Below, one piece after another: positions 1 to 64,000 of a stretch of DNA of 64,000 bases. How positions within the stretch are numbered: the stretch's first letter is position 1; every line of letters begins with the position of its first letter. Position numbers and translations under genes: made by a program. This DNA is from Lentibacillus jeotgali. GTDB taxonomy: Bacteria; Bacillota; Bacilli; Bacillales; Amphibacillaceae. The notes under the pieces are model-generated. The model saw nothing but the letters and a program-made list of their open reading frames with translations, searched no databases and had not been told where the DNA came from. The stretch spans positions 62,001 to 126,000 of the forward strand of contig NZ_AGAV01000019.1 of NCBI RefSeq assembly GCF_000224785.1, given 5' to 3'.

Positions 1-653
1 ATGTGCGCTTGGTTGGTACACATACAGGTATTGCAATGGGCTTTTACGGCTCATCTCACCATGCGACAGAGGATATTTCCATCACACGTGCTATGGCAAA
101 TATGACTGTCATATCCCCAGCTGATGGAGCAGCTTTGGCGGAGATGGTAGAAGAGTCGGTTAAATCATACCAAGGTCCGATTTACTTCAGGGTCAGCCGC
201 GGACGTGAAGAGCCGGTTTATCAAAAAGAAGCAAGTGATGTGCAAAATAAAATTGGAAAAGCAAACATTCTCAGAGATGGAACAGATTTAACCATCATTG
301 CTTGCGGAATTGAAGTTAATGAAGCGTTAAAAGCTGCTGAAGAGCTTTCTGAAGAGAACATTTCAGTTCGGGTTATTGATATGCACACGATAAAACCAAT
401 GGATACGGAAGCTGTTTACAATGCAGCCAGAGAAACAGGTGCCATATTGACAGTGGAAGAACACAATATTCAAGGAGGACTGGGCAGCGCCGTATCTGAA
501 GTGCTTATGGAATCAGGAATCAACTGTAAATTCAAACGCCATGGTTTCTACGATGAATATTCTTTGATAGGAAAACCTTATTATTTATATAAACATTATA
601 AGCTGAATGGTGAAGGAATTGGGTCAGTTGCACAGGAATTTCTGAATCAATAA
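1..653 (+). CDS. Transketolase, C-terminal subunit (5' end outside window)
   Basis: The reading frame is open from the window edge to TAA at 651-653, giving about 216 residues of a protein normally near 310. The visible part covers the end of the pyrimidine-binding domain (GSSHHATEDISITRAM, PADGAALAEMVEES) and the transketolase C-terminal domain (residues ~85-205, TVEEHNIQGGLGSAVSEVL). This is the split-transketolase architecture, in which a separate upstream gene supplies the thiamine-diphosphate-binding half. It is followed by an SDR and a TRAP transporter in the same direction, which suggests catabolism of a sugar or sugar acid rather than the housekeeping pentose pathway. The first GTG near position 3 is only the window edge, not the start. 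A 1-deoxyxylulose-5-phosphate synthase is less likely, because it would be one fused chain. Confidence 0.85.
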   Translation, partial: VRLVGTHTGIAMGFYGSSHHATEDISITRAMANMTVISPADGAALAEMVEESVKSYQGPIYFRVSRGREEPVYQKEASDVQNKIGKANILRDGTDLTIIACGIEVNEALKAAEELSEENISVRVIDMHTIKPMDTEAVYNAARETGAILTVEEHNIQGGLGSAVSEVLMESGINCKFKRHGFYDEYSLIGKPYYLYKHYKLNGEGIGSVAQEFLNQ

Positions 654-745
654 TTCAAAATAATAGCGGAAGGTGCTGTTTTTAAAAGCAGCCGCTTTCC
701 TCTTAAGCTAAATATTGAAGTTAGACAACAGGAAATAGGAGATGG

Positions 746-1513
746 ATGAAAATGAACTTTGAAGGTCGTGTTGCAATCATAACCGGTGCTGGTTCTGAAA
801 CTGGTATCGGAAGAGAGATTGCCAGACAACTAAGTAAGAGAGGCGCTAAAGTTGTATTGGCAGATATAAATGAGAGCGGTTTAGAATCAGGTGTCCGTGA
901 AATTGAAAGGAACGGAGGAACAGCATCCTCTATTACAGTGGATGTCACAAGCAGAGACAATGTTCAACAAAGTATTAAAGAAGTGACTGAACGGTTTGGA
1001 AGAATAGATATACTTGTAAATAATGCTGGCGTCTCACGTCCAACCGGTGTTACAGAGATTCCAGAAGACGAATGGGATCTTGTTTTCAATGTTAATATGA
1101 AAGGTGTATTTTTCCTTACTCAGGCTGTCTTGCCCTATATGAAGGAAAACAATTACGGCCGAATTGTAAGCATGAGCTCAGTTTCCGGTAAACGCGGCGG
1201 CGGCATATTCGGCGGTTCACATTATTCAGCGGCTAAAGCCGGGGTAACAGGCTTTTCGAAAGCGGTAGCAAGAGAAGTTGCCAAATATGAGATAACTTGC
1301 AATACTGTGGCTCCCGGAATGATAGGTGGCACTGATATTACCAGTGGCTTGCTGACAGAAGAAAAGAAGGCCGAAATTCAAAATGGCATTCCGCTTGGCA
1401 GAGTTGGTAAAGTTGAAGATGTCGCTTACTCAATTGCCTTTTTGGTATCAGAAGGTGCGGGTTATATAACTGGTGAAGAACTGGATATTAATGGTGGTTC
1501 TCATATAGATTAA
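746..1513 (+). CDS. SDR-family NAD(P)-dependent oxidoreductase
   Basis: A classical short-chain dehydrogenase of 255 residues. The cofactor motif TGAGSETGIG lies near the N-terminus, with NNAG at ~residue 92, the catalytic Ser in SMSSVSG, YSAAK (Tyr and Lys) and a C-terminal TGEELDINGG typical of FabG-like enzymes. An acidic Asp after the second strand (VVLADI) favours NAD over NADP. A TAGGAG site at 736-741 suits the second ATG at 752 (10 nt) better than the first at 746 (4 nt), so MNFEG may be the true N-terminus. Placed between a split transketolase and a TRAP transporter, it probably oxidises a polyol or sugar-acid intermediate. The substrate cannot be read from sequence. Confidence 0.85.
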   Translation: MKMNFEGRVAIITGAGSETGIGREIARQLSKRGAKVVLADINESGLESGVREIERNGGTASSITVDVTSRDNVQQSIKEVTERFGRIDILVNNAGVSRPTGVTEIPEDEWDLVFNVNMKGVFFLTQAVLPYMKENNYGRIVSMSSVSGKRGGGIFGGSHYSAAKAGVTGFSKAVAREVAKYEITCNTVAPGMIGGTDITSGLLTEEKKAEIQNGIPLGRVGKVEDVAYSIAFLVSEGAGYITGEELDINGGSHID

Positions 1514-1546
1514 TAGACACATTCCTTAAAACGGTTGTTGGTGTCC

Positions 1547-1579
1547 AGTCTTTTCTCTGTACCATCCAGAGAAAAGACT
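1547..1579 (+). other. Strong intercistronic hairpin without U-run
   Basis: A perfect 12-bp stem (AGTCTTTTCTCT paired with AGAGAAAAGACT, 9-nt loop) lies between the SDR and dctP. It is followed by CCCTTAG rather than a U-run, so it is not a standard terminator. It could be an mRNA-stability or processing element that separates expression of the enzymes from the transporter. Confidence 0.6.
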
Positions 1580-1618
1580 CCCTTAGGAAAAGTAACTCAG
1601 AATGAAAACTGGATACAT

Positions 1619-1634
1619 TTGTAAACGCTAACAC
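1619..1634 (+). promoter_or_regulatory. CcpA cre site upstream of dctP
   Basis: TTGTAAACGCTAACAC matches the Bacillus cre consensus WTGNAARCGNWWWCAW at 15 of 16 positions; the last base is C. It lies 39 nt before the dctP start and just before its ribosome site, which is a position typical of CcpA repression. A related LacI-family regulator could use the same palindrome. Confidence 0.65.
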
Positions 1635-1672
1635 CCAAAATTACTTTGTCATCATCAGGAGGGAGGGTAACT

Positions 1673-2671
1673 TTGAAAAAACTGCGTAACTTTATAATTC
1701 TATTGATAGTCGCTATGGCAGGCAGTTTAATGTTTGCATTTGTTTCATCTGCAAATGTTGTCGAATCCAAAAATGTCATAACACTGCGAATCGGGCATGG
1801 TTCTCCTGAAACAAATGAAAGGCATGCAGCCGTCATGCGTTTCAAGGAACTTGTAGAAGAAAAATCAGATGGAAAAATAGAAGTATTGGTTTATCCTAAC
1901 GAACAGTTGGGCTCTGAGGCTGAAATGATTGAGAGTGTGACGTTAAATGATCTTCAAATGGTTGCTGCAAGTGCCTTCAGTCAATATGACCAAAGGATAA
2001 GTGTTTTTCATTTACCATACTTGTTTGATTCCTACGATGAAGCATGGAATGTATTGGATGGCGAAATTGGTCAGGAAGTGTCCAACTTTTTCTTAGAAGA
2101 TAACTTAAGGATCCTCGCTTATTTTGAGAACGGGTTTAGGCATGTGACTTCCAATGTTCCAATTAAAACACCTGAAGATTTGCAGGGGCTGAATATAAGA
2201 ACGCCGGAATTTCCGTTGTCCCTCAGCACGTTTAATGCTTTAGGTGCAAACCCTACTCCAATGGCATTCGGAGAATTATATATGGCATTGCAGCAGGGTA
2301 CAGTGGACGCACAGGAAAATCCTGTCGCAAATATATACGCAAATAAATTTCAGGAAGTGCAAAAGTATTTAAGCATGACGTCGCATCAATACATGCCTTT
2401 GCCAGTAGCAATCAGTGAAGAATTTTGGCAGTCACTATCAGCGGATCACCAGCAAATTATTAAGAGGAGTGCTCAAGAGGCGGCACAATTTCACAGGGAT
2501 ACACTCAGGGCGAAAGAAGAAGAGATGCTTGAAGAATTAAAAAATGGTGGAATGAAGATTGTCGAGCCGGAATTAGAGTCATTCAAAGAAAAAGTGGCCC
2601 CTGTTTATGAAGCGTTCAAACAAAAGTATGGTGAGGATTTTGTTAATCGTGTCATTAAAGCTGCGGAATAG
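1673..2671 (+). CDS. dctP: TRAP transporter substrate-binding protein, DctP type
   Basis: This is the extracytoplasmic solute-binding subunit of a tripartite ATP-independent transporter, 332 residues. An N-terminal hydrophobic segment (FIILLIVAMAGSLMFAFV) serves as signal or anchor. Family landmarks are LRIGHGSPETNERH at the start of the mature domain, LQGLNIRTPEFP (the region that contacts the substrate carboxylate) and GTVDAQENPVANI. The start is TTG at 1673, behind AGGAGGGAGGG at 1657-1667; a longer frame from 1646 would swallow that ribosome site. It heads dctPQM, and a cre site lies just upstream. The substrate is probably a carboxylated sugar or dicarboxylate, by inference from family and neighbours. 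Confidence 0.88.
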   Translation: MKKLRNFIILLIVAMAGSLMFAFVSSANVVESKNVITLRIGHGSPETNERHAAVMRFKELVEEKSDGKIEVLVYPNEQLGSEAEMIESVTLNDLQMVAASAFSQYDQRISVFHLPYLFDSYDEAWNVLDGEIGQEVSNFFLEDNLRILAYFENGFRHVTSNVPIKTPEDLQGLNIRTPEFPLSLSTFNALGANPTPMAFGELYMALQQGTVDAQENPVANIYANKFQEVQKYLSMTSHQYMPLPVAISEEFWQSLSADHQQIIKRSAQEAAQFHRDTLRAKEEEMLEELKNGGMKIVEPELESFKEKVAPVYEAFKQKYGEDFVNRVIKAAE

Positions 2672-2698
2672 AATGTCAGTTAGGCTGGGAGGATTTCT

Positions 2699-3211
2699 AT
2701 GAAAATATTGAGATGGCTCGATGAGCATTTGGAAGAATATATATTAATAGCACTCAGCTGTTTTACAGTTGCAGTGATATTTTTGCAGGTTTTTATGAGA
2801 TTTATCCTTAGTGATTCCCTTTCCTGGTCAGAAGAGATAGCCCGATATGCATTTATCTGGATGATTTATATCGGCGTCAGTTACGGTGTCAAGAAACAAA
2901 AGCATCTTGGTGTTGATGCTTTTGCGATGTTATTTGAGAAAACAGGCAAAATCGTCATTGGCATCATTGCTAATATCTGTTTTCTTATATTTGCAGTCGT
3001 CATTACAGTGTACGGCGTTGAAATCGTGACAAAGATTACCAGAGAATCTGCAGCACTGCAGCTGCCTATGGGATGGGTTTATGCTGCTCCGGCAGTTGGC
3101 ATGTTTTTAACGGTTATTCGTCTTGTGCAAAATTTGATTAAACAGTTTCAAGCTATCGGAAATACGAAAGCCAATTCTGATGACTATCAAGAACAGGGGG
3201 GAATCATATGA
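2699..3211 (+). CDS. dctQ: TRAP transporter small permease, DctQ type
   Basis: A 170-residue membrane protein with four predicted helices. It carries the DctQ signature around LSWSEEIARYAFIWMIYIG at residues ~38-56. In TRAP systems this subunit pairs with the large permease DctM. GGGAGG precedes the ATG by a normal distance. It starts 27 nt after dctP and overlaps dctM by the four bases ATGA, so the two permease subunits are translationally coupled. Confidence 0.85.
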   Translation: MKILRWLDEHLEEYILIALSCFTVAVIFLQVFMRFILSDSLSWSEEIARYAFIWMIYIGVSYGVKKQKHLGVDAFAMLFEKTGKIVIGIIANICFLIFAVVITVYGVEIVTKITRESAALQLPMGWVYAAPAVGMFLTVIRLVQNLIKQFQAIGNTKANSDDYQEQGGII

Positions 3212-4482
3212 CAATGACATCTTTTGTATTGTTTGGCAGTTTCTTTCTGTTTTTGGTCTTAACAGTCCCTATTGGAATTGCACTTGGATTGGCAGGGGTA
3301 ATCACTGCATTGTATTCGGAAAATATATCGCTCATGTTCTTAACGCAAGGTTTGGTTACGTCGACTGATAACTTTGCCTTAATGGCAATTCCTTTTTTCA
3401 TCTTGGCCGGTGAAATCATGGGCAGAGGTGGTATTTCAACACGTTTATTTGATCTTGCAAATGTATTTGTAGGCAGGTTTACTGGTGGCTTTGCGATGGC
3501 AGCCGTCATCACGTGTATGTTTTTTGCTGCCATATCCGGTTCAGGTCCGGCTACAGTAGCTGCTATCGGAGGAATAATGATACCTGCTATGGTAGATTAT
3601 GGCTACGACAAAAAATTCGCAACAGCAGTCATTGTCTCATCGGGTTCATTAGGGATTATTATTCCACCCAGCATACCGCTGATTTTGTATGGCGTTTCCG
3701 GCAGTCAGTCAATTGGGGATCTGTTTATTGGGGGTATTCTGCCTGGTATACTAATTGGGGCGTTTCTGATTGGCTGGGTGTATATATATTCCAAAAAGAA
3801 AAATTATAGAGGTACAAATGAACCCTTTTCAGTTAAGAAAATGTTTCATGCGATTTATAAAGCGAAATGGTCACTGCTTGTTCCAGTTATAATTTTAGGT
3901 GGAATATACGGAGGTATATTTACACCTACAGAGGCAGCTGTTATTGCTGTTGTATATTCTGGACTTGTTGCTTACTTTCTTCATAAGGAAGTGAAAATAA
4001 AGGATTTCAAGGACATTATTTCAAATGCAGCGTTAAATTCGGTTGTAATCTTAATTATTATCGGAACAGCTAATACATTTGGAACACTTCTATCAGTTGA
4101 GAGAATACCGCAAGCGATTGCAAACGGTTTTGTATCGATATCGGAAAATCCTTTTGTAATTATTCTGCTCATAACGCTCTTATTGCTGATTATAGGATGC
4201 TTTATTGACACGTCAGCAGCAGTTATCATTTTTACACCAATTTTGCTGCCAATAGCTTCCGAAATAGGTTTGGATCCAATTCATTTTGGTGTATTAATGA
4301 TTGCAACATTAGCTATCGGATTTATCACACCGCCACTTGGTGTTAACCTATTCGTCGGCTCTGGCATTTCAGGTCTGGGCATGCCCACTTTGGCGAGGGC
4401 GGTAGTTCCATTCTTTTTCGTAATGTTGTTAAGTCTGATAGTAATAATTTCTGTTCCCGCGCTGACATTACTGTTTTTATAG
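3208..4482 (+). CDS. dctM: TRAP transporter large permease, DctM type
   Basis: A 424-residue membrane protein with about 12 helices. Typical DctM stretches are visible: AIPFFILAGEIMGRGGIS, SGSGPATVAAIGGIMIPAM, GSLGIIIPPSIPLILYGV and IGFITPPLGVNLFVGSGIS. DctM binds Na+ and forms the transport path for the substrate handed over by DctP. The start ATG overlaps the dctQ stop (ATGA). A rho-independent terminator follows directly at 4493-4543, so dctM ends the transketolase-SDR-TRAP operon. Confidence 0.9.
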   Translation: MTMTSFVLFGSFFLFLVLTVPIGIALGLAGVITALYSENISLMFLTQGLVTSTDNFALMAIPFFILAGEIMGRGGISTRLFDLANVFVGRFTGGFAMAAVITCMFFAAISGSGPATVAAIGGIMIPAMVDYGYDKKFATAVIVSSGSLGIIIPPSIPLILYGVSGSQSIGDLFIGGILPGILIGAFLIGWVYIYSKKKNYRGTNEPFSVKKMFHAIYKAKWSLLVPVIILGGIYGGIFTPTEAAVIAVVYSGLVAYFLHKEVKIKDFKDIISNAALNSVVILIIIGTANTFGTLLSVERIPQAIANGFVSISENPFVIILLITLLLLIIGCFIDTSAAVIIFTPILLPIASEIGLDPIHFGVLMIATLAIGFITPPLGVNLFVGSGISGLGMPTLARAVVPFFFVMLLSLIVIISVPALTLLFL

Positions 4483-4492
4483 AGATTTGGCA

Positions 4493-4543
4493 GGAAACAA
4501 ACACGGGCTCTTCACGCTGGTATGGTGTTTGTTTCCTTTTTTT
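4493..4543 (+). terminator. Terminator after dctM
   Basis: A 12-bp stem, GGAAACAAACAC paired with GTGTTTGTTTCC, with a 20-nt loop and seven T. It lies between convergent dctM and the amidohydrolase gene. Confidence 0.85.
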
Positions 4544-4570
4544 ATCCCGCATGCAACGGCAGTAGCCCCC

Positions 4571-6157
4571 CTACCTCACGTCACCGCCAATAATGGTCAT
4601 TTCAACGTTGGTCCCCAGCAGCTCATCCGGGTGTTCCATCTTGAAAGGGTCATGGGAATAAACCGTCATATCGGCCAGTTTACCGCGTGAGATGGTTCCT
4701 TTTTTATTTTCCTCATTCGTCGGATAGGCGCCCATTTCCGTAAATAACCGGAAGGCTTCACCCATTGATAATTTTTCATGCGGGTTCCACCCCTCATGAT
4801 TTTCTCCGGGTGTCTTTCTCGTGATGGCAGCATGAATGCCCATGAGTGGATCAACCGGTTCAACCGGCGCGTCAGAACCGCCAGCACAAATAACCCCTGC
4901 TTGTTGCAATGTTTTCCAGGCATAGGAAAGTGCAGCGCGCTTTTCTCCCAGCCGCTCCTTTACCCATGGAAAATCGCTCGGAACGAACCGCGGCTGGATG
5001 TCGGCAATCCGGCTCGGGTTTGCCAGCCGTTTGATCAGGTCTTCTCTAAGTATTTGCACGTGAATGATTCGATCTCGATATGAAACAGCAGGAAATTGGT
5101 CCAGAATGTCGAGGACGTTCTCAAGTGCCTGATCCCCGATTGTGTGTACGGCCACCGGCATAGAAAGCCTACGTGCATCCTGAACCATTTTATAGAGTGT
5201 CTCCTGATTGTACATGGCCTCACCATACGTTCCCGGTGCATCGCTATACGGCTCCGACAATAACGCAGTCCGTCTTCCAAGCGCCCCGTCGGCAAACAGT
5301 TTAATGGCGCCAATTTGCAATGTGTCATTGCCGAAGCCTGCATACATACCATTCGTTCTGAGTCCGCCAAGAAAATCATAATCTATTAACAGATTGGTTC
5401 GCAGGCCAAGCTGCTCCTGGTTCAGCAATTCATCATAAAGTTGATATGTCTGGTTAAACCCGCCTAAAAATTGCGGATCGTTCGTATGGACACTGGTGAG
5501 CCCTTTTAAGATGGCGAATTGCATCGTTTTGCGCAGGGCACTTTTAAGCTGGTCATATGATTTCTCCGGTATATGTTCCGTAATGAGCTGTGACGCCGAT
5601 TCCAAGAGGAGGCCACTTGGTTTTTTGGTTTGTTCATCAAGTACAATGGTTCCGCCTTCCGGAACAGACATTGATGGATGATAGTGGCTAGCTTCCAGTG
5701 CTTTGCTGTTGACGAGAAACGCATGGCTGCAAACCCGCGGAATATATAATGGATTAGCCGGTGAGACGTTGTCCAATTCGTCAATGGTCGGGATGCCGCC
5801 ATCGGTAAACAAGTTTTCATCCCAGCCCCTTCCCAGCAACCATTCCCCTTGCTGCAAAGTTTTGGCGTATGATTGTATTTTGTTAAGCATTTCGTATTTG
5901 GAAGTAACATCGGTCAAATCAAGATTAAGGAAATGTTCAGCTGTGATTGACAGATGCATGTGACTGTCAATCAGTCCGGGTGTGACAGCCTTTCCGTATA
6001 AATTAATTGTTTCACTGCCGTGATTTTCCCAGCGCAGTAGCATATCATCCGTTGATCCCATATCAATGAACCGGCCGTTTTCAACAACGACAGCCTGCGT
6101 AATCGGCCTCATTTTGTCAAATGTATAAAAATTTCCGTTTATGTAGAGTTTCCGCAT
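4571..6157 (-). CDS. Amidohydrolase (YtcJ-like, metal-dependent)
   Basis: A 528-residue protein of the amidohydrolase superfamily, YtcJ/AepA-like subgroup. The metal-binding DSHMHLS motif follows the N-terminal beta-sandwich (TPGLIDSHMH). Further landmarks are GRGWDENLF, KLFADGALGRRTALL, VHTIGDQALENVLD and GGSDAPVEPVDPLMGI with the late metal Asp. The C-terminus (GTISRGKLADMTVYSHDPF) closes the beta-sandwich. The start at 6157 (MRKLYING) is preceded by AGGAAGG; an upstream ATG at 6214 has no ribosome site. These enzymes hydrolyse amides or cyclic amides, but individual substrates are mostly unknown. It stands alone on the minus strand. Confidence 0.85.
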   Translation of the reverse strand: MRKLYINGNFYTFDKMRPITQAVVVENGRFIDMGSTDDMLLRWENHGSETINLYGKAVTPGLIDSHMHLSITAEHFLNLDLTDVTSKYEMLNKIQSYAKTLQQGEWLLGRGWDENLFTDGGIPTIDELDNVSPANPLYIPRVCSHAFLVNSKALEASHYHPSMSVPEGGTIVLDEQTKKPSGLLLESASQLITEHIPEKSYDQLKSALRKTMQFAILKGLTSVHTNDPQFLGGFNQTYQLYDELLNQEQLGLRTNLLIDYDFLGGLRTNGMYAGFGNDTLQIGAIKLFADGALGRRTALLSEPYSDAPGTYGEAMYNQETLYKMVQDARRLSMPVAVHTIGDQALENVLDILDQFPAVSYRDRIIHVQILREDLIKRLANPSRIADIQPRFVPSDFPWVKERLGEKRAALSYAWKTLQQAGVICAGGSDAPVEPVDPLMGIHAAITRKTPGENHEGWNPHEKLSMGEAFRLFTEMGAYPTNEENKKGTISRGKLADMTVYSHDPFKMEHPDELLGTNVEMTIIGGDVR

Positions 6158-6309
6158 GGTTATAACACACCTTCCTGGTGACAGAGATTCGCCTGTTAGA
6201 GTTGTTTTAATCATAACAAAAATTCAGTTATTCGGGTAGAATGGCGTGAATTAATCATATTTTTTTAATGATAGGAAAGTATCAAATGTAGCGGTATATT
6301 TTGTTGGCG

Positions 6310-6425
6310 AAATAAGCGTGTTCGAGCTGAAGCAACAGCTGCAGCGAGACTTTCCTCATCGCCTGCGCGAATTTGTGCTAACCTCGCGCGAAATTCAGAA
6401 CACCGCACGCTCGTTTCAGCCCTAC
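6310..6425. repeat. GCGCGA-core 21-nt repeat island (degenerate)
   Basis: Two clear units (GCGCGAATTTGTGCTAACCTC and GCGCGAAATTCAGAACACC) sit in a GC-richer stretch with weaker flanking units. They belong to the same family as the islands near 16.9, 24.6 and 36.0 kb. Confidence 0.55.
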
Positions 6426-6499
6426 GCAATCGAACAACCCTTCGATCGGAATTGGACGGCAGCAAAAACGTAATACGGTACTGTACAATGACAGAAAAA

Positions 6500-6527
6500 C
6501 CAGGCTATAATTGGCCTGGCTTTTTTT
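6500..6527 (+). terminator. Rho-independent terminator-like hairpin upstream of fruR
   Basis: CCAGGC pairs with GCCTGG around an 8-nt loop and is followed by CTTTTTTT. It faces the plus strand but lies before the fruR promoter region, so what it terminates is unclear. Confidence 0.6.
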
Positions 6528-6576
6528 AAACAGCAGGAGCATTTTCAGCTGCCGGTCTAAATAGGATTGGCAGTTA

Positions 6577-6615
6577 TTTTTGATTGTTTTTGAATGGTTT
6601 TGATGGTATTATAAT
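6577..6615 (+). promoter_or_regulatory. fruR promoter region with three 10-bp direct repeats
   Basis: TTTTTGATTG, TTTTTGAATG and GTTTTGATGG follow each other without gaps at 10-bp spacing. The third ends just before TATTATAAT, which offers two overlapping -10 hexamers (TATTAT at 6607, TATAAT at 6610). Direct repeats on one DNA face suit a DeoR-family operator, so this may be the FruR autoregulatory site. The -35 element is poor. Confidence 0.4.
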
Positions 6616-6634
6616 GGTTAAGGAGGATTGTGCG

Positions 6635-7384
6635 ATGTTAACGGAAGAGCGGCATCAGGTTATATTGGATCTCCTGAATCAGGATGGCATTGTGAAATCG
6701 CAGTATCTGATGGATGTTATCGGCTGTTCGGAATCCACTGTCAGACGGGATTTAGACCATCTTGAAGATGCGGGGCGGCTGACACGCATCCATGGCGGGG
6801 CAAAACGGGCTTACCAATTGGACGAAGAACTGACAGCTTCCGAAAAATCATTCAAAAACATTCAATCCAAAGAATCGATTGGAAAATTGGCGGCAGCACT
6901 GGTTGAACCCAATGATGTCATTTTCATTGATGCCGGCACCACAACTTACGCTATGCTGCCGTATTTACAAACAAAAACTATTACCGTTGTGACAAATGGT
7001 ATTCAGCATGCTTCACTTCTTGCCGATCAGGGGATTGAAACCTACTTGCCGGGCGGAAAGATCAAGCCTTCAACTAAAGCCATTATCGGATCTCAAAGTT
7101 TGGCCGCACTGAAAAACTATCGTTTCGATAAAGTATTTTTAGGCATGAATGGTATTGATCTGGCTTTTGGCTGTACAACACCGGATCCTGAGGAAGCAGC
7201 TTTAAAACAAATGGCACATCAGCAGGCGGCTTCCAGCTTCCTGTTAGCAGACCAGACCAAATGGAATAAGGTTAACTTCTCCAAAGTATGCGAACTAGAG
7301 GATGTCACCATTGTTACCGACACATTAACCGATAATCTCCAGCACTACCAAGATAAAACAACCATTATGGAGGCAGCAAAATGA
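6635..7384 (+). CDS. fruR: DeoR-family transcriptional regulator of the fructose operon
   Basis: A 249-residue repressor. The N-terminal DeoR winged helix (residues ~1-57) contains LLNQDGIVKSQYLMDVIGCSESTVRRDL, followed by RIHGGAKR. The C-terminal sensor domain has the sugar-phosphate pocket motifs DAGTTT and VTNGI. The start ATG at 6635 follows AAGGAGG; the frame extends further upstream without a ribosome site. In fructose operons this protein senses fructose-1-phosphate or fructose-1,6-bisphosphate and represses fruRKA. It overlaps fruK by ATGA. Confidence 0.9.
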   Translation: MLTEERHQVILDLLNQDGIVKSQYLMDVIGCSESTVRRDLDHLEDAGRLTRIHGGAKRAYQLDEELTASEKSFKNIQSKESIGKLAAALVEPNDVIFIDAGTTTYAMLPYLQTKTITVVTNGIQHASLLADQGIETYLPGGKIKPSTKAIIGSQSLAALKNYRFDKVFLGMNGIDLAFGCTTPDPEEAALKQMAHQQAASSFLLADQTKWNKVNFSKVCELEDVTIVTDTLTDNLQHYQDKTTIMEAAK

Positions 7385-8298
7385 TTTATACGATAACGCT
7401 TAATCCTTCAATTGATTATGTTGTCCAGGTCAATCAGTTGAACCTTGGCGAATTAAATAAAATGGAAAATGCGATGATGTTTCCGGGCGGCAAGGGAATC
7501 AATGTTTCCCGCGTTTTGCATGAACTGGTATATGACACGACAGCCCTTGGGTTATTAGGTGGTTTTACCGGTGATTTTATTACCGATACATTGAACAATT
7601 ATGGTATTCGAACCAATTTTACACCAATTAAGGGTGATACCCGTATCAACATTAAACTGAAGTCAGGAATTGAAACGGAAATTAATGGCCAGGGACCGGA
7701 AATTCTGCCGCATGAAGCTAGTGAACTGCTGTATCAGCTTGAAGATATCACAAATCAAGATACGGTGGTTTTATCGGGAAGCACACCGCCATCGTTAACC
7801 AATGATCTTCAGCGGCAAATGCTTGAACGCATTGTGGAAGCGGGTGCTGGATTTGTCATTGACACGACTGGTGCGGCCTTGAAATCGGCACTGCCCTATA
7901 GACCGCTATTGGTCAAGCCGAATAAGGACGAACTGGCTGAACTGTTTGGCGTGACGCTCAGCAATCAAGAGGACGTTATTAACTACGGGAAACAATTGCT
8001 GGATCTGGGCGCAAAGAATGCGATTGTTTCCATGGCCGGCGACGGGGCACTGCTTTTCACGGAAGAAGACATTTATCACGGTCAGGCACCGAAAGGACAT
8101 GTCAGAAATTCTGTCGGAGCCGGGGATTCGATGATTGCCGGGTTCGCAGGAAAGTACACCGAAACAGCAGATGTGATGGAAGCATTCCGCATGAGTCTGG
8201 CAGCAGGCAGTGCGACAGCTTTTGCAGATGATTTAGCCATGGCTGGGGATGTTTTTTCATTACGGGAAAAAATCGATATCACCCACATCTCGAAATAG
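7381..8298 (+). CDS. fruK: 1-phosphofructokinase
   Basis: PfkB-family kinase of 305 residues, which phosphorylates fructose-1-phosphate to fructose-1,6-bisphosphate. It begins MIYTITLNPSIDYVV, as 1-phosphofructokinases do. It carries the substrate motif GGKGINVSRVL (residues ~38-48) and the catalytic NSVGAGDSMIAGF (~243-255) with the base Asp. Start and stop couple it to fruR (4-nt overlap) and fruA (13-nt gap), the usual order in Bacillus. Confidence 0.95.
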   Translation: MIYTITLNPSIDYVVQVNQLNLGELNKMENAMMFPGGKGINVSRVLHELVYDTTALGLLGGFTGDFITDTLNNYGIRTNFTPIKGDTRINIKLKSGIETEINGQGPEILPHEASELLYQLEDITNQDTVVLSGSTPPSLTNDLQRQMLERIVEAGAGFVIDTTGAALKSALPYRPLLVKPNKDELAELFGVTLSNQEDVINYGKQLLDLGAKNAIVSMAGDGALLFTEEDIYHGQAPKGHVRNSVGAGDSMIAGFAGKYTETADVMEAFRMSLAAGSATAFADDLAMAGDVFSLREKIDITHISK

Positions 8299-8311
8299 GG
8301 GGAGGAGAAAC

Positions 8312-10189
8312 ATGAACATTAATGACTTGCTGCGCAAAGATATCATGATCATGGATATGAAGGCATCAGACAAATCGGCTGCCATTGATGAAATGGTAGC
8401 GTCCCTTGAGGCGAACAAAGTCGTCAATGATGCCGAATCATTTAAAGATGCGATTTTAAAACGGGAAGAGCAGACATCGACCGGACTTGGTGACGGAATT
8501 GCCATGCCACATGCCAAAACGGATGCAGTCAATGAGGCGACTGTTCTGTTTGCCAAAAGTGAAAACGGGCTAGATTATGAGGCCCTGGATGGTCAGCCGA
8601 CGTATTTATTTTTCATGATTGCTGTTCCGGATGGCGCCAACGATACCCATCTGGAAACGTTGGCAGCGTTATCGCGCATGCTGATTGATCAGGATTTTGT
8701 GGCTAAGTTAAAACAGGCCTCGACACCGCAAGAGATTCAGGCACTTTTCCATCATGAAGAAGAGGAACCATCAGAAGACCTCTCTGAGGGAAAAGTAGAA
8801 GAGGAGAAACCAGCAGAGGAGCGGGCGTTCGTTGTTGCTGTGACAGCTTGTCCAACCGGGATCGCCCACACGTATATGGCGGAAGATGCGCTGAAGAAAC
8901 AGGCAGCTGAAATGGGTGTTGATATCCGGGTGGAAACAAACGGCTCGGATGGTGCCTCGAACGCGTTGACCCAAGCAGAAATTGAGCGGGCAAATGGTGT
9001 AATTGTGGCCGCTGATAAAAATGTCCCGATGGCCCGTTTCAATGAGAAGCCGGTGCTCGAACGCCCAGTCAGCGAGGGCATCAACAACGCGGAAGAACTG
9101 GTTAAAATGGCAATGCATCGTGATGCTCCAATTTATCATGCTGACGAAGCTGCTGAAGCGGATGATGAGGCAGAGTCCTCAACATCTGTCTGGCGGAAAA
9201 TTTATAAAGATTTGATGAATGGTGTATCACACATGCTGCCATTCGTTGTCGGCGGCGGTATTTTGATGGCTGTTTCATTTCTTCTGGAAGGATTTTTGGG
9301 GGATGATCATGAGCTTTTCAACTTCTTCAATACAATCGGAAGTAATGCCTTCAGCTTTCTGATTCCGATTCTTGCCGGTTATATTGCCATGAGTATAGCC
9401 GATCGTCCCGGCTTGATGCCAGGACTTGTCGGCGGTTTTATGGCAGTGGAAAGCAATGCGGGCTTTCTTGGCGGATTGGTTGCCGGTTTTCTGGCTGGTT
9501 ATCTCATGCTCCTCGTAAAAAGATGGTTCCGTGGCTTGCCAAAATCATTGGACGGGTTAAAATCAGTCCTGCTTTATCCGGTGACAGGTTTGTTCCTGAT
9601 TGGACTCCTGATGTATTTTCTGATCGGACCGGTATTTTCAACAATTAATACCGGCATGATCAGTTTTCTGGAAAACCTCGGAACGGGCAATGCGGTCATT
9701 CTTGGGGCACTGCTCGGCGGGATGATGGCGATCGATATGGGCGGTCCGTTTAATAAAGCGGCTTATACGTTTTCGATTGGCATTTTTACCGACACCGGTG
9801 ATGGCAGTCTGATGGCAGCAGTCATGGTTGGCGGGATGATTCCGCCGATTGCTATTGCACTGGCAACGACGTTCTTCAGAAATAAATTTACGGAAGAGGA
9901 ACGGAAATCAGGCGTGACGAATTACGTCATGGGACTTTCCTTTATTACAGAAGGGGCAATTCCGTTTGCGGCGGCCGATCCGGTTCGCGTCATCGGATCG
10001 TCTGTGATCGGTGCTTTGATTGGCGGCGGATTGACACAGCTGTGGGCAAGCTCAATTCCAGCACCGCACGGCGGTATTTTCGTCATTGCGCTGGCTGACC
10101 ATGCGCTTTTGTTCCTGGTGGCGCTGGTAATAGGTTCTGTTATCTCAGCACTCGTGCTCGGTTTCTGGAAGAAAACAATAAAAACATGA
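8312..10189 (+). CDS. fruA: PTS fructose transporter, fused IIABC component
   Basis: A 625-residue membrane protein that imports fructose and phosphorylates it to fructose-1-phosphate. Domain order: IIA (residues 1-~150, phospho-His67 in GIAMPHAK), an acidic Glu-rich linker (~151-170), IIB (~172-275, phospho-Cys180 in TACPTGIAHTYMAEDAL), then the membrane IIC domain from ~290 with GGPFNKAAY and FITEGAIPFAAADP. The start is ATG 8312 behind GGGGGAGGAG; an upstream in-frame ATG at 8249 lies inside fruK. A strong terminator follows at 10234, closing fruRKA. Confidence 0.95.
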   Translation: MNINDLLRKDIMIMDMKASDKSAAIDEMVASLEANKVVNDAESFKDAILKREEQTSTGLGDGIAMPHAKTDAVNEATVLFAKSENGLDYEALDGQPTYLFFMIAVPDGANDTHLETLAALSRMLIDQDFVAKLKQASTPQEIQALFHHEEEEPSEDLSEGKVEEEKPAEERAFVVAVTACPTGIAHTYMAEDALKKQAAEMGVDIRVETNGSDGASNALTQAEIERANGVIVAADKNVPMARFNEKPVLERPVSEGINNAEELVKMAMHRDAPIYHADEAAEADDEAESSTSVWRKIYKDLMNGVSHMLPFVVGGGILMAVSFLLEGFLGDDHELFNFFNTIGSNAFSFLIPILAGYIAMSIADRPGLMPGLVGGFMAVESNAGFLGGLVAGFLAGYLMLLVKRWFRGLPKSLDGLKSVLLYPVTGLFLIGLLMYFLIGPVFSTINTGMISFLENLGTGNAVILGALLGGMMAIDMGGPFNKAAYTFSIGIFTDTGDGSLMAAVMVGGMIPPIAIALATTFFRNKFTEEERKSGVTNYVMGLSFITEGAIPFAAADPVRVIGSSVIGALIGGGLTQLWASSIPAPHGGIFVIALADHALLFLVALVIGSVISALVLGFWKKTIKT

Positions 10190-10233
10190 TGCGGAATGGG
10201 CAAGAAACTTTGTAAAAAGCCTATAGTACATGA

Positions 10234-10272
10234 AAACAGGGAGCGTGGTGTAACCACGCTCCCTGTTTTTTT
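10234..10272 (+). terminator. Terminator of fruRKA
   Basis: A long stem (AACAGGGAGCGTGG paired with CCACGCTCCCTGTT) with a 5-nt loop and a run of T. Confidence 0.9.
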
Positions 10273-10542
10273 CTGAAAAATAATCCTGGGACAGTGATAC
10301 GTTACTTTGTATCATTATTGTAAGGCTTTAGACCTGTTAGTCGTCTATTTCGACATAAATTAGTGCTTTTGACATCTAGTTACATTTTAAAAAGTTATCT
10401 ATATTTAAAATAGATGAATAGAAAGTCATAAAATGAGATAGAGGGAGGGGAGTTTTTTTAGGGGATATTACCAAAAGAATGGTGTTATTACCGTCATTCA
10501 GTTAGTCTATCAACTCTATCTAAAACGAAGGGGGAGATTAGT
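10273..10542. other. Upstream region of the secreted nuclease gene
   Basis: AT-rich, without an ORF. TTGACA at 10369 and TTACAT at 10380 are 11 bp apart, which resembles two half-sites of a PhoP box, but no third repeat is seen. TTGACA could also be a -35, although no good -10 lies at 17 bp. A purine-rich GAGATAGAGGGAGGGGAG stretch occupies 10434-10452. Confidence 0.35.
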
Positions 10543-13500
10543 ATGCAACAAAGGTTCAGCAAAAAAATTGTCAGTATCATGATGACTTTTGTACTGATCG
10601 CAAGTATGCTGACACCTGCAGCCGGACCATTAGCAGTAAGTGCTACTGAAGCGGAAGGGACTATAACTGTCGGGGAAGCCATTGCGAAAAACAATGATGG
10701 CAGTGAACAGACCGATGTCATGATTCATGATATTCAGGGAGAAGGTCACGAGTCGCCGATGAATGGCAGCGCTGTTCAGGATGTTGAAGGTGTTGTGACT
10801 TACGAGTACGAATTAAGGGGCTCACATTATTTTCATATGCAGACACCGGATGAGAATGTCGACGGAAATGATAAGACATCTGAAGGCATCGTGGTTTATA
10901 CAGGCAATGCGGATAATGTTGAGACAGGGGATCTTGTCAGTGTCACTGGAGAGGTCGATGAATATCAGATAGATGGGTATGATGACAGAGCTGAGACAGA
11001 CCTGCCGGTTACAGAAATCAACGCGCGAGATGATCAGGGAGGCGCTGTCGACGTAAAAGAAAGTGAGGTCGCTTTGCCATCACCTGTTTCGTTAACCTCA
11101 AGTGATATACCTGAAAACATTATTGGTGATGATGGCTTTGGTAGTTTTGAACCAGCTGACTATGCGCTCGATTACTGGGAAAGTATTGAAGGCATGCGGG
11201 TGGAAGTCGCACCATCAAGAGCAGTGGCGCCACAGGAACATGGCGATCTTGTCGTGGCAACAGAAGAGTTTACACCTGCCAATACAACAGTCAATGGCGG
11301 TCTCCGTTTAACGGAACAAGGCCCGAATGCCCAAACGATTCAGTATAAATTGCATCCAAATGACGAGGCCAGGGCTTTTGCGGTTAAAACAGGGGACAAG
11401 TTCACGGAGCCCGTTGATGGCGTGGTCAATTACGGCTATGGAAACTATAAAGTCTATGCTGATTTGAATGAGATGGAATCTGCCTTTGAAGAGGGCGACA
11501 CACAGCCGGAACAGACAACGATTGAGAAAGATGAGGACAAACTGACGGTTGCAACTTATAATGTAGAAAATTTTTCAGCAAATGAAAGTGAGACATCACC
11601 ACAAAAAGCTGAAAATGTTGCTCGTGCGTTTGTAAGTGATATGAACAGTCCGGATATTGTCGGAGTCGTGGAAGTGATGGATAATAATGGACAGGATGAA
11701 GGTCCGCAGGATGCGGACGCTTCGGCAAGCTACGAACGGCTTATTGATGAAATTGAGAGTCAAGGCGGCCCGAATTACAACTATGCCAATATCAATCCTG
11801 AGTATAATCAGGATGGCGGCGCACCGCACGGTAACATTCGCGTCGGCTTCCTTTACAATCCTGAACGTGTATCGTTAACGAATGGCGAGCACGGCACAGC
11901 GACAGAAGCGACTGATTATGATGATGGCCAATTAACGATGAATCCTGGGCGCATTGCCCCTGAGGACGAAGCGTTTGCGGATACCCGGAAGCCATTGGCG
12001 GCCCAGTTCAACTTTAATGGTGAAAGTGTTGTCGTGGCAGCGACCCATTTTAATTCCAAGAGTGGTGACGATGGTGCATTCGGACAGAATCAGCCGCCGG
12101 TAAAAGGCAGTGAAACCCAGCGTCACAAGCTCGCAAGGATTGTTAACGAATTTGTTACGGATATCAAAACAGAAAATCCGGATGAACATGTCGTTGTTTT
12201 AGGCGATATGAATGACTTTGAGTTTTCAGAAACGCTGGATATCCTTAAAGGCGATGAATTGACAAATCAAATGATGAGCGTGCCTGAAGAAGAACGCTAT
12301 ACCTATCTTTACCAGGGTAACTCACAGGTGCTTGATCATGTTCTTGTGTCCGATAATCTCGCTAATGTGACGGAAACTGACGTGTTGCATGTAAATGCCG
12401 ACTTCACGGATATGCACGGGCGGGCGAGTGATCATGACCCGGTGCTGACACAGATTGATCTGCAGGAGGCTGGAGAGACTAACGACAATTTTGACATGTC
12501 TATCATGCATATGAATGATACACATGCCCGAGTCGAACCACTGCCAAAAATGGTGACCGCGGTTAAGGAATTCAGGGAGGAGAATCCGGATTCATTGCTT
12601 CTGCATGGCGGGGATGTCTTTTCCGGAACGCTGTATTTTAATGAGTTCAAGGGACAGGCGGATCTGGCTCTCTTGAACATGATGGATGTTGACGCGATGG
12701 TTTTCGGCAACCATGAATTTGACCTCGGTGGTGAAGAAGGCGGTCATGAATCGTTATCGGCGTTCGTTGAAAATGCAGACTTTCCATTCCTGGGTACAAA
12801 CGTTGATTTTTCGCAGGACCCTTATATGCAAGAGCTTGAAACTAATCAATCATTGGTTGATGACCCAGAAGAGGGAAAAATCTATGATAGTATCGTTAAA
12901 GAAATCAACGGTGAGCAAGTGGGGATTTTCGGCTTGACAACCGAGGATACGGCAAATATTGCAAACCCTGAAGATGTCACGTTCGCCGACTACAAAGAAA
13001 CGGCTGAACAGACTGTTGAAGCATTTGAAAACGAAGGTATTGACAAAGTTATTGCGCTTAATCACCTCGGATTTGACAGTGCACCTGAAGTGGGCAATGA
13101 TTTGCGCCTTGCTGAAGAGGTCGATGGCATCGATGTGATTGTCGGCGGTCATTCTCACTCTGTATTGGAAGAGCCGGCAATTGTTGAGGAAAGTGCTGAT
13201 GGCGATGCCAAAGATCCGACCGTCATTGTCCAGGCCGGGCAATATGCCGAGAATCTTGGGACACTTGAGGTGACATTTGATAAGAACGGAGTGGTCACTG
13301 GATACGAAGGCGAATTGCTTGAGGTTGATGACTTTGCTGAAGATCCCGAGGCCGTAGATGTGCTTGCGCCATATAAAGATCAAGTGGATGAGGTTATGAA
13401 TGAAGAAATCGGTGCAGAGGCGATGAAGGAACTGCCAAATCCGCGACAGGATGATCCGGGTGATGACAGTGTCAGAGCTAATGAAACAGCGCTTGGGAAT

Positions 13501-14331
13501 TTAGTGACAGATGCTATGCTTGCTAAGGCACAAGAAAAATACCCGGAAACAGCCATTGCTTTCCAAAATGGCGGCGGTATCCGTGCACCGATTGATAAGG
13601 GACCGATTACAACCGGAGAAGTCATCAATGTCCTGCCATTCGGCAATGATCCGGTTATCGCAACATTGACTGGACAGGAGATCAAAGATATTCTGGAGCA
13701 CAGTGTCCGTCAGGCGCCTGCTGAGAACGGGGGATTCCTACACGTATCCGGTATGGAATTCTATTACGACAGTGAAAAAGAGCCAGGAAGCCGGGTCGTC
13801 AATATGTACGTTGAGCGGAATGGCGAACTGGAGGAGATTCAGCTTGATGCGGAATATCAGGTAACGACGAATGGCTTTACCGGTCAAGGCGGTGACGGTT
13901 TTGAAACGTTTGCCCAGGCCTATAACGAAGGGCGGGTAAAGGATATTGGTGAAATTGATTGGCAGCAGCTGGTCGACTACATGACAGAAGAAGACTATTT
14001 AAATGGTATTGTGGAGCCTGAAAGAGAAGATCGTATTGTTGATTTAAAGGGTGATACGCCTAACGAACCGATAACCTCGGAAGATATACAGGAAACGGTG
14101 ACATCGCTTGAGGACAACGGGGAGATTATGAATGACAATGCAGCACATACGCTTAAAATGCATTTGACGGCTGTTGGGCATTTCGAGGAACAAGATTTGC
14201 AGAATAAATTAATAAAGCATATGGAAAGTTTTAAAGTACTTGTTAATTATCAGAAGGAAAACGGGCTCATCTCAGGGAAAGCACATGAAGAACTTCATAC
14301 AAAAGCTGACAAACTGATAAGCCAGTGGTAG
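10543..14331 (+). CDS. Secreted multidomain endonuclease / 5'-nucleotidase with FIMAH tail
   Basis: A 1262-residue exported protein. Signal peptide residues 1-~34 (SIMMTFVLIASML, ending at VSA). Next is an OB-fold-like ExeM/YhcR domain (~45-170, TSEGIVVYTGNADNVETGD), then an endonuclease/exonuclease/phosphatase domain (~333-640: VATYNVENF, GVVEVMDNN, AATHFNSKSG, GDMNDFE, RASDHDPV). A calcineurin-like phosphoesterase follows (~649-900: HMNDTHARVEP, HGGDVFSGTLY, GNHEFDLG, GGHSHS), then the 5'-nucleotidase C-terminal domain (~975-1150: NETALGNLVTDAM, FQNGGGIRAP) and a C-terminal FIMAH-type helical domain (~1182-1262). No LPXTG sorting motif is present, so it is probably released or loosely wall-bound. 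The chain is strongly acidic, as in secreted proteins of halophiles. Likely role: stepwise conversion of extracellular nucleic acid to nucleosides and phosphate. B. subtilis YhcR has related domains. Confidence 0.88.
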   Translation: MQQRFSKKIVSIMMTFVLIASMLTPAAGPLAVSATEAEGTITVGEAIAKNNDGSEQTDVMIHDIQGEGHESPMNGSAVQDVEGVVTYEYELRGSHYFHMQTPDENVDGNDKTSEGIVVYTGNADNVETGDLVSVTGEVDEYQIDGYDDRAETDLPVTEINARDDQGGAVDVKESEVALPSPVSLTSSDIPENIIGDDGFGSFEPADYALDYWESIEGMRVEVAPSRAVAPQEHGDLVVATEEFTPANTTVNGGLRLTEQGPNAQTIQYKLHPNDEARAFAVKTGDKFTEPVDGVVNYGYGNYKVYADLNEMESAFEEGDTQPEQTTIEKDEDKLTVATYNVENFSANESETSPQKAENVARAFVSDMNSPDIVGVVEVMDNNGQDEGPQDADASASYERLIDEIESQGGPNYNYANINPEYNQDGGAPHGNIRVGFLYNPERVSLTNGEHGTATEATDYDDGQLTMNPGRIAPEDEAFADTRKPLAAQFNFNGESVVVAATHFNSKSGDDGAFGQNQPPVKGSETQRHKLARIVNEFVTDIKTENPDEHVVVLGDMNDFEFSETLDILKGDELTNQMMSVPEEERYTYLYQGNSQVLDHVLVSDNLANVTETDVLHVNADFTDMHGRASDHDPVLTQIDLQEAGETNDNFDMSIMHMNDTHARVEPLPKMVTAVKEFREENPDSLLLHGGDVFSGTLYFNEFKGQADLALLNMMDVDAMVFGNHEFDLGGEEGGHESLSAFVENADFPFLGTNVDFSQDPYMQELETNQSLVDDPEEGKIYDSIVKEINGEQVGIFGLTTEDTANIANPEDVTFADYKETAEQTVEAFENEGIDKVIALNHLGFDSAPEVGNDLRLAEEVDGIDVIVGGHSHSVLEEPAIVEESADGDAKDPTVIVQAGQYAENLGTLEVTFDKNGVVTGYEGELLEVDDFAEDPEAVDVLAPYKDQVDEVMNEEIGAEAMKELPNPRQDDPGDDSVRANETALGNLVTDAMLAKAQEKYPETAIAFQNGGGIRAPIDKGPITTGEVINVLPFGNDPVIATLTGQEIKDILEHSVRQAPAENGGFLHVSGMEFYYDSEKEPGSRVVNMYVERNGELEEIQLDAEYQVTTNGFTGQGGDGFETFAQAYNEGRVKDIGEIDWQQLVDYMTEEDYLNGIVEPEREDRIVDLKGDTPNEPITSEDIQETVTSLEDNGEIMNDNAAHTLKMHLTAVGHFEEQDLQNKLIKHMESFKVLVNYQKENGLISGKAHEELHTKADKLISQW

Positions 14332-14341
14332 CAGACATTAT

Positions 14342-14377
14342 AACAGCCTCCTTTCTCATGAAAAGGGGGCTGTTTTT
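14342..14377. terminator. Bidirectional terminator
   Basis: AACAGCCTCCTTT pairs with AAAAGGGGGCTGTT and is followed by TTTTT. It separates the convergent nuclease and phosphoesterase genes. Confidence 0.8.
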
Positions 14378-14382
14378 ACATT

Positions 14383-15213
14383 TCATTCACGTGCTTCAGC
14401 TGTAATCGTAATCAAACTCAACTGGCTTTTATTTAAAAACCGTACCGGCAGTCTGGTTGTCCCTAACCCACTGTCGATATAGAGATGCTGCGTCAGACCC
14501 AGTCGAAACGTGCCTTTGTCGTATTTTGGAAAATATCCTTGGCCGGGTGCAATGAGTGCGCCAATCAACGGGAACCGAATCTGGCCGCCGTGCGTATGCC
14601 CGCTTAAGATAAGATCGGCCGGTATGGGGCCTTCATGTTGAATGATGCCGGGTGAGTGCGACAGCAGAACGGTATAATCGTCAGTGTTCAGATTGTTGAA
14701 GGTTTCCTCGAGATTGTCATGTTCTGTCCCGTAATCGTCAATGCCGGCCAGATTAATGGTATCATTATTTTTCACAATAGGTATGTTGCGATTATTCAGG
14801 ATTGTAATTTTCCGTTCGCGCAGACCGTTGAGAAACTGTGCGGTTCGTCCATTTTCCCATTCATGATTCCCGGGCACGAAAAAGACGCGTTGATGAATAG
14901 CGGTTAATTGGTCAATGAACGGGAAGACATGTTCAAATGTCATGGTTGTTTTGTCGATCAGGTCCCCCGTTAAAACAATCAAATCAGGATTAGTGTCCCT
15001 CACAGCGGTGATCAGCCGTTCGTTATCCCTTCCAAAAACGTGATTATGCAGGTCACTGATCTGTAATATCCTGATATTGGTGTCTGCCCGAAGCTTGGGG
15101 CTGCGGAATGTGACTTTTTCCATTTTAAAATAATGCGTATCACGGTGGACTTTCCAACAACAAGCGAAAATGAACCCTAATAATGTAAAAACAGCTAACA
15201 ACTTTTTCATCAT
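14383..15213 (-). CDS. Membrane-anchored metallophosphoesterase
   Basis: About 276 residues. An N-terminal transmembrane anchor (LLAVFTLLGFIFACCW) is followed by a calcineurin-like phosphoesterase domain. The metal motifs are complete: ISDLHNH, LTGDLID, PGNHEWENG, LSHSPG and LSGHTHGGQ. This resembles the YkuE/YaeI group, some of which act on lipid-linked substrates such as UDP-diacylglucosamine analogues; the substrate here is unknown. Two adjacent ATGs (15213 and 15210) lie behind GGGTGGG and either could be used. It is convergent with the nuclease and divergent from hmp. Confidence 0.8.
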   Translation of the reverse strand: MMKKLLAVFTLLGFIFACCWKVHRDTHYFKMEKVTFRSPKLRADTNIRILQISDLHNHVFGRDNERLITAVRDTNPDLIVLTGDLIDKTTMTFEHVFPFIDQLTAIHQRVFFVPGNHEWENGRTAQFLNGLRERKITILNNRNIPIVKNNDTINLAGIDDYGTEHDNLEETFNNLNTDDYTVLLSHSPGIIQHEGPIPADLILSGHTHGGQIRFPLIGALIAPGQGYFPKYDKGTFRLGLTQHLYIDSGLGTTRLPVRFLNKSQLSLITITAEARE

Positions 15214-15321
15214 GCACCCACCCGAAAACAAAATAAGTTATCTAAGTTTAGCACGATTTAATCAGGATAGACAATTGGTTTGGTGAGGAAGGGCTCGAAG
15301 GCATGATACTGGGCTACTTTA

Positions 15322-15337
15322 TGTGACATTTTTCACA
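15322..15337 (+). promoter_or_regulatory. FNR/CRP-type box 1 upstream of hmp
   Basis: TGTGACATTTTTCACA is an exact TGTGA-N6-TCACA palindrome. Its centre lies 33 bp (about three helical turns) upstream of box 2, or near -75 to -78 relative to the likely start of transcription. Confidence 0.7.
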
Positions 15338-15354
15338 GAACTGTCACAGCTAAG

Positions 15355-15370
15355 TGTGATTTGCATCACT
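15355..15370 (+). promoter_or_regulatory. FNR/CRP-type box 2 upstream of hmp
   Basis: TGTGATTTGCATCACT matches the B. subtilis Fnr box TGTGA-N6-TCACT exactly. CATAAT at 15395-15400 is a plausible -10, which puts the box centre near -42 to -45, where an FNR-type activator contacts polymerase. Confidence 0.75.
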
Positions 15371-15443
15371 TACCGGGGAGGTTATTAAGCTTAACATAAT
15401 ATGTATAGGAAAAATCATCATTACTTTGTTGGAGGGAATTTAA

Positions 15444-16697
15444 TTGAGTCTTGATACAGAAAAGCTTGCAATTGTTAAATCGAGTGCACCTGTTTTAAAG
15501 GAAAATAGTACTGAAATCGGCAAGCGCTTCTATGAATTGCTGTTTACAAAGGTGCCGGAACTTTGCAATATTTTTAACCAGACGAACCAAAAAAGAGGTT
15601 TTCAGCAGGAGGCACTCGTCTATGCCGTGTACGCTGCGGGGGAAAATATTGATAAATTGGAGAATATCAATCAGCTTGTCGAGCGTATCGCTGAAAAGCA
15701 TGTGTCACTCGGTGTCGAACCTGAGCAATATCCGATTGTCGGTAAAGTGCTGATTCAGGCAGTTCAGGACGTTCTTGGGGATGCAGCAACAGATGATGTG
15801 ATTGAAGCATGGGGTACCGCCTATGATTATATCGCCAACCTATTTATTGAAATTGAACAGAAAAAGTATCATGAGACAGAGCAACAAGACGGTGGCTGGA
15901 CAGGATTCCGTGAATTTGTCGTGGATGAAACAATTCAGGAAACAAATGATGTTGTATCGTTCTGTCTTAAGCCAAAAGATGGCCAGCCAATTTCACCTTA
16001 TAAGGCGGGGCAGTATTTGACTATTAAAGCGGATATTGATGGGGAGCCGCATACACATATGCGCCAGTACAGTCTGTCCGGTCCATCTGGCAAAGGCTAT
16101 TATAAAATTAGTGTCAAACGAGAAAAAGGCCATGGGGAGGTCCCCGATGGTATTGTCTCCACTTACTTGCATGATCAGGTATCTGAAGGTGATACTCTTG
16201 AATTTTCCGCTCCTGCAGGTGACTTTACAATTACGAGTGAAAAGGATCCAATTGTATTACTAAGTGGCGGCATCGGTCTGACACCAGTTGTCGGTATGCT
16301 GGAAACACTTGCTGAAAAAGAGCCTGAACGTCCAGTAACCTTTATCCATGCGACACAAAACAGTTCCGCTCATGCGATGAAAGCGCACATTGAACAAATA
16401 GCAGAAGGGCATTCAAATATTTCATCGTTTGTCTGTTATGACAGTCCGAATGATAAGGACCGGGAAAGCCGAAACTTTGATAAAGAAGGGTTCGTTGATC
16501 TGCCATGGCTTCAATCCATTCTGTCTTGCGGCAACGATGCGGATTTCTACTGCTGCGGGCCTGCGCCATTCATGAAAGCTGTCGACAAGGGGCTTAAAGA
16601 ATGGGGTATCTCAAGCGCAAAACGTCATTATGAATTGTTTAATCCGTTGAGCATATTGAATGAAGCAAACGAGGATAAAGAGGCTGCGGTATTGTAA
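15444..16697 (+). CDS. hmp: Flavohaemoprotein (nitric oxide dioxygenase)
   Basis: A 417-residue protein that oxidises nitric oxide to nitrate using O2 and NAD(P)H. A globin domain (residues 1-~140, proximal His in AEKHVSLGVEP) is followed by a ferredoxin-reductase-type FAD domain (~150-260, RQYSLSGP) and an NAD domain (~265-400, GGIGLTPVVGML and YCCGPAPFM). It starts with TTG at 15444, behind GGAGGG at 15431. Two FNR-type boxes lie upstream, consistent with induction under low oxygen or nitrosative stress. It is a single-gene unit. Confidence 0.95.
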   Translation: MSLDTEKLAIVKSSAPVLKENSTEIGKRFYELLFTKVPELCNIFNQTNQKRGFQQEALVYAVYAAGENIDKLENINQLVERIAEKHVSLGVEPEQYPIVGKVLIQAVQDVLGDAATDDVIEAWGTAYDYIANLFIEIEQKKYHETEQQDGGWTGFREFVVDETIQETNDVVSFCLKPKDGQPISPYKAGQYLTIKADIDGEPHTHMRQYSLSGPSGKGYYKISVKREKGHGEVPDGIVSTYLHDQVSEGDTLEFSAPAGDFTITSEKDPIVLLSGGIGLTPVVGMLETLAEKEPERPVTFIHATQNSSAHAMKAHIEQIAEGHSNISSFVCYDSPNDKDRESRNFDKEGFVDLPWLQSILSCGNDADFYCCGPAPFMKAVDKGLKEWGISSAKRHYELFNPLSILNEANEDKEAAVL

Positions 16698-16734
16698 CTT
16701 TATATGAGGGCGATGTATCTTTTATCAAGCCAAA

Positions 16735-16760
16735 GTCAGGACAATGCGCCTGGCTTTTTT
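16735..16760 (+). terminator. Probable terminator of hmp
   Basis: GTCAGG pairs with CCTGGC (one G-T pair) around an 8-nt loop and is followed by TTTTTT. Confidence 0.5.
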
Positions 16761-16869
16761 GCAGGCCAAAAATAAATGATATCGTTTTATTGGCGAGATA
16801 AGCTGCGGCGAGACTATCCTCAACTTTGAGAGAAAAATGATCAGAAGGTACAAAAATGGTTGAGTACGA

Positions 16870-16995
16870 GGAATCCTCGCGCGAATTCCGGGGGTCGCGC
16901 GAAATCCTGCTATTCTCGCGCGAAATTCAAGGAGTGTCGCGCGAATTCGTGCCATTCTCGCGCGAAGTCCAGGGAGTGTCGTGAGATCGATAGCA
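16870..16995. repeat. GCGCGA-core 21-nt repeat island
   Basis: Consecutive CGCGCGA cores begin about 18, 21, 21, 21 and 21 nt apart. The 14-nt remainders vary in pairs: units ending CTATTCT or GCCATTCT alternate with units ending AAGGAGTGT or GGGAGTGT. The last unit decays to CGTGAGATCG. Confidence 0.8.
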
Positions 16996-17082
16996 CAAAT
17001 TTCGATTGGAAAAAGCGAGCCACTTTGTAGTCATAAGTGATATTCTTTTTATAGTAAATCAATAAGAAAGGGACTGAATCCA

Positions 17083-17382
17083 TTGGGGAGAAAGCTGAAG
17101 CATGCAACATGGGCAGAGGCTAAAAAACGCTGCCGGCTGAATCAGGCTGATATACAAATGGCTAAGGAGCTTGGCATGAAACCGAAAAGTCTCATCAAAA
17201 ATATTCCAGCACCGAAAGAGCATTGGAAAGCACCTGTGAAGATTTGGGTCCGGGACCTGTATGAGGAAAAGTTTGGAGAATTGCTTAAGCCTGATAAAAC
17301 GGTACAGAAAAAATCCGGAAAACAAAAGAAGAAGCGAGAGGATGCCCAACATATTTTTTCAGATGAGGAGCTGCCATTTTAA
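17083..17382 (+). CDS. Conserved hypothetical protein, 99 residues
   Basis: A basic soluble protein with no signal or membrane segment. Residues 1-65 (HATWAEAKKRCRLNQADIQM, ELGMKPKSLIKNIP, WVRDLYEEKFGE) look like a compact helical domain. The tail (~70-90) is Lys-rich and ends in an acidic DEELPF. The start TTG at 17083 is preceded by AGAAAGGGA. I believe similar short proteins occur in many Firmicutes, but I know no function. Its stop codon directly abuts the ATG of the broken RQC-minor-like gene, so the two probably once formed a small operon. Confidence 0.65.
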   Translation: MGRKLKHATWAEAKKRCRLNQADIQMAKELGMKPKSLIKNIPAPKEHWKAPVKIWVRDLYEEKFGELLKPDKTVQKKSGKQKKKREDAQHIFSDEELPF

Positions 17383-17806
17383 ATGAAACAGATACCGGAA
17401 AATGAGATTCGTGCTATTTTACGCGCAGCGGATGATATGATAGCAGGAGGCGGACGTACACCAAAGTTTTGAAGGAATCACGCGAGAAGAAGGTTTTGCA
17501 GCTGGGGCTGGATATTTGCAGGAATGGGAAAAGATTGATTACGAAAAGGTGAGAGCCAGGATTCGGGAAGTCATCCGGAGCTTGGAATCAGATGCTCCCG
17601 ACCAGCAAGTTGTCGCTGACCGGACTGATTCAATCAATGAAGCATTAAAGGGTTTAGAACCGCGTGATATCGATCTGAGATGTATCGAATGCGGTAATTA
17701 TTTCACCTTTACAGTTGGTGAGCAAAGATTTTATCAAAGAATGGGATTTGTTTATCCCAGACGGTGTAAATCTTGCCGGGAACAAAGAGATTTGGAATTT
17801 TTATAA
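17383..17806 (+). pseudogene. RQC-minor-1-like DNA-binding protein, decayed
   Basis: Three pieces of one protein lie in different frames. ATG 17383 encodes MKQIPENEIRAILRAADDMI and then GGGRT before a TGA at 17470. A shifted frame continues with KVLKESREKKVLQLGLD. After a large internal deletion, a third frame (from ~17516) gives EWEKIDYEKVRARIREVIRS and the C-terminal zinc ribbon CIECGNYFTFTVGEQRFYQR with CKSCR. Family members I recall are about 300 residues with this order, so roughly half of the gene, including the middle helical part, is missing. The zinc-ribbon fragment could still be made from a start near 17516, but no ribosome site precedes it. The family name is from memory. Confidence 0.7.
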
Positions 17807-18193
17807 AAGCTTCCGTTCAACCAGCGGGGCTTTTCTTTTTCGCCCGCTTGCTGGCGTTTTCGTTAAATTTTCAATGGTTTGACAACGGTCTCAAAACTTT
17901 GTATTATTATCTTGCATACTTCAATTTGCTTCCCATTTTAAGAGTGCCTCTTTTCACTTCAAGTTAAATCTTCCCAGTTACGCTTTCCGAGGTTTGAAAC
18001 TATAACATTCTGCATTCCATTTTCCTTTTACGCAATCATCTCTGATTGTCTCTCGCACATTTTTTCTTCTAACCAAGATGTTCATGTATCTTCACGAGGG
18101 TGAATATAAACCACTTTATCAATCTGACGTAACCCTACCTATGTATTTTTTTCATTTGAAACATTCAAATATTTTTCAAGGGAGGACGAATTA
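17807..18193. other. Intergenic region with isolated sigma-A promoter
   Basis: A 387-nt T-rich gap. A good promoter lies at 17879-17907. Between it and the 18194 gene are 280 nt without a clear structure. Two plus-strand frames (17773-17967, 18078-18269) have no ribosome sites or protein-like composition. Confidence 0.5.
17879..17907 (+). promoter_or_regulatory. Sigma-A-type promoter
   Basis: TTGACA, 17 bp, TATTAT. If it drives the gene at 18194, the mRNA leader would be about 280 nt long. Confidence 0.5.
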
Positions 18194-18526
18194 TTGGGAC
18201 ACGATATCAGTTCATTCAATAAAGCAGGACAGGAAATTGGCTATGTTCGTTTTACGATGGGAGATATAATCGCCCCGTTGTTTTATGATTTGTTTGACGC
18301 GAATGAGTATTATGCGGGTGTTAGCGGATCAGGCGAAGTGGCAACACTGCCTTTGGTTCAAGTCAAAAACGCCCTGGAAGCTTATGACAAATGGAAAGCT
18401 AAGGATTTCGGCACTAAAGGGAGCAAGGATTTTTTATTGTGGCAGCGATACGAGATTCAGAAGTTTATTGAAACCTGTCTGGAAACGGCCCAAAAAGAGG
18501 GGGCGGTCAAAGTTTATTTTGGTTAG
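18194..18526 (+). CDS. Uncharacterised protein, 110 residues
   Basis: Starts with TTG at 18194 behind a clear GGGAGG at 18179-18184. The product is soluble and acidic, with no signal or membrane segment. It begins MGHDISSFNKAGQEIGYVRF and contains an aromatic-rich central part (LFYDLFDANEYYAGVSGSGE) and a helical C-terminal half (WQRYEIQKFIETCLETAQKE). I do not recognise a named domain. It ends in TAG, after which the same frame stays open for 93 further codons. Confidence 0.6.
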   Translation: MGHDISSFNKAGQEIGYVRFTMGDIIAPLFYDLFDANEYYAGVSGSGEVATLPLVQVKNALEAYDKWKAKDFGTKGSKDFLLWQRYEIQKFIETCLETAQKEGAVKVYFG

Positions 18527-18808
18527 ACGGGCTATGATGATTGCTATTACAAGGAAAAACAGGGTCAAATCAATAGGAAGCTGCTGAGTAGAAGTCGCTA
18601 TAAGAAGGGGATATCATGCATCAGGACGATGGCGAGGGAGTATGTAGCCCAAAACAGGACAAGTGTTGCTCATAATTTGCGTTTTAAAACATCAATTTTG
18701 CCAGCAGCTAAGTTGTCACCAATAGTTACTGAGGCCTTGTTAAAAAGCGGACAGCAACACATACAAAAGGTTGCGACGGTTTTTGGAGATACAAATGATT
18801 GTCATTAA
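18527..18808 (+). other. Open frame in phase behind the 18526 stop (possible decayed extension)
   Basis: Directly after TAG at 18524-18526 the same frame runs without a stop through 93 codons to TAA at 18806. It would read TGYDDCYYKEKQGQINRKLL and later SVAHNLRFKTSILPAAKLSP. An internal ATG at 18629 gives 59 residues without a good ribosome site. I recognise no family. It may be a former C-terminal part, a separate decayed gene, or chance. Confidence 0.3.
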
Positions 18809-18857
18809 AAAATCTCTATTGCACAAACTAATATAAAAACGCAATGGAGGTTTTTTT

Positions 18858-19046
18858 ATGGACAAAAGCAACCAAGCAGATGCAGAGTCAATCAGGGAAC
18901 AGAGCCGCCGTTCAGGAATGTCGTATAATGAGGCTAAAGAATTTATCGCCCGAACGACAGGCGGGCGCGGTACGAATATTTATAGCAACACTAATGCTGA
19001 AGAGGTGAAAAGAAAAAACCAGGAATCGGAAAACAATAAGTCATAG
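18858..19046 (+). CDS. Gamma-type small acid-soluble spore protein (SspE-like)
   Basis: A 62-residue hydrophilic protein rich in Asn, Gln, Ser and Glu. The C-terminal IYSNTNAEEVKRKNQESENN matches the repeated gamma-SASP motif (F/Y-x-x-TNAxxVxxxNxxxExNK). An N-terminal copy (ADAESIREQSRRSG) is more diverged. Gamma SASPs do not bind DNA; they store amino acids for germination in the spore core. GGAGG precedes the ATG. A forespore-type -10 (CAAACTA, 18824-18830) lies upstream, with a poor -35 near 18801. It marks the organism as a spore former. Confidence 0.7.
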   Translation: MDKSNQADAESIREQSRRSGMSYNEAKEFIARTTGGRGTNIYSNTNAEEVKRKNQESENNKS

Positions 19047-19074
19047 AACCGCCTGGATTATTTGGTGAATAGTG

Positions 19075-19345
19075 CGGAGATTTTCAACTTGTGCGGGAAC
19101 AGCACTAATTTGAGCGAGAAGGGGCTTAACTCGTGCGAGAACAGCACTAACTTGAGCAAGAAGGGGCTTAACTTGAGCGAGAAGGGGCTTAACTTGTGTG
19201 GGAACAGCACTAACTTGAGCGAGAAGGACCTTAACTCGTGCGGAAACAGCACTAACTTGAGCGAGAAGGGCCTTAACTTGAGCGGGAACAGCACTAATTT
19301 GAGCGAAAAGGGCCTTAACTTGAGCGGGAACAGCAATAACTTGTG
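19075..19345. repeat. 21-nt tandem repeat island (GAGCGAGAA / GTGCGAGAA type)
   Basis: About twelve contiguous 21-nt units alternate between two forms: AACTTGAGCGAGAAGGGGCTT and AACTCGTGCGAGAACAGCACT (with GTGTGGGAA and GTGCGGAAA variants). Because 21 is a multiple of three, both strands show stop-free frames with heptapeptide repeats. These are not genes. The island lies between the 3' ends of the SASP gene and htpX. Confidence 0.9.
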
Positions 19346-19386
19346 CAGACCTCCACTAGGTTTACTGTATCTTGTACAACTAAATG

Positions 19387-19424
19387 AAAAACGCCATGGA
19401 GCCCAGTTAGGCTGCATGGCGTTT
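19387..19424 (-). terminator. Terminator of htpX
   Basis: AACGCCATG(G)AGCC pairs with GGCT(G)CATGGCGTT, with one mismatch and a 6-nt loop. A run of T follows on the minus strand. Confidence 0.8.
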
Positions 19425-19431
19425 ACCAAAT

Positions 19432-20349
19432 TTAACGTCGCTCCAGTCTGGCAATCCGCTCGTCAATCGGCGGGTGCGATGAAAAAAGCGAAACCATTTT
19501 ACTTTTACCATTGATTTTCATGGTTTGAATGGCTGCGTCGTCAGTGAGATCACTCGTTTGCGCCATCGCTGTCCGGCTTTTCAGCGAGCGGAGCGCATGG
19601 GCCATTTTATCGCGTCCGGCCAGGTCTGCGCCTCCATGGTCTGCCCGGTACTCACGATACCTTGAAAACGCAGCGACAACAATGCTGCCGAGTATCGAAA
19701 AAAGTATTTGGAATATAATGATCGAAGCAAAATGCACAACGGTCTGCAGTTCTTCACGCACAAGACGTGATACAAGAATCGCCGCAATTCTTGATAAAAA
19801 GACAACAAACGTGTTAACGATCCCTTGCAGCAGTGTCATGGTAACCATGTCACCGTTTGCTACGTGGGCAATTTCATGGGCAATAACACCTTCAACGGCA
19901 TCATCATCCATTTCATTCAGTAATCCGCTTGATACAGCGACGAGCGAACGCTTTTTGGTTGGACCTGTCGCGAACGCATTGACTTCACGGGATTGATAGA
20001 TGCCAACTTGCGGCATATGCATCAGACCTGCTGTGCGGGACAGTCGATGTACCTTTTCAACAATAGCACGTTCCTGTGAAGATAATTGCCCATTTGGATC
20101 CAGCATTTTGACTCGCATCATTTTCTTGGCAATGATACGTGACATGCCCAATGAAAGAAATGAGCCGATGAAGCCTACCAGTAAACTGAATATCATTAAT
20201 GAACCATAATTGATACCGGCTAATCCGCTAGCACCATTGATAAATGAGCCGCTGACACCTGTAAATGTCACAATAACGGACCAGACGATAACGATGGTGG
20301 TTAATACAAGAATATTTGTCAGTAAAAAAAGAAATAGCCGTTTAGCCAT
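19432..20349 (-). CDS. htpX: Protease HtpX homologue (membrane M48 metallopeptidase)
   Basis: A 305-residue zinc protease of the membrane that degrades misfolded membrane proteins. Two N-terminal helices (residues ~5-27 and ~40-60) are followed by the catalytic [10 protein letters not shown] and two further hydrophobic segments (~150-170, ~180-210). The third zinc ligand region is [15 protein letters not shown], and the end is [19 protein letters not shown]. The start ATG at 20349 follows GAGGAGG; a frame start at 20364 lies before that site. Divergent from the EamA gene. Confidence 0.93.
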
Positions 20350-20508
20350 TTGGTTCCTCCTCAAATTTAACTTTACGACATTATTATATCATGATTACAA
20401 TGTGGATGAGAAGCGTAACATAATATTGCAGGCGGGAGGAAAGAAATTTCTTAATAGATTTGATATTATAATAGTTTAAGTCTGCTTGGAAATTGGGTGA
20501 ATTAATTT

Positions 20509-21417
20509 ATGGTCAGGATTTATACGCTTTTATTACTGGTCATGCTGATGTGGGGGCTGAATGTATCGGCAATCAAAGTGCTGGTTGATGCGATCGATCC
20601 GATGCTATTAACCGCCTTTAGGGTAATGACAGCAGGAGTTGCCGTTTTAGTGATTTGTTCTGCGATGGGGATATTCAGGCTGCCGTACAAGCATGAGTGG
20701 CTCATTATTTTTTACATATCGATTTTTAATGTTATTTTGCATCATTCGCTTGTTGCGATTGGTCTGGAGATAACAAGCGGCATTAATGGGTCACTGATAT
20801 TGGGAATGAACCCGCTTATCACGGTGATGATGGCTTTTATTATTTTGCGTCAGCGTATGTCGTGGCTGCGCATTTTTGGATTTGTACTAGGATTTGTCGG
20901 TGTCGTTCTGACGACGATGACCGGGACAGGGGAGCTGACAGGAATATCACTGGGCGATTTTATCGTATTTTTGGGTGTGTTGGTCCAAGGGTTTAGTTTT
21001 GTTTTGATAAGCAAATTGAAACCGACGTTTGACGCAAGGCTCGCTACGGGTTATATGCTTGTGATTGGTGCTGTGTTTATCTTTCTGGCGAGCCAGGCGC
21101 TTGGATCGGGGGTTCAGGAGATTACCAGATTGATTGACTGGCAGCTCGCTTCCGTTTTCTTATTCAGTGCTGTATTGGCGACAGCATTCGGTCACATGAC
21201 GTATAATCATGCGATTAAAAAAGTCGGGCCCGCCGAATCGGCGATTTTCATCAATCTGAATACGCTTTTCGCAGTCACCGGCTCGGCAATCTTTTTAAAT
21301 GAAACAATTACCTTGAATCATGCTGCCGGTTTTTTCCTGATCTTGTGTGGTGTGTTTATGGGAACCGGGGCCCTGGAGCAAGTGATTGGGAAGAGGCGGC
21401 GCAAGGGAGACGTATAG
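20509..21417 (+). CDS. EamA/DMT-family transporter
   Basis: A 302-residue membrane protein with ten predicted helices in two EamA repeats (residues ~5-135 and ~150-290). Typical motifs are MWGLNVSAIKVLV at the N-terminus and GHMTYNHAIKKVGPAESAIF in the second repeat. Such proteins export or import metabolites, often amino acids; the substrate is unknown. Only a weak GGTGA precedes the ATG. A repeat island begins immediately after its stop. Confidence 0.85.
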   Translation: MVRIYTLLLLVMLMWGLNVSAIKVLVDAIDPMLLTAFRVMTAGVAVLVICSAMGIFRLPYKHEWLIIFYISIFNVILHHSLVAIGLEITSGINGSLILGMNPLITVMMAFIILRQRMSWLRIFGFVLGFVGVVLTTMTGTGELTGISLGDFIVFLGVLVQGFSFVLISKLKPTFDARLATGYMLVIGAVFIFLASQALGSGVQEITRLIDWQLASVFLFSAVLATAFGHMTYNHAIKKVGPAESAIFINLNTLFAVTGSAIFLNETITLNHAAGFFLILCGVFMGTGALEQVIGKRRRKGDV

Positions 21418-21419
21418 TT

Positions 21420-21645
21420 ACAGCCTCAAACTTGAGCGGGAGCGGGTCTAACCCGTGCGGTAGCTACTCAAATTTGAGCGGGAGTGCCTCAAACTTGTGC
21501 AAGACCAGTCTCAACTCGTGCGAGAGCGCTCCTAACTCGTGCAAAAGCACCCCTAACTTGTGCGAGAACGTTCCCAACTCGTGCGAGCGTGCCTCTAACT
21601 TGAGCGAGAGCAGCCTCAACTCGTGCAAGACAACCCTCTACTTAC
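21420..21645. repeat. 21-nt tandem repeat island (GAGCGAGAG / GTGCGAGAG type)
   Basis: About ten units such as AACTTGAGCGAGAGCAGCCTC and AACTCGTGCGAGAGCGCTCCT. The period is 21 nt, and the core is shared with the 19.1-kb island although the variable parts differ. It lies between the convergent ends of the EamA and VWA genes and runs up to the VWA stop codon. Confidence 0.88.
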
Positions 21646-23558
21646 AGCATTTTCAACAGCAATCTCTTCAGCAGGGGAGCAAAGTGTTCCGGCAATTCGG
21701 AAACTGTCGGAATCATGATACGCTCTCTACCATAAATGTTGCGCATCAGTTCGTCTTCTTGTTCGCTGATGTGGCCTTCTGCTAGAAACATGCCGATAAC
21801 ATCCATACCTTTTTTGCGGGTCTCGGAAACAGCAAGGGTCGTGTCCACGATGCCATTTTCATTGTAATTCGATGCGGCTGGTTCGCCGTCTGAGAAAACA
21901 AGCAGGAAGCGGTTCTTTTCACTCCGGGCTTCCAATTCCTCGGCTGCGACACGGATGCTGTAACCATCGCGGTTATCTTCCTGGGCTTCCAGCTGCATAA
22001 TCTTCGCGCCGTTGTTCTGATAAAGCGAGTCACGAAAGGAATGAATCACATGAAAATAATTGGGCTGGAACTGATCTTTTACTGCTGTTGCTTCTTCCCA
22101 GAAACCGATGATGGAATGGGGGATTTTCAAATCTTTCAGTACCTCATGGAACAGGACAATTCCTTTTTTGGTTTCTTCCATCTTATTCAGCATGGAGGCT
22201 GAGCAATCGACGAGCAGGGTAAAGGCAGCATCCATTTCCTTTGATTCTTCATCTTTTTTATAGAAAAGCCGTGGAAATTCTTCGGTTGCCGCTGATACCA
22301 GTTTTTTTGACAAACGGCCGGTCGTCAAGTTGCTTCGGGGTGATTGCCGTTTATGCTCTAGCATTTTTTCAATTGTTTTCGAAAGCCGGCGCTGATAAGG
22401 TGCGATTTCGTCGGCATATTGGTGATATAGCTTTACATCTGCATCAGTCGGTGCTTCAGCGTTTTTAATCACCTTAACAGCGTACTGATTTTCCCGGCCA
22501 TAGGCACCGCCGGCAGACTCGGTGTTCTGATTGTCCTGGCGTTTTTCCATGGCTTCCATCTCAGAATAATCATTTTGCTCGCTTTTTCCTGATGCACCCT
22601 GCATGGCGGCCATAGCCTGGTCGCCTTCCTCGGTTTCGCGGGCGCCTTCACCCATCAGGCTTGAGCGTGTACCTTGTTCCAATTCAAACTGCATGAAATT
22701 TTGCTTGCGGTCGGCATTTTCGTTTTCGCCGTGCCAGGTGGAAAATTGCTGTTCGAATGTTTCACTGTCTTCCTCACTGACATCCTCCTCAAGGCTTTCA
22801 TTGGCAAGCGAGTCGGTGCGGGTTAGCTCATCAAAGGCATTTTTTTCTGTATAGCTGGAAAGGTTGGCGATTGGAAGTATGACATATTCATGCACCATGT
22901 CGGTATAATCAGATTCCAGCCGAAAGACGATCTGTTCAGTAATTCGGACTATATCGCTTGTACTGCCGGCGTCAAATAACTGAAAAATCATCGGTTTTAG
23001 TCTCTCCAGCTGTTTAACTTGTCTGTCATTGGCCGCCGGGAATGAAGGATCGGGTGTCTTAGCCTGTGTCAGCAAATAAACAAGACAGTATAATTCATCA
23101 AGGGAGAGACTCCGCGTCACATTTGCCTCCAGCTGCTGGGTAAAATACCGGTTTAAGTAGTCTCTGCGAATCGTAAATAATCCCGCTGTCCCGGGACGCT
23201 GCTTTTTGACGATTTCTTCAAGCCGAATATTTTCAAACAGTGTGAATAGCTGACCGGCAAATTTCGGGAGACCTGATTCGGACATATTTTCCATAAATTG
23301 CTGCATTGTCTGAATATCAGAATGATGCAACGTTCCAACCGTCCGCAACAGGATATCCGTTTTGAGTCCAGCCTCCTTGGCTTTGGCGTTGCCAATCCCC
23401 CAATTGGCACTTGCAGTTAGTTTATATTGTTCATTATCGATCGCTGACCCATAGGCATAGTCAAATTTTAACTCAGGAATCCCTGAGAGCACCGATGCCA
23501 GATCCTGTAACTGCAGGTATAGTCGGGTATCGATATTGGTTTCACGGAATCGAAACAT
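21642..23558 (-). CDS. VWA-domain protein (NorD/YojO-like)
   Basis: A 638-residue soluble protein. The N-terminal half is helical. An acidic, low-complexity region rich in Glu, Gln and Ser occupies ~250-370 (SLEEDVSEEDSETFEQQF). A C-terminal von Willebrand A domain (~440-630) has the MIDAS motif DCSAS near residue 449 and VFSDGEP. MoxR-type AAA+ ATPases and such VWA partners insert or remodel metal cofactors of target enzymes. In denitrifiers the pair is NorQ/NorD, and B. subtilis has yojN/yojO. The start at 23558 follows AGGAG. It sits 50 nt behind its ATPase gene. No nitric-oxide-reductase gene is in the window. Confidence 0.85.
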   Translation of the reverse strand: MFRFRETNIDTRLYLQLQDLASVLSGIPELKFDYAYGSAIDNEQYKLTASANWGIGNAKAKEAGLKTDILLRTVGTLHHSDIQTMQQFMENMSESGLPKFAGQLFTLFENIRLEEIVKKQRPGTAGLFTIRRDYLNRYFTQQLEANVTRSLSLDELYCLVYLLTQAKTPDPSFPAANDRQVKQLERLKPMIFQLFDAGSTSDIVRITEQIVFRLESDYTDMVHEYVILPIANLSSYTEKNAFDELTRTDSLANESLEEDVSEEDSETFEQQFSTWHGENENADRKQNFMQFELEQGTRSSLMGEGARETEEGDQAMAAMQGASGKSEQNDYSEMEAMEKRQDNQNTESAGGAYGRENQYAVKVIKNAEAPTDADVKLYHQYADEIAPYQRRLSKTIEKMLEHKRQSPRSNLTTGRLSKKLVSAATEEFPRLFYKKDEESKEMDAAFTLLVDCSASMLNKMEETKKGIVLFHEVLKDLKIPHSIIGFWEEATAVKDQFQPNYFHVIHSFRDSLYQNNGAKIMQLEAQEDNRDGYSIRVAAEELEARSEKNRFLLVFSDGEPAASNYNENGIVDTTLAVSETRKKGMDVIGMFLAEGHISEQEDELMRNIYGRERIMIPTVSELPEHFAPLLKRLLLKML

Positions 23559-23608
23559 ACAAATTCTCCTATTCGAGGTAGTGTAACACTCTAATACCCA
23601 CCCCAATT

Positions 23609-24490
23609 TTAGCTGAAGAGCGTTTCAGTCATGGTCATGACGAATTCCTTTTCCCGATCTTCGTCTAGTTTATCTGCAATGGCGCGGCGAATAGCCCTTT
23701 TTGGCGGGATCATCGCACTCAGGTCACAAGCATCAATCAATGCGCGGACTGATGCGGCATCTTCTGCCAGCTTGCCCTGGGCTACCGCCTGAATCAGATC
23801 TTCGGAAAGCTGTACGAACAAGTCAATTGTCCGTCCATCCTCCAGACGGCTGGTGTTCTGAATCAGTTCTTTCAGTTGCTTACCTTGCAAATAAGGAATA
23901 TCAATAACGACGAATCGGTTTTTCAGGGCTTCATTGAGCGGGACCGTCCCGACATAGCCTTCATTGATCGCGGCAACGACACCAAAACCATCTTTGGCAG
24001 TAATAATTTCCTCGGTGAACGGGTTAGTGATGGTGCGCCGGTAGTCCAGAACGCCATTAATGAGCGGCAACGTCTCTGGCTTAGCCATGTTAATTTCATC
24101 GATATATAGAAATGTTCCGTTCTTCATCGCATTCGTAACAGGACCGGGCACAAAGTCAATGATTTGTCTGTTGTCTTCATAGTCGAGCGTTTTAAACCCC
24201 ATCAGGCTTTCCGCGTCTAAGTCGACCGAGCAATTGACATTGAACATTGGCTGATTAAACAAATTGGACAACGTCTCGGCAAATCGTGTTTTACCTGAAC
24301 CGGTCGGGCCTTTCAGCAGCACATTTTTTCCCATGCTTAAGGCCGTGATGGCATCTGTCAAAAGATTCTCTTCAGGCGGCACGTATCCGCCTTCACGGAT
24401 GAGGTCGCTGAATTCATTGTTTTGATAGGTATTTCGATTATCATCTATTAAATGTCTGATTGGCTCAGGCAGCTGGTTATATTGTGTCAT
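23609..24490 (-). CDS. MoxR-type AAA+ ATPase (NorQ/YojN-like)
   Basis: A 293-residue ATPase. Walker A GPTGSGKT lies at ~59-66, Walker B FLYIDEINMA at ~125-134, and sensor/arginine elements follow in LNEALKNRFVVIDIPYL. The C-terminus forms the small lid domain (IPPKRAIRRAIADKL). It is read with the VWA gene as a two-gene unit, and a ribosome site AGGAAAGGAG precedes the ATG. The complex would remodel a client protein; the client is not identifiable here. Hmp, 7 kb away, needs no such chaperone as far as is known. Confidence 0.88.
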   Translation of the reverse strand: MTQYNQLPEPIRHLIDDNRNTYQNNEFSDLIREGGYVPPEENLLTDAITALSMGKNVLLKGPTGSGKTRFAETLSNLFNQPMFNVNCSVDLDAESLMGFKTLDYEDNRQIIDFVPGPVTNAMKNGTFLYIDEINMAKPETLPLINGVLDYRRTITNPFTEEIITAKDGFGVVAAINEGYVGTVPLNEALKNRFVVIDIPYLQGKQLKELIQNTSRLEDGRTIDLFVQLSEDLIQAVAQGKLAEDAASVRALIDACDLSAMIPPKRAIRRAIADKLDEDREKEFVMTMTETLFS

Positions 24491-24539
24491 GGCTGAACTC
24501 CTTTCCTAATTTATTGTAACCTTTGTGATGCGGGGAAGA

Positions 24540-24715
24540 AAGCTTCACGCATGGGAAGGACTCGCGCAGCAAACGAGGAATTTCGAGCGGCGCGGTCTTG
24601 ACATCGCGCAACAAACATGAAATATCGTGCGACAAGCCACTATTTCGCGCAACACAGATCTAATTTCGCGCGACAGCTGCATCATATCGCGCGACACCCA
24701 ATACTGGAAAGTGTT
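24540..24715. repeat. GCGCGA-core 21-nt repeat island
   Basis: Successive cores TCGCGCAAC, TCGTGCGAC, TCGCGCAAC, TCGCGCGAC and TCGCGCGAC start 21 nt apart, with variable 12-14-nt remainders. The island lies upstream of the AAA+ gene and 3' of nhaC, both on the minus strand. Confidence 0.8.
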
Positions 24716-24748
24716 ATACCTAAAATTACCATCCAATTCGCCGAACAA

Positions 24749-24784
24749 AAAAGCACCCCGCTTTATTAAATGGGGTGCTTTTCG
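24749..24784 (-). terminator. Terminator of nhaC
   Basis: AAAAGCACCCC pairs with GGGGTGCTTTT around a 12-nt loop; the T-run lies on the minus strand. Confidence 0.85.
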
Positions 24785-26209
24785 CTATGTTGTCTGTGTG
24801 CCTTCCGAATCCTGCGCAGTATACCAAATGAATTTATTCGTATAGCCGTAAATGATCACAAGGACGATTGCGGCAAAATTCAGCCACAGAAACGGCACAT
24901 ATTGCAGGACTGGAACCCCGAACATTGCGGCCATGAATATGCCGTTATCAGACCATGGGACCATCCCTGATGTTAATGTGCCGCCCACTTCCGTATTCCG
25001 AGAAAGAATACGCCGGTCAACGTTCAGACGGTCATAGTTCTTCTCCATAATTTTTGGCGTTAAGATTAACGAAACATACATGGCACAGCCAAACACATTG
25101 GATAAAAATCCGGTCAAAAGCGTTGAAACCGATAGACGGCCAGTATTCTTAATGAATTTTGTAAACGAATCAACAAGAACCTGCAGTGCGCCGATGTAAT
25201 TCAATAAACCGCCAAACCCAAGTCCGAGGATGATGACCATCACCGACCCGACCATGCTCGTAATGCCGCCGCGGTTCAACAGTTCATCCATAAATTCATT
25301 GCCGGATTGCAGACTGAATCCGTCATAGGCGGTGCCTAAAGCCGAAACGAAATCCATGTTCTGGAATATCGACGCCCAAACGGCGCCGAGTAAAGCACCG
25401 AATGCAATCGTCGGAAAAGCGGGTTTTTTCATGGCTAATAAAACGATGACGATAGCAGCAGGGAGCAGCATGATCCAGCTGACATTAAATTCGTTGCCGA
25501 TCGCTGTCATAATCGAATTCACTCTGCTTAAGTCCACGTTATCGGCTGTATACGTAAAACCTACAATTGTAAAAGCGGTGCCGCTGATAATGAGTGCCGG
25601 CACACTGACATAGAGCAGTGATTTGATGTGTTCAACAATGTTAACCTTCGTAATCGAAGCAGTCAGGACGGTGCTGTCGGACAACGGTGACAGCTTATCG
25701 CCAAAGTAGGCACCTGAAAGAACAGCCCCCACAACCATCGGGAGCGGCATGCCCAATCCTTCTCCGACACCAACCATGGCGATCCCCGCTGTTCCGGCGG
25801 TTCCCCAGGATGTTCCTGTTGCCAGTGATGTTATGGCACAAAGGATGACAGTGGCTAATAAGAATATGCTTGGATGAATAAATTCCAGACCAAAATAAAT
25901 AATGCTCGGTACAATACCGCCTGCGATCCAGGTGCCGATGAGTGCCCCGACAGCGATTAAAATTAATACGGCTTCCAATCCATTGAAGATGCCGTTTTTC
26001 AGCGCTTCCTGTAAATCATCGTACTTATATCCCAGCCTCAGCCCCAGCAAAATGACCAAAAATAATGCGATAAATAATGCCAATTGAATGGACAAATTAA
26101 AAATACCGGTGAATGAAAAGGCGATTGCCAGGAATAAAACAAGTAAAATGAGCACCTCTAAAATGGTTGGATTTCGACCGCTATTTTCAAGGTCATGATT
26201 CATTATCAT
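24785..26209 (-). CDS. nhaC: Na+/H+ antiporter, NhaC family
   Basis: A 474-residue membrane protein with about 11-12 helices. NhaC landmarks include ATGTSWGTAGTAGIAMVGVG, GAVLSGAYFGDKLSPLSDST and LTGFLSNVFGCAMYVSLILTP. It extrudes Na+ in exchange for protons, useful in saline or alkaline habitats. GAGGAG precedes the ATG at 26209 by 4 nt; ATG 26203 (MNHDLE) is an alternative. Not in an obvious operon. Confidence 0.9.
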   Translation of the reverse strand: MIMNHDLENSGRNPTILEVLILLVLFLAIAFSFTGIFNLSIQLALFIALFLVILLGLRLGYKYDDLQEALKNGIFNGLEAVLILIAVGALIGTWIAGGIVPSIIYFGLEFIHPSIFLLATVILCAITSLATGTSWGTAGTAGIAMVGVGEGLGMPLPMVVGAVLSGAYFGDKLSPLSDSTVLTASITKVNIVEHIKSLLYVSVPALIISGTAFTIVGFTYTADNVDLSRVNSIMTAIGNEFNVSWIMLLPAAIVIVLLAMKKPAFPTIAFGALLGAVWASIFQNMDFVSALGTAYDGFSLQSGNEFMDELLNRGGITSMVGSVMVIILGLGFGGLLNYIGALQVLVDSFTKFIKNTGRLSVSTLLTGFLSNVFGCAMYVSLILTPKIMEKNYDRLNVDRRILSRNTEVGGTLTSGMVPWSDNGIFMAAMFGVPVLQYVPFLWLNFAAIVLVIIYGYTNKFIWYTAQDSEGTQTT

Positions 26210-26348
26210 TTTTCTCCTCTCTGAAGTATAATCGTGGAGCTTGTTTAAAATGTATGATAAAAGTCATTTCAGGATGACGCTCAATTAGATGCATATCGAG
26301 GGACAACAGCAGTTTTAATTGGAAAATGAGGCTGAAATGGCATTGGAA

Positions 26349-26379
26349 AGCGCCCCGCCCCATAAGGGAACAAGGCGCT
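26349..26379 (-). terminator. Probable terminator of the AGCS symporter gene
   Basis: AAGCGCC and GGCGCT arms flank a GC-rich loop. The T-run is poor, so termination efficiency is uncertain. Confidence 0.45.
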
Positions 26380-26393
26380 CCGTACACGTCTTA

Positions 26394-27743
26394 CTATGCG
26401 GCATTTTTCTTTTCGGCGGACCGTATTGCATTAAACCGTTTCGTTTCCTTAACAACGACTCCCGATAAGAATAAGAGGCCGATCAAGTTAGGTATGGCCA
26501 TTAAGCCGTTGAAAATGTCGCCCAGATTCCATACGGTTTCCAGCGACAGCGTAGCTCCCGGGATAATTGCCAGTACAAAGATAACCCGGTAAAGTAAGGT
26601 TAAGTTATCTCCTACCAAGTAAGTGAAACATTTCTCACCGAAATAGCCCCAACCTACAATAGTCGAGAAGATAAATGTTAAAAGCGTCACTGCAACGATA
26701 ATCTCACCATATCCAGGCAGCAGTGCTTCAAATGACGATGCTGTGAGCGCAGCACCTTCTTCACCGCTCGTATACAAGTCAGCCATTGTCAGTGTAAGTC
26801 CTGTAATCGTACAAACAATAATGGTATCGATAAAGACTTGAGTCATGGAAATGAGTGCCTGGCGCGCCGGGACGTCTGTACGGGCAGCTGAAGCGGCAAT
26901 TCCGCCGGTACCCAGACCTGCTTCGTTAGAAAACAAACCGCGGGCAACCCCCATTCGGATAACTGTTCCAATAGCACCTCCAGCAGCGGCCTGGCCGGTA
27001 AAGGCATCACTGAAAATTAACCCGAAAGCTTGTGGTACGATATCGATATTCGTAAAAATAATAATAAAGCCGGCTATCAGGTAAAACACGACCATGACAG
27101 GAACGAGAATACTAACTGTCCGACCGATACTTTTAACGCCGCCGATGATGACAAGCCCGACGAGAATGGCAAATATTAGACCGGTTGCCCAAAGCGGAAT
27201 GTTAAACACATCCTGGGCAACATCTGAAGCAGCATTTGCCTGAATCATGTTGCCGATTCCGAAGATGGCTGCAAAGACGGCGAAAAAGGCGAAAATCATA
27301 CCCAGCCATTTTTGTCCCAGGCCTTTTTCAATATAATACATCGGCCCACCAGACATTTCACCTTTGTCGTTCGTCTGCCGATATTTTACCCCGAGTACGC
27401 CCTCGGAATACTTCGTTGCCATTCCGACAAGGGCTGTGATCCACATCCAAAAAACGGCACCAGGACCGCCGGCTACCACCGCTGTTGCTACCCCAACAAC
27501 GTTACCAGTTCCAACCGTTGCAGCAAGCGCCGTCATGAGTGCCTGAAAATGGGAGATATCCCCTGTGGATTCTTTGTCATGTTTTTTAAACGTAATACTC
27601 AATGCATATGGAAGCATTCGAAATGAAAAAAACGCTAATCGTACCGTTAAATATAAACCGGTTCCCACTAACAGGATAATCAGCGGTAACCCCCAGACGA
27701 AGCCGCTTATTTGACCACTTATGTTCGCAAGCCACTCTCCCAT
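26394..27743 (-). CDS. Alanine/glycine:cation (Na+) symporter family protein
   Basis: A 449-residue AGCS-family transporter with about 10-11 helices. Signature stretches are ALAATVGTGNVVGVATAVVAGG (residues ~70-92), GPGAVFWMWITALVGMATKYSEG and ARGLFSNEAGLGTGGIAASAA. It couples uptake of a small neutral amino acid such as alanine or glycine to Na+. A clear GGGGGAGG precedes the ATG. It is followed on the same strand by nhaC but is separated by 184 nt with a hairpin, so the two are probably independent units. Confidence 0.9.
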   Translation of the reverse strand: MGEWLANISGQISGFVWGLPLIILLVGTGLYLTVRLAFFSFRMLPYALSITFKKHDKESTGDISHFQALMTALAATVGTGNVVGVATAVVAGGPGAVFWMWITALVGMATKYSEGVLGVKYRQTNDKGEMSGGPMYYIEKGLGQKWLGMIFAFFAVFAAIFGIGNMIQANAASDVAQDVFNIPLWATGLIFAILVGLVIIGGVKSIGRTVSILVPVMVVFYLIAGFIIIFTNIDIVPQAFGLIFSDAFTGQAAAGGAIGTVIRMGVARGLFSNEAGLGTGGIAASAARTDVPARQALISMTQVFIDTIIVCTITGLTLTMADLYTSGEEGAALTASSFEALLPGYGEIIVAVTLLTFIFSTIVGWGYFGEKCFTYLVGDNLTLLYRVIFVLAIIPGATLSLETVWNLGDIFNGLMAIPNLIGLLFLSGVVVKETKRFNAIRSAEKKNAA

Positions 27744-27909
27744 GTCAATCCTCCCCCTTTATGTAAATATAGTATAAAAGGTATACGAATATTATAAAAA
27801 TGTCAATAAGTCCTACGAATAATTCTGTTAAATCTTAGACGTTTTGTCATAACATGATGACCGGCGGGGAAAATAAGTATGTGATACGACATGATAGGAG
27901 GAAAGTCAT

Positions 27910-28071
27910 ATGTCCGAACAAAACAAGAACCGCAATAAAGATAAGAATACACAGAACAATAAGAACAGATTTAATAAGCAAAAACCTGATCCTGATGTGG
28001 AGTTCGCGAAAGATCGGGAATTTCTCAATTTGGATAATAAACGCAATAAGCGGCACCGTCCGAATCACTGA
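27910..28071 (+). CDS. Small hydrophilic protein, 53 residues
   Basis: ATG at 27910 follows a strong ATAGGAGG and the frame ends at TGA 28069-28071. The product is very rich in Asn, Lys, Gln and Arg (MSEQNKNRNKDKNTQNNKNR) with a short acidic middle (DPDVEFAKDREFLNLD). It has no signal or membrane segment. A good terminator follows 9 nt later, which supports a real gene. The composition recalls minor spore proteins, but I cannot assign a family. Confidence 0.65.
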   Translation: MSEQNKNRNKDKNTQNNKNRFNKQKPDPDVEFAKDREFLNLDNKRNKRHRPNH

Positions 28072-28080
28072 CATTCGAAA

Positions 28081-28108
28081 AGCTGCCGGTTTATACACCG
28101 GCAGTTTT
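28081..28108 (+). terminator. Terminator after the 53-residue gene
   Basis: CTGCCGGT pairs with ACCGGCAG around a short loop and is followed by TTTT. It may serve speG on the opposite strand as well. Confidence 0.75.
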
Positions 28109-28118
28109 GTAACTTATT

Positions 28119-28634
28119 TTATGTCATCTTCCAATAATCCCGCTGAAAAATACTCATCGTAATGCCATCATGATACGCCCCGTTGATAAAAAAGTGTTCA
28201 ATCATCTTACCTTCCACCTGAAAGCCTGCTTTTTCATAAACATGACCGGCCTTTTCGTTTACTTTTGATACAATTAAGTAAAGTTTATGAAGGTTAAGGA
28301 CGGAAAACGCATAATCCATCGCCAGTTTAGTCGCCATCCCTGCATAACCGTTTCCCTGATGGGCGGGATCGATCATGATCGCAAATTCCGCATTCCGGTG
28401 GCGCTGCTCTATGTCAAACAGTCCGACAAACCCTAGCTGCTTCTCACCATCTGTTAAAATGAATTCACGGTTTTTCGGGTTGTCCTTATCTTTGTCAAAG
28501 CTTTCTTTCAGTTGTTCCATGGACATATAAGACTCACTGAACCAGTAATTCATGACATCCGGGTTGTTGAATAGTTTGTGCAGAAATGTTAAATCATCTT
28601 TTTCAAGTGCGCGTAATCTTAAATTGTTTGCCAT
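28119..28634 (-). CDS. speG: GNAT acetyltransferase, SpeG-like (spermidine N1-acetyltransferase)
   Basis: A 171-residue GNAT enzyme, close to the ~173 residues usual for SpeG. It begins NNLRLRALEKDDLTFLHKLF. The acetyl-CoA-binding motif is HQGNGYAGMATKLAMDYAF, and the C-terminus has NEKAGHVYEKAGFQVEGKM. SpeG acetylates spermidine or spermine and relieves polyamine toxicity. The ATG at 28634 follows AGGAG. Other RimJ/RimL-type substrates cannot be excluded from sequence alone. Confidence 0.8.
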   Translation of the reverse strand: MANNLRLRALEKDDLTFLHKLFNNPDVMNYWFSESYMSMEQLKESFDKDKDNPKNREFILTDGEKQLGFVGLFDIEQRHRNAEFAIMIDPAHQGNGYAGMATKLAMDYAFSVLNLHKLYLIVSKVNEKAGHVYEKAGFQVEGKMIEHFFINGAYHDGITMSIFQRDYWKMT

Positions 28635-28820
28635 GTTGTCAAATCTCCTTTTACGAGTCATTAGGCTTAATTTTACCAGAAGCCCTTAATACAGTCATTT
28701 GAATATCTATAACTTCCATTTTATTTTTTCACTCTGTTTATAGTATAATAGAATTATCTTCTAGTATTAGCAATTGTTTAAACACTATCCATTGTAAATG
28801 AAGTCGGGGGAGTTTTCATC

Positions 28821-29846
28821 ATGGCAAATGTAATGCGCGATTTTTTCATCGGACTATCAAATAATCGATTTTTGAATACACAGGCAAAAAAATGGGGATT
28901 TTCCCTGGGTGCTGATAAGTTTGTTGCCGGTACTACCGTTGAAAGTGTTATGGAAGCGGTTAAAGAATTGAATCATCAGGGCATCAGCTGTACGCTTGAT
29001 AACCTGGGGGAGTTTGTTTCCGATAAAACGGAAGCAGGCGAGGCGAAAGATAAAATCATCAGGCTGCTTAATACGATCCATGAGGAAAATGTGGATTGCC
29101 ATTTGTCAGTTAAATTAACCCAGCTCGGATTGGACATTGACCAGGCGTACTGTACTGAGAATATGCGAGAAATTCTCGATATCGCCAGGCAATATAATAT
29201 TTTTGTGAACATCGACATGGAGGACTATTCGCACTATGACCAGACGCTGGAAGTGCTGCAGGCTCTTCGCAAAGACTATGATAATGTCGGGACTGTCATT
29301 CAATCATATCTTTACCGCGCAGAGGAAGATATGGAAAACCTGAAGAATGTGCGGCTGCGGATTGTCAAAGGGGCCTATAAAGAAAGTGAGGAGGTTGCCT
29401 ATCCTGAAAAACAGGATATCGACCGCAACTTTCTGGAGCTTGCCAAACAGCGGCTCGCGGGTGATACGTTCACTTCCATCGGTACGCATGATCATCATAT
29501 TATTAATGAACTGAAAGCGTTTGCTGATGAGCACAACATTGATCATGATAAATTTGAATTCCAGATGCTTTACGGTTTCCGGAATGATATGCAGAATAAG
29601 CTGGCAAATGAAGGCTACAACTTCTGCACCTATATTCCGTTTGGCGATGACTGGTTCGGCTATTTCATGCGCCGTCTCGCTGAACGTCCACAAAACATGA
29701 CTTTGGTTTTGAAAGATACGTTTTACACCGAGGACAATAAGCTGAAGAAAGGTCCGATTGCTGCCGGTGGTGCAGTGGCGGCTACTTCAGCGATAGCCCT
29801 CTGGTGCGTCAAAGCAAAACGTGATAGGAAAAAGGATAATGAGTAA
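28821..29846 (+). CDS. Proline dehydrogenase with hydrophobic C-terminal tail
   Basis: FAD-dependent enzyme oxidising proline to pyrroline-5-carboxylate (PutB/FadM type), 341 residues. Its TIM-barrel motifs are present: TLDNLGEFV, NIDMEDYSHYDQTLEVL, RIVKGAYKESEEVAYP, TIGTHDHHII-like GTHDHHIINE, EFQMLYGFRNDMQNKL and FMRRLAERPQN. B. subtilis homologues have about 303 residues. The extra ~30 residues here form a hydrophobic stretch (AAGGAVAATSAIALWCV) followed by KAKRDRKK, which looks like a C-terminal membrane anchor. GGGGGAG precedes the ATG. Convergent with an aldehyde dehydrogenase that is not the typical P5C dehydrogenase. Confidence 0.92.
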   Translation: MANVMRDFFIGLSNNRFLNTQAKKWGFSLGADKFVAGTTVESVMEAVKELNHQGISCTLDNLGEFVSDKTEAGEAKDKIIRLLNTIHEENVDCHLSVKLTQLGLDIDQAYCTENMREILDIARQYNIFVNIDMEDYSHYDQTLEVLQALRKDYDNVGTVIQSYLYRAEEDMENLKNVRLRIVKGAYKESEEVAYPEKQDIDRNFLELAKQRLAGDTFTSIGTHDHHIINELKAFADEHNIDHDKFEFQMLYGFRNDMQNKLANEGYNFCTYIPFGDDWFGYFMRRLAERPQNMTLVLKDTFYTEDNKLKKGPIAAGGAVAATSAIALWCVKAKRDRKKDNE

Positions 29847-29852
29847 TTCTAT

Positions 29853-29880
29853 GCAGTGTCGTGATTGTACGACACTGTCT
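29853..29880. terminator. Hairpin between convergent genes
   Basis: CAGTGTCGT pairs with ACGACACTG around a 6-nt loop, followed by TCTTTC. Probably a terminator for proline dehydrogenase. Confidence 0.6.
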
Positions 29881-29889
29881 TTCATCTCC

Positions 29890-31347
29890 CTAGTATGGGA
29901 TTTCACGCTGCTGATAGTGGACAGAGATCCATTTCAGCGTTGTAAATTCTTCCAGGCTCCAGTCGCCATTCAATCGGCCCATACCGGATTTCTTTTCACC
30001 ACCGAAAGCGACAATCGGTTCGTCGTTGATCGTAATGTCGTTCACATGAACCATGCCGGTGTGCACTTTCTTGGCTAATTGAACACCGCGTTCACCGTCG
30101 GATGTATGAACAGCACCGCTCAATCCGAATTCGGTGTCATTGGCGATTTTGATTGCCTCTTCGTCTGTTTCAAATGTCATCACACTGACAACCGGGCCGA
30201 ACAGCTCTTCTTGGGCCACAGCCATGTCCGAGGTTACATCAGTCAATATGGTTGGTTCCACCATATTGCCGGAGATGTCGCCTTTCAAAATTGGCGTAGC
30301 ACCTTGTTCGATCCCTTTATCAATAATGGCTTTAAGGTTTTCTGCCGCGCCTTCATTCACAACAGGGCCAATGACGGTGTCCGGATCCCGCGGGTCACCG
30401 GTTTTGAGTGATGCAATTTTCTCCTTATATTTCGTGATGAATTCGTCGTAAATGGATTGATGCACAATGATGCGGTTAGCGGACATGCAGATTTGCCCCT
30501 GATGTGTAAACCGGCTGAATGCTGCTGCCTCAACTGCGTAATCAACGTCGGCATCATCAAGGATAATGAACGCGCTGTTGCCGCCTAATTCCAGTATCGG
30601 CTTTTTGAAATGTTTCACTGCTAACTGGCCGATATGGCTGCCGACTTTGGTTGAGCCGGTAAACGATATGATTCTTGGTATCGGGTGTTCCACAAAAGTG
30701 TCCCCGATTTCGTTGATATCTGTGACAACGACGTTAAACAAACCTTTTGGGACGCCTGCTTCTTCAAAAATTTTAGCAATCAGTGTTCCACCCATAATAG
30801 GCGTTTCCTCATGCGCCTTTAGCACAACACCGTTGCCAGCACCGATTGCAGGAGCAACCGATTTGATGGATAGGAAAAATGGAAAATTAAACGGGCTGAT
30901 GACTCCGACAACACCCGCTGGCATCCGATATAGACGGTTTTCCTTTCCATTTTCCACGGAAGGCAGAATTTTACCTTCCTTATTTAGCGGGAATGTCGCG
31001 GCTTCCTTGATCATGTCTTTAACAAGCCCGATTTCAAACGCGGCTTTTAGGCGTGTTCCGCCAAGTTCGTCAATAATGATATCAGTGATGTCCTCTTCAT
31101 GCTCCTCAATGTACGTGACGGCATTTTCGAGCGTGTCACGCTGCTTGTAAGGGTTGATCTGGTTCCATTCATCCATTGCATCTTGAGCAGATTTGTAAGC
31201 TTCATCGACATCCTCTGTGGTGGCCATTTTGAATTGCGTGATACGCTCGCCATTGTATGGATTTTTATCAGTTAACGTATTGTTGCTTCTACCGTCGCGC
31301 CAAGTACCGGCAATATACTGTTTGTTGAGAGAATTGATGTTTGTCAT
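29890..31347 (-). CDS. Aldehyde dehydrogenase (YfmT/benzaldehyde-dehydrogenase-like)
   Basis: A 485-residue NAD(P)-dependent aldehyde dehydrogenase. Visible motifs are VISPFNFPFFLSIKSVAPAI, SFTGSTKVG (cofactor), LELGGNSAFIILDDAD with the general-base Glu, GQICMS with the catalytic Cys, and EELFGPVVSV. The C-terminal KWISVHYQQREIPY resembles the aromatic-aldehyde group (B. subtilis YfmT). P5C dehydrogenases (RocA) are longer, ~515 residues. The ATG at 31347 follows GGAGG. It probably acts on aromatic or short aldehydes. Confidence 0.87.
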   Translation of the reverse strand: MTNINSLNKQYIAGTWRDGRSNNTLTDKNPYNGERITQFKMATTEDVDEAYKSAQDAMDEWNQINPYKQRDTLENAVTYIEEHEEDITDIIIDELGGTRLKAAFEIGLVKDMIKEAATFPLNKEGKILPSVENGKENRLYRMPAGVVGVISPFNFPFFLSIKSVAPAIGAGNGVVLKAHEETPIMGGTLIAKIFEEAGVPKGLFNVVVTDINEIGDTFVEHPIPRIISFTGSTKVGSHIGQLAVKHFKKPILELGGNSAFIILDDADVDYAVEAAAFSRFTHQGQICMSANRIIVHQSIYDEFITKYKEKIASLKTGDPRDPDTVIGPVVNEGAAENLKAIIDKGIEQGATPILKGDISGNMVEPTILTDVTSDMAVAQEELFGPVVSVMTFETDEEAIKIANDTEFGLSGAVHTSDGERGVQLAKKVHTGMVHVNDITINDEPIVAFGGEKKSGMGRLNGDWSLEEFTTLKWISVHYQQREIPY

Positions 31348-31526
31348 AATGTGCCTCCAAGTTGTTCTATACAAGCGTGATTCATCTTTTAGGATATACC
31401 AATTTAAGCATTTTAATTGTGACAGAGACAGACAAAATCAGGTACTTGAACAAGCGTTTTTCGTTAATAAAGGGACATCACTGCTTTATCCCGACTTCAA
31501 CAGACAGTAAGACCCCGCTTTATTCT

Positions 31527-32648
31527 CTATCCATTCTTCCTTTCCACTGCGGCAAATCCCTGCTTAAGATCCTGAATCAGATCATCCGCATGTTCTATCC
31601 CTACTGACAGCCGCAAAAGTTCGTTGGTCAGGCCGTATGAATTGCGCACGTCTACGGGAATTTCAGCATGTGTCTGTGTTGCCGGATAGGTGATCAGGCT
31701 TTCAACACCACCAAGGCTTTCAGCAAATGTGAGCACATTTAATGCCCGTAGAAATGGCACCACACGATTTTCATCTTTTAGGAAAAAGCTTAGCATACCA
31801 CCCTTGCCTGGATAAAGTACGTTTCTGACGAGCGGCTCAGATTCAAGATATTCCATAAGTTGTTTTGCATTCTGTTCGTGCTGGCGCATGCGGAGGGGCA
31901 GGGTTTTCATGCCACGCATGACAAGCCAGCAGTCGAATGGTGACAGAGTTGATCCTGTTGAATTGTGGATATAAGCGAGCTCTTCACTTAATTCCATTCC
32001 TTTGGACACAACGACACCGGCCAGGACGTCATTGTGCCCGGCAAGATACTTGGTGGCGCTGTGGATCACGATGTCAGCCCCCTCATCAATCGGTTTTTGA
32101 AGGTAAGGCGTATATACCGTGTTGTCCACGATAAAAAGCAGATTATTCGCTTTGGCCACACTCGAAACAGCTGTCATATCAATGTTTGTCATGAGCGGGT
32201 TCGTCGGAGTTTCGATATAGATCGCTTTCGTGTTTGACTTGATTTGCTTTTGCAATTCGTGCGCATCGCTGCCAATCCAGTATGTAAATGCAAAGCCCTG
32301 CTTTTGTTCGAGCAAATCAAAATAGCGATAGGATCCGCCGTAAACATCACGACAAGTTATGACATGATCCCCGCTTCTAAACAGCGAAAATACAAGCTGA
32401 ATCGCACTCATTCCGGAGCTTGTGGCAAATGCTTTGTCGCCATTTTCAAGGTTGGCCATTGCTTCTTCAAAAACATCCCGTGTTGGGTTGCCCGTCCGCG
32501 TATAATCGTAGCCATTGCCATGCCCAATCTCGTTGTGTCTGTAGGAAGTGGATAAGTAAATCGGGGTGCTGACCGCTTTTAATGCTTCTTCTTTCCGGTT
32601 GCCGATCTGGGTAAAAACTGTTTCACTATGGTGTTTCTGATAGGACAT
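31527..32648 (-). CDS. metI: Cystathionine gamma-synthase / O-acetylhomoserine thiolyase
   Basis: A PLP-dependent trans-sulfuration enzyme of 373 residues, the length of B. subtilis MetI. Motifs: YDYTRTGNPTRDVFEEAMANL, SSGMSAIQLV, the PLP-lysine segment VIHSATKYLAGHNDVLAGVV, and SLGGVESLITYPATQTHAEI. It joins an activated homoserine to cysteine or sulfide in methionine synthesis. The start at 32648 follows GGAGGAGGG. A complete S-box precedes it, so it is off when SAM is abundant. No metC lies beside it. Confidence 0.9.
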   Translation of the reverse strand: MSYQKHHSETVFTQIGNRKEEALKAVSTPIYLSTSYRHNEIGHGNGYDYTRTGNPTRDVFEEAMANLENGDKAFATSSGMSAIQLVFSLFRSGDHVITCRDVYGGSYRYFDLLEQKQGFAFTYWIGSDAHELQKQIKSNTKAIYIETPTNPLMTNIDMTAVSSVAKANNLLFIVDNTVYTPYLQKPIDEGADIVIHSATKYLAGHNDVLAGVVVSKGMELSEELAYIHNSTGSTLSPFDCWLVMRGMKTLPLRMRQHEQNAKQLMEYLESEPLVRNVLYPGKGGMLSFFLKDENRVVPFLRALNVLTFAESLGGVESLITYPATQTHAEIPVDVRNSYGLTNELLRLSVGIEHADDLIQDLKQGFAAVERKNG

Positions 32649-32687
32649 GATATCCCTCCTCCGATATGTAGTAAAGCGCCATAAATC

Positions 32688-32840
32688 AAAAAAACCTCTT
32701 CCGGATAAGAAGAGGGTAAACAAGTACCTGATGCTTCTTATCTAAAAAGCTTGACGCTTACTGGAATTGGCACAGTACTTTTGAAGTCTGTTGCCGAGGC
32801 TTCACAGGGCCAGTCCCTCCACCTCTCTGGATAAGAAAAA
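32688..32840 (-). promoter_or_regulatory. SAM riboswitch (S-box) with terminator
   Basis: Read on the minus strand the leader begins CTTATCCAGAGAGGTGGAGG, then GACTGGCCC, TGAAGCCTCGGCAACAG and the further S-box helices. The 3' end forms a terminator (CCTCTTC...GAAGAGG, then TTTTTTT). SAM binding would stop transcription before metI. A promoter candidate on the same strand is TTGACA (32899-32894), 17 bp, TAAATT. Confidence 0.93.
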
Positions 32841-33001
32841 GAATCACTATGAAATTGAATAATTATATCCAATTTACAGCGGAATTTAATTGCTGTCAAC
32901 AGTTTTTCTGGATTCGGCCATATTTCTAACCGCGCGGATCATGCTGCTTCTTTTCCGAATATTTACTTTTTTACCGGACTAGCTTACAATAAAATGAAGA
33001 G

Positions 33002-33492
33002 GTGGTACCCCTGGGCGTTGTGACAGTAGGCTTTGACGGCACCCTGTATCAGGGCAATTCATTTAAAGTGATGTTTCAAGCAGCAAATAAATCATTTGGC
33101 TGGAAACAGTGGAGCGTGGTTGGAACAGGTATTGTTAAAGCGGCAGCTGGAGGTCTGATTAAAGGCAAAAATGCGTTTCGCATGCGATTTTTTAAAGCTT
33201 TTGCGAAGTCGTTTAAGGGCATGACGCAAACCGAACTTAATGCGTTTTTTCAGAAACGTGTTGCGATGGGTACAAAGGATGCCCATTATGACTTGATTCA
33301 TAAATTCACGAGCATGAATGCCAGAAGGGGCTGGGCAATCTGACTGGAGACGAGACGGAGGAAACATGGGCATATGCCGACAGTAAAAGTGATGTCCCAT
33401 TGTTTCAGTTTGTCAAATATCCGATTGTCGTGAACCCGGATGAAGACATGAGAAAGATAGCTGCGAATGGAGGATGGGTGTTGTTTGGCTGA
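33002..33492 (+). pseudogene. HAD-family (SerB-like) hydrolase, decayed
   Basis: The first frame (33002-33343, 113 codons) resembles the N-terminus and cap of HAD-IB phosphatases: FDGTLYQGNSF, then TELNAFFQKRV. The first Asp of the DxD nucleophile motif is replaced (VGFDGTL). After a stop at 33341 a different frame gives the C-terminal part: TGDETEETWAYADSKSDVPL, then VKYPIVVNPDEDMRKIA up to TGA at 33490. The Rossmann middle with the motif II/III residues is deleted. The catalytic loss, deletion and frameshift together indicate a dead gene. Confidence 0.75.
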
Positions 33493-33702
33493 ATAAGATA
33501 CGGGCATAAAAGAGACGTTTGATGTTGGCGGATACTAGATGTTTACAGCCAGCAAAATTCTTGAAGAACTTGTTTAGGATCTGTGCACTCAAGTAATCTG
33601 GATTTATGGATTTTGTCTCTTTCAGTAAAGATTACTATTATTTATCTTACAGTTGATATAAATTGCGACACAAACCAGAAGTTAGCGAGAATCTCTAACG
33701 AC

Positions 33703-33821
33703 GCAGCTGGAATATACTCGCTTTCCGTGGGCTCACCACAAGCCTCCTCGCTCGCATAGAACGCTCGCTGTGGGGTCTCTTAGGCTCGCTGTCCCACAGG
33801 AGTCTCGCATATTCCAGCTGC
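33703..33821 (-). repeat. Intergenic inverted-repeat element, copy A
   Basis: The ends GCAGCTGGAATAT and ATATTCCAGCTGC are perfect inverted repeats. The interior, read on the minus strand, has GGAGACTCCTGTGGGA-like, GAGACCCCAC-like and CCCACGGAAAGCGAG blocks, which are shared with copy B. No coding capacity. Confidence 0.75.
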
Positions 33822-33901
33822 TTTTAAGCGTTAAGCAATCCAGTTTTATCTGTCATAAAATATTTTGTTTTACCAAGATATAGTGAACAAAACTTAGCGG
33901 A

Positions 33902-34007
33902 GGAAATACACGGAGACTCCTGTGGGAGCAGAGGCATAGGTGAGACCCCGCAGTGCGTCAGCACGCGGAGGCTCACCAGCCGCCCACGGAAAGCGAAGTG
34001 TATTTCC
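33902..34007 (+). repeat. Intergenic inverted-repeat element, copy B
   Basis: The ends GGAAATACAC and GTGTATTTCC are inverted repeats. The interior contains GGAGACTCCTGTGGGA, GTGAGACCCCGCAG, GGAGGCTCACC and CCCACGGAAAGCGAAG. It is opposite in orientation to copy A, 80 nt away. Elements of this look recur in Bacillaceae intergenic DNA, as far as I recall. Confidence 0.75.
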
Positions 34008-34160
34008 GAAGCGACGTTATTCCACTCAACCTTTACGTCGCAGTTTATGGATTTTATGTAAAAAAACAACAATTTTCTTAGGAAACAGCATAGATTTTTA
34101 TATGTAGAGTGTCATTTATTTGGGGAAGTGAATAATGGAGTTTTGAATAGGGGGCCGCTT

Positions 34161-35222
34161 TTGAAAATTACTGAAGTCCGCACAAAATGGACAACCATGC
34201 CATTGAAGAAAGCATTTAAAACAGCATTGCGGAAGGTTACGGAAATTGAAGTGATCGATATTGAGATTCGTCTGGAAAATGGTGCGTTCGGTACAGGCTC
34301 GGCTGCATCCACATGGCAGATTACGGGGGAATCACTTGCCAGCATTCAGGCGGCGATTGAAGGGCCCATCAATCAGGCTGTGCTCAATCGTAATATCGAG
34401 GAATTAGAAGATATTTTAACAAACGTGGAGACGAGCTGTGTCGGCAATACAAGTGCCAAGGCTGCCGTTGATATTGCACTTCACGATACTTATTGTAAGC
34501 TTTATGGCCTCCCGTTGCATCAGTATCTCGGCGGCAGATCGGCGTTTCCTGAAACAGATATGACGATCAGTATTGATGCGCCGGAAGTTATGCAGCAGGA
34601 TGCGAAAGAAAGGATCAGACAGGGGTATAATACACTGAAGATCAAAGTGGGCAGTGACGAACAATTGGATATTAGCCGGTTAGAAAAAATACGTGCGGCT
34701 GTAGGTGATGACGCAGCACTGCGTTTAGATGCCAATCAGGGATGGACTCGGAAACAAGCGGTTAAAATCATTCGTTATTTAGAAGAAAATGTGAACATTG
34801 AACTGATTGAACAGCCAGTCCCGGCAAATGACTTTGAAGGACTGAAGTATGTCCGTGACCGGGTTGACACACCAATTATGGCGGACGAAAGTCTCTTTTC
34901 CCCATTCGATGCGTTTCGTCTGATCAAAATGGAAGCGGTTGATTTACTGAATATTAAGCTAATGAAGAGCGGTGGAATTCGCCGGGCGAAGCAAATTGCC
35001 GATACAGCGAAAAGTGCAGGTATTGAGTGTATGATTGGCAGCATGATGGAATCGGCCGTTTCGTTAACTGCAGCCGTACATCTCGCTTATGCCCACAGCA
35101 ACATTACATACTATGATCTTGACGCAGCATTATGGCTGAAAGAACAGCCTGAGGAAGGCGGCATCACATGGCATGGCGCAACGGCTAAGCTGTCCAACAA
35201 GCCGGGTCTGGGCTTTAGCTGA
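34161..35222 (+). CDS. ykfB: L-Ala-D/L-Glu (dipeptide) epimerase
   Basis: An enolase-superfamily protein of 353 residues, muconate-lactonising subgroup. The Lys-x-Lys catalytic pair is in TLKIKVG; metal ligands are in LRLDANQGW, IELIEQPVP and IMADESLF; the second catalytic Lys is in NIKLMKSGGI; the substrate-specifying DLDA is near the C-terminus. It epimerises the L-Ala-Glu dipeptide released from murein for reuse. TTG at 34161 (MKITEVRT) with GGGGG upstream gives the usual N-terminus; a GTG at 34128 would extend it by 11 residues without a good ribosome site. No ykfA/C/D genes adjoin. Confidence 0.85.
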   Translation: MKITEVRTKWTTMPLKKAFKTALRKVTEIEVIDIEIRLENGAFGTGSAASTWQITGESLASIQAAIEGPINQAVLNRNIEELEDILTNVETSCVGNTSAKAAVDIALHDTYCKLYGLPLHQYLGGRSAFPETDMTISIDAPEVMQQDAKERIRQGYNTLKIKVGSDEQLDISRLEKIRAAVGDDAALRLDANQGWTRKQAVKIIRYLEENVNIELIEQPVPANDFEGLKYVRDRVDTPIMADESLFSPFDAFRLIKMEAVDLLNIKLMKSGGIRRAKQIADTAKSAGIECMIGSMMESAVSLTAAVHLAYAHSNITYYDLDAALWLKEQPEEGGITWHGATAKLSNKPGLGFS

Positions 35223-35302
35223 CTTTTCCCGAAAATAATGACAAGATAAAACGGGAACACTGTGTAAGACGAACCAATACATTTCACAAAGGTGATTTTA
35301 CC

Positions 35303-35956
35303 ATGAATGTCAGGATTGAGTTATCATATATCACACCCAAAGGCACGGAAGCTTCGTTCAGTTCCGATGAAATGCGGGCGGCTAAAGCACTTCTCTTGGC
35401 TGAAGATCTGGAAAAAACAGGCCGGGCAAAAGAAATCATATTCATTGATCAATATGAGAGTAAATGGACGATGAAGGAGTTAAAAAAACAGATGGAGGCT
35501 CTTAATACCGAGCCACATGAGGTGACAGTCTATTTTGACGGCGGTTTTGACCTGACCACTAGAAACTCTGGTCTGGGCTGTGTTATCTATTATGAACAGA
35601 ACGAAAAATCTTGGCGCCAGCGTAAAAATGCTCGCGTCGAGGAACTTGAAACCAACAATGAAGCTGAGTATGCGGCATTGCATCTGGCTGTACAGGCGCT
35701 GGAATTCATGGGTGTCCACCATCTGACAGTAACGTTTGCCGGTGATTCGCAGGTTGTCATTAATCAGCTGAAAGGTGAGTGGCCGTGTTATGAAGCGGAA
35801 TTGAATCGATGGGCCGACAGGATTGAAAACGATCTTGACAGGCTAGGGATTGACCCGGAATATGAGCTGATTCCCAGAAAGCATAATCAGGAAGCGGACC
35901 GTCTGGCATCACAGGCGTTAAAAAGTGTTGATGTCACGAGTACGAGCGAAATTTGA
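35303..35956 (+). CDS. RNase H-like protein (YpeP-like)
   Basis: A 217-residue protein. The N-terminal ~70 residues are unassigned. An RNase H-fold domain follows (residues ~73-205) with the acidic residues in VTVYFDGGFD, ETNNEAEYAAL, FAGDSQVVINQL and HNQEADRLASQAL, so the active-site set D-E-D-D appears intact. Such reverse-transcriptase-like RNase HI homologues may cleave RNA in RNA/DNA hybrids. GGTGA precedes the ATG. A GCGCGA repeat island follows its stop. Confidence 0.75.
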   Translation: MNVRIELSYITPKGTEASFSSDEMRAAKALLLAEDLEKTGRAKEIIFIDQYESKWTMKELKKQMEALNTEPHEVTVYFDGGFDLTTRNSGLGCVIYYEQNEKSWRQRKNARVEELETNNEAEYAALHLAVQALEFMGVHHLTVTFAGDSQVVINQLKGEWPCYEAELNRWADRIENDLDRLGIDPEYELIPRKHNQEADRLASQALKSVDVTSTSEI

Positions 35957-36062
35957 TTTTCAGTTTCTCGCAAGCAGTTATGCTGATCGCGCAATAACCA
36001 GGGGATTCCGCGCGGTAAGCCATCAAAATCGCGCGGCAACCCCCAAAATTCGCGCAACCGCC
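35950..36062. repeat. GCGCGA-core 21-nt repeat island
   Basis: Cores CTCGCAAG, TCGCGCAAT, CCGCGCGGT, TCGCGCGGC and TCGCGCAAC start 21 nt apart, beginning within the last codons of the YpeP-like gene. The island ends shortly before the queF promoter. Confidence 0.75.
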
Positions 36063-36083
36063 GTATTAGTAGAGTCTAGTAAT

Positions 36084-36112
36084 TTGACAAAAGTCTATTT
36101 CCGTTATACAAT
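36084..36112 (+). promoter_or_regulatory. Sigma-A promoter of queF
   Basis: TTGACA, 17 bp, TACAAT. Transcription would begin near 36119 and include the preQ1 aptamer. Confidence 0.7.
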
Positions 36113-36158
36113 AACTTTGCGTGAATTGGATAAAACTATATCCGTTCTTGAAGACGGT

Positions 36159-36247
36159 AGAGGTTCTTAGCTTTAACCCTCTATAAAAAACTAAGGACAG
36201 ATGATTACGAATTGTTAAACCATGTGCCTTAGGCCGTGGTTTTTTTA
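36159..36247 (+). promoter_or_regulatory. preQ1-I riboswitch with terminator
   Basis: The aptamer (36159-36196) has AGAGGTTCTTAGC, then CCCTCTATAAAAAACTAAGG, which is the class I preQ1 consensus. Its 3' CTAAGG can pair with CCTTAG inside the downstream terminator stem (ACCATGTGCCTTAGGCCGTG, 36220-36239, then TTTTTTT). Ligand binding would free the terminator and switch queF off. Confidence 0.93.
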
Positions 36248-36279
36248 TTTGCCAAATGTTGGGCAGGAGGTTTTTTGCG

Positions 36280-36774
36280 ATGACACAGCGACGTAATGAT
36301 TTACAGGGCTTAACACAATTGGGAAATCAAGGGACAGGTTACCAGTTTGACTATACACCTGAAGTGCTCGAGGTAATTGAAAACTTACATCCTGACAGGG
36401 ATTATTTTATCAAATTCAACTGTCCTGAATTTACGACACTTTGTCCGCAAACCGGGCAACCTGATTTTGCGACAGTCTATATCAGCTACATACCAGACCA
36501 AAAAATAGTAGAAAGCAAATCCTTAAAGCTGTATTTGTTCAGTTTTCGGAATCATGGAGATTTTCATGAAGACTGCATCAATATTATCATGAATGACTTA
36601 ATTGATTTGCTGGATCCGCGATACATTGAGGTGTGGGGCAAATTCACACCCCGTGGTGGTATATCTATTGATCCGTATTGCAACTATGGAAAGCCGGATA
36701 CCAGATTTGGACAAATGGCCGATCATCGCCTTATGAACCATGATTTGTATCCCGAAAAGGTTGATAATCGCTAA
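36280..36774 (+). CDS. queF: NADPH-dependent 7-cyano-7-deazaguanine reductase (preQ0 reductase)
   Basis: A 164-residue unimodular QueF that reduces the nitrile preQ0 to the amine preQ1 in queuosine synthesis. The catalytic Cys lies in the family motif [20 protein letters not shown], with the NADPH-binding [15 protein letters not shown] and the terminal [19 protein letters not shown]. The start at 36280 follows GGAGG. A preQ1 riboswitch controls it; the other que genes are not in the window. Confidence 0.95.
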
Positions 36775-36777
36775 TAG

Positions 36778-36830
36778 TGGTTGTTCAAAAAATCCGGTAA
36801 AGTGTGACACACACCGGTTGTCTAGTTGCT
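36778..36830. repeat. TTGTTCAAAAA-type repeat fragment
   Basis: GGTTGTTCAAAAAATCCGGT resembles the left arm of the leuB-leuC hairpin (GGTGTTCAAAAAGTCTGGT at 47862). A matching right arm is missing here. Confidence 0.45.
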
Positions 36831-36864
36831 TGTTAAATTTGCTCGATAGATTATTATAATGCAG

Positions 36865-36901
36865 TAAAAATCCCGGCACATTGGGTGTACCGGGATTTTT
36901 A
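36865..36901. terminator. Bidirectional terminator between queF and ilvE
   Basis: TAAAAATCCCGG pairs with CCGGGATTTTTA around a 13-nt loop. It suits both convergent genes. Confidence 0.85.
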
Positions 36902-36907
36902 CTGTTA

Positions 36908-38017
36908 TTAACCTGAAGCTTTCAGTGTAGTTTGCTTTAAATCTTTAACTTTTTCAACCCAGTCGAATGGATCCTCAATTTTGCCGTATTGGATACCGGT
37001 CAATGTGTCATACAGACGTTTGGCAATCGCTCCGGTGTTGCCCTCATTGATTTCAATGTGTTTTTCACCTCGCACCAGTTCACCGATCGGCGAGATGACA
37101 GCAGCTGTTCCGGCACCGAATGCTTCTTCCAGTTTGCCGTCTTTGTGTGCCTGGATCACTTCCTCCATTGAGAGTTTTCGCTCTTCAACCGGAACGTTCC
37201 AGTATTTTAGCAATTGGATAACGGAATTTCGGGTAACACCTTCCAGAATACTGCCATTCAAAGCAGGCGTGACAACAGTGCCATCGATTTTGAAAAAGAC
37301 GTTCATACTGCCAACTTCCTCAATGTACTTGCGCTCAACGCCGTCGAGCCACAGCACCTGGGCAATACCTTCCGCCGCCATTTCCTGGGCTTTAAGGCTC
37401 GCTGCGTAGTTTCCACCGGTTTTTGCTTCGCCGGTTCCGCCTTTGACGGTCCGGACATAATCGTGTTCGACTGCTATTTTGACCGGATTGATGCCTTCTT
37501 TGTAGTAAGCACCGACCGGCGATAGGATAATAATAAATTTATAATGACTTGATGGTGCCACACCGAGAAATGCCTCGGTTGAGATGATGAACGGCCGGAT
37601 ATAGAGGGATGTTCCTTCTGCTTCAGGTATCCAGTCTTTTTCCAGTCCAACAAGCTGTTTGAGCGCCTTCAGTGCAAACGCCTCATCGATCGGCGGGATG
37701 CAAAGCCTGCTGTTGGAATGGTTCATCCGGCTGAAATTCCGCTGCGGCCGGAATAGTTGAGCGTCCCCGTCTGAGGTAAGGTATGCCTTCATTCCTTCAA
37801 ACACTGATTGGCCGTAATGGAAAACCATTGCCGATGGCTCGATATTCAATGGCTCATAAGGCACAATGCGCGGATCATGCCAGCCTTTGTCAGCCGTATA
37901 GTCCATCATAAACATATGGTCTGTAAATATTGTTCCAAATTCCAATTGATCTGATTTGGGTTTTTCTTTGCCTGAAGAACAGATTTCGGTTCGGATTCCT
38001 TGTTGTTCTTCCTCCAT
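36908..38017 (-). CDS. ilvE: Branched-chain amino acid aminotransferase
   Basis: A 369-residue class IV PLP aminotransferase of the eukaryote/Bacillus (BCAT-II) type. Motifs: VFHYGQSVFEGMKAYLTSDG, the PLP-lysine stretch GGNYAASLKAQ with Lys upstream in GTGEAKTGG, VGSMNVFFKIDG, and GTAAVISPIGEL. It carries out the last step of Leu, Ile and Val synthesis and the first step of their breakdown. An AAGGGG site precedes ATG 38017. It lies apart from the ilv-leu operon and on the other strand. Confidence 0.92.
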   Translation of the reverse strand: MEEEQQGIRTEICSSGKEKPKSDQLEFGTIFTDHMFMMDYTADKGWHDPRIVPYEPLNIEPSAMVFHYGQSVFEGMKAYLTSDGDAQLFRPQRNFSRMNHSNSRLCIPPIDEAFALKALKQLVGLEKDWIPEAEGTSLYIRPFIISTEAFLGVAPSSHYKFIIILSPVGAYYKEGINPVKIAVEHDYVRTVKGGTGEAKTGGNYAASLKAQEMAAEGIAQVLWLDGVERKYIEEVGSMNVFFKIDGTVVTPALNGSILEGVTRNSVIQLLKYWNVPVEERKLSMEEVIQAHKDGKLEEAFGAGTAAVISPIGELVRGEKHIEINEGNTGAIAKRLYDTLTGIQYGKIEDPFDWVEKVKDLKQTTLKASG

Positions 38018-38206
38018 GTCGCCATCCCCTTGTGTAAAAAGTTGTATACAATCATAGGATAAATTTCGCGCAAAAGCAAGCCCAAAAATTTATTTTTTGG
38101 ATATTGTAACAATCTTTTAAAAATTGGACTTTCCATGCCTGGACGATTATGCTAAAATCTATGGTTATCTGAAAATGTAACTCAACACATCTGGGAGGGA
38201 AAAGTC

Positions 38207-39169
38207 ATGAAAACATTAGAAAAGATCAGCGATTTTGCGGGCAATACGTTCGCCGTCTGGGTAATCTTATTTGCCGCCTTAAGTTTAATTTTTCCGGGAG
38301 GTTTCGCATGGATTGCACCTTATGTATCGCTCCTTCTGGGAATTATTATGTTTGGTATGGGGCTGACGCTGACACTCGATGATTTTAAAGGCGTCCTCAA
38401 GGCGCCGGTCAGTGTTCTCATCACTGTTGCTTTACAATATACGGTCATGCCGCTTGTTGCGTTTGGACTGGCTGTGGTTTTCCAGCTTCCAGCGGAGATT
38501 GCAGCCGGTGTGATTCTGGTCGGGTGCTGTCCGGGTGGAACAGCTTCCAATGTCATGACATTTTTGGCAAAAGGAAATACAGCCCTGTCCGTGTCGGTGA
38601 CAGCAGTATCAACCGTACTTGCACCGATTCTGACGCCTGCACTGACGCTGCTGTTTGCCAGTCAATGGCTGCCGGTATCCGCGGCTGATATGTTTATGTC
38701 GATTGTGCAAATTGTACTGATTCCCATCGTATTAGGTATCGTTGTCCGTTTGTTGTTCAGCAGACAAGTTGATAAAAGTGTCAAAGCACTGCCGCTCGTG
38801 TCGGTTATCGGAATTGTAGCTGTGGCGGCTGCTGTTGTGGCGGTCAACCGGGAGGATATTCTCACGACCGGACTGCTGATTTTTTCTGTGGTTATTTTGC
38901 ATAATGTGCTTGGGCTTACGATTGGCTATTTGTTTGGCAAACTGTTTAAATTTAATTTTGCCGATCAAAAAGCTGTCTCGATTGAAGTTGGCATGCAGAA
39001 TTCGGGGCTTGGTTCCGCGTTGGCACTTGCTCACTTTTCACCGATCGCGGCTGTTCCGAGTGCCCTGTTCAGTGTCTGGCATAATATATCCGGTCCAGTG
39101 CTGGCAACCTGGTGGGGCAAACGGAGTGGAGAGTTCCCTGCTGATGATGAGAATCACAAAGCAGGCTAG
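38207..39169 (+). CDS. Bile acid:sodium symporter (BASS) family transporter
   Basis: A 320-residue membrane protein with about ten helices. BASS landmarks are GIIMFGMGLTLTLDDF, VGCCPGGTASNVMTFLAKGN (the crossover region binding Na+) and EVGMQNSGLGSALA. Family members move pantoate, pantothenate, 2-oxo acids or other organic anions with Na+. Lying between ilvE and ilvD, a 2-oxo acid or pantoate substrate is plausible but unproven. GGGAGGG precedes the ATG. A weak CodY-like sequence (GGTTATCTGAAAATG, 38163) lies upstream. Confidence 0.85.
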   Translation: MKTLEKISDFAGNTFAVWVILFAALSLIFPGGFAWIAPYVSLLLGIIMFGMGLTLTLDDFKGVLKAPVSVLITVALQYTVMPLVAFGLAVVFQLPAEIAAGVILVGCCPGGTASNVMTFLAKGNTALSVSVTAVSTVLAPILTPALTLLFASQWLPVSAADMFMSIVQIVLIPIVLGIVVRLLFSRQVDKSVKALPLVSVIGIVAVAAAVVAVNREDILTTGLLIFSVVILHNVLGLTIGYLFGKLFKFNFADQKAVSIEVGMQNSGLGSALALAHFSPIAAVPSALFSVWHNISGPVLATWWGKRSGEFPADDENHKAG

Positions 39170-39354
39170 AGGCAAGGCATTCGAGCGAGCGCTGATCTAA
39201 TTGATCGAGCTGTAGCTGAAAGCAACCGGGAGTCGGTCGAATCGCTTGAGCACAGCTCATATTCCTTTTATAAATATCACGAAATTAAATAAAAAGATTG
39301 AACGATTAGAAAATTAGGCATATAATTATCCGAAAGAGAAAGGTGGTCTGCTGT

Positions 39355-41046
39355 ATGGAAAAAGATTTACGCATCAAAAGCCAAGTATTCAGTGATGATA
39401 CGATGCGGGCGCCGAACCGAGCGATGTTGCGTGCGGTCGGTTTAACCGATGAACATTTTGAGAAGCCGATGGTCGGCATTGCCAGCACATGGAGTGAGGT
39501 AACGCCGTGTAATATTCATATCGACGACCTGGCTGTCAGTGCCAAGAAAGGGGCAAGAGAAGCGGGTGCGACACCGCTTATTTTCAATACGATTACCGTC
39601 TCGGACGGTATTTCGATGGGGACGCAGGGAATGCGCTACTCGTTACCGAGCCGTGATTTGATTGCCGATTCGATTGAAACGGTTGTCGGGGCGGAAAATC
39701 TGGATGCATTTGTCGCGATCGGAGCCTGTGACAAAAATATTCCGGGCTGTATGATTGCGATTGCCAATTCCGATGTGCCGGCTGTCTTCGTTTATGGCGG
39801 TACGATTGCGCCTGGGTCACACAATGGCAAGGACATTGATCTCGTCTCCGTATTCGAAGGTGTCGGCAAACATAACAATGGCGATATTGATGACCAGGAG
39901 CTTAAGAACATCGAGTGCAAGGCGTGTCCCGGTGCCGGTGCGTGCGGTGGCATGTACACCGCCAATACAATGGCATCTGCAGTCGAAGCGATGGGAATGA
40001 GCCTGCCGGGCAGTGCGTCGAATCCTGCTGAATCTGAAGAAAAAGCAGCCGATTGCGCTGAAGCCGGTGAAGCGGTGTACAAGCTTTTGGAACAAGGCAT
40101 TTATCCAAAAGATATCATGACGAAAAAAGCGTTTGAAAATGCAATGACAGTTGTCATGGCACTTGGTGGCTCAACAAACGCTATCCTGCACCTTCTGGGA
40201 ATGGCGCATGCTGTCGGGGTGGATATCACGATTGACGATTTTAATCGGATCCAGGAAAAAGTGCCGCATCTGGCAGACCTGAAGCCAAGCGGACAATATG
40301 TTATGCAGGATCTGCACCGCTCCGGCGGGGTTCAGGCTGTCATGAAGCTGCTTTATGAAGCCGGCTACCTGCACGGCGACTGTCTGACTGTTACAGGCAA
40401 AACGGTGGCAGAGAATCTGGCGGAAGCACCATCACTGGCAGAGGATCAAAAAGTGATTGCACCGCTTGATAACCCTAAACGTACTGACGGACCGCTGATT
40501 GTCCTTAAAGGCAATCTGGCGCCGCGTGGAGCAGTTGCAAAAGTTTCCGGCGTCAAAGTTAGCCGTCATACCGGGCCTGCGCGTGTCTTTAATACCGAGC
40601 AGGAAGCAACAGATGCCGTCAGACAAAATAAAATCCAGGAAGGAGACGTGCTCGTTATTCGCTATGTTGGACCAAAAGGCGGACCCGGCATGCCTGAAAT
40701 GCTTTCAGTTTCGAGCCTGCTTGTTGGGAAAGGCCTGGGTGAAAAAGTTGCTCTCTTGACAGACGGCCGTTTTTCAGGCGGGACCCACGGGCTTGTCGTC
40801 GGACATATCGCGCCAGAGGCTCAGGATGGCGGTCCGATTGCCTTTTTGAAAGAAGGCGACAATGTCACGATTGATTCTGACGAAAAAGAAATAACCGCCG
40901 ACGTGTCCGAGGAGGAACTCGAACGGCGCAAGCAGAATTGGAGCGCGCCACCGCTTTATAAAAAAGGTGTCCTGGGCAAATATGCGCATAATGTATCCTG
41001 TTCATCAAAAGGTGCCGTCACAGACTTTCTGGATGCCACTGATTAG
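39355..41046 (+). CDS. ilvD: Dihydroxy-acid dehydratase
   Basis: A 563-residue Fe-S dehydratase of Val/Ile/Leu synthesis. Motifs: [16 protein letters not shown], the cluster cysteines in [12 protein letters not shown] and [16 protein letters not shown], and [20 protein letters not shown]. The ATG at 39355 follows AAAGGTGG; four extra codons upstream are unlikely. It is separated from ilvB by two hairpins and a T-box leader, so it forms its own transcription unit, unlike organisms in which ilvD leads ilvBNC. Confidence 0.96.
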
Positions 41047-41051
41047 AGTCA

Positions 41052-41083
41052 ATCCCCGGGCCAGTCCGTCCGGGGTTATTTTT
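41052..41083 (+). terminator. Hairpin after ilvD
   Basis: CCCCGG pairs with CCGGGG and is followed by TTATTTTT. Confidence 0.65.
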
Positions 41084-41125
41084 ACACCGAGAAGCTTCAG
41101 TAATCAGGTCGACTTGCTTATAAGG

Positions 41126-41167
41126 AAAACTTCGGGACCCGCAATAAGATGGGTCCCGAAGTTTTTT
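41126..41167 (+). terminator. Second, strong terminator after ilvD
   Basis: AAAACTTCGGGACCC pairs with GGGTCCCGAAGTTTT around a 10-nt loop and is followed by T. Confidence 0.88.
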
Positions 41168-41231
41168 AAAGGGCCTATTTTTGCTTGTAACAAAATTGAA
41201 ATATTTCAGCAACCTCTCTGACACGCCTTCA

Positions 41232-41247
41232 TTGTAAGCGTATACAA
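41232..41247 (+). promoter_or_regulatory. CcpA cre site upstream of the ilv-leu promoter
   Basis: TTGTAAGCGTATACAA fits WTGNAARCGNWWWCAW at all 16 positions. Its centre lies about 88 bp before the likely start of transcription. In B. subtilis, CcpA activates ilv-leu from a similarly placed cre site. Confidence 0.75.
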
Positions 41248-41292
41248 TATTTCGGACTTATCAAAACCGTCAAAAAAGTTTTGCAAAAGCTG

Positions 41293-41321
41293 TTGACCAA
41301 TTCGAAAAATCAGTTTATGAT
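41293..41321 (+). promoter_or_regulatory. Sigma-A promoter of the ilv-leu operon
   Basis: TTGACC, 17 bp, TATGAT; transcription would start near 41328, just before the T-box leader. Confidence 0.7.
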
Positions 41322-41384
41322 TATCGGCAATATTAATTTTATTTTTCAGATTTAACGTAAAGTCTTTCAAGAAATTATGAATCT

Positions 41385-41700
41385 AAAAAGCTAAAACGCG
41401 ATGACGGGAAAAAAGGAACATGCCGCATGCATTTACAGAGATCCGGGGATGCTGAAAGCCCGGAAGTGCATATTGTTCTGACATCTTCTCTGAGTGCCTT
41501 GTTGAAAGGGAGACCCATTAGACTTGGCCAGGTGCAGGCTCATGCACCTGTTATCAAATCAGCTGATCCGTAATCAGCTGGCAAGATAGTATTTGCGAAG
41601 ATGCTATGAAAATGGGTGGTACCGTGGAAAGATGACTCTTTTCTCCCCAATAATTCTGTGACAATGCAGTTTTGTGTGGGAAGAAAAGGGTCTTTTTTTA
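41385..41700 (+). promoter_or_regulatory. T-box leader of ilvBNC-leuABCD-ilvA
   Basis: A long structured leader with the T-box sequence AATGGGTGGTACCGTG (41611-41626) and a terminator formed by GACTCTTTTCT and AGAAAAGGGTC followed by TTTTTTT. AGAGA and a GATGCTGAAAGC loop belong to stem I. Two specifier candidates remain: ATC (Ile, 41483-41485) and CTC (Leu, 41488-41490). Leu would agree with B. subtilis. Confidence 0.9.
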
Positions 41701-41791
41701 ATCGCTGGACAAAAACTTTGGCAGTCCCTTAACAACAGGGAAAAAAGCCTTAAGTTTTTTGAAACAAAAATACTAAAGGAGGCGAGCAGCA

Positions 41792-43519
41792 GTGAGTGTT
41801 AAAGCTGAGCAGGAATTAAAACAAGTGGAAAAAAAGGTGACCGGTGCTGATTTACTGATTCAGACTTTGACAGCTGTCAATGTGGACACCGTCTTCGGTT
41901 ATCCGGGCGGAGCGGTATTGCCGATTTATGATGCCTTATACCGCAGTGATGCGCCGTTCAAGCATGTACTGACGCGTCACGAGCAGGGTGCAGCTCACGC
42001 GGCGGAGGGCTATGCACGGGTTACCGGAAAACCTGGTGTTGTTCTGGCGACATCGGGCCCCGGGGCAACCAACCTGATTACCGGCATTACTGATGCGATG
42101 ATGGATTCACTCCCGATGGTTGTATTTACCGGTCAGGTTGCCAGCAATGTCATTGGAACCGATGCATTTCAGGAATCGGATGTGATGGGAATTACGACAC
42201 CGGTCACGAAATACAATTATCAGGTCCGGGATTTGAAGGAACTTCCGAGGATTGTCAAAGAAGCTTTCCATATTGCGTCGACAGGACGGCCGGGACCGGT
42301 TGTTGTGGATATTCCCAAAGATATTTCATCAACGGTTTCAGGTATCAGTGTTGAGCTCAATGATGACTGCTACTTGCCTGGCTACCAGCCGAATAAAAAG
42401 CCGAATCCGCTGCAAATCGTAAAACTGGCCGAGGCGATAAGCCGAGCCAAGAAGCCGCTGATTCTGGCAGGTGCAGGTGTGGTCTCAGCAGAAGCATCAA
42501 AAGAACTAACAGCATTCGCGGAAAAACACAAACTTCCGGTTGTCAATACATTGCTTGGTTTGGGGGGTTTTTCAGGAACGCATGAACTATCACTGGGAAT
42601 GGGCGGCATGCACGGTTGCTATGCAGCCAACCAGGGGGTTTATGAATGTGATTTGCTTATCAATATCGGAGCACGGTTTGACGACCGGTTGACCGGTAAT
42701 CTGAAGCATTTTGCCCCGAACGCAAAAGTAGCGCACGTTGATATTGATCCGGCGGAAATAGGCAAAAATGTCGAAACGGAAATACCGGTTGTTGCTGATG
42801 CCAAAGAGGCGCTGGAGGCGCTGGTCAAAACGGAGATAACAGCCAATGACCACGGTGATTGGCTCGACACACTCCGACAAAATCAGATGGATTACCCTTA
42901 TTGGTACGACCGCTCGGAAACATACATTTCTCCGCAATGGCTGACCGAGCAAATTTACAAGGTGTCGGATGGCGAGGCAATTGTCACAACAGATGTCGGG
43001 CAGCACCAAATGTGGGCGGCACAATATTACCCGTTTGCTAATCCAAACAAGTGGGTTACCTCTGGCGGACTCGGAACAATGGGATTCGGCTTCCCGGCTG
43101 CAGTTGGCGCCCAGCTCGGCGCACCGGATGAACTGGTTGTAGCTGTCGTCGGAGACGGTGGCTTCCAGATGACAGCCCAGGAACTGTCAGTCATCAAAGA
43201 AAGACAGCTACCGGTAAAGGTTGTGATCGTGAATAATCAGTCACTCGGTATGGTGCGGCAATGGCAGGAAAAGTTTTACGATAAGCGTTACTCCGAATCG
43301 ATTTTTCCGGAGAACCCGGATTTCGTCAAGCTGGCTGAATGCTACGGCATCCTTGGCATGAGGGCTGAGAATGAATCAGAATTGCCGGACGTCTTAACCG
43401 ATGCATTTAACTATGACGGTCCAGTCGTCATTGATTGCCATGTCGTTCAGGAAGAATGTGTTTATCCGATGATCGCCCCTGGAAAAGGGATGCATGAAAT
43501 GATAGGGGTGACACGATGA
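41792..43519 (+). CDS. ilvB: Acetolactate synthase, large subunit
   Basis: A 575-residue ThDP enzyme that condenses pyruvate (with pyruvate or 2-oxobutyrate) in branched-chain synthesis. Motifs: [14 protein letters not shown], the ThDP-activating Glu in [26 protein letters not shown], and the ThDP/Mg site [18 protein letters not shown] with [12 protein letters not shown]. It starts with GTG at 41792 behind AAAGGAGG. The ATGA overlap with ilvN couples both subunits. Confidence 0.97.
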
Positions 43520-44034
43520 GACGAATTATAACAGCCGATGTTCAGAACCAGAGCGGGGTCCTAAACCGGATCACCGGGATGCTGCATAAGCGGCAATTCA
43601 ATATCGAAAGCATTACAGTCGGCAAATCAGAGCGGGCGGGCATTTCAAAAATGACATTTGTTGTCGAAATCAGCGATGATCAGAAGCTAGAGCAGCTGAC
43701 GAAACAGCTGAACAAACAAATCGATGTTCTGAAAGTGAAGGACATAACGGATAAGGCGATCGTGGCACGCGAACTTGCGCTGATTAAAGTTGGCGGAAGC
43801 GGCCAGCAGCGAGCCGAAATCCAGGGTGTCATTAACCCATTCCGGGCATCTGTCATCGATGTCAGCCGAGATAGTCTGACGATTCAGGTTACCGGCAAAC
43901 CGGATAAAATCGAAGCGCTTATCGCTCTGTTAAGGCCATACGGCATCAAGGAGATGGCGCGAACAGGGATGACAGCATTCCTGAGAGGCTACCAGCCACA
44001 GGAAGTAACAGAAATCAATTCACACTTAGTTTAA
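43516..44034 (+). CDS. ilvN: Acetolactate synthase, small regulatory subunit
   Basis: A 172-residue protein (ilvH in Bacillus naming). The N-terminal ACT domain (residues 1-~78) carries [20 protein letters not shown], followed by the C-terminal domain (~80-165, [20 protein letters not shown]). It confers valine feedback inhibition on IlvB. It overlaps ilvB by 4 nt and is 27 nt before ilvC. Confidence 0.95.
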
Positions 44035-46642
<2,608 letters not shown>

Positions 46643-46671
46643 AGTCGATTTGTTTTGTAAGATTGCTACCT

Positions 46672-46725
46672 TAAAGACCCTCGTGGAAAGCGAAGTGTAT
46701 GTCAACTACGGTAGCAAATAAAGAA
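46672..46725. repeat. Fragment of the 34-kb inverted-repeat element
   Basis: The stretch contains CGTGGAAAGCGAAGTGTAT, which matches CCACGGAAAGCGAAGTGTAT at the right end of copy B (33984-34003) apart from one or two bases. It is flanked by GTAGC and GCTAC-like ends (GCTACC at 46666, GGTAGC at 46713). It looks like a decayed insertion between leuA and leuB. Confidence 0.6.
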
Positions 46726-46750
46726 TCATAAAATAAAGGAGGGGAAGTGA

Positions 46751-47860
46751 ATGACTAAACACATTGTTTTGCTTCCGGGGGATGGGATTGGTAAAGAAAT
46801 CATGAATTCGGCCAAACAAATTCTAGGCGCAGTTGTCAGCGAATTTGGCCATAGCTTCTCACTTCAGGAGCAAGATATTGGCGGCGCGGCCATCGACCAA
46901 TACGATACACCACTGCCGGAAGCTACTGTGGAGGCGTGCCAGGAAGCGGACGGCATTCTGCTCGGTGCCGTGGGCGGTAAAAAGTGGGATGCAATGCCTG
47001 CTGAAAAACGGCCGGAAAAAGGCTTGCTGGGAATTCGCAAAGAACTTGGGCTGTTTGCGAATCTACGCCCGGTCAAAGGATTTCCATCACTGCTGCATGC
47101 TTCCCCGCTGAAAGAGCATATCATTGATGGCAGTGATATTTTAATTATCAGGGAACTGACAGGAGGACTATACTTCGGGCAGCCAAGCGAACGGCGGGAT
47201 AACGGAAACGCAGTTGTTGATACCCTTTATTACCGTAAGGAGGAAATGGAGCGGATTATTGATAAAGCGTTCCAGAGTGCCCGCTTGCGAAATAATCATC
47301 TGACATCCGTTGACAAAGCAAACGTCCTGGAATCGAGCCGGATGTGGCGCGAAATCGTCAACGAAAAAAGCAAAGAATATCCCGATGTTGTGGTTGAACA
47401 TGAGCTGGTTGATGCGGCTGCCATGAAGCTGATCACACAACCAAGTCAATTTGATGTCATGGTCACGGAAAATATGTTTGGTGACATTTTAAGTGACGAG
47501 GCATCGGTTCTGACTGGATCACTGGGGATGCTGCCATCTGCGAGTGTCCGCTCTGACGGTGTTGGCTTGTATGAACCTGTTCACGGCTCAGCGCCCGATA
47601 TTGCCGGAAAAGGAATTGCCAATCCGTTAGGCACCATTCTTTCGGTGGCATTGATGCTCCGTCACTCATTCCAGATGGAAGAAGAAGCAGCTGCCGTTGA
47701 ACGGGCGGTTCGCGAATGTCTGGAACAGGGTTATTATACAGCTGACCTGAATATCGCAAATGGTCAGATTGTCAGTACGGAGCAAATGACAGAGGCTGTA
47801 TTGGATAATCTGACGGTTAAGAGTGTTTCCGACAGTATCTGCAGTATGTATGTCTTATAA
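46751..47860 (+). CDS. leuB: 3-isopropylmalate dehydrogenase
   Basis: A 369-residue NAD-dependent beta-decarboxylating dehydrogenase. Motifs: LPGDGIGKEI, GAVGGKKWD, the substrate-binding IRELTGGLYFG, DKANVLESSRMWREIV, and the NAD-binding GLYEPVHGSAPDIAGKGIANP. GGAGGGGAAGTGA precedes the ATG. The product goes on to 4-methyl-2-oxopentanoate. Confidence 0.96.
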   Translation: MTKHIVLLPGDGIGKEIMNSAKQILGAVVSEFGHSFSLQEQDIGGAAIDQYDTPLPEATVEACQEADGILLGAVGGKKWDAMPAEKRPEKGLLGIRKELGLFANLRPVKGFPSLLHASPLKEHIIDGSDILIIRELTGGLYFGQPSERRDNGNAVVDTLYYRKEEMERIIDKAFQSARLRNNHLTSVDKANVLESSRMWREIVNEKSKEYPDVVVEHELVDAAAMKLITQPSQFDVMVTENMFGDILSDEASVLTGSLGMLPSASVRSDGVGLYEPVHGSAPDIAGKGIANPLGTILSVALMLRHSFQMEEEAAAVERAVRECLEQGYYTADLNIANGQIVSTEQMTEAVLDNLTVKSVSDSICSMYVL

Positions 47861-47861
47861 G

Positions 47862-47927
47862 GGTGTTCAAAAAGTCTGGTAACAATGCCGCCCTTCACGG
47901 TCCTTGTTACCCTCCTTTTTGAACATG
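47862..47927. repeat. Long imperfect hairpin between leuB and leuC
   Basis: TGTTCAAAAAG pairs with CTTTTTGAACA at the base, and GGTAACAA pairs with TTGTTACC higher up. No U-run follows, and leuC starts 20 nt later. The left arm is shared with a fragment at 36778, so this is probably a small dispersed element rather than a terminator. Confidence 0.7.
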
Positions 47928-47947
47928 CGTAATATGGAGGTGACAGA

Positions 47948-49357
47948 ATGGGGAAACCGGAAACGATTGTTGAAAAGATTTGGAAAAACCACCTGGTGCA
48001 CAAAGAGCCGGAGAAACCGAATTTAATGTATATTGATTTGCATCTGGTGCATGAAGTCACATCACCTCAGGCGTTTGAAGGACTTCGCTTGAATAATCGG
48101 AAAGTCAGGCGTCCGGATTTAACGTTTGCTACAATGGATCACAACGTTCCGACGAAAAACCGGGATGTCATTGAGGATCAAATTTCCCAAAAGCAAATGG
48201 AGACGCTGAGGAAAAACTGCAAAGACTTCGGCATTACACTCGCCGATATGTTTCATCCCGACCAGGGTATTGTTCACGTGATCGGTCCACAGCTTGGACT
48301 GACACAGCCGGGCAAAACGATTGTGTGCGGTGACAGTCATACGTCGACTCACGGGGCGTTCGGCGCGCTTGCTTTTGGAATTGGAACGAGTGAAGTTGAA
48401 CACGTTCTGGCCACACAGACACTATGGCAAAAGCCGCCGAAAACATTGAATGTCCATGTGGAAGGCGATCTTGGAACAGGCGTGACTGCCAAGGATCTGA
48501 TTCTGGCAATTATCTCCAAATTTGGCGTCCGCTTCGGTACCGGCTATGTGATGGAATATACGGGAGAAGCGATCCGGAATTTGTCGATGGAAGGGCGAAT
48601 GACCGTCTGTAACATGTCAATCGAAGCCGGTGCACGTGCCGGGCTGATCAGTCCTGATGAAACAACGGTGGAATTTCTGCGGGATAAGCCGCACGTACCA
48701 CAGGGGGAGGCATTTGATGAAAAAGCTCGCGAATGGCTGGCACTAGCAACGGATGAAGGTGCCGAGTACGATGAGACAGTTACCATCAAGGCGGATGAGA
48801 TCGAACCGCAAGTATCATGGGGCACAAACCCCGGAATGTGTGTACCTGTCAGTGGAAGTACACCGGATGTTAATGAATCGGATAACCACGATGATGTGGC
48901 CCGTGCTTTGGAATATATGGGACTTGAAGAAAATCAGCCAATTCAGTCGATTGACATTGATCATGTGTTCATCGGTTCCTGCACAAACTCGCGTATTACC
49001 GATTTGCGCAAAGCGGCTAAGGTTGTCGAAGGACATCAGGTCAATGACGATGTCAGGGCAATTGTGGTGCCCGGATCATTCGGCACAAAACTTCAGGCGG
49101 AAAAAGAAGGCCTTGATGCCATTTTTAAAGAAGCCGGGTTTGAATGGCGTGAAGCCGGGTGCAGCATGTGTCTGGCAATGAATGACGATGTGGTGCCTCC
49201 GGGCGGTCGCTGTGCATCAACGTCCAACCGGAATTTTGAGGGCAGGCAGGGCAACGGCGCCCGCACGCATCTGGTCAGCCCGGAAATGGCGGCAGCCGCA
49301 GCGATTGAGGGGCACTTTGTTGATGTCCGCCAGTTTGCCGCAAGTGTATACTCTTAG
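47948..49357 (+). CDS. leuC: 3-isopropylmalate dehydratase, large subunit
   Basis: A 469-residue aconitase-family subunit carrying a 4Fe-4S cluster, with ligands in [13 protein letters not shown] and [11 protein letters not shown]. Other motifs: [31 protein letters not shown] and [12 protein letters not shown]. It isomerises 2- to 3-isopropylmalate together with LeuD. GGAGGTGACA precedes the ATG. Confidence 0.96.
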
Positions 49358-49369
49358 GAGGTGTCGAGC

Positions 49370-49954
49370 ATGGAAGCGATTCGGGAGCATGAAGGGTTAG
49401 CTGTTCCGTTGGACCGGGCAAATGTTGATACGGATCAGATTATCCCAAAGCAATTTTTAAAACGGATTGAACGGACCGGATTCGGCCAATTTCTTTTCTA
49501 CAATTGGCGATTTGATGACGATGGTAATAAGCGTGACGATTTCGTGCTGAATCAGCCAGCCTACGAGGAAGGTTCGATTCTTCTGGCAGGTGAGAATTTT
49601 GGCTGTGGTTCATCAAGGGAACATGCCCCATGGTCGCTTCTTGACTATGGATTCCGCGTTATTATTGCACCAAGCTTTGCGGATATTTTTTATAACAATG
49701 CATTGAAAAATGGCATCATCCCGATTCAAATGAATGAAGAACAGGTCCATCAGTGGATGAAACAGGCAGAAGCGAACGAATTAGTGCTAAAAGTGGACTT
49801 GGAACAGCAAATTATTCGCAGCAATGAGCAGGAAGTTCAATTTGATATCCCGTCGTATCACAAAGAGAACTTGCTTCACGGGCTGGATGACATTGCTCTC
49901 ACGCTACAGCACGAAGGTAAAATCACGGCGTTTGAAAGCGCTGAGCAAGCTTAA
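49370..49954 (+). CDS. leuD: 3-isopropylmalate dehydratase, small subunit
   Basis: A 194-residue swivel-domain subunit. [18 protein letters not shown] and [19 protein letters not shown] are the family signatures. TTAGGAGGTG overlaps the leuC stop and precedes ATG 49370; an earlier in-frame GTG at 49361 would sit within that ribosome site. Confidence 0.96.
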
Positions 49955-49983
49955 CGCATAATGAACCATGATAAACAATAGAT

Positions 49984-50988
49984 ATGATAACGAAGGAGCG
50001 TGAAGGAATTGGGAATTGCTTAACTGGTGACCTCGTTGCCGAAGCAAGAAATCGCTTGGCGACGGTCGCTCACCGGACACCTATAATGAGATCAGCGACG
50101 ACAGATGCGCTAGTTGGAAAACATGTTTATTTTAAAATGGAAAATCAGCAGAAAACCGGGTCATTTAAGTTCAGGGGCGCCAGTTTTAAACTAATGCAGC
50201 TCACAGATGAACAATTGCAAAAAGGTGTAATTGCCGCATCCGCCGGCAACCACGCTCAGGGAGTCGCAAATGCTGCGGCGAAACTGAATGCCCGGGCAAC
50301 CATTTTTATGCCGGAAAAAACACCGATGGCCAAGGTAAATGCAACACGTGCTTATGGGGCAGAGGTTGTCCTGACGGGGGAATCTTTTCAGGAAGCCTAT
50401 GATGCCTCAATGAAACGGCAAATGCAGACAGGTGGGGAATATATTCATCCATTTGATGACTATGATATTATGGCCGGTCAGGGTACGATCGCGATGGAAA
50501 TGATGCAGCAGGAAGACCGGATAGATACGATTCTGGTACCTGTCGGCGGCGGCGGCCTGATCAGTGGTATCGCCGCTGCTGTAAAGCATGTGAATCCGCA
50601 TATTAAGGTGATCGGTGTTCAGTCAGCTGGTGCATCTGCCATGTATCAAAGCTTCTATCATAATCGCACAAAGCGTCTTGATCGTGTATCAACGATTGCA
50701 GATGGAATAGCCGTTAAACAGCCTGGTGAACGGACGCTGCCAGTCATCAACGAGTATGTTGATGATATTGTCACTGTCACCGACGAAGAGATTGCCTCTG
50801 CGATCGTTTATATGCTCGAACGCAATAAAACGTTGCTGGAAGGTGCCGGTGCTGCTGCTCTGGCTGCGTTGTTTTCGCGTGACATCGACTCACAGCATTG
50901 CGGAACGATTGTCAGCGGCGGTAATATGGATATCAGCACATTGCCGATGATCCAGCAGCTTGCAAAAAAGCTGCATCAATCAGCGTAA
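49984..50988 (+). CDS. ilvA: Threonine dehydratase, short form without ACT domain
   Basis: A 334-residue PLP-dependent fold-type II enzyme that deaminates threonine to 2-oxobutyrate, the start of isoleucine synthesis. PLP-Lys in KTGSFKFRGA, ASAGNHAQGVANAA, the phosphate-binding VGGGGLISGIAAA, and EGAGAAALAAL. Biosynthetic IlvA proteins are ~420-510 residues with a C-terminal regulatory domain; this one ends directly after the catalytic domain, like catabolic TdcB. The only canonical start (ATG 49984) lacks a ribosome site, while GAAGGAG lies inside the frame 9 nt before an ATT at 50008. It closes the ilv-leu operon and is followed by a terminator. Confidence 0.85.
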   Translation: MITKEREGIGNCLTGDLVAEARNRLATVAHRTPIMRSATTDALVGKHVYFKMENQQKTGSFKFRGASFKLMQLTDEQLQKGVIAASAGNHAQGVANAAAKLNARATIFMPEKTPMAKVNATRAYGAEVVLTGESFQEAYDASMKRQMQTGGEYIHPFDDYDIMAGQGTIAMEMMQQEDRIDTILVPVGGGGLISGIAAAVKHVNPHIKVIGVQSAGASAMYQSFYHNRTKRLDRVSTIADGIAVKQPGERTLPVINEYVDDIVTVTDEEIASAIVYMLERNKTLLEGAGAAALAALFSRDIDSQHCGTIVSGGNMDISTLPMIQQLAKKLHQSA

Positions 50989-51003
50989 CACCGAATTAAA
51001 TCA

Positions 51004-51036
51004 AAAACCTGCACACCACAGTTGTGCAGGTTTTTG
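51004..51036 (+). terminator. Terminator of the ilv-leu operon
   Basis: AAAAACCTGCAC pairs with GTGCAGGTTTTT around a 9-nt loop. Confidence 0.9.
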
Positions 51037-51191
51037 ATTTATTGAAACGTCCTAGATTACCACATGCAACTTTATGTTTCTCTGCTTTAACTGCCACCAG
51101 AAACGATCCTTGTCAAAACTATTTAAAATTATTTGTTCTCTTGTCAACGTTAACTTATAATGAAAGAAAGTGTGATAAGGGAGGAGAAACA

Positions 51192-51513
51192 ATGACTTCT
51201 TCAAAAGATATTCGCTGGAAGCAGCGATTTGAAAATTTTGAGCAATCGTATAAACTTCTGTAGAAATATACGAACGGCAGCATTGATAATGAACTTGAAC
51301 GTGCAGGCATCATACAATTTTTTGAGATAACATTTGAACTTTCCTGGAAAGTGCTCAAAGATTATTTGAAAACAGAGGCTTTGTTGTTAACAGTCCACGC
51401 CAAACACTTAAACGGTCCTTTCAAAGTGGCTTAATCGATGACGAAAAATCTATGGAAATGAAGAGATGCTGCATGTAAATCCTAAAACGTATAATCACAC
51501 CTCAGATGAGTAG
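51192..51513 (+). pseudogene. HEPN-type nucleotidyltransferase substrate-binding protein, decayed
   Basis: The gene starts at ATG 51192 behind AAGGGAGGAG and reads KDIRWKQRFENFEQSYKLL, then meets TAG at 51261. The same frame continues KYTNGSIDNELERAGIIQFF and ELSWKVLKDYLKTE. A frameshift leads to VVNSPRQTLKRSFQSGLIDD, and a second one to EMLHVNPKTYNHTSDE ending at TAG 51511. Together this is the HI0074-like family (~135 residues), which pairs with a minimal nucleotidyltransferase in MNT/HEPN toxin-antitoxin pairs. At least one stop and two frameshifts make it dead. The partner gene is absent. Confidence 0.78.
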
Positions 51514-51642
51514 CTTTCCAAATCAAGTAAGTTCCCATCGGTCAACTATAATCCTTAGAGTATCTATAGCTTTTAAAACTGCTTATAAAAAACAAAACAG
51601 ATCAGCTCCTGCTGATCTGTTTTACATGAGAGAATAATTAGA

Positions 51643-51715
51643 TGGAGCATATCGGGCTCGAACCGATGACCTCATCGCTGCCAGCGATGCGCTCTCCCAA
51701 CTGAGCTAATGCCCC
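51643..51715 (-). tRNA. tRNA-Ala (anticodon GGC)
   Basis: On the minus strand, acceptor GGGGCAT pairs with ATGCTCC, D arm CTCAGTTGGGAGAG, anticodon stem CATCG/CGATG with loop CTGGCAG (anticodon GGC), and T arm ATCGGTTCGAGCCCGAT. G3 pairs with U70, the alanine identity element. The discriminator is A. CCA is not encoded. It is a lone tRNA gene. Confidence 0.93.
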
Positions 51716-51965
51716 GTTGATTCCAAAAATTATTATAGCACTTTTGTGCTGATTTTCAAGAGGTTTGAATCAACGAATTTTATTTTTTGTAAAAAAATGT
51801 ATTACCCGAGTCATATTATGTCGGCTGCTCGGGATGGTCACCTTATGGAATAGTAATTCCTGGAAAAAGTAATTGATCAAAAAATGTTTTGAATTGGAAT
51901 TTTCAAACAGGTTGTACAAAAGTATGATAAAATAGCTTATAACAACTACTATGGAGGGTTCGATG

Positions 51966-52718
51966 ATGAATGATTATCCCGTCATGAAAGAAGCAGAAAC
52001 GTTTTATTATCCGGGAAATACCACGGGAATCCTTGTGATTCATGGGTTTACCGGCACAACTCAGAGTATGCATTATCTTGGCAAACAATTGGCAGAAGAA
52101 GGGTTTACTGTATTCGGACCGCGTTTGAGTGGACATGGAACTGACCCTGAGGATATGGAGCAAAGTACATACCACGATTGGATCGAAACAGTTGAGACAG
52201 GACTGGAAAAATTGCAGGCCACATGTGAGGAAGTATTTGTGGCCGGACTGTCTATGGGCGGCACATTGTCACTCTATCTGGCGGAAAACCATCCGGAGAT
52301 CAAGGGAATTATGCCGATAAATGCAGCCACACACATGCCTGATTTGATTAAAAACTATGAGACCCTTAAAGATACGGACACTCAGTTTGTAGAAGGGATT
52401 GGATCGGATATTAAACAGGAAGGTGTTGAGGAACTGGCTTATAAGCTGACGCCGGTGAAGTCAATGAAGGAGCTGATCAGCTTATCTGAAATGGTGAAAG
52501 ATAAACTCCCGGAGATAACAGCACCTGCCATGATTTTATCTTCCGCTGAAGATCATGTTGTACCACCTGAAAATTCACGGGAAATTTATGAATCTATCTC
52601 ATCTTCGGACAGGGAATTTGTTGTGCTTGAGAACAGCTATCATGTTGCAACACTGGACAATGATAAAGAACTGATAGCAGAAAAATGTGTGGCGTTCGTC
52701 AGGAATAGAATAGGTTAA
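51966..52718 (+). CDS. Alpha/beta-hydrolase, Est30-like carboxylesterase
   Basis: About 250 residues. ILVIHGFTGTTQSM provides the oxyanion region, the nucleophile Ser is in VAGLSMGGTLS, the catalytic Asp in SSAEDHVVPP, and the His in ENSYHVATLD. These resemble the thermostable Est30 family of Geobacillus, which hydrolyses short-to-medium acyl esters; some relatives are monoacylglycerol lipases. GGAGGG lies before two adjacent ATGs (51963, 51966). The following MBL gene starts 26 nt later, so the two may be co-transcribed. Confidence 0.87.
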   Translation: MNDYPVMKEAETFYYPGNTTGILVIHGFTGTTQSMHYLGKQLAEEGFTVFGPRLSGHGTDPEDMEQSTYHDWIETVETGLEKLQATCEEVFVAGLSMGGTLSLYLAENHPEIKGIMPINAATHMPDLIKNYETLKDTDTQFVEGIGSDIKQEGVEELAYKLTPVKSMKELISLSEMVKDKLPEITAPAMILSSAEDHVVPPENSREIYESISSSDREFVVLENSYHVATLDNDKELIAEKCVAFVRNRIG

Positions 52719-52744
52719 TTTTTAAAAGTGAAGGTGATGAAACG

Positions 52745-53683
52745 ATGCTGGAAGAATACGGTTTAAAACGTGTGACACTTGATCTCCCGTTCCGGCTTGA
52801 CCATGTTAACTGCTTTCTGGCAGAAGGCGAAAATGGCTGGACGGTAATAGATGCCGGTCTGCATAACGAACAGACCGTTAAACGATGGGAAGCGGAATTG
52901 CGAGGAAAAAACATTACCGATATTATAATAACGCATTACCATCCGGATCATTTCGGCTATGCCGGTGGGCTCCAGGCGAAATACAATGCACGTGTTTTCA
53001 TGTCTGAAACTGATTTTAACGCTGCCTTAAACGCATGGGATGAACCATTTTTGGATGAGCTTTCAAATAACTATTTACTGACAGGCATTCCGGAAGCGCA
53101 GGCCGATAAAATGCTGAATAATACCCGGGAATTTGTACCGATTGTGTCACCCTATCCAAGAGTGGATCATTTCTTGCAGGAGGGTGACATGATTCCGATT
53201 GGCAAGTATGACTATAAAGTGATTGCGACACCGGGGCATTCGGACGGTCTGGTCACATTCTATAACAACGAGACAGGCATGCTGCTTTCAACAGATCATA
53301 TTTTGCCGAAGATAACGCCGAATATATCGTACTGGTTTCACGGCGATCCCAATCCGTTGGCACGGTATCTGGAATCATTAGATAAAATAAAAGAACTTGA
53401 TGCGAATTTGGTCGTTCCGTCACATGGTGACCCGTTTCACGGGGCAAATGACCGCATTGCGGAAATAAAAGCTCATCATTATGAGCGGCTTGATCAGACG
53501 TTGGCGTCAATTGGTCGCGGAAACGCTGTCTATGAAGTATGCGAAAGGCTATTTCAAAAAGAGCTTACGGTTCATGAGATGCGATTTGCGGTCGGTGAAA
53601 CACTGGCACATCTAGAATATTTGCGGTACAAGGGAGAGTGCAAAAGAGAGATCAGTGATGGCAAGTATTGGTATTATTTGTAG
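52745..53683 (+). CDS. Metallo-beta-lactamase-fold hydrolase
   Basis: A 312-residue MBL-fold enzyme. The zinc motif is THYHPDHFGYAGG, followed by later ligands in TPGHSDGLVTFYN, LLSTDHILP and VVPSHGDPFHG, so a binuclear site is likely. The last ~80 residues form a helical extension (VCERLFQKELTVHEMRFAVG) as in YobT-like or LACTB2-like proteins. The substrate is unknown; thioesters or nucleic acids are possible. GAAGGTGATG precedes the ATG. Confidence 0.82.
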   Translation: MLEEYGLKRVTLDLPFRLDHVNCFLAEGENGWTVIDAGLHNEQTVKRWEAELRGKNITDIIITHYHPDHFGYAGGLQAKYNARVFMSETDFNAALNAWDEPFLDELSNNYLLTGIPEAQADKMLNNTREFVPIVSPYPRVDHFLQEGDMIPIGKYDYKVIATPGHSDGLVTFYNNETGMLLSTDHILPKITPNISYWFHGDPNPLARYLESLDKIKELDANLVVPSHGDPFHGANDRIAEIKAHHYERLDQTLASIGRGNAVYEVCERLFQKELTVHEMRFAVGETLAHLEYLRYKGECKREISDGKYWYYL

Positions 53684-54004
53684 ACGGGGGTAAAACTGAT
53701 TTCCAGAGCAGCGTTTTTGTCTTCGGGACAGAGGTTGCCGTTTTGGGCAGAAGATTCTATTTTCGGGCAGAAGTTTTTGCTCTCGGGCGGAAGATTCTAT
53801 TTTCGAGCAGAAGTTAACACTCTCGTGCAGAAGTTTCTACTCTCGTGCAGAAGTGTTCGCCCCCATAGCAGAAGTTGCTAAGCTCACACTTCAGTCTTGA
53901 TGATTCTTTTTCACCAACGGGAAGCGTTCAATTCACGTCTCTGCAACGTACCTCACCGGCAGCCACAGCTTTCATAGGTAATCGGGGGAGTCATAGCGGA
54001 ATGT
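53684..54004. other. Convergent intergenic region with repeat island
   Basis: A 321-nt gap, most of it (53700-53885) a 20-nt repeat island. The rest shows no gene or clear terminator. Confidence 0.65.
53700..53885. repeat. 20-nt tandem repeat island (GTGCAGAAG type)
   Basis: Units GGGCAGAAGATTCTATTTTC, GGGCAGAAGTTTTTGCTCTC, GGGCGGAAGATTCTATTTTC, GAGCAGAAGTTAACACTCTC and GTGCAGAAGTTTCTACTCTC follow exactly 20 nt apart, with weaker units on both sides. It differs from the other islands by one base in period and has AGAAG instead of CGAGA. Confidence 0.85.
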
Positions 54005-55072
54005 TTAATAGGCGTAGTTTTCTCTGATTGTTTTAATTTCTTGCATTAAGTCACTGCCGACTGCCTCTTCTGCTTTAATGTAAACCGGGCGGAGCGCTTG
54101 CCGCCATTGTGCACGTTCTTCCGCAGACAATGTATAGATTTCAAGTGATTGATTTAACCTGATTTCACGGGCATGCTGGTCGTTAATTTCGATGGCGTGC
54201 CTCCGTCCCCATTCTGTTGCTTCATGGATAGCTTCGTGAATCGATTCCTGAATCTTGGAAGGCAGTCCATTCCAGAAATCCCGGTTCATCAGCACACCGT
54301 AGCCAAGGTAACCATGATTGCTGATGGTGAGATACTGTTGATGTTCGTAAAACTTTTTTGTATTGATATTTGATAGAGTATTCTCCTGCCCATCCACAAA
54401 ATTCACTTCAAGATTATGATAGGTTTTATTGAAGGATAAAGTGCTGGTGCTTGCATTCAATTGATTAAACTGTTCCTGAATTACTGGTCCGGGCATTGTA
54501 CGGAAGTGAAGCCGGCTGAAGTCGTCCGCTGTGCGGATAGCAGATTCCTGAGTTGTGATTTGTTTGAATCCGTTATACCACAAATCCAGTCCTTTCACGT
54601 TTGTATGCTCAAGTCTGTCAAGTAACGTTTCTCCGATCTTACCTTCGTAGGCCTCTTCTACAGCCTGGTAATTTGGAAAAGCAAAGGGCAGGTCAAGAAT
54701 TTGCCATATGGGGTAATGCCTACTGATTTTTGCGGTTGCCGGCGCTATCATTTCGACACTGCCGTTTTGGACTGCTTCCCATTCATTGGTGTCATTATAT
54801 AATATGGCATTAGGAAATATATGAACTTTGACTTTACCGTTTGTCTTATCTTCAAGGAGTTCTGCAAACTTTGAAGCCGTTCTTCCTTTTGGTGTATTCT
54901 CAGCTGTAACGTGACTGAAGCGGATTATGATTTGCTCCTCCAATCCTTCCTGTTCGTCATCATAATAGGTGTCGGAAGCAATTTCTCCTATATCAAATCC
55001 AATCATTACAGCAGAGGTAATTCCTGCTACAATAAACGATAGAATTATTAAAAAGTTACGCAAATCACTCAC
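54005..55072 (-). CDS. DctP-family solute-binding protein, probable co-sensor (DctB-like)
   Basis: A 355-residue TRAP-type binding protein with an N-terminal hydrophobic segment (NFLIILSFIVAGITSAVMIG) that probably stays as an anchor. Family motifs: IRFSHVTAENTPKGRTASKF, FRTMPGPVIQEQF and VNFVDGQENTLSNI. No DctQ/DctM genes adjoin it. Instead it is divergent from a DcuS-class kinase, as in B. subtilis where dctB lies beside dctS-dctR and helps the kinase sense C4-dicarboxylates. It starts with GTG 55072; TTG 55063 is an alternative. The co-sensor role is inferred from context. Confidence 0.78.
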   Translation of the reverse strand: MSDLRNFLIILSFIVAGITSAVMIGFDIGEIASDTYYDDEQEGLEEQIIIRFSHVTAENTPKGRTASKFAELLEDKTNGKVKVHIFPNAILYNDTNEWEAVQNGSVEMIAPATAKISRHYPIWQILDLPFAFPNYQAVEEAYEGKIGETLLDRLEHTNVKGLDLWYNGFKQITTQESAIRTADDFSRLHFRTMPGPVIQEQFNQLNASTSTLSFNKTYHNLEVNFVDGQENTLSNINTKKFYEHQQYLTISNHGYLGYGVLMNRDFWNGLPSKIQESIHEAIHEATEWGRRHAIEINDQHAREIRLNQSLEIYTLSAEERAQWRQALRPVYIKAEEAVGSDLMQEIKTIRENYAY

Positions 55073-55178
55073 CCGCTTGTGTATAATGGGGGAAAGAACA
55101 CCCCACTGAATGAAGTTTCACTTTATTCTATCATATTATTTTGACTCTTGTTGATTCTGTAATAGGGGACGGTTTGGA

Positions 55179-56795
55179 ATGGGATTAAAGAAGCTGCCGA
55201 TACGTCTTAAAATTATGATTCTATCGTTTGGTATTGTACTCTTTTCCTTGCTGATAGGCGGGATTACTGTTATTGGCAATAAATACGAGAGTGAGGAAGA
55301 ACAGTTGGGTGAGCGGGGACTGATGACAGGCAGAATCGTGGCGAATTTGTCTGAAGTTAAGAAAGGTTTGATACAGCCTGATGGATGGGAAACGGTTAAT
55401 CCGGTTGTGGAGCGGATGCAGACGGTCAATCGTGTTGATTATATTGTTGTTTTGAATATGAACCGGATTCGCTATTCCCATCCGCTTGATGAACAGCTCG
55501 GGACGGTTTCTTCCGGAAAAGACGAAGGTGCAGCGTTTGCCGAGCACAGCTACGTCACGAGGGCTAAGGGGGAACAGGGGGCTGTTGTACGTTCCTTTGT
55601 CCCAATCATGAATGACAATCATGAACAAATCGGTGTGGTAATTGTGGGAAACATGCTGCCATCATTTTTGTCAATTTTGTCATCGATTCGTATTGAGATC
55701 ATGGCCATTGCTTTATTGACACTGGCGTTTGGTACTGCAGGCTCTTATCTTTTGGCGAATCATGTCAAACAGCAAACCTTTTTTATGGAGCCGTATGAAA
55801 TGGCACGTGTGCTTGAAGAACGCACCGCTGTTTTCCAGGCAATGCATGAAGGCGTGATTGCAGTTGACCGGAATCAAAGGCTTGTGGTCTTTAATGATAA
55901 GGCAAAGGAGATATTGGGCATTAACGAAGAAGTAGACGGGAAGCCGCTTGAAGCAATGTTTTCCGATCATGAGATCAGTAGTCATCTCAAAAAGAAATCA
56001 AAGAAATTCAATGAAACGGTCCGTATCGGTGCCCGCTTGATTATGCTCAATCGTGTTCCAATAAGAGTGGAAGGACAATTTGTCGGTACAATGATCATAT
56101 TTCAGGATAAGACCGATGTGACTAAAATGGCTGAGGAATTGACTGGTGTGAAAGCGTTCATTGACGCACTGCGCGTACAGAATCATGAATATATGAATAA
56201 GCTGCATACCATTGCCGGTCTCATCCAATTAGATCAAAACGAACGAGCTTTGGAATATGTCTTTCAAATGACCGATAAACAGGAAAAACTATCAAAATAT
56301 ATTTTGGAGCGGATTGAAAATTACAGTATTTCCGGTTTGATCATCAGTAAAATCCGAAGAGGCAAGGAGCTTGGCATTGATGTCACGCTGAATGAATCAA
56401 GCAAGCTTGAAACGTTTCCCGCAATGGTCAATGATCATGATCTTGTCAAGATGCTGGGCAATTTGATCGAAAATGCGTTTCATGCTTTAAAAGGGCTTAC
56501 AGATGGTGAGAAACATGTCGATATCACCATTAAACAGGACGCTGACAGATTCCTGATCAAAGTGGCAGATAATGGAGCAGGCATAACTGAAAATGATCTG
56601 CAACACATATTTGAAAAAGGCTATTCAACAAAAGAAGGGGACGGTTCCGGCCTGGGACTCTATTTAATTAAACAGACGGTAACAAAGGCGGGCGGAACGA
56701 TAGACGTTCACTCGTCAGTGAATAAAGGAACAGAAATGGTTATCGAGCTGCCAATGCAGATGGGAGGGCTAACGACCAATGAAGCAGTCAGATAA
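55179..56795 (+). CDS. Sensor histidine kinase, DcuS/CitA/DctS class
   Basis: A 538-residue membrane kinase. TM1 (residues ~9-30), an extracytoplasmic sensor domain (~32-170) with the family's RYSHP motif (NRIRYSHPLDEQLGT), TM2 (~172-192), a cytoplasmic PAS domain (~212-320), a SpoB-like dimerisation helix with phospho-His ~336 (RVQNHEYMNKLHTIAGLIQL), then the ATPase domain (NLIENAFHALKG, DNGAGI, GDGSGLGLYLIKQ). RYSHP-type sensors bind di- or tricarboxylates. It overlaps its response regulator by 17 nt. Confidence 0.9.
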   Translation: MGLKKLPIRLKIMILSFGIVLFSLLIGGITVIGNKYESEEEQLGERGLMTGRIVANLSEVKKGLIQPDGWETVNPVVERMQTVNRVDYIVVLNMNRIRYSHPLDEQLGTVSSGKDEGAAFAEHSYVTRAKGEQGAVVRSFVPIMNDNHEQIGVVIVGNMLPSFLSILSSIRIEIMAIALLTLAFGTAGSYLLANHVKQQTFFMEPYEMARVLEERTAVFQAMHEGVIAVDRNQRLVVFNDKAKEILGINEEVDGKPLEAMFSDHEISSHLKKKSKKFNETVRIGARLIMLNRVPIRVEGQFVGTMIIFQDKTDVTKMAEELTGVKAFIDALRVQNHEYMNKLHTIAGLIQLDQNERALEYVFQMTDKQEKLSKYILERIENYSISGLIISKIRRGKELGIDVTLNESSKLETFPAMVNDHDLVKMLGNLIENAFHALKGLTDGEKHVDITIKQDADRFLIKVADNGAGITENDLQHIFEKGYSTKEGDGSGLGLYLIKQTVTKAGGTIDVHSSVNKGTEMVIELPMQMGGLTTNEAVR

Positions 56796-57465
56796 TATCA
56801 GTGTATTATTAATTGAAGATGATCCGATGGTCCAGGAAGTTAACCAGCAAATGATTGAGAAGGTTGAAGACTTTCAGGTGATAGCGGCAGCCGCAGATGG
56901 GATAGCAGGATTGAAGATTGCAGAAAAGCAAAATCCCGATCTTGTTGTGCTTGATATTTTCATGCCTGAACTTGATGGAATCCAGACATTAAATAAACTT
57001 CGCAGTGCAGAAATGGATATTGATATTCTCGTCATTTCAGCTGCTGATGATACAGACACAATCAAAAAGACTCTGCAGTATGGTGCGATCGACTATATCA
57101 TCAAACCATTCAAATTTGATCGACTTGCTCAGGCTTTAAATAAATACAAAGCATTTTTGCGCCAATTTTCCCGGTCAGCCAGAACTGAACAAAAGGAACT
57201 TGATGCTCTAATATCGCAAACCACTGAAAAACAACATGATATGTATCCCCCAAAAGGACTTAATCAGCAAACATTGACACAAGTAAAGGGATATATAGCC
57301 GGACAGACATTACCTGTATCGGCAGATGAAACGGCCGCGCATATCGGAATTGCCCGTGTTACCGCCAGGCGCTATCTTGATTATATGGTAAAAGTTGAAC
57401 AGGCGGAAATCCATTTGCAATATGGTGAAGTGGGACGCCCCGTGAATCGCTACCGGCTTAAATGA
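56779..57465 (+). CDS. Response regulator, DctR/CitT/DcuR class
   Basis: A 228-residue regulator. The receiver domain (1-~120) has the acidic pair in LLIEDDPMV, phospho-acceptor Asp59 in LVVLDIFMPELDG, and Lys in IKPFKFDRL. The C-terminal helix-turn-helix (~165-225: SADETAAHIGIARVTARRYL) is typical of this class. It most likely activates the TAXI-TRAP genes downstream, which begin 107 nt later behind a cre site. Confidence 0.9.
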   Translation: MKQSDNISVLLIEDDPMVQEVNQQMIEKVEDFQVIAAAADGIAGLKIAEKQNPDLVVLDIFMPELDGIQTLNKLRSAEMDIDILVISAADDTDTIKKTLQYGAIDYIIKPFKFDRLAQALNKYKAFLRQFSRSARTEQKELDALISQTTEKQHDMYPPKGLNQQTLTQVKGYIAGQTLPVSADETAAHIGIARVTARRYLDYMVKVEQAEIHLQYGEVGRPVNRYRLK

Positions 57466-57525
57466 TCAAATCAAAGACCAAAAAGAACAAAATGTCCATT
57501 ATGTTCGTAATATTTAAAAATATAT

Positions 57526-57541
57526 TTGAAAGCGTTATCAT
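57526..57541 (+). promoter_or_regulatory. CcpA cre site before the TAXI-TRAP genes
   Basis: TTGAAAGCGTTATCAT fits the consensus WTGNAARCGNWWWCAW at all 16 positions. It lies 31 nt before the start codon, a position expected for catabolite repression. Confidence 0.75.
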
Positions 57542-57572
57542 TAAAGAAATATTTAAATTAGGGGGTTAGATT

Positions 57573-58571
57573 ATGAAGAGAAAACTTTTTTTTATCAGTC
57601 TTTTCCTTATGGTTATTTTTCTTGCAGCCTGCGGAGGTGACAGCGAGTCTGCTGAGGGAACAGAAGGGTCAGGCGGCGGAGATGGTGAATCACTTGTTTT
57701 TGGGACCGGAGGAACGTCCGGGACATATTATCCGATCGGTGGTGCCCTGAAACCAATCTTTGAAGAGAGTGATCAGGTCGGTAATGTGACAGTTGAGTCC
57801 ACCGGAGCTTCGGTTGCTAACATCCAAAATATGCAGGATGGACTAAATCAAATGACAATCATTATGAGTGATGTTGCTTATGATGCATTGGAAGGAACAG
57901 GTCAGTTTGAGGGAAATCAGGCAGATATCCAAGCAATGGCTGGCATGTATCAAAATGTCGTACAGGTTGTAGCGATGGCTGACAGTGGAATTGAAACGAT
58001 TCAGGACCTGGAAGGAAAGCGTGTTGGTGTCGGCAAAGTAGGCTCCGGTGTTGAGCAGAGTGCACAAAAAGTTCTGGAGGCTATTGACCTGACATATGAT
58101 GACTTGTCCAAGGTTACACATACCGGATACGCTGACAGTGTTCAGGAAATGAAGAATGGAACGCTCGATGCTGCTTTCTTCACGTCAGGTGTTCCAAACA
58201 GCAATATCACCGATTTGAAGCAGCAAAATGACATTGTATTCGTTGAAATTAAAGATGATGTTGCTTCAACATTAATGGACAGCTACCCTTTCTATAAAGA
58301 GTATACAATTCCTGCCGGGGATGAAGCCATGTATAACCTTGATCAGGAAGTAACTACGGTCGGCATTCAAAATATGATTGCCGTTTCACCGGATTTAAGT
58401 GAAGATCTCGTTTATGATCTGACCAAGCGTTATTACGAGTATCTTGGAAGTGACGAGGTTTCGATCAGTGGATTGAATGAATTGCCTCGCGAAGATATAG
58501 CCAAAGACTTAGTCGCACCACTGCATCCTGGCGCCAAAAAGTTTTATGAAGAGAATGGCATGCTGGAATAA
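57573..58571 (+). CDS. TAXI-family TRAP transporter substrate-binding lipoprotein
   Basis: A 332-residue lipoprotein. Its signal peptide ends in the lipobox LAAC (Cys20), followed by a flexible Gly/Ser/Glu linker. The mature TAXI domain begins LVFGTGGTSGTYYPIGGALK and contains GVGKVGSGVEQSA and DAAFFTSGVPNSNI. TAXI proteins feed fused TRAP permeases such as the one downstream; glutamate and other carboxylates are known or suspected ligands. A GGGGG site precedes the ATG. The cre site and the upstream two-component system predict substrate induction and glucose repression. Confidence 0.9.
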   Translation: MKRKLFFISLFLMVIFLAACGGDSESAEGTEGSGGGDGESLVFGTGGTSGTYYPIGGALKPIFEESDQVGNVTVESTGASVANIQNMQDGLNQMTIIMSDVAYDALEGTGQFEGNQADIQAMAGMYQNVVQVVAMADSGIETIQDLEGKRVGVGKVGSGVEQSAQKVLEAIDLTYDDLSKVTHTGYADSVQEMKNGTLDAAFFTSGVPNSNITDLKQQNDIVFVEIKDDVASTLMDSYPFYKEYTIPAGDEAMYNLDQEVTTVGIQNMIAVSPDLSEDLVYDLTKRYYEYLGSDEVSISGLNELPREDIAKDLVAPLHPGAKKFYEENGMLE

Positions 58572-58574
58572 TCG

Positions 58575-59066
58575 ATGTTCCGAAAATATAAGGCAGTCTT
58601 TTCTTTAGCGCTTCTTACCCTGATTTTAATCGGAGTTATGTCTATACCGGTAAAAGCACTGACTGTTTTGAACGGCGGCGAGAAAGTCTATGCTCTATAC
58701 CTGAACGAACGCTCCTTTTCCATTCAGTGGATACATTCAGTGGAAAAGGAAGAATGGATAGAGTATTTTAATATCAAGGATGATGTATTGTATTTAGAGT
58801 CAACTAAATTCAAAACGTTCGGTGCGGGTGTTCCATCTCAATCGGAACGCCCTGCCGTTTTAAAAGATGGCTGGGTTCATATGGATATTAAACGGAAAAT
58901 CGGCGAAGCGCTTGTCGTCCGTTCCCATCAATTGAACGATTATCAACTGGCGTTTGGCAGCAATACGTATGATTTACAGCCAAGTGATGAAGCTTATACG
59001 ATAACTGTAAACAAGATACCTTTACATTCTATATTATTCACATATCTGAAGCGCATTGTGAGGTGA
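58575..59066 (+). CDS. DUF1850 domain-containing protein
   Basis: A 163-residue protein with one N-terminal hydrophobic segment (ALLTLILIGVMSIPVKAL) that may be a signal or anchor. The remaining part has the DUF1850 hallmarks FSIQWIHSVEKEEWIEYF and the glycine-rich FGAGVPS. It sits exactly between the TAXI protein and the fused permease, 3 nt after the former and 4 nt before the latter. This gene order is conserved in many TAXI-TRAP loci, so a helper role in uptake or assembly is likely but not shown. Confidence 0.85.
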   Translation: MFRKYKAVFSLALLTLILIGVMSIPVKALTVLNGGEKVYALYLNERSFSIQWIHSVEKEEWIEYFNIKDDVLYLESTKFKTFGAGVPSQSERPAVLKDGWVHMDIKRKIGEALVVRSHQLNDYQLAFGSNTYDLQPSDEAYTITVNKIPLHSILFTYLKRIVR

Positions 59067-59070
59067 GGTA

Positions 59071-61230
59071 ATGGATAAGGATAAAAAAACAAACGTTGAA
59101 GATTATGACCGTGAAAGCAACATCAGAACCAATTATCCGAAAAGCATCGGTATTTTCATAACCGTTGCCGGGGGAGCGCTTGGTTTGTTCCATTTATATA
59201 CGTCATATGCAGGGTCGTTGGTGGATATAAAGCAAAGGAGCATTCATTTATATGCGCTGATACTTTTAGGGTTTTTATTATATCCGCTTATGAAAAAAGG
59301 GAATAAAAACAAAATACCATTTTACGATTATATCATCGCTGGCTTGGCAGCAGGGGCCGGTCTTTATATGCTGTTTACCGCCAATCGGATTATTGAATCG
59401 GGCGGTCAGATCAATCAAGTGGATTTGTATGTTGGGTTTGCTGTGCTCATTCTGCTGCTGGAAATAACCCGGCGTGTCACCGGATGGGGATTGACCCTGC
59501 TGGCGCTGGGATTCCTTATTTACGGTTTTTACGTTAAACTGTCTGTATACCCGGAATTGACAGCACCCGTCGTTCTTAATGTATCAGAGGGCATTATTTC
59601 GCATCTGATATATATCACAGAAGGTATATTGGGTACCGCTATCGGCGTCTCAGCCAGTTATATCATTCTATTCATTTTGTTTGGTGCATTTTTGAGCAAG
59701 TCCGGTATGGGACAGATGTTTAATGATCTGGCAATGGCTGTTGCCGGACATACAAAAGGCGGGCCTGCCAAAGTTGCTGTTCTGTCAAGCGGGTTTTTAG
59801 GTTCGATTAACGGTTCGGCGATTGCCAACGTTGTGACAACCGGTGCCTTTACGATTCCGTTAATGAAGAAAATCGGCTACCATAAAAATTTCTCGGGTGC
59901 AGTCGAATCGGCTTCAAGTGTCGGCGGACAGATTTTGCCGCCGATTATGGGGGCAGCGGCATTTATTATGGCTGAAAATCTGGGGATACCATACACGACC
60001 ATTATACTTGCCGGCATCATCCCGGCTTTGTTGTTTTACATTGGTATTTTGCTTCAGGTTCATATACGTGCATCAAAACTTGGATTAAAAGGGTTGAACC
60101 GGAATGAACTTCCTTCCGTTACCGAAGTGCTGAAGAAACGCGGTCATTTATTGATTCCGATGGTCATTTTGCTATACTTGCTATTTTCAGGTAAAACACC
60201 TTTTTATGCGGCATTTTGGGCCATCATTGCGACTGTTATTATAACAGGAACAGGCAGGATGCTTTTGGTCAGTGCAGCTGTATCAATGTTTTTAATTTTT
60301 GAACCCCAAGTCCGTGCGATTTTATCCGGTACCAGTATCCCAGGTGTGCGGGACAATTGGCTTGAGCTCGGTTTAGTTGTTGCCATTCCTTTCATTGTTA
60401 ATCTGGTTCGTAAAAAAGCAGGTGTTAAGGCTGAGGAAATTAGTGTCAGGTCATTTGTCGGCTCGCTGGAGGATGGTGTACGGACGACAATTCCCGTGGC
60501 TATTGCCTGCGGTGCTGTTGGCATTATTGTGGGGATTGCTTCATTGACTGGTGTGGCACTGGAAATTGCCAGCACGATCGTAAGCCTTGGTGAAGTGATT
60601 GACAGCCCGCTTGTCCAATTGCTGATTACCCTGGTCTTGACAATGGTTGCATCGATTATTTTGGGTATGGGGCTGCCAAGTATCCCGACATATATTATTA
60701 CGAGTACAATGGCCGCGCCAATATTGCTTCAACTTCCTTATTTCAGGGAAATGGCAGGGTCTGGTGAAACAGCGGTATTTGTTGCGCATATGTTTGTGTT
60801 TTATTTTGGTATTTTCGCCAACATTACACCACCTGTGGCACTCGCGGCATTCGCCGGATCCGGTATCAGCGGCGGCGATCCGATGCGAACAGGATTTCAG
60901 GCCATGAAACTGGCGATTGCCGGATTTATTGTACCGTTCATGTTTGTATTCTCCCATGAAATGTTGATGATTGATGCAACAGCAGGGAATGTTCTCTTAA
61001 TTGCAACGACCTCGCTGATGGGTGTCTTTCTATTGTCAGTTGCAGCCGAGGGACACTTTAAAGTTCCGCTCCGATGGTATTTAAGAATCATTGCTATTGT
61101 CGGGGCACTGTTTTTGATATATCCGGGAATATGGACGGATATTGCAGGGTTAATTGCATTTGCCTTGGTAATCGCAAACCGCTTTACTAAAAAAATTGAA
61201 CAGGAACCGGCCTCAATCGCAGAACAATAA
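59071..61230 (+). CDS. TRAP transporter permease, fused DctQM (4TM/12TM) type
   Basis: A 719-residue membrane protein. The N-terminal part (residues ~25-180) holds the four DctQ-like helices, and the rest is the DctM-like permease. Family motifs: GQMFNDLAMAVAGHTKGGPA, GSINGSAIANVVTTGAFTIP, SSVGGQILPPIMGAAAFIMA and ILGMGLPSIPTYIITSTMAA. It works with the TAXI protein as a Na+-driven importer. GAGGTAATG gives a ribosome site just before ATG 59071. Confidence 0.93.
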   Translation: MDKDKKTNVEDYDRESNIRTNYPKSIGIFITVAGGALGLFHLYTSYAGSLVDIKQRSIHLYALILLGFLLYPLMKKGNKNKIPFYDYIIAGLAAGAGLYMLFTANRIIESGGQINQVDLYVGFAVLILLLEITRRVTGWGLTLLALGFLIYGFYVKLSVYPELTAPVVLNVSEGIISHLIYITEGILGTAIGVSASYIILFILFGAFLSKSGMGQMFNDLAMAVAGHTKGGPAKVAVLSSGFLGSINGSAIANVVTTGAFTIPLMKKIGYHKNFSGAVESASSVGGQILPPIMGAAAFIMAENLGIPYTTIILAGIIPALLFYIGILLQVHIRASKLGLKGLNRNELPSVTEVLKKRGHLLIPMVILLYLLFSGKTPFYAAFWAIIATVIITGTGRMLLVSAAVSMFLIFEPQVRAILSGTSIPGVRDNWLELGLVVAIPFIVNLVRKKAGVKAEEISVRSFVGSLEDGVRTTIPVAIACGAVGIIVGIASLTGVALEIASTIVSLGEVIDSPLVQLLITLVLTMVASIILGMGLPSIPTYIITSTMAAPILLQLPYFREMAGSGETAVFVAHMFVFYFGIFANITPPVALAAFAGSGISGGDPMRTGFQAMKLAIAGFIVPFMFVFSHEMLMIDATAGNVLLIATTSLMGVFLLSVAAEGHFKVPLRWYLRIIAIVGALFLIYPGIWTDIAGLIAFALVIANRFTKKIEQEPASIAEQ

Positions 61231-61272
61231 TGTGATTTTAATAGATTCCGATTTTTGTAAGGAGGTATTTTA

Positions 61273-62064
61273 ATGGATCTTGGTCTGAAAGATAAATCTG
61301 TCATTGTTTTGGCGTCCAGCAAAGGGCTTGGAAAAGCAACTGCCCATCAATTTGCTGCAGAAGGGGCACGTGTATTTTTAGCCAGCCGCGATGAAGACGC
61401 ACTGGAAAAGACGGCTGCAGAAATACGTGACGGGACAGGTAATCCAAGTGTTGCGTACAGTGTTTGTGATATTAAAAATGTTGATTCTATTAAACAACTT
61501 GTCGATCAGGCAGTCAGTGAACACGGACTAATAGACGTATTAATCAATAATGCAGGCGGCCCCCCGGCAGGTACGTTCGATGAAGTCGATGATGATGCCT
61601 GGCAGCATGCATTTGAACTTAATCTCTTAAGCTTTGTCCGTGCGATTCGGGAAGTTCTGCCTTATATGCGAGAGCAGGGCAGAGGACACATTTTGAATTT
61701 TGCTTCTTCATCCATCAAGCAGCCGATCGATGGACTGATTTTATCGAATACGTTCAGGGCCGGCATTACTGGACTTGCGAAAAGTTTGTCGCAGGAACTT
61801 GCAGGCGATAACATATTGATTAACACAATTGGGCCCGGAAGGATTGGCACCGACCGTGTCGACCATCTTGATTCAGTCCAGTCTGATAAACTTGGTATTC
61901 CGATTGAGGAAGTTAAAGAAGAAGCTGAGCGTAAAATCCCAATTGGCCGCTATGGAGAACCTGAAGAACTTGCCAGAATCGCAGTATTTCTCTGCTCACT
62001 GGCGAATTCGTACGTTACCGGGCAATCACTTCTGGTAGATGGCGGCATGGTTAAGGCGCTGTAA
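61273..62064 (+). CDS. SDR-family oxidoreductase
   Basis: A 263-residue short-chain dehydrogenase related to FabG/YkvO types. The cofactor motif is altered to ASSKGLGKATA (usual TGxxxGIG), followed by NNAGGPPAGTF and LNFASSSIKQP. The YxxxK position is replaced: the usual Tyr appears as Asn-Thr in SNTFRAGITGLAKSL, so the catalytic Tyr is not obvious. The C-terminus is TGQSLLVDGGMVKAL. This subgroup (GGPPxG, missing Tyr) recurs in Bacillaceae and may use an atypical mechanism. TAAGGAGG precedes the ATG, and it follows the permease by 42 nt, probably in the same operon. Confidence 0.82.
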   Translation: MDLGLKDKSVIVLASSKGLGKATAHQFAAEGARVFLASRDEDALEKTAAEIRDGTGNPSVAYSVCDIKNVDSIKQLVDQAVSEHGLIDVLINNAGGPPAGTFDEVDDDAWQHAFELNLLSFVRAIREVLPYMREQGRGHILNFASSSIKQPIDGLILSNTFRAGITGLAKSLSQELAGDNILINTIGPGRIGTDRVDHLDSVQSDKLGIPIEEVKEEAERKIPIGRYGEPEELARIAVFLCSLANSYVTGQSLLVDGGMVKAL

Positions 62065-62085
62065 AACTTAATCGTATAGTATAGG

Positions 62086-62127
62086 TTGGAAAAAAGGTTT
62101 GAGGTTGTCATCAAACCTTTTTCCAAT
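62086..62127 (+). terminator. Terminator after the SDR gene
   Basis: TTGGAAAAAAGGTTTGA pairs with TCAAACCTTTTTCCAA around an 8-nt loop. It closes the TAXI-TRAP-SDR unit. Confidence 0.8.
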
Positions 62128-62157
62128 TATTAATGGTAGATTCTATTATCTATTCTA

Positions 62158-62189
62158 TTGACATATCTATGTAATCGCTTTATTATAAT
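62158..62189 (+). promoter_or_regulatory. rbsR promoter
   Basis: TTGACA at 62158, 17 bp, TATTAT (overlapping a TATAAT at 62184). Transcription would begin near 62193, inside operator 1. Confidence 0.65.
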
Positions 62190-62205
62190 ATGTAACGGGT
62201 TACAT
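62190..62205 (+). promoter_or_regulatory. LacI-family operator 1 (rbsR)
   Basis: ATGTAACGGGTTACAT: 7-bp perfect half-sites ATGTAAC/GTTACAT around GG. It overlaps the predicted transcription start, as expected for autorepression. Confidence 0.8.
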
Positions 62206-62228
62206 GAATCCGCTATTATTTTATTAAT

Positions 62229-62244
62229 ATGTAACCCGTTACAT
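62229..62244 (+). promoter_or_regulatory. LacI-family operator 2 (rbsR)
   Basis: ATGTAACCCGTTACAT is the exact reverse complement of operator 1, 39 bp downstream and just before the rbsR ribosome site. Confidence 0.8.
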
Positions 62245-62283
62245 GAGTAGAGCGAAAAATACATGATAGAAAGGGCTTATTGT

Positions 62284-63258
62284 ATGGCGACTATCCGTGA
62301 TGTAGCTCAGCTCGCCAAGGTTTCGACGGCGACGGTTTCCAGGGTCATTAACAGCAATGGCTATGTGAATGAAGGGACAATAAAACGTGTCAAAGAAGCG
62401 ATTGAACAATTGAATTATTTTCCCAATGATGTGGCACGCAGTCTGTTTAAAGGCCGCTCAAAAATGATTGCACTGTTTGTGCCTGATATTACGAACCCCT
62501 TTTTCCCTGAACTTGCGCGAGCTATTGAGGATGTTACGAACCGGCATGATTATACCTTTGTCCTTTGCAATACGGATAGCGATATCCATAAAACAACTAA
62601 TTACCTGAATGCACTGCAGCAAAAATCTGCTGACGGCTTTATTATTGTTTCAGGCTCACTTACAGAAGACCATCTGAAAAATATTCAGGCACCGATTGTA
62701 GCGCTCGACCGCATCATCAGCACTGATATTTCTTCGGTAACTGTCAATAATCGGATTGGCAGCAGGCAGGCAGTAAACTATTTGAGGTCGCTCGGCTGCA
62801 GACGGATTGCCCACATTGCAGGACCAGAACATGTCGACAATGCCATATACCGTATGCGGGGGTATTTGGATGAAGTAAAACATGAAGATTGGTTTGACAG
62901 CAGTTATGTGGTATCGGGTGCGTATCATTTTGAAACAGCGCGGGAAGCTGCTGTACATTTGTTAACGAACAATCCGAGGATTGATGGAATTTTTGCCGGG
63001 AATGATCTAATGGGTACTGCTGTGCTGAATGCCGCAGCATCACTGGACATAAAAGTGCCAGAGGATCTTGCAGTAATTGGTTTTGATGGGATTTCCATGG
63101 GCGAAAGGGTCACTCCGGCATTAACGACGATGGCTCAGCCTATTTATGACATGGGTGCGGAAGCTGCAGAAATTCTAATAAAACAAATCAGGACACCATC
63201 TCAAAAGGTGATGAGAGAAGCGTTTAAGGTTAAACTAATCGAGCGGCAATCGACCTAA
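62284..63258 (+). CDS. rbsR: LacI-family repressor, RbsR-like
   Basis: A 324-residue regulator. Helix-turn-helix and hinge (residues 1-~55): MATIRDVAQLAKVSTATVSR, then ARSLFKGRS. A periplasmic-binding-like sensor domain follows (FVPDITNPFFPELARAIEDV, GFDGISMGERVTPALTTMAQP). The length and the N-terminal region resemble B. subtilis RbsR. ATG 62284 follows AGAAAGGG; an ATG at 62263 in frame lacks a site. The next gene is ribokinase, and two perfect operators lie in front, so it should repress rbs genes and itself until ribose (or a ribose derivative) binds. Confidence 0.9.
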   Translation: MATIRDVAQLAKVSTATVSRVINSNGYVNEGTIKRVKEAIEQLNYFPNDVARSLFKGRSKMIALFVPDITNPFFPELARAIEDVTNRHDYTFVLCNTDSDIHKTTNYLNALQQKSADGFIIVSGSLTEDHLKNIQAPIVALDRIISTDISSVTVNNRIGSRQAVNYLRSLGCRRIAHIAGPEHVDNAIYRMRGYLDEVKHEDWFDSSYVVSGAYHFETAREAAVHLLTNNPRIDGIFAGNDLMGTAVLNAAASLDIKVPEDLAVIGFDGISMGERVTPALTTMAQPIYDMGAEAAEILIKQIRTPSQKVMREAFKVKLIERQST

Positions 63259-63274
63259 AGAAAGGAGAAAATAC

Positions 63275-64000
63275 ATGGGCCCTAAGTCGAATGTATGCGT
63301 TGTTGGCAGCATTAATATGGATCTGACCGTAACAACCGATAAAATGCCAATGCAAGGTGAAACAGTTCTTGGTGATACGTTTTTCACCAATCCTGGCGGT
63401 AAGGGAGCGAATCAGGCAGTAGCAGCAGCCCGGATGGGAGCTGATGTGAACTTCATCGGTGCCGTCGGTGAAGATGCTTTTGGCAAAACACTTCGCCAGA
63501 ACCTTACCAGTGAAGGTGTTCGGACAACAGGCATGGAAATAGTTCCTGATGTAGCCACCGGGACAGCAACGATTATCTTATCTGAAAATGATAACCGTAT
63601 TATCGTCGCGCCTGGGGCCAATCATCATGTGACACCTGAACTCGTGCGGAATCAGCGCGAGTTAATTAAGAATAGTGACATGGTGCTTATGCAGCTTGAA
63701 ATCCCGATGGAAACGATTGAGTTTACTATGGATGTCGCGGAAGCAAATGGTGTTCCAGTCATATTGAACCCCGCACCATTCCAGGCGCTGCCGGAGAAAG
63801 TTCTGAAAAGCGCTGCTTATATGACACCAAATGAAATTGAGCTTGCATCAATGAAAGAAGGTTCGCTGTATAAATCTATTAAGGAAAAGCTGATCGTAAC
63901 CCGCGGTGATAAAGGTGTGTCGTTTGTTGAGAATGGAATCGGACGGGATATCGGCGGACACCATGTACAGGTAACTGATACTACAGGTGCCGGGGACACG
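63275..64000 (+). CDS. rbsK: Ribokinase (3' end outside window)
   Basis: The frame runs from ATG 63275, behind AAAGGAG, to the window edge: 242 codons of about 295-300. PfkB-family motifs: VVGSINMDLTVTTDKMP, NPGGKGANQAVAAARMG, VGEDAFGKTL, LNPAPFQALP, NEIELA, LIVTRGDKGV and the start of the catalytic DTTGAGDT at the very end. It phosphorylates D-ribose to ribose-5-phosphate. It lies 16 nt after rbsR, so the unit rbsRK... probably continues with the ribose transporter outside the window. Confidence 0.95.
   Translation, partial: MGPKSNVCVVGSINMDLTVTTDKMPMQGETVLGDTFFTNPGGKGANQAVAAARMGADVNFIGAVGEDAFGKTLRQNLTSEGVRTTGMEIVPDVATGTATIILSENDNRIIVAPGANHHVTPELVRNQRELIKNSDMVLMQLEIPMETIEFTMDVAEANGVPVILNPAPFQALPEKVLKSAAYMTPNEIELASMKEGSLYKSIKEKLIVTRGDKGVSFVENGIGRDIGGHHVQVTDTTGAGDT

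Follow-up and report, generated by a model that had tools for sequence, protein, structure and literature searches.

A probable 476-nt MITE with two divergent hairpin modules in Lentibacillus jeotgali

Bacterial MITEs include bcr1, RUP, and BOX, and hairpin repeats that occur in inverted pairs resemble REPINs. The first two of these MITEs are named in a published account (PMC3733652). For IS1272/TnSha1, partial deletion of the target hairpin with no target duplication is reported (PMC4923244), and Bhal-1 of B. halodurans is described as a 74-bp stem-loop repeat present in 36 copies (PMC2267715).

We analyzed a stretch of 64,000 nucleotides from Lentibacillus jeotgali, referred to as the window, and compared one of its intergenic features with these systems. 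The feature is likely a single old copy of a 476-nt MITE, of an ordinary kind built with an unusual part. This part, the module, is a conserved fold of about 105 nt that is common to MITEs and to insertion sequences with open transposase frames, and it is without an Rfam match here.

Architecture and mobility of the window element

The whole non-autonomous element, the putative MITE, occupies 476 nt of the window (33615..34090, no strand assigned), its outer ends being placed at the best match to the ends shared by sister copies. The left outer end (33615..33638, plus strand) is a degenerate GGCTCTTTTCGTAAATATTGTTGC with mismatches at 8 of 24 positions, and the right outer end (34067..34090, minus strand) is a degenerate GGCTGTTTTCTAAAAGGTTGTTGT with 10 of 24. 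Inside them lie the inner inverted repeats ATAAATTGCGACACA (33658..33672, plus strand), one mismatch away from ATAAACTGCGACRYA, and ATAAACTGCGACGTA (34034..34048, minus strand), which has none. Module A, with arms beginning GCAGCTGGAATAT, lies at 33703..33821; its core reads on the minus strand and matches the model at 33708-33816 (E 7.6e-17). Module B, whose arms differ and begin GGAAATACAC, lies at 33902..34009; its core reads on the plus strand and matches the model at 33903-34006 (E 1.1e-27). Both E values come from the covariance-model search of the own genome, and A and B are among the 47 copies used to build that model.

The modules are divergent and separated by an AT-rich spacer (33822..33901, no strand assigned) in which no sigma-70-like promoter was matched. 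The only listed ORF of more than 60 aa within the element is a purely mechanical frame of 82 aa (33824-34072, minus strand) that crosses module B. Consistent with a MITE, the element is short, without coding capacity, and bounded by terminal inverted repeats common to its copies, degenerate in the window copy. The PF13751 transposase frame that marks the IS1182 family is absent from it.

A sequence-only reading had described A and B as two related elements in opposite orientation beside a dead HAD gene. Their positions, opposite orientation, and differing terminal arms are borne out, as are the shared internal blocks: two 15-nt blocks of A, 33718-33732 and 33792-33806, are 100% complementary to 33982-33996 and 33913-33927 in B, respectively, and the GAGACCCC block common to A and B pairs at 92% over 12 nt. 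Rather than being separate elements, A and B are two divergent modules of one element that ends at 33615 and 34090. Within the window, the CCCRCGGAAAGCGA block occurs 4 times when up to 2 mismatches are allowed, a number equalled by 0 of 100 shuffles, and the shorter GACTCCTGYGGGA block, taken by itself, does not reach significance (3 matches, with 15 of 100 shuffles as high). The relatedness of A and B is settled by matches across the genome rather than by these window counts.

The neighboring gene (33002..33492, plus strand) lies outside the element and is taken, in keeping with its first naming, to be of HAD type. It is disabled, as had been claimed: relative to its orthologue in G004 (L225), 190 nt are missing at about 33320-33324, and the parts flanking this internal deletion align with the orthologue at 76% and 81%. 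The further suggestion that the element gathered where a gene was lost found no link, the deletion lying about 290 nt from the element. The surroundings also contain a SAM riboswitch (32735-32837, minus strand) and a PreQ1 riboswitch (36154-36200, plus strand), both above their Rfam gathering scores.

A search of the own genome with B returned 59 matches at E ≤ 10, many of them partial, and beside many of them a recurrent partner stood at a constant distance. The covariance model found 61 matches at E ≤ 0.1, 56 of them below 1e-9, so the genome holds far more than the two copies seen in the window. Strong modules lying at most 250 nt apart, start to start, formed 16 pairs, all 16 divergent, and 27 of 29 pairs less than 1 kb apart in named loci were divergent as well. 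In the own genome, inverted ATAAACTGCGACRYA repeats, mostly about 390 nt apart, enclose the pairs as units, and outside these repeats the units share further ends, GGCTCTTTTCGTAAATATTGTTGC on the left and GGCTGTTTTCTAAAAGGTTGTTGT on the right. Module types are combined within units, A with B and B with a third type, C, and there are also shortened units joined inside modules, which we read as deletion products rather than ancestors.

Ten contigs of the own genome (G000 C7, C8, C9, C10, C11, C14, C18, C19, C24, and C25) have parts of the element no more than about 160 nt from an end. The assembly was therefore probably interrupted by copies, and more of them may exist than were counted. With copies at several contig ends of its own genome, the element is relevant to annotation as well as assembly.

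A sister frame, common in Neobacillus loci, places the module between GGCTGTGTTAAA ends, and 31 of 126 modules tested had both ends within 3 mismatches. Among these 31, an 8-bp duplication identical at 7 or 8 positions was present in 15, compared with a mean of 0.82 and a maximum of 5 in 5000 permutations. The window copy is flanked by the putative duplication TGGATTTT on the left (33607..33614, no strand assigned) and TAGATTTT on the right (34091..34098, no strand assigned), identical at 7 of 8 positions and situated in AT-rich DNA; for this frame, GGCTnTTTTC, taken as a set, the duplication signal was not significant. The 9 of 25 units that were kept gave a mean of 3.78 against 3.35, and 349 of 2000 permutations equalled or exceeded the observed value. 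Target duplication holds for the GGCTGTGTTAAA sister frame and is without a significant signal in the frame of the window copy. In a third frame, GGYYGGGACA ends enclose single modules (L012, L013, L014, and L017), and no duplication is obvious by eye.

Sites without the full element occur in relatives. At the window locus, G004 has an intact HAD gene followed by an epimerase gene and no element, with flanks too diverged for a base-exact empty site, and G006 has neither the HAD gene nor the element. In 400 kb of G002, the full element is absent at all four own-genome loci that could be mapped by both flanks, one of which retains a short arm-like fragment. Copy number, sister-frame duplications, and element-free sites together uphold the earlier guess of a non-autonomous mobile element, and we consider a mobile origin well supported.

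Fold, orientation, and distribution of the module

The module, about 105 nt long, forms a single long hairpin with four stems that fits 47 diverse copies (alignment A1). These copies were hand-picked from 68 non-redundant copies among 149, all gathered by exact sequence patterns, and the structure was drawn from the same sequences that were then scored. Pairing was found in 86.0% of A1 cells, compared with 35-43% when the partner was slid, and double changes occurred in 308 cells compared with 117 after shuffling, a value reached by 0 of 500 shuffles. The two covariation measures least inflated by relatedness were modest in A1: 21 pairs had double changes against 19.2 shuffled (28 of 500 shuffles as high), and there were 75 further pair types against 69.4 (16 of 500 as high).

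Alignment A4 contains 43 distinct copies that came from transposase searches or from 400 kb of G002 sampled blind to modules. They were detected by the model rather than by an exact pattern, and the alignment is fitted to that model. Here 89.0% of cells pair, and all five measures beat 500 of 500 shuffles, with 316 double-change cells against 104.5, 25 double-change pairs against 20.8, and 83 further pair types against 66.4. The stems therefore covary beyond chance, modestly on two measures in A1 and in a model-fitted alignment in A4, which supports the earlier guess of a structured RNA family. Since the 33 invariant columns of A1 are partly built in by pattern selection, we quote loop conservation from A4, in which conservation reaches 93-100% in the internal-loop columns GACT, 97% at the bulged T, and 100% in the AAAG facing it; most arm columns are only 31-56% conserved. 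The combination of matched stem changes with near-fixed loops and bulges argues that the fold itself is selected and is not merely a by-product of palindrome repair.

The balance of G-U over A-C mismatches bears on whether the fold is read as RNA. In A1, helices 2 and 4 contain 13 G-U and 2 A-C, helices 1 and 3 show no excess (29 and 35), and the whole alignment has 42 to 37. A4 has 53 G-U against 11 A-C overall, the larger G-U excess on A2, A3, and A4 coming from model-fitted alignments.

Several sequence variants of the module were noted. In seven loci from different species (L010, L024, L026, L029, L072, L074, and L132), the 3' block CCCGCGGAAAGCG is replaced by CCCTAAGGTG(C/T)GCG, and another variant, reading GCGAACCGCT, is present in L067, L073, L079, L085, and L108. 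Many module arms have a common inner ATACAC/GTGTAT, which suggests gradual paired change rather than insertion of the module into palindromes already in place.

Single modules are also oriented with respect to neighboring genes. From crude ORF calls on 105 single modules, minus 13 inside ORFs and 15 without a flanking call, a gene reads into the 5' side of the module in 56 of 77 cases and into the 3' side in 33 of 77. In tandem-gene settings, 38 modules lie in the sense direction and 15 in the opposite one (p = 0.002). This bias could alternatively come from insertion preference. Taken together, the orientation and G-U data lean, short of proof, toward a fold that is read as sense RNA.

A different explanation, which we regard as unlikely, is that the module is a purely parasitic DNA hairpin with no RNA function, whose paired changes arise from template switching as one arm is copied onto the other. 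Template switching does seem to occur: L243, a 389-nt unit, holds a near-perfect palindrome in which one arm has been replaced by the mirror image of the other, as this process predicts, and the shortened L233 and L234 have their junctions at repeats within modules. However, template switching would be expected to erase internal loops and mismatches, yet copies not chosen by their exact sequence retain them, and the preference for the sense orientation downstream of genes also argues against a function-free hairpin.

The module is widespread. The covariance model finds it in 27 of 30 genomes, the own genome included, with module counts taken up to 131, and it was matched in 115 of 150 sampled genomes of the order, many of which contain at least 26 copies each. 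A pattern scan of named genomes returned at least 120 stretches; among the 80 listed, almost all are from Bacillaceae and their relatives, and two records are labelled Arthrobacter and Pseudomonas. When five module loci and the Y1 locus were compared with Rfam at E ≤ 1, the sole match was a SAM riboswitch, with no family for the module, and a search of the whole window at gathering scores placed nothing over the element. A literature search that included the sequence blocks as text yielded no recognized description of the repeat among the best-ranked matches, Bhal-1 being compared by its description and not by its sequence.

Insertion sequences and the mobilizing transposase

Modules adjoin the transposase gene inside IS1182-family elements with open frames, on both sides in L376 and also in L373-L375; the loci inspected closely owe their selection in part to modules in them or in their relatives. 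In L376, the left end sits at a terminator and is followed in turn by an outward module, an open transposase frame of 451 codons, a second outward module, and a right end. In G258, 4 of 4 fetched copies (from 6 matches in the genome) have an upstream module of identical score, and such same-place, identical-scoring modules in four copies of one genome show that the module multiplies together with the insertion sequence. On plasmids pB and pA of Peribacillus sp. R9-11, a module is followed, about 100 nt downstream, by an annotated IS1182 transposase. Degraded transposase pieces lie between divergent modules in several Neobacillus-type loci, and four such peptides were tested: PF13751 was matched by two of them and PF05598 by one, with no match for the fourth. 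In unselected first looks, a module was present in 6 of 30 PF13751 loci and in 6 of 30 loci from the transposase-fragment search, with two places common to both sets. The modules of L317 fall outside the usual arrangement.

These associations raise the possibility, to which we give little credence, that IS1182-family elements possess the module as an integral end or regulatory part and that all of the MITEs are IS1182 deletion products. Divergent modules do flank transposase genes or their remnants in L376, L381, L386, and L394, and degraded PF13751-matching fragments lie between divergent modules in L131 and L150. However, open-frame IS1182 copies without a module exist (L325, L334, L339, and L354), the outer ends of the MITEs are unlike IS1182 ends, and comparison of L325 with L426 and L427 suggests, in our reading, that a module-bearing sequence inserted just after the terminator-like left end. 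At the genome level there is no association with PF13751: 66 of the 115 module-bearing genomes had a match to it, as did 24 of the 35 module-free ones (p = 0.32), which indicates that modules do not depend on PF13751 transposases today. Among IS1182-family copies located at intrinsic terminators, a complete terminator hairpin stands on both sides of L334, L372, L373, L374, L375, L376, L379, L388, and L426, and L427 is an exception with different hairpins on its two sides.

An autonomous element with the outer ends of the MITE was not found by a simple pattern among the loci collected here, nor was a partner found in 20 own-genome stretches at small contigs or contig ends, three of which are all N. 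ISL3 had no match in the own genome. In two relatives from the genus there are ISL3-type elements that end in GGCTATTCGC or GGTTCTCTGTC and are flanked by 8-bp duplications; these ends resemble the MITE ends in their first bases only.

Movement of a REPIN-like module by the genome's single Y1/RAYT-like transposase is highly improbable: the own genome has one Y1_Tnp match and the module is commoner where Y1_Tnp is present (99-104 of 125 genomes, against 11 of the 20 listed without it, five further genomes without Y1_Tnp being uncounted), but those 11 genomes carry 13 to at least 26 modules each, no module lies within 1.5 kb on either side of the own match (L061), and 8-bp duplications fit a DDE enzyme. 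The abundance of modules in Y1_Tnp-free genomes (11 of 20 listed) also led us to reject a RAYT/REPIN origin as a necessary one. The own Y1_Tnp match (L061, G000:C14:18001-18333) lies just downstream of a gene that is presumably Mg-chelatase/YifB-like.

Proposed role and comparison with known systems

In the reading that we prefer, one MITE unit would comprise a pair of inverted outer ends (GGCTnTTTTC...), the inner inverted repeats, and two outward hairpin modules of about 105 nt. Such units would be spread in trans by a DDE-type transposase, a candidate enzyme that we infer, duplicating 8 bp at AT-rich sites. The GGCTGTGTTAAA frame shows this duplication, and the window copy gives a hint of it. 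The module is a separate and widely shared part, which in some IS1182-family elements takes the same outward orientation beside the transposase gene and which these elements carry along when they multiply.

In its most likely role, to which we give a chance slightly short of even, the module would act at the RNA level on the sense strand, folding into a barrier or a 3' structure within transcripts that come from neighboring or transposase genes. Such a barrier would make insertions downstream of genes tolerable and would insulate the element. If the module does act as RNA, it would help to explain tolerated downstream insertions and would provide a handle on transposon-borne RNA structures. 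More tentatively, the module might represent an undescribed class of transposon-borne structured RNA, a folded 3' element taken up by several unrelated Bacillales mobile elements for insulation at the RNA level and among the most abundant conserved non-coding structures of the order; we think this broader proposal doubtful.

Compared with known systems, the units resemble REPIN/RAYT in their paired inverted hairpins and many copies, but differ in having a module without Y1 transposase dependence, 8-bp duplications, and a longer conserved fold. Like Bhal-1, the module is a stem-loop repeat from a related host group, a comparison made by description and not by sequence (PMC2267715). Some copies with the module share with IS1272/TnSha1 the PF13751 transposase family and insertion at terminator hairpins, whereas most copies that we read closely keep a whole hairpin on both sides, unlike what is reported for IS1272/TnSha1 (PMC4923244). 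The element resembles bacterial MITEs in being short and gene-less, with inverted ends, many intergenic copies, and, in the GGCTGTGTTAAA frame, target duplications. Unlike these, it is built with one or two conserved structured modules that are also found in another type of transposon.
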